Origin: a virus
DNA: 20,144 nucleotides
Direction: 5' to 3' (one strand)
IMG/VR virus record: IMGVR_UViG_3300008952_003255
Span: 1-20,144 of that record
A program made the position numbers and the translations under genes. Below are positions 1-20,144 of this stretch, piece by piece. Numbering within the stretch: position 1 is the first letter of the stretch; the number at the start of each line of letters is the position of its first letter. The notes under the pieces are model-generated. The model did no database searches, was not told the DNA's origin, and worked only from the letters and a program-made list of their open reading frames with translations.

Positions 1-128
1 CCGCTTTCTGATGGACCGCTCTCTGAAAGACTGCTTTCCGAGGGACCGCTTTCCGAGGGACCGCTCTCTGATGGACCGCTCTCTGAAAGACTGCTCTCTG
101 AAAGACTGCTTTCTGAAGAACTGCTTTC
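1..128 (-). repeat. 15-bp tandem repeats inside the SES-repeat gene
   Basis: About eight 15-bp units run head to tail up to the window edge. On the minus strand each unit reads as variants of TCAGAGAGCGGTCCA. Differences between units are mostly synonymous (TCA/TCG, GAA/GAG, CCA/CCC) plus a GP versus SL switch. The repeat keeps the reading frame, so copy-number changes would only lengthen or shorten the protein by five residues. Synonymous drift suggests the protein repeat is being maintained. Confidence 0.85.
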
Positions 129-167
129 CTGGCAAAAACAGCCATCTTCACAGCGACCAATAAGCAT
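1..167 (-). CDS. Ser-Glu-Ser pentapeptide-repeat protein, 5' part only
   Basis: This is the start of a protein that leaves the window at base 1; 55 full codons are visible. It opens with MLIGRCEDGCFCQES (Cys at 6, 10 and 12, a CxxxCxC pattern). From about residue 14 it becomes a perfect five-residue periodicity, SES followed by GP, SL or SS, repeated about eight times. The start is well supported: AGGAGG lies 6 nt upstream and overlaps the TAG stop of the preceding gene, so the two are probably translationally coupled. I do not recognise a family. Its place at the end of the tail genes, the lack of any hydrophobic core in the repeat and the Cys-rich head suggest an extended fibrous, possibly surface-exposed virion protein, but that is inference. 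The function is unknown and the C-terminus is not visible. Confidence 0.75.
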   Translation of the reverse strand, partial: MLIGRCEDGCFCQESSSSESSLSESSLSESGPSESGPSESGPSESSLSESGPSES

Positions 168-173
168 GATCGT

Positions 174-179
174 CCTCCT
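174..179 (-). promoter_or_regulatory. Ribosome binding site of the SES-repeat gene
   Basis: AGGAGG on the minus strand, 6 nt before the ATG at 167. It shares bases with the TAG stop (180-178) of the upstream gene. It fixes the start of the partial gene at the left edge and indicates coupling. Confidence 0.75.
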
Positions 180-852
180 AAGGATCGGGCTGGTCTTCCG
201 GCTCGGATGGGCAATCTGCTACATACGGCTCCCAGAAACCATGAAGCTCTTCAATGCGAACATAGGTGCCAGCTTCAATTGCGATGCCGGTCAGGAAGTT
301 AACAACCTGAACAGTTCGAATACTCGAATTCGACAATCGCTCATAATCCAACACACCCGCACCCGTGGTGTATAAAAGAGCAGCGTTCGCCGTTGGCGGG
401 GGAACCCCAATGACCGACGCAGTCGGACTCAGGGTCCCTAACATCATTGCGCGACGGCGATTAGATGCAGCGGCTGGCCTCACCCCTGCCAGACCACTGC
501 TAAACACGCTCGTCACCATCTGGAATCGAGTGCCATGTCCGAGTTTCCATGACCCCGCAATAGGCCCTACCTGTGAACTGGGTGTTGAAGCCCCCTGTTC
601 GATCAGGACAGCGGGACCTTGTTCCCATGGCTTCGATTCGCCATATCTTCCAGCAGTAATATCCTCCGGACCATTTGCGAAAAAGAGGTCGCCAACTGCC
701 GAAGGCTGATCAACAGAGTACACCAGATTCACTGAATCGAAGGCAGTTGCCTGAACAACAGCAAACGCGGGAATCGTTTGGCCAGAATCGTTCCGCCACG
801 TAATGACATCTCGCCGGTCTTCCTGTGGGAAGCTTTGCAGTTGATCAGTCAT
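178..852 (-). CDS. Hypothetical virion-type protein, 224 aa
   Basis: I do not recognise a named family. The N-terminus contains TWRNDSGQTIPAFAVVQ, a phrase of the kind seen in phage and planctomycete proteins that sit late in the tail or decoration block. The rest is Gly/Ala/Pro/Ser-rich and beta-prone, with no membrane segment and no recognisable catalytic motif. It starts with ATG 8 bp inside the end of the upstream probable hub gene, and its stop overlaps the Shine-Dalgarno of the SES-repeat gene, so it belongs to the same transcript. A structural role (tail accessory or decoration protein) is inferred from position and composition only. Confidence 0.75.
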   Translation of the reverse strand: MTDQLQSFPQEDRRDVITWRNDSGQTIPAFAVVQATAFDSVNLVYSVDQPSAVGDLFFANGPEDITAGRYGESKPWEQGPAVLIEQGASTPSSQVGPIAGSWKLGHGTRFQMVTSVFSSGLAGVRPAAASNRRRAMMLGTLSPTASVIGVPPPTANAALLYTTGAGVLDYERLSNSSIRTVQVVNFLTGIAIEAGTYVRIEELHGFWEPYVADCPSEPEDQPDP

Positions 853-2494
853 TGCCTTTGGCGTTCCTTATGCTAAGTACCTCCTTAGACAGGAAGGTTT
901 TGCTGCGTGCCTTCACGTACTGCTCACGGACTCGTTCCTCTGCTCCTCTAACGAACTGGTCAAAGTCCATGTTCTGCGACATGACCGTATAGTGACCGGG
1001 TTCACCATCTGTGCCATCCGAGATGACATGACGGATTTGTGTTGTTCTGCCATCAAGACGAACAAAAGGATTCGGCTGGTTAAACCACGTCATATTCCTC
1101 CTTTCAAACACGTATTCGCCGGCTGCGGTCACCAGGAGTGAATTGGCGTAATTGTCCAGCTCAGCCTGATTCGTGATAAACCCAGTGACCACATGAGAAT
1201 CGTTGTAATAAACAAGCGTCCGTGGATGCAGGGAAGGTTCCGAGAACGTGTGATAGCCGAATCCGCCGGGATCCACTTGATTCGTTTTGACATAGGTTAC
1301 GAACTGCCGCGTGTTGACATCTCGCAGTGAAAACGAACACTCAAGCCAAACGTCGGCGGCGGCCTTCCCGAATGTGTTCTGATAAACAGGTCGTTCGAAC
1401 TGTACGATGCCGCGATGACGGTCAAGCCTGAATGGAATCTCGATTTCAGCGCCTATCGCCGTATTCACGTAAATACCAGGAGCCGCCTGCGCCACATGCG
1501 CTCCGTAAACTCGTGGTGCCGGATGATGTGGCTGTCCAGTTTGCGAATGCTGGACTTCCAAAAGTTTGTCATACAGCGGGAGAAGCTGGCTGATGTCATT
1601 CAGTGTGCCGGACCCGTCCGGATTGTTCAGCGTTCCGTCCGCATAGGTGTCAATAACGTACCATCGCCAAACAGTTTGTTTCGCCAGACGATGTGCAGCC
1701 GCGCCATATTGGTCGAGTACGTTTGGGCAACTAACCGGTTCCCGTGACCAGCCATCGGTTGGTGTATAACTAAGATTGTTAAGCGGCTTGACCTGCCCAT
1801 TTGTGTCAAGCCCTACCGCGAGCAGTTTAAGGCGAGCCTGTGCAATTGATCGTCCAAAACACGTCTGCACATATCGCGGATTGGTCGGAGGGTCGAGCGT
1901 TTCACTCGCCGCCATGATGACCGTCCCATCGGATGGCGGAGGGAATCCGATGCCTCGCGGCCATACTCGCACTGGTTCCAGGCCGAATCCAAGGCACACC
2001 TCATAGGCAAACTCAGATGTGAGCTGCGCAATCAGCTTGTCGACCTCGACACACTCAACGTCAACTTCAGGGTAGAAGTCGTTCCTCACCCGGGAAACAT
2101 CAACATTCCCTTCACCAATCTGAGTGAATAGATCCCGCAAGATATCACGAAGGCCATACCTCGCAGCGTTAATGATCTCACCATCGGCATTGCGTTCGTT
2201 GTAATGCCTCGACACCCGCGTGTACCGCGACCATCGCCAACGGCGATCCTCAAACACGACGGTCCCGCTGAACCCATTAGTGTTCAGGAACACATTGCTT
2301 TTGTCAGCCAGACAGTCCCTGATGACGATACGCGAGGTTCCAAACGAAAGCACCACATCACCAACCGCCGCGATTGGGGATGTCTGCGGTATCATATGTA
2401 TCGAGATTCGGTCAGGTGTCATGCCGCGCGTTTGGGTGTAGACGGCACCCTTCGCAAACGCGACACCCGCATATGTAACGAGTCCAGCAGTCAT
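845..2494 (-). CDS. Probable baseplate hub-like tail protein, 549 aa
   Basis: This is the largest protein of the distal tail block. The N-terminal ~100 residues look beta-rich (TAGLVTYAGVAFAKG). They are followed by DRRWRWSRYTRVSRHYNERNADG and a helical stretch LRDILRDLFTQIGE leading to NDFYPEVDVECVEVDKLIAQL. That pattern resembles a family of large phage tail proteins I associate with a hub domain, but I cannot assign it to a named family with certainty. The C-terminus is basic and helical (EERVREQYVKARSKTF). The start ATG overlaps the previous stop as ATGA, a normal coupled arrangement here. Gene order (after tube, small genes and a 250-aa tail protein) fits a hub or central tail protein. 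A receptor-binding role is an alternative. Confidence 0.8.
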   Translation of the reverse strand: MTAGLVTYAGVAFAKGAVYTQTRGMTPDRISIHMIPQTSPIAAVGDVVLSFGTSRIVIRDCLADKSNVFLNTNGFSGTVVFEDRRWRWSRYTRVSRHYNERNADGEIINAARYGLRDILRDLFTQIGEGNVDVSRVRNDFYPEVDVECVEVDKLIAQLTSEFAYEVCLGFGLEPVRVWPRGIGFPPPSDGTVIMAASETLDPPTNPRYVQTCFGRSIAQARLKLLAVGLDTNGQVKPLNNLSYTPTDGWSREPVSCPNVLDQYGAAAHRLAKQTVWRWYVIDTYADGTLNNPDGSGTLNDISQLLPLYDKLLEVQHSQTGQPHHPAPRVYGAHVAQAAPGIYVNTAIGAEIEIPFRLDRHRGIVQFERPVYQNTFGKAAADVWLECSFSLRDVNTRQFVTYVKTNQVDPGGFGYHTFSEPSLHPRTLVYYNDSHVVTGFITNQAELDNYANSLLVTAAGEYVFERRNMTWFNQPNPFVRLDGRTTQIRHVISDGTDGEPGHYTVMSQNMDFDQFVRGAEERVREQYVKARSKTFLSKEVLSIRNAKGND

Positions 2495-3243
2495 AATGTT
2501 GGAATACTAAAGGTCACGGAGGATCCAAGCTGGACGGCTGATTCAGCGGGATACATCCACTCAACCCCATAAATTTCGTTCGTTTGAATTGAGCCATTTG
2601 TCGCAAGCGACTGAGGAGCAATCTCGGCAACCTGCACATGCTCCTGATGAATAAGGTTTGTAGTGAAGTAAGGACCAATGGCGGCGGGCTTAAACGATCT
2701 GAAAAACAGTTGCCCTCTCTGGACATACTTCACCGGAGTGAAAGCCTGGAGCTGCTGATACAGTGGCAACCCCTGAAGAGAAGGCATGAAACGCCACTTG
2801 GGACCGCCAGTCCCGAATCGCCGCACTTCCTCACGGTAGGCAACGACTTGCGCACTCATTCGGTACTCAGCCTGCAGGACGGCATAAAACGCACGTCGAT
2901 TCGACATTTCCGTCCGCATCTTCCAGGGACCGGTCATCCAGCCGAACGCTTTCACTCGCACGCCGTTGTACGAATTTGTGTTGAGGAGCTGATGAGTGTT
3001 TCCGTTCGCCGTGAACTGCGCATTTCCATAATTTTTAAGGTTGGGGTTATACGCATTATCCAACGCCGCCATCCCGCTGTTCAAAGCGCCTGAAGTCCCA
3101 TTTGACAGGATCGCACCAACAATCGTCCATCGCTCCACGCGAGTGACAGTTTGATGGAACTTCGTTTCAATGAAGCGACTGTCGATTTTTATACCGACTT
3201 CACCGTCTGAGTGGGTGTGGCCATTAAACGTTAACACGCTCAT
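2491..3243 (-). CDS. Probable minor/distal tail protein, 250 aa
   Basis: A 250-residue protein, beta-rich at its start (MSVLTFNGHTHSDGEVGI), with a central charged segment (RAFYAVLQAEYRMSAQVVAYREEVRRFG) and a beta-rich C-terminus ending SSVTFSIPTL. No motif assigns it to a named family. It is joined to both neighbours by 4-bp ATGA overlaps. In siphophages the position directly before a large hub-like gene is commonly held by the distal tail or a minor tail protein, so a distal-tail adaptor role is my inference from gene order and size. It could equally be another tail-tip component. Confidence 0.75.
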   Translation of the reverse strand: MSVLTFNGHTHSDGEVGIKIDSRFIETKFHQTVTRVERWTIVGAILSNGTSGALNSGMAALDNAYNPNLKNYGNAQFTANGNTHQLLNTNSYNGVRVKAFGWMTGPWKMRTEMSNRRAFYAVLQAEYRMSAQVVAYREEVRRFGTGGPKWRFMPSLQGLPLYQQLQAFTPVKYVQRGQLFFRSFKPAAIGPYFTTNLIHQEHVQVAEIAPQSLATNGSIQTNEIYGVEWMYPAESAVQLGSSVTFSIPTL

Positions 3244-3824
3244 CGACGATCCCTTTGCATTATTTCCCCGGAGACCATGTGGACCCTCGCGTTGTCTACG
3301 AAGATGTCCTCGGGGATCGATGGCAATGGCGGCAGCTCAATACCCGGCTCACGAATTTCGAGATTGTCGATCCCCTCAGGGAATTGCGATTCTGCCTGAG
3401 CAATCATGTCATTGAAGAACGGCCGTAATGCCTCAGGAACCTCCGGCTGCTTATTCGGGACAGCTTCGGGTCCCGGAACTGTTGTTGCAGAAACAACATC
3501 AACCGTAAGTTGTTGGTTCTGCGACAAAAACAAGCTCGGCACTTCAGGCTCCGGAACCGACTCCGGTTCTGGAATGGATGTTTCAAAAGAGGCCGAATCC
3601 ATGGCCGGTTCTGACCTCGGTGTCAGGCTCGACAGACTCTGTTCTGCCAGCTCGTCAACATCCGTGACTTCAGTTTGTTCTTCTGTCAGCTCCGCTTCGC
3701 GCGTATCGAGTTCCTGTCGACGGGACAAATCGATCAGCGTCTGGCCTTCATCCGTGAAAGCACTCGCCGGATTTTCGTCCTGCATCTTCGAAAGGAAATC
3801 AGTGACAAACTTCTGGAATTCCAT
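3240..3824 (-). CDS. Acidic Pro/Glu-rich small tail-region protein, about 194 aa
   Basis: A strongly acidic, low-complexity protein. After a short helical start (MEFQKFVTDFLSKMQDE), residues about 40-130 are rich in Glu, Pro, Ser and Thr (for example IPEPESVPEPEVPSL), and the C-terminus has ELPPLPSIPEDIFVDNARVHM. I prefer the ATG at 3824; an in-frame TTG three codons upstream (3833) is possible, and neither has a strong Shine-Dalgarno. The reading frame overlaps the end of the preceding gene and joins the next by ATGA. It sits where phages often keep the second tail-assembly chaperone, and where a tape-measure gene would be expected next. It is too short and has too little coiled coil to be an ordinary tape measure. 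Function unknown. Confidence 0.7.
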   Translation of the reverse strand: MEFQKFVTDFLSKMQDENPASAFTDEGQTLIDLSRRQELDTREAELTEEQTEVTDVDELAEQSLSSLTPRSEPAMDSASFETSIPEPESVPEPEVPSLFLSQNQQLTVDVVSATTVPGPEAVPNKQPEVPEALRPFFNDMIAQAESQFPEGIDNLEIREPGIELPPLPSIPEDIFVDNARVHMVSGEIMQRDRR

Positions 3825-4392
3825 GCTTTTCAACCAGTGTCCCGATGACTCGCCAATTTCGCTGAATGATGGGACACGATCGCTCCGTGTCCGTCAGGCC
3901 GCTATGACGGAAATTCAAGTAATGCTCCCATGCCTTTTTGTTTTCAGCGGTGAACTGGATGGGGTTTTCGTGTGTACCTTTTTCGCAACCGGAATGGGTT
4001 TCGCAGGAGACCTTCGCGTGCGAGGGTCGAAGAATCGGCCCCTGTTCGTTCCGAGCAATTGCCCCGGTATCTTCATCGAACCACCACCTCTGACAAAGGT
4101 CACATGACCGGTGAGCCAAGAGAGGCTTTGTCAGCATCAGTTCAACGCAACGTTTCAGGTTCTCTGTTTCAGCCCTTTCATCTGGGTTCGACATCATCCG
4201 AGCAAACAAAAAATTCCGGTCGTCTTCGTTTGGCGTACCGCCAAAAAACCGTGGCGGATGCCACAAAAACAAATCGAGTTCTTCCCACGACTCTTCCTTC
4301 ACCAAAGACGTGACAATTGCCCGATCCTCTCGGACCAGTTTTCGATACCAGTAGCCCTGATATCGATATGTGTATCCGTCATCGATCATCAT
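3799..4392 (-). CDS. Cys-rich small protein in the tail-chaperone position, about 197 aa
   Basis: A mixed aromatic N-terminus (DDGYTYRYQGYWYRKLV) is followed by a probable metal site, CDLC near residues 97-100, then C...C near 130-136 (SCETHSGCEKG), with spacing suited to a zinc knuckle. The C-terminal part (AWEHYLNFRHSGLT...RSCPIIQRNWRVIGTLVEKHG) looks helical. I recall similar CxxC...GC proteins directly after phage tail tube genes, but no named family. I take the ATG at 4392, which forms TGATG with the tube-gene stop; a TTG one codon earlier is in frame. Position and size fit a tail-assembly chaperone, which is inference. Confidence 0.75.
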   Translation of the reverse strand: MMIDDGYTYRYQGYWYRKLVREDRAIVTSLVKEESWEELDLFLWHPPRFFGGTPNEDDRNFLFARMMSNPDERAETENLKRCVELMLTKPLLAHRSCDLCQRWWFDEDTGAIARNEQGPILRPSHAKVSCETHSGCEKGTHENPIQFTAENKKAWEHYLNFRHSGLTDTERSCPIIQRNWRVIGTLVEKHGIPEVCH

Positions 4393-5300
4393 CAAGATGT
4401 TGTGATTTCGAGTGGAGCAACACGGGTCGCCCCGTTGACATCGCGATGCAGCAACATCGTGACGGGCGTCCGAACTTGATCCATCTTGCTCAAAATGCTT
4501 GCTGGCTTCGCAATCGGAAGGCCGGCGGGCATCGTGAATGTCAACGTTTTCTCCCCGTTATTCAGGACAAGGACCGAGTTCTTACCATCGTTGTCATCTC
4601 GGTAATCAAAGTACGTGTCGAGATTCGCAGAGACGTAAGGAACTGAAGTCGCAAGCATTGACTTGCGATCGCCAATTAAGGCATCTGTGACCGTGACCGA
4701 ATTGTTGTGTTCGATGACTGGTTTGTTATCGACGAGAATCAGAAAGCGATCGAAGTCCCGAGTCTCATCGGTATCGGACTCATTTCCTAAAGTCAACGAC
4801 GCATGCGTAAAGGCGTACTCGGCACCGAAGGCCACCTTATCCTCAACGAAAGTCCCGGGCTCTTCTTCCTCTCCGCCGATGTCTACCTGCATCTGGACCG
4901 GGCGAGACCCCTTGGATCCACGGAGCGACCACGAGGTCACGAAGGCATTCGTGATTTCGTGAACTTCACCCGGCATGTCAATCTGCACCGGGAAGTAAGA
5001 CAGGTCATCCGTCGCCCCCAGCTCCCATGGCCCGGTAGACCCGGTGCTATCCAGCCCGAGGAGTGGGAACACTTCCTGGACGATGGGCCACGTAATATCA
5101 AAAAATAGTGACCACTTAATCATGTGCCGTCCCTTCTGGGCGCGGTTGATATTGTGATCAATATCGCCACAAATCGCGTTATCTGAATTAGTAACAATCT
5201 CCCGTGTGCTTCCCGGCACCGCTCGCGCGAAACACAGCGTTTTTGAATTCCAGTTCAGTCGGCACTGACGGCCGATTGCAATATCACTTCCAATCGCCAT
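4392..5300 (-). CDS. Probable major tail tube protein, 302 aa
   Basis: The protein is beta-rich and acidic with no transmembrane segment. It has a shape typical of tail tube subunits: an N-terminal GSDIAIGRQCRLNWNSKTLCFARAV segment, a central region about protein deformation and symmetry (DITWPIVQEVFPLLGLDSTG), then long alternating hydrophobic strands to the end. Its length suits tube proteins with one added domain. GGGAG lies 7 nt before the ATG. It follows the probable tail terminator and precedes the small chaperone-position genes, the canonical siphophage or myophage order. The assignment rests on order, size and composition rather than on a diagnostic motif; a decoration or other tail-ring protein is the main alternative. 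Confidence 0.7.
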   Translation of the reverse strand: MAIGSDIAIGRQCRLNWNSKTLCFARAVPGSTREIVTNSDNAICGDIDHNINRAQKGRHMIKWSLFFDITWPIVQEVFPLLGLDSTGSTGPWELGATDDLSYFPVQIDMPGEVHEITNAFVTSWSLRGSKGSRPVQMQVDIGGEEEEPGTFVEDKVAFGAEYAFTHASLTLGNESDTDETRDFDRFLILVDNKPVIEHNNSVTVTDALIGDRKSMLATSVPYVSANLDTYFDYRDDNDGKNSVLVLNNGEKTLTFTMPAGLPIAKPASILSKMDQVRTPVTMLLHRDVNGATRVAPLEITTS

Positions 5301-5311
5301 TTTCGATCTCC

Positions 5312-5869
5312 CTATCGGGAAGTGCTTGTAAATATCTCAACGACCTGAGCTGCTCGCATTCGCTCCACGGCCCAGTCTGTTTCATCCGGTGATCTCAATT
5401 CTCTGCAATGAACCATGTAGATGTTGCCCAGATGCGAAGGGCACGATTCCAGAGGAGACAAATGTGTCCCCGGGCCTTCTTGCAAACGCTCGCAAATGTC
5501 CCGCATCCATCGGAAGTAAGAAGCTGCATTTGTGGCGTCCCCATCATCGCCGTCGTCTACAATCTGAATTAACAGAGTGATGACTCCGTGATCTTTCCTG
5601 TTTTCACCTGACGCCGCAGGTCGCTGATGGCCCATATATGAAACGATGATTCCAGGGACATTGATCGATGCTTCACCCGTGCGACTGACCTCCATTCGGG
5701 ATGGTCGACGGTTAAATCGCTTGATTACAGCTTCAGGCAAAATTGGATCAATTCGATCATCGCCTACAGCGCGGAACACGCCACTGCTGGCCATCGACCG
5801 AATCACTTCGGTTGCGGTATCCCACGCCCAAAACTCAATAGATGTCCCCGGCATCAACGTCGTCGGCAT
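5312..5869 (-). CDS. Probable tail terminator/completion protein, 185 aa
   Basis: A small alpha/beta protein: an initial helix (SIEFWAWDTATEVIRSMASSGVF), a strand run VITLLIQIVDDGDDG, a helical stretch NAASYFRWMRDICERLQEG and a final strand VVEIFTSTSR. This alternation of helix, strands and a terminal strand is what tail terminator (gpU-like) and tail completion proteins show, and the gene lies exactly between the neck adaptor and the tube gene. The ATG overlaps the previous stop as ATGA. No signature residue proves the family, so the call is by fold impression and gene order. Confidence 0.65.
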   Translation of the reverse strand: MPTTLMPGTSIEFWAWDTATEVIRSMASSGVFRAVGDDRIDPILPEAVIKRFNRRPSRMEVSRTGEASINVPGIIVSYMGHQRPAASGENRKDHGVITLLIQIVDDGDDGDATNAASYFRWMRDICERLQEGPGTHLSPLESCPSHLGNIYMVHCRELRSPDETDWAVERMRAAQVVEIFTSTSR

Positions 5870-7035
5870 CAGCTCGACTCCTCGACGATGATCCGGCCGT
5901 ACGATCCGCCCGGTGTGTCCGTCTCAATCAATGGAGAATCAGCCCCCATTGCCAGCCTCTGGGCGTCAAGACGTAGAGAACGAGACGCATTGAGAATTGC
6001 TGTGTCTTTACGGGAGAGGATGTCATATCGCTCTTCGGCCATCCTCAGAAAAAGTTCCCACATTCCCTCAAAATTGACGTTGACGTGAGAACTGATCGTG
6101 TAACCGCGACCGGCCTCCGGTGTCGCAGTCAGGCTGTTTGCCAGGACCGCCTCTGTAGGTGATGTCACCTCAACGATACGGGTTTCGTATTCTGGCGGAC
6201 GCAGGACATGCTTCTCTCGGCCCTGAACCCTGTCTCGCTCCAGACGGCCATAGACGCTGGTCGGAACCAGCGCGTCAGAAGCGACCCGAAGGACCGCGCC
6301 CACTGCCGACGACGTGAGAACAGATTCCGTAAACGTCGCACTGTTTCCGTCAACCGTAACGGTTCCCGAATTGATTTCAGTGATGTCGAGATTCGTGTGC
6401 CGCACCTGATACAGAAAACGAATAGACCTTTCGGTCTGACCGCTTCCGGTGAACCACAGCTCCATGCGACCGGGATGATTTCTTGATGGACCGAGACTCC
6501 ACCCGTACGGATACGTTTCCGTAGTAACCGCCTCCTGAAACCAGAACGTACTTTTCATCGGGAGACGACGAATCCCGGAAAAACTGCGAGGCTCCAGGAT
6601 GTGAATTATATCGCCCACATCAATTGGCAGCAGGTAACGGTACTGCCGCCAGTCAAATGTTCCAGAGGTGATATTCGAAGCAGGGCCACCCTCCAGTTCA
6701 ACGACGGTATCGCTGATCCGGCGAGCCACCGGATAACGAACACTGTCGATCCGAACTGAACCGAAATCAGCATTGGCGTTCCACGTCCCGGAACTGATTG
6801 TGATGCGTTTATTAGACGCCGTATACGATCCGGGATGGGATTCCGGTTCGGATGTGATCACGAGACCGGTTCGTCGAAAATACTGCCAATCGTGGATAGA
6901 GGGCAGCAGTCGATAAGCCTCGATGATCGCGCGCCGTAATCGACGGTCCTGGGTGCCTACGTTCTTCCCGCTTTGCTCAAACACGTCGAGCAAATGCTCA
7001 TAGGCATCTTGGTATGTGAGTAACGGCGCACTCAT
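5869..7035 (-). CDS. Probable head-tail connector/adaptor (neck) protein, 388 aa
   Basis: The N-terminal ~55 residues form a helical bundle: LLTYQDAYEHLLDVFEQSG, then RRLRRAIIEAYRLLPSIHDWQYF. This arrangement (helix, R-x-I-x-x-A-Y-R-x-L-P, W-x-Y) is typical of phage head-tail adaptors such as P22 gp4-like and related connector proteins. The remaining ~330 residues are beta-rich, much more than a minimal adaptor, so an extra domain is present. The C-terminus returns to helix (WELFLRMAEERYDILSRKDTAILNASRSLRLDAQRLAMG). It lies after the portal block and before the probable tail terminator. The start ATG lacks a strong ribosome site. Adaptor is the best reading, but the family is not certain. Confidence 0.7.
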   Translation of the reverse strand: MSAPLLTYQDAYEHLLDVFEQSGKNVGTQDRRLRRAIIEAYRLLPSIHDWQYFRRTGLVITSEPESHPGSYTASNKRITISSGTWNANADFGSVRIDSVRYPVARRISDTVVELEGGPASNITSGTFDWRQYRYLLPIDVGDIIHILEPRSFSGIRRLPMKSTFWFQEAVTTETYPYGWSLGPSRNHPGRMELWFTGSGQTERSIRFLYQVRHTNLDITEINSGTVTVDGNSATFTESVLTSSAVGAVLRVASDALVPTSVYGRLERDRVQGREKHVLRPPEYETRIVEVTSPTEAVLANSLTATPEAGRGYTISSHVNVNFEGMWELFLRMAEERYDILSRKDTAILNASRSLRLDAQRLAMGADSPLIETDTPGGSYGRIIVEESS

Positions 7036-7043
7036 TGATCAGA

Positions 7044-7418
7044 TCACTTTTTGGGGGTGCTTTTCGTGGTTTTCCGAGTCCGAGGTTTTTTCTCCTCTGG
7101 AGAATCTGTGGGCGGAACCGAAGGTGTCTTCGCCTCTGCCTGCTGTGACTCCAGGATCGCAATACGTTTTGATTGAGCATCCAGCATTGAAAGTTGTTCA
7201 GCCAGCACTTTCCCTTGCTTCAGAACCAGTTCCTTCAGCCCGTCCTGATCGCTACTGACAGCGACCGGTGCTGCGCCGCCAGTCAGTAACTGACGAACCA
7301 TCTGCAAAAGCTGTAACAGGAATGGGGCTGATCGAATCGGGGATCGCACATGCTGTCGAAGACCGTTTTCAATCTGTTTCCAATGTTCGTCGCTGTTGAT
7401 GTCAAAATTCATATTCAT
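7044..7418 (-). CDS. Small coiled-coil protein with Lys/Arg-rich tail, 124 aa
   Basis: An N-terminal helical part (DEHWKQIENGLRQHVRSPIRSAPFLLQLLQMVRQLL) is followed by a linker and a coiled-coil-like helix about residues 59-93 (LKELVLKQGKVLAEQLSMLDAQSKRIAILESQQ). The last ~25 residues are basic and proline-rich (EEKKPRTRKTTKSTPKK), suited to binding nucleic acid or acidic surfaces. I do not recognise the family. It is in the operon between a small unknown gene and the neck adaptor. A head-completion or DNA-ejection role is possible but not shown. Confidence 0.7.
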   Translation of the reverse strand: MNMNFDINSDEHWKQIENGLRQHVRSPIRSAPFLLQLLQMVRQLLTGGAAPVAVSSDQDGLKELVLKQGKVLAEQLSMLDAQSKRIAILESQQAEAKTPSVPPTDSPEEKKPRTRKTTKSTPKK

Positions 7419-7421
7419 TGT

Positions 7422-8039
7422 TCAAGCTTTCTCCGGTGCCGAGCCGTGCTTCTCAACGATCCTCTCGTAGCGAGCCGCAGCCGGCGTTTCTTTGAGTTTT
7501 GGGTTCTCCGCTAGTTCTGTACGGTCGATCTGCTGCACGATACGAGGGTGCAGGCGATGCTTTTTCATTCGCCGTGGTGCGGCTGTGTGAGACTGATTGA
7601 TCTCGCCATGGACCTCACGGTTGCTCTGCTGCAGGTCTTTTCGCAGATCGGACATGGTTCGCGTTTGATTCACAATCGCCTTTGGATCCCCGGGGAAACG
7701 GGCCACGGTCGGGATGTAGTGATCATCCGACTGCAGCTTGTAGCCGATCCTCGCAAGGTTCTTTCGCAGAGCTTCAACGGATCGCTGGTCACCACCCATA
7801 CGGTCGAGAATCGAACGACCGTGCCGGTTTTGATCAGCAATAAATGTGGTGTCGGTAATGCCAATACCCGGCGGTTCCTGCATCGCCAGAGACTCAGCCA
7901 TTCGCGGTGATGTGCCCTTCGCCACACACTCGACGAAAAACTGCAGAATACTCTTGCCACCAGTGCGCATCGGGTAATCGCCATACCGCTGCACGTCGAC
8001 TGGTATTTTTAGGTCCTTCAGATCACCCAGCTGTGCCAT
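7422..8039 (-). CDS. Hypothetical protein following the portal, 205 aa
   Basis: A mostly helical, basic protein (KNLARIGYKLQSDD, RTMSDLRKDLQQSNREVHGEI, RRMKKHRLHPRIVQQIDRTEL) with no recognised family. I start it at ATG 8039; GGGGG lies 7 nt upstream, and a GTG one codon earlier is in frame. It overlaps the end of the portal gene by 17 bp. A small gene directly after portal is common in phages, for example a head protein or an assembly factor, but nothing in the sequence decides this. Confidence 0.7.
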   Translation of the reverse strand: MAQLGDLKDLKIPVDVQRYGDYPMRTGGKSILQFFVECVAKGTSPRMAESLAMQEPPGIGITDTTFIADQNRHGRSILDRMGGDQRSVEALRKNLARIGYKLQSDDHYIPTVARFPGDPKAIVNQTRTMSDLRKDLQQSNREVHGEINQSHTAAPRRMKKHRLHPRIVQQIDRTELAENPKLKETPAAARYERIVEKHGSAPEKA

Positions 8040-10296
8040 CACTTAACCCCCGCTTCTGATTGTTTTCCTGTGCCGTAAACAGCAGACCCTGCACCTGCTC
8101 CTGTTCCCTGTGCAGAAGATCCTGCTGGTGCGACTCTTCCGTGTGCCTCAGGTCCTGCTGATGCTTGATCTCACCCAGAAGCCGCGTTGGCACCTGTGTC
8201 TCAACCATTGCGGCAGTCGCATCGATCATCGTTTTCTGGGCATCAGCCTGTTTGGCTACTGCCTCTGCGGCCTTCTTCTGAGCATCGGCCTCTTTTGCCG
8301 CCGCCTCAGCGGTCTTTCTCTGGATCTCTGCCTGAGCGTCGGCTGCTGCCAGCTCGTGTTCAACCTGCTGTTGCTCTTGTTGAATCTGCTGTTGCTCTGG
8401 ATCAACCGGTGGTCGCCATTCCGGAAGTTCGGCTGGCGATTCATGCATGTCCATCGCTTCGCCCATCTGCGACAGGAATACATTGAGTGGTTCCGTGTTT
8501 CCTGTTTCCTGGGCAAACACCTGCAGCATCGGCAGCAGGTACTGCTGGAGCGACTGAATGTTCGCAGTATCACGTTCCTTGTTTGGCCGACGAATCTCAG
8601 AGGCTTCTACCGATGCCTTGGATTCCCGCATGAACTGGTTGATATCAACGCCCTGGAAATACTGATCCCAATGCTGCGCTCCAACGGCACCCAGCAGGTG
8701 AGTGAGGCTTTGGCCCTCGACGTGCATCGCCGCGAGGAACATTTCCTTTTGCGATGCGTCAGTCATCCATCGCGCCACATCCCCGGACATCTTCTGCGGA
8801 CGAATGGAAAGGGCTTCCGTCTTCTGCCGGCTGTCAGCCGCGACCCGAATCTGCGTTCTGGATTCCCCGTACTGCAGCTCGTTCAGGCCGACCCTGCGAT
8901 TGAAGTTCTCCGAAAGGATCTGCATTGCCTGAAGCTGATCGCCCTGTGCCATCGGGCGGTCAAGCATCTGTATGATCTCATTGATGCTGCCGTGGATGTT
9001 GTCGTTCAGCTTGACGATCGCCGTCGATCGATCTTTCGACAGTGCTTCTTCAAGCTGTGAAAACGCCGACTGCGCACAGGCAATGATTCGCTTGCGATTC
9101 TCCCACGCCTGATCGACATACGACGACGTGAGGACATTGATTGCAATCAACTCACCCAGTCCAGGACTAAGCGGTGCCAGCGGCCAGGGAGACTTATCGA
9201 CCGGATTGTAGGAAAGGGCACTGACAGGCCACCTGCCGTCTCTCCAGACTTCGAATTCGTCCCCATAACCTGCACATCGCCACCGGAACATCTGCTCGAT
9301 GTCCTCAGTCCCGGCAGGTGACTCACCAAAGTAATTATGCGTTGGTGCATTCAGTGGGAATTGAACATTGGGTGAAATACACAGATAAGCAAAGTCACCA
9401 ATCGCATCATCGAACATGTCGACCATGTGGTGATTCAGTTTGTTCGTTCGCGGTCCAACGCCGACTTTGGACCAAACCTCAAACCACTCGATGCAGTCGA
9501 ACGTCCGGCCCCCGATGGTCTCCTGAGAAGCATTCTGACGCGCCATCGACTCAGAGGAATGTGCCGTGCCTTTCCCGTCGAGAGTTCCTCGCTCCAACCC
9601 GAATATACGCTCTACCTGCCAGATCGGATTGAAGTGCCGGCGAACGATGTAGCCCGCCGTTTCCCACAGTGGATCCTTACAATCCGGATCGATCAACAGG
9701 TTGTCGACCGTGTCGTAGTTCAGCCGAGTGTAAACGTCTTCAGACCCCGGCATCACATAGGTCTCAGGCCACAACAGCCCCATCCCTTTGATCAGGGATT
9801 CAATGATGGCCATCATGCCATGCTGCATCAACGTTCCCGGCTGTTCCCGCTGAGACCAGTTCAGGTAGATGCTCATCATTTCATTGATGAACTCCTGATA
9901 CGCATGGCTCGCCTGATCCTCAGCCATAAACTGCTGAGCGGCTTGCTGTATCTCCGGATCGTTGGGGTCTCCGAAAAGGTCCGGTGTCAACTCAAGCTGA
10001 CGCTGACTAATGACAGAACGATCCGCGTACTGCCAGAACAGATGCGGACCATAGATCGCCACGAACTCAAACGCCTTGGCGATGCAGATCGCGAAGCGAG
10101 GTTCAGGCATTTGGCCGTTGAAGTATTCCTTGCTCTTCCACATGAACCCCTTTTGGGATTCATAGAAATCGTTGCAGATTTTTCCGACATCGTTGAAGCG
10201 ACTCTTCGATGCCTGCGCAGCACGTATCCGCTCCATCCACACGTTGACGAGCGGACCGTAGAACTGCGACTGCATGTTTTCTGGAGAGGAATACAC
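8023..10296 (-). CDS. Portal protein, 757 aa, with long C-terminal coiled coil
   Basis: The long N-terminal part is consistent with the large portal class (P22-type length of about 700-750 residues): a helical start (YGPLVNVWMERIRAAQASKSRF), the mixed core with DNLLIDPDCKDPLWETAGYIVRRHFNP, and aromatic-rich strands. It directly follows the large terminase and a small gene, the normal place for portal. From about residue 635 to 740 there is a long Gln/Ala/Glu/Lys-rich heptad-like stretch (EIQRKTAEAAAKEADAQKKAA) that would form an extended coiled coil or barrel. The start is GTG (10296), with AAAGG about 8 nt upstream; the next ATG is at codon 8. The portal forms the dodecameric DNA gate at one capsid vertex and binds terminase. 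Confidence 0.8.
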   Translation of the reverse strand: MYSSPENMQSQFYGPLVNVWMERIRAAQASKSRFNDVGKICNDFYESQKGFMWKSKEYFNGQMPEPRFAICIAKAFEFVAIYGPHLFWQYADRSVISQRQLELTPDLFGDPNDPEIQQAAQQFMAEDQASHAYQEFINEMMSIYLNWSQREQPGTLMQHGMMAIIESLIKGMGLLWPETYVMPGSEDVYTRLNYDTVDNLLIDPDCKDPLWETAGYIVRRHFNPIWQVERIFGLERGTLDGKGTAHSSESMARQNASQETIGGRTFDCIEWFEVWSKVGVGPRTNKLNHHMVDMFDDAIGDFAYLCISPNVQFPLNAPTHNYFGESPAGTEDIEQMFRWRCAGYGDEFEVWRDGRWPVSALSYNPVDKSPWPLAPLSPGLGELIAINVLTSSYVDQAWENRKRIIACAQSAFSQLEEALSKDRSTAIVKLNDNIHGSINEIIQMLDRPMAQGDQLQAMQILSENFNRRVGLNELQYGESRTQIRVAADSRQKTEALSIRPQKMSGDVARWMTDASQKEMFLAAMHVEGQSLTHLLGAVGAQHWDQYFQGVDINQFMRESKASVEASEIRRPNKERDTANIQSLQQYLLPMLQVFAQETGNTEPLNVFLSQMGEAMDMHESPAELPEWRPPVDPEQQQIQQEQQQVEHELAAADAQAEIQRKTAEAAAKEADAQKKAAEAVAKQADAQKTMIDATAAMVETQVPTRLLGEIKHQQDLRHTEESHQQDLLHREQEQVQGLLFTAQENNQKRGLSDGTAG

Positions 10297-10306
10297 GGGC
10301 TAGCCT

Positions 10307-10546
10307 TTAATCTTTTTCAGCCCAGCAACCGGACCGTCGCCTGTGGTTTTCGCGAAGACCCTCATCGTCCTTGTGCCGAACACCCTGCGCGACCAGTGAT
10401 CCATCGGGCGTGAACGCCGTTAAACTCAAAATCCCCGGTGCGCCCACCTGGGTCACAATCGCTGGACAGGGGTCGTTACTAATCACGCCCTGGTTCCACC
10501 ACACCACAAAGTCGCCCACCTTGGGGCCTTCAGTCTTTTCAGCCAT
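10307..10546 (-). CDS. Small conserved phage protein, 79 aa
   Basis: A short beta-rich protein: GDFVVWWNQGVISNDPCPAI is followed by a strand and a C-terminal GVRHKDDEGL element. This VGD-x-V-x-W...A-I-V-T-x-V-G...GVRH pattern recurs in small phage proteins I have seen next to terminase and portal genes, but the function is unknown to me. It starts on ATG with AGGAG 8 nt upstream, and that ATG overlaps the TAA of the terminase gene (TAATG), so it is coupled to it. It lies between terminase and portal, and is probably a small head or connector component. Confidence 0.7.
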   Translation of the reverse strand: MAEKTEGPKVGDFVVWWNQGVISNDPCPAIVTQVGAPGILSLTAFTPDGSLVAQGVRHKDDEGLRENHRRRSGCWAEKD

Positions 10547-12300
10547 TACGGCGCTCCTATCGGAATGGAATAACTCTCGTGACTGACCGATGGGTTCCTC
10601 TCGTCGTATTCCCGATGCAGCTCGTGGTAATACCGATCAATCGGATCCAGTTTTTCTGGCTCGTCGTTCGCACGCTCTCGCCACGTCGGACGCCTGGAGA
10701 TCCAGTATTCGAGAGTGACCCGGCAGTCATTAACCTGATTGGGAGCCTCCTCCTCCAGAGGTTCTCCTTCAGGACTCGTCTTTCTGACATTCGTTCGAAG
10801 CTGTTTGACCAGATTCGGACAACGCTGATTGATAATCCGGAGCTGGGGACGGCCGCACTTTCGAGTCCGCATGGATCGAATCACCATTGAGGACCGTCGC
10901 GCGAAGTTGTCATCGCCGGCGATAAAGCCGTGACCCGTCTGGCGTGACTCCAGTCCTGCGCCGCGAAACGCTTTTTCGTACTGATAGTCAACGGTTTCGG
11001 TGAAGCCCGGTGGTTTCTGGCGACCCATCCGGCCGTCAATCACGAACCTCTCGAACCGGTAGTTCTGCTCCGTCTCCATCACCATACGAGCCAGATCAGC
11101 GGGACTGGCCCGACGAACAAAGATCTCACGGTACACGACATAGTAGGGCTCACCGTGATCCCAGAGCCGTGGAGGCGGAACAGCCCCCAACAGGATCGCT
11201 GGCTTTTGCGTTCCGGGGTCAAGGATGAGTTCACGAGTCCAGTCCGCCGGTGGATCCCAGTTATTCTCTTCCAGTGCCTCGGTGAGCCTGTCGTTCAGGG
11301 ACTCGTCGCTGTATTGCACCACATGAAAGTCAGGGTTGTAGTCCTGATAGATGCTGATCAGCTCTGTTGATCGCTCACCAAAGATTCTCGCCAACGCCTC
11401 ACGGTCACCCGTGCGAGCCAACGCCATGTCTTTAGCGCGATCAGAGATGAACGGGTTATCAAGAAAGCTCAGCGCTACCAGTAAGGTGATTTGCTCTGAT
11501 GGGTCTTTGTCCCCGTTCGCGATCTCTTCGGCTTCAGACTCTATGCGATCGAGGACACTATTGAAGACATAGCAGTCATCACGAGGCATCGTTGACCATA
11601 CCATGACCCCTTCGTTATCCCGTAATCGTGCAATCCATTCCTCGTAGTGTGTTTTCGTAACGAGGTTCTCATCGTTCCAGATGATGTGAACCGCATCCCC
11701 TTGTTTCACTTCACCAGACGATGCGAAGCCATGAATCGTCGTTCCGTCATTAAGCGTGACACAACGGAACTCATGCTCTCTGGCTCGTCCCGGTGCCCAC
11801 GCGATCTCCTTAATCAAATGAGCCGGAATCACCGGCGGGGCGACAATCGTCTCCTGTTTTAGGTCCCGGTCTCCAGGGAACACCTCAGGGCTCCACGCTC
11901 GCCATACGCCGGTTTCCGGATCGATCAGGATGCGACTAAGGCCGTCTGTCGGATGCTCGTCAAACAGCAGCCGGTAAATCGTTGCTCCGATGTGACGGAG
12001 GTGATCACCGATGACCCATGCATTGATTGAGTGGCCTCGCATTCGTTCCGGCCGGCAGTAGATCTTCTCCCCACTCCATGTCGTAATAGGCTCATCACGA
12101 ACGAAAGACGCGAAGAAGGCAGCCGCCAGCACAGTCTTCCCGGCGCGGTTACCAGCTTTAATCAGGATCTCAATGAAATCCCTATTCGTCATTCGGTGAA
12201 GTTCTTCCTCCTGTGCCTCTGTCGGGCGGAAGAGCTTAAGGCCGTCCATCTCATGGGTGTGCAGGGCATTCGCTGCTCGGATGAAATCTGCGGGTTTCAT
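10546..12300 (-). CDS. terL: Terminase large subunit (ATPase/nuclease), 584 aa
   Basis: This is the DNA-packaging motor that translocates phage DNA into the prohead through the portal and cuts it. Residues 50-56, GNRAGKT, are the Walker A loop of the ATPase. VHIIWNDE at 204-211 is the Walker B strand ending in Asp-Glu. In the C-terminal RNase H-like nuclease half, strand LILDPGTQ (Asp361) and FVIDGRMG (Asp422) supply catalytic acidic residues. The total length is normal for TerL. The ATG overlaps the stop of the zinc-ribbon gene as ATGA, and the end overlaps the next small gene, so it lies in the packaging block. The call is strong. Confidence 0.95.
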   Translation of the reverse strand: MKPADFIRAANALHTHEMDGLKLFRPTEAQEEELHRMTNRDFIEILIKAGNRAGKTVLAAAFFASFVRDEPITTWSGEKIYCRPERMRGHSINAWVIGDHLRHIGATIYRLLFDEHPTDGLSRILIDPETGVWRAWSPEVFPGDRDLKQETIVAPPVIPAHLIKEIAWAPGRAREHEFRCVTLNDGTTIHGFASSGEVKQGDAVHIIWNDENLVTKTHYEEWIARLRDNEGVMVWSTMPRDDCYVFNSVLDRIESEAEEIANGDKDPSEQITLLVALSFLDNPFISDRAKDMALARTGDREALARIFGERSTELISIYQDYNPDFHVVQYSDESLNDRLTEALEENNWDPPADWTRELILDPGTQKPAILLGAVPPPRLWDHGEPYYVVYREIFVRRASPADLARMVMETEQNYRFERFVIDGRMGRQKPPGFTETVDYQYEKAFRGAGLESRQTGHGFIAGDDNFARRSSMVIRSMRTRKCGRPQLRIINQRCPNLVKQLRTNVRKTSPEGEPLEEEAPNQVNDCRVTLEYWISRRPTWRERANDEPEKLDPIDRYYHELHREYDERNPSVSHESYSIPIGAP

Positions 12301-12965
12301 GTAATGGCCCCCACTGACGACTCGACGTTCATCTCACGAGCCACCTGCATCACTTCATCAAAGAAGGTGCTGCATCGCTGTGAGAAGCCCCGGATGAGCT
12401 GCATTCGCAAGTCCCGGTCCTGATCAACGTGATCAAGCACGCCCTTGAGGACCGTCGCACGAAGCTGCTCAGGAGTCGCGTCCCCTGTTGTATTGCTTTC
12501 CAGAAGCTGCTGATCTCGATGGAACTGAGCCTGCTGCAGCATCCCGGTGTATTTCGCAATGGTCTTCCAGTCGACAGGCAGCGCCGCTCTCTGCTCTTCC
12601 GTCAGATCGGCGCGGCCGTGTCCCGGATTCTTCAACGAAAGAATCGCATCGGCCTGCACTTCCTGCGGACTCATGCCCAGCATCTCTTCAGCACGCTCGT
12701 ACCCCTTAATCACACTGGGGTCGGCGGTTTCGCGGGCTTCTTCAAGCCGCCGCTGAATACCAGACTTATGCCGGTCTTCCGGAGTGATTGCGACGTTATG
12801 CTGCGCAATCACCTGGGGATGGCAATCAACACACAGGATGTTGTCGCCTTCAAACTTCTCCGGTGGCAACGGAATTCCACAATGATCGCAAACGATTCGC
12901 TCGCCGAAACGCTGCCTTTCTTGTGCTTCCGTAGACACAGTGAGAGCCCTCTTTGACGGCCTCAC
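12297..12965 (-). CDS. Zinc-ribbon protein, candidate small terminase, 222 aa
   Basis: Near the N-terminus there is a clear zinc-ribbon, Cys26-x2-Cys29...Cys45-x2-Cys48 (CDHC...CVDC). A helical middle follows (IQRRLEEARETADPSVIKGYERAEEMLG) and then a helical C-terminus (QQAQFHRDQQLLES...RSTFF-like helices). It immediately precedes terL with a 4-bp ATGA overlap, the usual position of the small terminase (DNA-recognition) subunit, so that role is inferred from position. A zinc ribbon is not typical of classical TerS, so this could also be a separate DNA-binding head factor. The start is GTG (12965) behind a G-rich run, and it overlaps a possible 30-aa reading frame by GTGA. Confidence 0.65.
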   Translation of the reverse strand: MRPSKRALTVSTEAQERQRFGERIVCDHCGIPLPPEKFEGDNILCVDCHPQVIAQHNVAITPEDRHKSGIQRRLEEARETADPSVIKGYERAEEMLGMSPQEVQADAILSLKNPGHGRADLTEEQRAALPVDWKTIAKYTGMLQQAQFHRDQQLLESNTTGDATPEQLRATVLKGVLDHVDQDRDLRMQLIRGFSQRCSTFFDEVMQVAREMNVESSVGAIT

Positions 12966-13054
12966 TTACCCCCACGGGTGGCGTTGGCCAGTCGGTCGTT
13001 CGGTAGGATTGGCGTTCCGTTTTCTTTTGGTAGTTCGCCGTTGTTACCGTGCAT
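12962..13054 (-). CDS. Possible 30-aa small protein before the zinc-ribbon gene
   Basis: A short frame (MHGNNGELPKENGTPILPND...) starts at ATG 13054 with GAAGGG about 8 nt upstream and ends in a GTGA overlap with the start of the zinc-ribbon gene, the coupling style used throughout this operon. The same frame stays open upstream to 13210, but that longer version would run through the tRNA-like sequence and into the decoration gene, so it is unlikely. No family recognised; it may instead be untranslated leader. Confidence 0.3.
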   Translation of the reverse strand: MHGNNGELPKENGTPILPNDRLANATRGGK

Positions 13055-13083
13055 CGTGAATCCCTTCGGGACGGTTAGGAAAC

Positions 13084-13156
13084 TGAGGAGCATCGGAGTC
13101 GAACCGACTGTCTTCGGGACATAATCCCGACGTGTAAACCGTTTCACTCGCTCCCA
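13084..13156 (-). tRNA. Probable tRNA-Ile (anticodon UAU), slightly degenerate
   Basis: Seventy-three bases on the minus strand fold as a tRNA. The acceptor stem TGGGAGC/GCTCCTC has six pairs (one G-U) but a mismatch at the first position. The D arm GTG/CAC has three pairs with a GG-containing loop. The anticodon stem TCGGG/CCCGA is perfect with loop ATTATGT, giving anticodon UAU (13121-13123), which reads AUA. The T arm is GTCGG/CCGAT with the canonical loop TTCGACT, and the discriminator is A. Deviations are the 1-72 mismatch, the short D stem and an atypical base at position 8. CCA is not encoded. It lies 13 nt after the decoration gene stop, inside the structural operon. It may boost decoding of rare AUA codons; alternatively it is a decayed tRNA or an att-site remnant. 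Confidence 0.65.
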
Positions 13157-13169
13157 GTATGACTTGTGA

Positions 13170-13667
13170 TTACAGGTAAACCCGCAGGGTGTCCCCGTTT
13201 GATTTTGCACCGCCAGCTTCCATCAGCCGGCCTCGGGCTGTGGCGACACTGTCGAGTGCTGTCTTCACTTTGCCTGACCCGGCACCGACGATCTTCGGAC
13301 CGGCAACCGCACCGTTGACAACCACATCAACTGGGCCTTCAACGATGAGCAGGAAGGTGTCTCCTGAGGCAACATCACCGGAAAGTTCCGGATCAACGAT
13401 GCCATCAATGACGCCGTCGTCAGCAGCCACAGCATCGACGTGCGTGCCATACTTTGCGGCGTTGAACTTGACTGCGTTTCCGGGAGACAGTGTTGCCTCC
13501 GCTTTCACGAGCCGAGCGTAAGTGATCGCCCCCGAAAGGTCGCGACGGATACGACTCCCAGACTGCTTTTCAGAGTCTGTGAGAATAAACCGCTCGCCAA
13601 GTTTCAGGCCATCATTGTCATCAATGATGTTTTTACGTCCGCGATTTTGGTCGACTGAGCGTTCCAT
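13170..13667 (-). CDS. Capsid decoration-like protein, 165 aa
   Basis: A small protein rich in Gly, Ala, Val and Asp with a clear beta-sheet tail: DGVIDGIVDPELSGDVASGD, then TFLLIVEGPVDVVVNGAVAG and KIVGAGSGKVKTAL. Strand runs of the LLIVEGPVDVVV type next to the major capsid protein are typical of DUF2190-like and other head decoration/stabilisation proteins. It starts with ATG behind GGAGA and lies just downstream of the capsid gene, as decoration genes usually do. It would bind the outer capsid surface as trimers. I infer the role from fold impression and context. Confidence 0.75.
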   Translation of the reverse strand: MERSVDQNRGRKNIIDDNDGLKLGERFILTDSEKQSGSRIRRDLSGAITYARLVKAEATLSPGNAVKFNAAKYGTHVDAVAADDGVIDGIVDPELSGDVASGDTFLLIVEGPVDVVVNGAVAGPKIVGAGSGKVKTALDSVATARGRLMEAGGAKSNGDTLRVYL

Positions 13668-13725
13668 CGAAGTTCTCCGAAGGATGGATTTCTAGTGTTC
13701 AGTTTCCGTAAGGAAAAATATGAGA

Positions 13726-14925
13726 TCAGCCTGCGTAGTGAGCTGTTGGTGCGAGCTTGCACATGAACTTCGGCTGCAGGCGAAGGTTGCCAAAAGTATT
13801 AGCTCGCATGACGTATGCACCATTCTCGGGCACCCAATCTGGTCCGTGCACATCGATCATGGGCTCGGTATCGCCAGGTGCTGGATTCTTCGTCTGGTAG
13901 TGGAACATCTCGATGTGATCCGGGCAGACGCCATATCCAACACCAGCCGGGCAGGCGTAGTCGGACTTGAAGGCAGCTCCGTCGATTTCAATCGAGTCGG
14001 CGATCGGGAAGCCCTGGTCGCCACCGCTGAACGGCTGAATCGTGCGGAATCGACTTGAGTAGTAGTTCTTCAGCTGAGCGTACATGTCTGAAGAGATCAT
14101 GAAGCAAGGCGGTACAGTGACCGGGCCAGTGCCATTCTTGCTTCGCAGAGCTTCAATCGCGTGGCGAACAACCGTCTCACAGTTGTCAGACCAGTTGTCT
14201 GAACCCCAGTCAGACGAGTCGTAGTTCCACAGCGTCGGAGACAGGGCGTCATACTCGGAATCGCCCTGACCAAACGGCCAGTCGTTATCCGCACCCTGCG
14301 TCTTATTGAGGCGGTCGGCAGAGCCGAGGTCTGTTGACCAGGATCCGCCGAAGTTCCCAAGCTCAGTGCTGTGGCCCCCGTAACTGTCTTTCGGCAGAAC
14401 CAGTCGATCCGTCGCGCCCGCGTTTGATCCGCCGTTACTGGCGTTCAAAGCTCCAAGGGCGGTCTCAAATCCCTGATAGCCGTCCTTGTAGGCTGCTGAG
14501 TCTCCGTCGCGATAGACAGCTTCCTGCATACGGCGACTGAGTGAGACAGCCATATGCTTCAGCTTAGATTCGTACAGGTTAATAAGCTGAGCTTCGCCCT
14601 GGTTTTCCTTCCACTGCAGTTCGCGAAGGACATCGTTGGTTTCGTATCCTCGAACCCCAACGGTCAGCGACTCGAATGCATCGTGGTCATGGAAGACTTT
14701 ATTGGTCGTATCCGAGAAGGTCTTCACCAGGTGCTCGTATACGAGGACCTGCCATTGCTTCGCGGTTCCCGAAGCGTTGTAAACCATGGTGCCCCACTGG
14801 GACATCAGGTTAAACAGGATGAAGTTACGCTTCGTTAAATCCGCATAGCCCTTCATATAGACGGGCGCTGAAGTGCGGATCGTGTTGATGTGCGCTTCTT
14901 GGATGAACTGGTCGTACTGTGGCAT
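13726..14925 (-). CDS. Major capsid protein (HK97-type fold), 399 aa
   Basis: A 399-residue protein directly downstream of a scaffold-like gene and upstream of a decoration-like gene. It has the long helical N-arm (YMKGYADLTKRNFILFNLMSQWG), the spine-helix region LYESKLKHMAVSLSRRMQEAVYRDGD with the S-x-R-R-M-x-x-A-x-Y-x-D-G pattern common in large phage capsid families, and a C-terminal domain with MISSDMYAQLKNYYSSRFR. These features are those of HK97-fold coat proteins, which assemble the icosahedral shell on a scaffold. GGAG lies about 10 nt before ATG 14925. Identity as coat is firm from context; subfamily not determined. Confidence 0.88.
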   Translation of the reverse strand: MPQYDQFIQEAHINTIRTSAPVYMKGYADLTKRNFILFNLMSQWGTMVYNASGTAKQWQVLVYEHLVKTFSDTTNKVFHDHDAFESLTVGVRGYETNDVLRELQWKENQGEAQLINLYESKLKHMAVSLSRRMQEAVYRDGDSAAYKDGYQGFETALGALNASNGGSNAGATDRLVLPKDSYGGHSTELGNFGGSWSTDLGSADRLNKTQGADNDWPFGQGDSEYDALSPTLWNYDSSDWGSDNWSDNCETVVRHAIEALRSKNGTGPVTVPPCFMISSDMYAQLKNYYSSRFRTIQPFSGGDQGFPIADSIEIDGAAFKSDYACPAGVGYGVCPDHIEMFHYQTKNPAPGDTEPMIDVHGPDWVPENGAYVMRANTFGNLRLQPKFMCKLAPTAHYAG

Positions 14926-14939
14926 GGGTGACTACTCCG

Positions 14940-16109
14940 TTAGCCAAGTTGCCCGTTTTGGGCGGCGATGATGCTTTGAAGATTTGGCAACCCTCCGCGA
15001 CCTGTCGGAACCTGAGCCCCGTTAGGCTGACGCGACGGACTTGCCAGTTGGTGTTCGGTTAAACGATTTTCCGGCATGCGTGGCGGCGTCTGTGCCACCT
15101 GCTGCATGAATGACTGCGATGCCTGTGTCGGCTGCTGCGGAGCCGGAACGGCGGGGGTGATCCCCGCAATCTGCATAGACTCAAGGACCTGCTCGTGAAT
15201 CTGCAGGGGGGAAAGATCTTGCGACTGCGGACGGCCCGAAATAGATCCGAAGAGCCGGTCGTATGTTTCGCCGTACCGCGTCAGCTTGTTTGCGCCGCGA
15301 TCTTCCCAAAGAGCGTTCGCATTCGTGTCGACCCAATTAGTGATCGCATCTTCCTGCGACGCCGATTGCTGGAAAGCCAGGTGCTGCTTTAGTTCATCAA
15401 TCTGTTCCTGAAGCTTTGACGTTTGTCCGTCAAAACCCAGCGAAGGCTTGATGTACTTGTCCGCAAACTCTTCAGGGTTATCAAAGAGCGTCACAGCCAT
15501 GGACTGGCGATAAGCCTCGACCTGATTCAGCTCGTCGGCAAACGCCTGCAGACCCGGATGTGTTGGCTCCCACCCTTTATCGCCTTTTCGGATCATGCCC
15601 TGTCGGGCCATCGCTTCGGCTTGTGGTGAGAGCTGTGGTTTTAAGCCAGCATCCGAGGCGGTAGCGGGTTCGGGTGCTGGCTGCGCTGGCAGCGCGTTCT
15701 CTGTTGTATTGCGGTTTGCCGATTGCTGGGATTCAAAGATCTCGTTGGCTCGATCGAGTTGATCGGCAATTGACTCGATGGTTTGACGGTCATTCATTCC
15801 GTCAAGGCCGGAGAATCCCACATCCTGAAACATCTTCGCGACGTTAGCCTGCGACTGTTCCTGTGTGGTTTGTGGCGAGCCTGCTGGTGCTGCAGCTGGT
15901 GGAGGGACTGCAGTTTGCGGTACGGCAGGACCATCACCAGCAGGCGCTGAATTCGTCGATGCCTGTTGATTCTGGAATGGGCTTACATCTGCTAACGAAG
16001 CGCTCGGCTGTGCGGCAGCACCTGGTGCAGGTTGCGATAGATTCCCCGCCTGACCGTTTTGACTAACGATCGAGTGCAGGGAGGGAGTTGTAGGAACGAT
16101 TTCACTCAT
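14940..16109 (-). CDS. Scaffold-type head assembly protein, 389 aa
   Basis: Low-complexity, Ala/Gln/Pro-rich at the N-terminus, with helical segments in the middle (IESIADQLDRANEIFESQQSA; SKLQEQIDELKQHLAFQQSA), a conserved-looking core DNPEEFADKYIKPSLGF and a tail ending NLQSIIAAQNGQLG. This profile (disordered start, coiled-coil middle, basic or polar C-terminus immediately before the coat gene) is that of phage scaffolding proteins, which shape the prohead and are then lost. I use the ATG at 16109; an in-frame TTG at 16169 would add 20 basic residues but lacks a ribosome site. The ATG has only a weak TAGG upstream. The intergenic gap upstream likely holds the promoter. Confidence 0.8.
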   Translation of the reverse strand: MSEIVPTTPSLHSIVSQNGQAGNLSQPAPGAAAQPSASLADVSPFQNQQASTNSAPAGDGPAVPQTAVPPPAAAPAGSPQTTQEQSQANVAKMFQDVGFSGLDGMNDRQTIESIADQLDRANEIFESQQSANRNTTENALPAQPAPEPATASDAGLKPQLSPQAEAMARQGMIRKGDKGWEPTHPGLQAFADELNQVEAYRQSMAVTLFDNPEEFADKYIKPSLGFDGQTSKLQEQIDELKQHLAFQQSASQEDAITNWVDTNANALWEDRGANKLTRYGETYDRLFGSISGRPQSQDLSPLQIHEQVLESMQIAGITPAVPAPQQPTQASQSFMQQVAQTPPRMPENRLTEHQLASPSRQPNGAQVPTGRGGLPNLQSIIAAQNGQLG

Positions 16110-16173
16110 GCCTAAAGCATGAGAATGTTTCCGTTTATGTATAGATGTAGTGAGGTCCTTCGGGCGCAAAAGG

Positions 16174-16213
16174 GAGTTTAGGACTTCCCGGAATTCGGCG
16201 GGGCGTTAAACTC
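16174..16213. repeat. 40-bp imperfect dyad centred on GAATTC
   Basis: GAGTTTA (16174-16180) and its inverse TAAACTC (16207-16213) flank a region whose centre is exactly the palindrome GAATTC (16191-16196). A few further symmetric C-G pairs lie between. Two 7-bp arms about 33 bp apart centre to centre, with a palindromic AT in the middle, fit a dimer or tetramer site for a serine recombinase, or an operator for the neighbouring helix-turn-helix protein. Both are inferences; the arms are short enough that chance is not excluded. Confidence 0.35.
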
Positions 16214-16237
16214 ACAAGTCGCTGCGAATGTTTCTCT

Positions 16238-16248
16238 GGAGGGGGAGG
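16238..16248 (+). promoter_or_regulatory. Strong ribosome binding site of the plus-strand gene
   Basis: GGAGGGGGAGG lies 8 nt upstream of the GTG at 16257. It fixes the start and shows this small convergent gene is probably translated. Confidence 0.7.
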
Positions 16249-16256
16249 ATTGCAGC

Positions 16257-16445
16257 GTGAGAGAAAACTCAAAACTATCACCCAAGGAAGCCTGTGCGTG
16301 GCTGCGCAGCCGTGGCTATGAAGTATCGCAGAAGCCGATTCTGCTAATGTGCCACCGAGGAGAGTTGCGGGGTGCCGTTAAGATTGGCGGGCGATGGTTC
16401 ATCCCCTGCGAATCTCTGCATCGGCTTGTCGACCCAGTCGTCTAG
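16257..16445 (+). CDS. Helix-turn-helix / excisionase-like protein, 62 aa
   Basis: A 62-residue basic protein and the only plus-strand gene supported here. LSPKEACAWLRSRGYEVSQKPILLMCHRGELRGAVKIGGRWFIPCESLHRLV follows the MerR/excisionase (HTH_17) plan: helix S-x-x-E-A-x-x-x-L, recognition helix, then G-x-(K)-I-G-G-R-W-F-I-P wing and a closing helix. The GTG start has a very strong ribosome site. Its last 102 bp overlap, in antisense, the 3' end of the two-domain serine recombinase. By position it could be a recombination directionality factor for that recombinase, or a repressor of the structural promoter. No function is proven. Confidence 0.75.
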   Translation: MRENSKLSPKEACAWLRSRGYEVSQKPILLMCHRGELRGAVKIGGRWFIPCESLHRLVDPVV

Positions 16446-17873
16446 GTCCAGCACTTCGCGGACTTCACAAAGGTCGCGACGAAGATCCTTCACTCGACAC
16501 CGCGTCCATTCTCGTAGGACCATCCCGTTTCTGACACGTGGTCGGCCGGACAGCCAGTCTTTCAGGGCCTGCTTATGGGGTGATGGCATCTTACCTCTAT
16601 GGGCACGACGCATAATAAGATCAGGATCAAAGCCGTTTCGCGGCATGACGGGACGGTTCTGCCGCTTCGCAACACGACTCTCCATCGTGTCAGCGACTTT
16701 GTCCTGTGACAGACCCAGATTCAGCAGGTCTTCCGCCTCCAGCATTTCATTAATGGCCACCATATTGGGATGAGCCGCCCATTCCCCGGTAACAGGATCG
16801 TCGACAGACTTCATCCAATACGGCAAGTGACGCGCTGAATGCCACTTCCCTTTGAGTAATCGTCGGTGCTTCAACGCAAGACGGATCCTCACGCTCGAAG
16901 CACGAGACTCCCAGCTCGCCATCATCGCTAACAGCTCAATGAGCTGAAGACCGATCTCCGAACGAGTGTCCACGCCGCAACAGGTCACCACGCTGACGCC
17001 GCGTTCACTCAGTGCCTGGATCGAAATCGCCATATCGCGAACCGAACGGAACAACCTGTCGACACGCGAAACAACAATGCAGTCCCCGGATCGCAGTTCC
17101 TGATGCAGTTCACTGCCGGCAGGTCGGTGTTTCCAGTCGACAGCGAACGCTGAAACGCCATGATCAACGAAGACTTCGTCGGCATCATGCAGCCCATCAG
17201 CACACAACTGATCAATCCGGCTGTTGACCTGCTCGGTTTGAGCTTCCATGTCCTGAACACTTCGCGAGACGCGAACATATCCGAACACTCGTCCCACTTT
17301 TTCCTGCTCTTTTGGTTCCGGTGGCTCCCCGAGCTTGTGGACTTCAGCCAGTAACGGGTCATCGGACTGACGACGAGATGGCGGTAGTTCATGCTTTTTC
17401 CGTCGACCGCGAAAACGATAGGAGTCCCGGACCCTCTGGCTGATCAGCTCTGACTTGTACTGTGCAAAAGACGCCATCACATGCGCCATCAGCCGGCCTG
17501 TCGCCGTCTGCATGTCCACCTGATCAGAGACGAAGATCGGGTTGATCTCGGCCTTCTGGAACTTCGGCCATGTATGACTGAAATCATGGACGGAACGAAA
17601 CGCCCGATCCAAAGACAGGAAGGCAATGTTGTCTCCGGGCTTGCAGGCAAACCATAACTGCTGGAATCCCGGCCGTTCAAACAGGGGTATCTTCCACGCC
17701 GATACACCGGGGTCAGAAAAGACCCCGGGATTGTCGTAGTTCGATTCCTCCCCCAGTGTCAGGCCGTGACGCTCGCAATAGGAACGGCACTCACGAGCCT
17801 GATCAGGCAGGGAGGATCCATCGACCACCTGTTCTTTCGACGAAACTCTGCAGTAAATGTATGTGTTACCCAA
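16344..17873 (-). CDS. Serine recombinase with two tandem catalytic domains, 509 aa
   Basis: Serine recombinases cut and rejoin DNA through a covalent 5'-phosphoserine link. This protein has two resolvase-type catalytic domains in one chain. Domain 1 (about 3-157) has YCRVSS with Ser11 and Arg9, DPGVSAW, and LDRAFR (Arg90, Arg93), ending in a long helix ATGRLMAHVMASFAQYKSEL. Domain 2 (about 195-340) repeats the plan: YVRVSR with Ser203 and Arg201, DHGVSAF, VDRLFR (Arg273, Arg276) and helix IGLQLIELLAMMASWESRA. Both appear intact. A basic C-terminus follows, with a possible helix-turn-helix near 375-410. The start is TTG with AAGGA 6 nt before it, overlapping the previous stop, so it is coupled to a decoration gene. 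It may be the integrase or an invertase/resolvase. Confidence 0.9.
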   Translation of the reverse strand: MGNTYIYCRVSSKEQVVDGSSLPDQARECRSYCERHGLTLGEESNYDNPGVFSDPGVSAWKIPLFERPGFQQLWFACKPGDNIAFLSLDRAFRSVHDFSHTWPKFQKAEINPIFVSDQVDMQTATGRLMAHVMASFAQYKSELISQRVRDSYRFRGRRKKHELPPSRRQSDDPLLAEVHKLGEPPEPKEQEKVGRVFGYVRVSRSVQDMEAQTEQVNSRIDQLCADGLHDADEVFVDHGVSAFAVDWKHRPAGSELHQELRSGDCIVVSRVDRLFRSVRDMAISIQALSERGVSVVTCCGVDTRSEIGLQLIELLAMMASWESRASSVRIRLALKHRRLLKGKWHSARHLPYWMKSVDDPVTGEWAAHPNMVAINEMLEAEDLLNLGLSQDKVADTMESRVAKRQNRPVMPRNGFDPDLIMRRAHRGKMPSPHKQALKDWLSGRPRVRNGMVLREWTRCRVKDLRRDLCEVREVLDLDDWVDKPMQRFAGDEPSPANLNGTPQLSSVAH

Positions 17874-17882
17874 TGCTGATCC

Positions 17883-18290
17883 TTACAGAATGATTGTGTT
17901 CGCCGGATTGACGACCCAGATGTAGGCAATACTGGTCGTCTCAGCCCAGAAGATCGGAACGACAGCGTCACCGGTTGTCAGGTCAGACTGCGGGGCAATC
18001 TTTCCTGAGTTCGTGGACAGGCAGTACGTCACGCCTTTTGTCAGGATCGCCCCCAGGTCGACCCGGGCACCCTGTGGAAGCAACAGGCCCGTCCCGCCTG
18101 TACTACTGGTGCTGTAACAAATCCCCGCGACTTCATCTTTGTCCGTGTCTGAAGCCGTAGCCTTGCTGTAAGCACCAGTGTTGTCGACATACAAAGGCTG
18201 GAACATCGTCACGGCCTCCCCGACTTCGACCGACATCATTTGCATGCCGGCGTCCAGAAGTGTGACAGTTCCAATCGTTAAGTCCGCCAT
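17883..18290 (-). CDS. Second decoration-like virion protein, 135 aa
   Basis: A compact beta-rich protein (MADLTIGTVTLLDAGMQMMSVEVGEAVTMFQPLYVDNTGAYSKATASD...), of the DUF2190-like or phage capsid decoration type: an N-terminal strand pair, G-x-A-V-x-x-x-Q-P-L-Y-V-D, then a Gly/Thr-rich loop and a C-terminal strand ending IAYIWVVNPANTIIL. The ATG has GGAGGAG 6 nt upstream. It is coupled to the recombinase, whose ribosome site overlaps its stop, and is separated from the main head genes by that recombinase. Function inferred from similarity of plan to small head proteins. Confidence 0.75.
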   Translation of the reverse strand: MADLTIGTVTLLDAGMQMMSVEVGEAVTMFQPLYVDNTGAYSKATASDTDKDEVAGICYSTSSTGGTGLLLPQGARVDLGAILTKGVTYCLSTNSGKIAPQSDLTTGDAVVPIFWAETTSIAYIWVVNPANTIIL

Positions 18291-18296
18291 GAAAAT

Positions 18297-18303
18297 CTCC
18301 TCC
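18297..18303 (-). promoter_or_regulatory. Ribosome binding site of decoration-like gene
   Basis: GGAGGAG on the minus strand, 6 nt before ATG 18290. It is among the strongest in the window and suggests high expression, as expected for a virion protein. Confidence 0.65.
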
Positions 18304-18693
18304 CTAAGTTGTCATCCATGTGAACACGGGGATGTGAAGTTTCCCCGCAGTAAGTTTAGCTCGCTCCAGATACTTCGCTTCTGTCGGCTTGCCACGCAAA
18401 AGCAGGATAATAGCCGGCTGTCGCTCCGTCATGAGTCCATAGTACACCGCCTGTGCTATTCCTTCGTGCGCTGTCTTCACCCAGTCGACTTCGCACGCCA
18501 GTGTGTCCGTCAGGATGTCTACTCGCCCTCTGCACGGTAATTGGTATTCGGCAACACCTCCCATTTGCTCCGCAAGCCAGCGGGACCAGACAGGCTCAGG
18601 GTCCGTTGGTAATGGCCTTTCGCGATGAGAGCCCTCTTCCGTCAACTCTTCTTCCTCATGTTCTTCACGAACACCGGACGCAGAGCAAACCAT
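18304..18693 (-). CDS. PD-(D/E)XK nuclease-like protein, up to 129 aa
   Basis: The core GRVDILTDTLACEVDWVKTA continues into a helix HEGIAQAVYYGLM and a strand PAIILLLRG. That is Asp59 on one strand and Glu68-x-Asp70...Lys73 on the next, followed by a Q-A-x-Y-Y helix, a plan shared with small PD-(D/E)XK-like phage and bacterial proteins. A real endonuclease role is not proven; some relatives are of unknown function. The first 30 residues are acidic and may not be translated: an alternative TTG start at 18645 forms TTGA with the stop of the upstream helix-turn-helix gene. The gene follows that regulator directly in the same orientation. Confidence 0.7.
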   Translation of the reverse strand: MVCSASGVREEHEEEELTEEGSHRERPLPTDPEPVWSRWLAEQMGGVAEYQLPCRGRVDILTDTLACEVDWVKTAHEGIAQAVYYGLMTERQPAIILLLRGKPTEAKYLERAKLTAGKLHIPVFTWMTT

Positions 18694-18953
18694 CCCCCGG
18701 CATCCGAATACTCCGCATCAGATCCCAGCTCCTTCAGCAGCTTGATGTCACGGCGAACTGTGTCCTGAGATACACACAGCACTCGCGAAAGCTGTTCACG
18801 CGAATAGGGAGCGGTCATCAGTAAACCCTCAAGCTCCATGAGTCTCTTGGTCTGATCTTTACCCAACGATCCAACCTTACCTGGCTTGTCCTCTTCCCGG
18901 ATGCCTGCAGGAATCTCCACCGATACCAAATCATCACCCGGTTGCCGTTTCAC
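18642..18953 (-). CDS. DeoR-like helix-turn-helix regulator, about 103 aa
   Basis: The clear part is the C-terminal half: TKRLMELEGLLMTAPYSREQ, then LSRVLCVSQDTVRRDIKLLKELG, the classic DeoR/HTH_11-type helix-turn-helix with S-x-D-T-V-R-R-D-I in the recognition helix, followed by a small wing (GGWFALRPVF). It probably binds DNA as a transcriptional regulator of this accessory region, or as a packaging or replication factor. The start is uncertain. The frame is open back to a GTG at 19052, but the GTG at 18953 behind GGAGG is chosen because the longer version overlaps the end of the upstream gene. Starts nearer 18920 are also possible. Confidence 0.65.
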   Translation of the reverse strand: MKRQPGDDLVSVEIPAGIREEDKPGKVGSLGKDQTKRLMELEGLLMTAPYSREQLSRVLCVSQDTVRRDIKLLKELGSDAEYSDAGGWFALRPVFVKNMRKKS

Positions 18954-19021
18954 GTTCCTCCAATGCCTCCATGTCTTCAATCGTGAGGGCACGGTTCTGC
19001 GCCCATTCACAGAATAAACCG

Positions 19022-19291
19022 CTACTCGTCCCCGTCCTTCATCTCTTTCCACGCCGTGATCACCTTGAGAGCCCCGGCAAACGCCAGTAAACCCACAAGT
19101 TCCTCCGGATCCAGATTCCTGCCGGGACGGGACCGGGGGACGAGCGGAGCGATGTACTCCGTCACGAACTTGTAGAACTCGGTTTCACCACTCCATTCCA
19201 TTAGATCGATCAGCATCTGCTGCACCTGATCCCCCTTGTGAATCATCAAAACCCAGAACTGCTCATCGCTCACTTCCTCCTCGTTAGTCAT
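19022..19291 (-). CDS. Small acidic hypothetical protein, 89 aa
   Basis: MTNEEEVSDEQFWVLMIHKG opens a largely helical protein (QVQQMLIDLMEWSGETEFYKFVTEYIAPLVP; EELVGLLAFAGALKVITAWKEM). No family recognised. I start at ATG 19291, which has AGGAAGAGG upstream; a longer frame reaching 19339 would overlap the previous gene by much more. As written it overlaps that gene by 8 bp, a typical coupled arrangement. Role unknown; it lies among small accessory genes with a zinc protein and a regulator. Confidence 0.65.
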   Translation of the reverse strand: MTNEEEVSDEQFWVLMIHKGDQVQQMLIDLMEWSGETEFYKFVTEYIAPLVPRSRPGRNLDPEELVGLLAFAGALKVITAWKEMKDGDE

Positions 19292-19499
19292 TGGCCTCTT
19301 CCTGAGGACAGGCGTCGATTCGACGCGGTGAAAAACCACACCATCGCTCAGACCTCTCCAGTTCCGCCACCTGAGGATGGCCGCACATGAAGTCGGTCAC
19401 GCTGTCCATCGGTATAAGACCACGCTCCCGGCTGAAGTCATGCTGCTCCAAATGCCGGCAGTGCCCGCACGGTGGATTATTGGCCCCCGATCGCTTCAT
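19284..19499 (-). CDS. Small Cys-rich zinc-binding protein, 71 aa
   Basis: Cys11-x2-Cys14 (CGHC) and Cys39-x-His41 (CGHP), followed by Cys54 and Cys64, make a probable zinc-binding site in a 71-residue protein. The start ATG has GAAGGG about 7 nt upstream. It lies between an unknown small gene and the 89-aa acidic protein, overlapping the latter by 8 bp. Small phage zinc proteins of this kind are often regulators or DNA-interacting factors, but the exact role is unknown. Confidence 0.7.
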   Translation of the reverse strand: MKRSGANNPPCGHCRHLEQHDFSRERGLIPMDSVTDFMCGHPQVAELERSERWCGFSPRRIDACPQEEAND

Positions 19500-19510
19500 C
19501 TCGAATCCCT

Positions 19511-19729
19511 TCAGAACGGGACCGACGCCCCAACGCCGATCCCGCTCAACGCCTCCCGGATAAACTCGCGCGAACGATGAGGCATCCGCACGACAATGTC
19601 CTCGATTAACTGCCCGTCCGCTGACCTGCGACGAACCTCTTTCACATCCTGAACGATCGACCGGCTTTCATTCCTGACGAATTCGCCTTCTGGTCTGGCC
19701 CTCGAACGCCCCAAATTCCCGTTTGTCAT
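19511..19729 (-). CDS. Basic hypothetical protein, 72 aa
   Basis: A short charged protein (MTNGNLGRSRARPEGEFVRNE, then SIVQDVKEVRRRSADGQLIEDIVVRMPHRSREFIREAL) with no recognised family. The ATG at 19729 forms ATGA with the stop of the methyltransferase fragment, which implies that the fragment is still translated or was until recently. A TTG two codons upstream (19735) is an alternative start. Arg-rich composition is compatible with nucleic-acid binding but does not show it. Confidence 0.55.
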   Translation of the reverse strand: MTNGNLGRSRARPEGEFVRNESRSIVQDVKEVRRRSADGQLIEDIVVRMPHRSREFIREALSGIGVGASVPF

Positions 19730-19953
19730 CGCCAATCATCTTCCCGGAGGCTGTTGTGCAACGTCGTCGTGAGCTGATTGAGCTGTTCTTTTATGCTCCC
19801 CCTGTAATCAGTATTGGGCACGTCCGGCCAATGTCGTTTCAAGACCCGTTGGCAGTACGGGTCAATCTCAACCTGCCACGCACACTGCATTCCGGCTCGA
19901 TCAAAACCAAGGTCAAACCCACCGATCCCGGAAAACAAACTGCCGTATAACAA
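19726..19953 (-). pseudogene. N-terminal fragment of C5-cytosine DNA methyltransferase
   Basis: The first ~45 residues are unmistakable: SLFSGIGGFDLGFDRAGMQC contains motif I (F-x-G-x-G, SAM binding), and AWQVEIDPYCQRVLKRHWPDVPN continues into motif II (V-E-I-D). Full enzymes have about 300-450 residues and a catalytic Pro-Cys motif IV near residue 70-80; here the protein stops at residue 75 without it, so it cannot methylate DNA alone. The last ~30 residues (YRGSIKEQLNQLTTTLHNSL) do not look like the family. The start is TTG at 19953 without a clear ribosome site, and its first codons overlap the left box of the attC-like element. Most likely a deletion or recombination remnant. Confidence 0.8.
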
Positions 19954-20035
19954 AAAATTGCACCGGAGCCGCGATTGCGGGCGTGTTCGCGTGGTCGGCT
20001 CAACCCTCGCGGCCCGGTGATTTTAGACGTTAGCC
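19945..20035 (+). other. Integron attC-like recombination site
   Basis: About 91 bp with the layout of an attC. The left box GTATAAC (19945-19951) and right box GTTAGCC (20029-20035) bracket an inner imperfect stem: CACCGGAGCCGCGA (19961-19974) pairs with TCGCGGCCCGGTG (20007-20019), except for one extra A in the left arm, the extrahelical base expected in an attC. The outer boxes are only partly complementary. The right GTT and the bulge in the left arm point to plus-strand orientation. I recall repeated elements of this shape in Planctomycetota genomes, which informs the host guess. The fragmentary methyltransferase begins inside its left box. Confidence 0.6.
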
Positions 20036-20144
20036 AGCTAAACGAAACACGAACCCAGCGTACACTGCTGGACCGTTGCCGCTGACTCGTCAGTGTCAAT
20101 GTCCGCCTCACCCAACGGCACCAACGAACGGTGCAGCCACGTTC
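20036..20144. other. Unassigned right-edge sequence
   Basis: The 109 bp after the attC-like element hold no frame or motif I can support. If the element is a true attC, this would be the start of the next cassette. Confidence 0.3.

Follow-up and report, generated by a model that had tools for sequence, protein, structure and literature searches.

A 20,144-nt stretch of viral DNA from an IMG/VR record, referred to here as the window, was described in a preliminary account as encoding one protein with two complete serine-recombinase catalytic domains, which raises the questions of whether such a chain is real, how its halves are related, and what a virus would use it for. In serine recombinases, one half of a symmetric tetramer rotates, and the equivalence of the subunits is a basic constraint on how these enzymes are studied and engineered.

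Architecture of the recombinase gene and its product

The open reading frame that had been reported at 16344–17873 is present. It lies on the minus strand, which had gone unstated, and comprises the following features, in which RD denotes the recombinase domain of large serine integrases.

16344..17873, minus strand: gene for the dual serine recombinase (509 aa), with a TTG start and two PF00239 matches
17397..17873, minus strand: D1, residues 1–159, comprising the first catalytic domain and its helix E (PF00239 at residues 5–152; helix 124–159 in the model)
17841–17843, minus strand: codon for Ser11 of D1
17298..17396, minus strand: inter-domain linker, residues 160–192, predicted to be disordered (pLDDT < 50)
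16851..17297, minus strand: D2, residues 193–341, comprising the second catalytic domain and its helix E (PF00239; helix 306–341 in the model)
17265–17267, minus strand: codon for Ser203 of D2
16434..16850, minus strand: C-terminal domain, residues 342–480, RD-like by Foldseek match, with a weak profile match

The TTG start is preceded by AGGA, which overlaps the upstream stop and constitutes a plausible ribosome-binding site. In Pfam, PF00239 (Resolvase) matched the protein in two stretches (E = 2.9e-50 for the whole protein), and scoring the domains apart gave E-values of 5e-28 for D1 and 1e-25 for D2; the two are 26% identical to one another (E = 3e-13). The catalytic residues and motifs that had been read in both halves proved correct on inspection, with R9/S11, DPGVSA and LDRAFR (88–93) in D1, and R201/S203, DHGVSA and VDRLFR (271–276) in D2. 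Structure prediction had been proposed as a check, and in the resulting AlphaFold2 model each half forms a complete serine-recombinase fold with a 36-residue helix E, while the linker is disordered; together with the double PF00239 match, these two modelled folds bear out the reading of two complete catalytic domains in one chain. The pTM of the model was 0.41, and the placement of D1 relative to D2 is therefore not predicted by it. All PDB matches to the model at E ≤ 0.001 in Foldseek were serine recombinases, with Bxb1 at the top, and the best PHROG was phrog_95, an integrase family. With its catalytic Ser/Arg set and long helix E, the dual recombinase belongs to the serine recombinase superfamily (PF00239); that each chain holds two catalytic domains, where the known small and large classes usually have one, sets its build apart but is no argument against homology to that superfamily.

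A further domain is present after D2 only, with none after D1. Using Foldseek, we found that D2 and this C-terminal domain together had their best fold match in Bxb1 integrase (9iu2, 306 columns), and that they also matched the NTD-RD portion of phiC31 integrase (4bqq) over 316 columns, nearly the whole model. The C-terminal domain aligned collinearly but weakly with an RD profile (hhalign probability 2.6%), and Pfam returned no match to the C-terminal region. From its modelled fold, we consider this domain to resemble the RD of large serine integrases. Neither Pfam nor the alignment, which has no conserved set of Cys residues, revealed a zinc ribbon in the C-terminal region, and no coiled coil was detected. 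In known serine integrases, the zinc ribbon/coiled-coil region controls directionality (PMC3783163); since neither element was detected in the dual recombinase, its control must differ from theirs.

Recurrence, origin and divergence of the two halves

A search for the fused architecture elsewhere had also been suggested, and we found it in 14 distinct dual proteins: those of the window, L016, L019, L108, L113, L112, L025, L161, L155, L157, L153, L162, L159 and L248. The first dual relative, 46% identical and encoded on a 70 kb contig (3300023240_000018), came from an alignment-based search, and later rounds added more. Exact-peptide searches with the window protein or its terminase large subunit (TerL) as a lone query gave no relative among viral or genome contigs, indicating that aligned queries were needed to reach the relatives. 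In phage and plasmid records, no place covered 80% of the window recombinase query. Another 166 ORFs in the same loci matched the catalytic-domain profile and were not dual, a set that includes a few contig-end fragments of dual genes, and none of the viral records with a complete dual gene held a second PF00239 gene. In G003 the contig border truncates a dual gene, of which the D2 end is present, and the contigs of TerL relatives L105–L107, L109 and others (G010–G013) stop short of the recombinase position. L019 (JAAENG010000284.1, contig C284) is viral over its whole length and was binned in a Chloroflexi MAG, Bse_26; among 300 genomes sampled from the phylum of this MAG, we found no other dual protein.

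The notion that the fusion is an artefact of sequencing or assembly or of joining two genes, or that D2 is translated on its own from an internal start, has a negligible likelihood, given that the plausible internal GTG with AGGA just ahead of D2 in the window was rejected as a start because it is missing from the six relatives inspected, while the recurrence of the fusion in 14 distinct proteins from unrelated, independent contigs excludes an assembly or chance fusion.

We then considered where the two domains came from. In a phylogenetic tree, D1 formed one group (support 89/80) and D2 another (100/97, counting in it L110, a contig-end fragment with an L016-type D2, i.e., the cut end of a dual gene), and the remaining single-domain enzymes fell into one group (95/84); a tree of a smaller set was also run. 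D1 and D2 each divide into the same two virus subgroups. That the D1 and D2 clades are separate, and lie outside all sampled single-domain enzymes, suggests one ancient tandem duplication, before the virus group diversified, as the simplest history. Alternatively, given the limited sampling of single-domain enzymes, two closely related enzymes may have been fused. The identity of 26% and the separate clades agree with the initial view that the duplication was not recent.

To compare the active sites, we aligned 13 D1, 13 D2 and 47 other domains, using the numbering of gamma-delta resolvase. The core residues Y6, R8, S10, Q14, Q19, R45, R68 and R71 were invariant in D1 (13/13) and in D2 (13/13), in line with the complete active sites first ascribed to both halves. 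The equivalent of Asp67 was lost from eight of the 13 D1 sequences (His in seven, Ser in one), and that of Arg125 was replaced in nine of the 13 D2 sequences, by Lys in two of them; these losses make the activity of each half in every lineage uncertain. At the helix-E position corresponding to E118, all 13 D2 sequences have Glu, as do most single-domain enzymes (Glu/Asp in 45/47), whereas all 13 D1 sequences have Lys or Arg. This charge pattern was first noticed in seven proteins, and held in the six found later and in L248.

Between the close relatives L155, L157 and L153, dN/dS was 0.04–0.055 for D1 and 0.03–0.043 for D2, compared with 0.09–0.14 for the linker and 0.05–0.11 for the C-terminal region. 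These low values point to strong purifying selection on both D1 and D2, and judging from such conservation both domains look functional. We accordingly weighed, and find very improbable, the idea that D1 is a decaying remnant of the duplication: Asp67 and the helix-E Glu are indeed gone from D1, but the slow evolution of its catalytic region between close relatives, and the invariance of its catalytic residues across deep divergence, largely refute this reading at the sequence level.

The fixed charge reversal at E118 suggests that D1 and D2 have become non-equivalent partners, and is what would be expected of a D1 that pairs with D2 instead of with another D1. Non-equivalence of the halves had been raised as an idea in the preliminary description, and both the reversal, seen in D1 only, and the extra domain, found after D2 only, lend it independent support. 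The distance from the helix-E Arg of D1 to the Tyr of D2 is 51–58 aa in 13 of the 14 members (69 in L019); that this spacing is kept although the linker sequence is poorly conserved across the dual proteins is consistent with a tether of selected length.

The reading we prefer, which we regard as evenly poised, is that an ancestral domain was duplicated in tandem within one chain, that D1 and D2 diverged into partners forming a two-chain synapse, and that the enzyme carries out phage integration and excision together with a small HTH_17 protein encoded beside it (see below). The ancestral catalytic domain would have been kept as D1, a flexible linker of ~33 aa, D2, and an RD-like DNA-binding domain. 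D1 would pair with D2 through helix E, within or between chains, and not with its own kind; two chains, contributing four serines, would then make up the synaptic tetramer for which other serine recombinases need four chains, and both halves would take part in catalysis. With a sequence-specific C-terminal domain on D2 only, the enzyme would read one half-site of a crossover site differently from the other, and the HTH_17 protein would serve as a directionality factor and/or a regulator of the divergent promoter. We put forward only tentatively, as somewhat less than an even prospect, the strict form of this mechanism, namely an obligately heterotypic chain in which reversed helix-E charges permit D1:D2 pairing only, the synapse of two polypeptides rotates, sites are read asymmetrically and HTH_17 sets the direction.

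It is unlikely, though well worth weighing, that D1 instead has a structural or regulatory role, in which case four chains would synapse via D2 while the D1 domains pair together or bind an accessory site, taking over what the coiled coils do in large integrases or what the subunits at accessory sites do in Tn3 resolvase. Such a role would fit the RD-like domain following D2 only, the loss of Asp67 from D1 in 8/13 lineages, and a protein that is without the zinc ribbon/coiled-coil region governing synapsis in known serine integrases (PMC3783163). However, the nucleophile and the other remaining core residues of the D1 active site are invariant (13/13), D1 evolves as slowly as D2, and Ser, Gln and four Arg would not be needed for a purely structural role.

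Genomic setting and biological role

The genes surrounding the recombinase bear on its function, and those we could assign in the window are listed here.

18642..19052, minus strand: DeoR-like HTH protein encoded upstream of the recombinase; L108, L019, L016 and L116 have homologues upstream as well
16257..16445, plus strand: HTH_17 (Xis-like) protein, 62 aa, convergent with the recombinase gene and overlapping its 3′ end
16110..16256, no strand: non-coding divergent region from the HTH_17 start to the scaffold-gene start, partly conserved in close relatives
14940..16109, minus strand: Pro/Gln-rich scaffold-like gene heading the structural block (conserved position, homology; start inferred at MSEIV)
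13726..14925, minus strand: major capsid protein (phrog_9953, major head protein, E = 4e-4; conserved)
10546..12300, minus strand: TerL (phrog_2, E = 1.6e-8)
8023..10296, minus strand: portal protein (weak match to phrog_1216, E = 0.011; conserved position)

The relatives share the order dual recombinase, convergent HTH_17 gene, scaffold-like, capsid, TerL and portal. The HTH_17 protein of the window matched PF12728 just under the cut-off of 27 bits (25.6 bits, E = 1.4e-5), and its homologue in L108 scored above it (28.4 bits). A homologue is found at this position in 12 of the 13 dual genomes, with no detectable copy in L112, and the relative G009, whose TerL is 35% identical, is without both the recombinase and HTH_17. 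Close relatives have a terminator-like hairpin between the recombinase and HTH_17 genes. The divergent region, 127–165 bp long in most relatives and 218 bp in L113, is a candidate promoter and recombinase or HTH binding region; because the HTH_17 gene diverges from the structural operon over these 127–218 bp, its product may be a transcription regulator, a directionality factor, or both.

Non-coding DNA before the scaffold gene contains the motif ATTCTCATGCTT (window ~16105–16130, minus strand), common to the window and its distant relatives L155, L157 and L153. The window copy makes a small palindrome, CTCATGC-TTTA-GGCATGAG, and the motif is possibly a late promoter or binding site. Two cement-like genes lie on the minus strand, one directly upstream of the recombinase and away from the capsid gene (17883–18290, weak Phage_cement matches), the other judged by its position after the capsid gene (13170–13667). 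Also on this strand are a gene for a small protein that by eye has the look of a PD-(D/E)XK nuclease, with no Pfam or PHROG match (18304–18693), and, within the structural gene block, a tRNA-Ile with anticodon TAT (13085–13155). Rfam returned nothing in the window.

Complete-looking relatives have circularly permuted genomes of ~67 kb with their own replication genes (DNA polymerase A, prim-pol and helicase) as well as MazG. Dual-recombinase genomes of this size are G005 (L133–L136), G315 (L227–L230) and G316 (L231–L234), two of which are circularly permuted relative to each other. Among the families listed by Pfam and PHROG for 38 proteins of a complete-looking relative there were no lysogeny genes, and phage records queried with the window TerL held no match to this TerL family. 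The ~67 kb phages with a dual recombinase are apparently a distinct lineage.

From its gene content and domains, the dual recombinase is probably an integrase/excisionase working with the HTH_17 protein, a role favoured by the integrase-like C-terminal domain, by phrog_95 as the best PHROG and by the Xis-like neighbour. In MAG contig C284 and among the repeats around the gene, we found no provirus, att site or host junction; a provirus in MAG Bse_26 was rejected, as the contig is viral throughout. Att repeats or an invertible segment around the gene were likewise rejected, with nothing beyond shuffled controls.

A less probable but serious rival is that the phage does not integrate and uses the enzyme to resolve genome multimers or as a switch for DNA rearrangement. 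Multimer resolution in particular draws weight from the lack of any host junction found, the permuted ~67 kb genomes, the relatives' own replication genes and MazG, and the absence of recognized lysogeny genes, and the recombinase gene heads the structural block beside the divergent promoter region. Against this, there are no flanking inverted repeats beyond chance and no inversion between close relatives, and the C-terminal domain is integrase-like, with a neighbour from the Xis-like HTH_17 family.

Comparison with known systems

The dual recombinase looks like a naturally occurring "heterodimer" in a single chain, a version of an enzyme that usually consists of four separate identical subunits. 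With a natural enzyme whose chain holds two non-equivalent catalytic domains, each subunit position could be mutated on its own, and experiments could then directly address subunit-specific cleavage, the order in which strands are cut and the rotation interface. It is moreover an unusual recombination module that identifies a distinct phage lineage, in a virus group that is little known. Full-text searches covering part of the literature found no paper on tandem serine-recombinase catalytic domains, and our searches, a non-exhaustive check of phage and plasmid records and of that literature, agree with the earlier statement that known serine recombinases are single-catalytic-domain proteins.

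The small serine recombinases (gamma-delta/Tn3 resolvase, Gin/Hin) have the same catalytic fold and active-site residues, but the dual enzyme has two catalytic domains, and a C-terminal domain of ~140 aa in place of a short HTH. Large serine recombinases (Bxb1, phiC31, TP901-1, A118/LI) share PF00239 with it, and D2 with the C-terminal domain matches Bxb1 and the phiC31 NTD-RD by fold; compared with these large enzymes, the dual enzyme has an extra complete catalytic domain before D2, is without a detected zinc ribbon or coiled coil, and has the helix-E charge of D1 reversed.

Among NCBIfam models, the best match for the window protein was XisF, the fdxN element excision recombinase, which matched in two stretches at 98 bits (cut-off 375); to our knowledge, XisF has no second catalytic domain. 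IS607-family TnpA gave a weak NCBIfam match (38 bits). In that family a serine catalytic domain is linked to a winged-helix DNA-binding domain (PMC6188088), the winged helix being fused N-terminally to one catalytic domain, whereas in the dual system the HTH_17 protein is separate. The nearest functional parallel is CcrA/CcrB, in which two diverged serine recombinases serve one element (PMC6222049), and the CcrB and CcrC models match the dual proteins weakly. CcrA and CcrB are, however, separate full-length large serine recombinases, while the two catalytic domains of the dual enzyme share one chain and one C-terminal domain.
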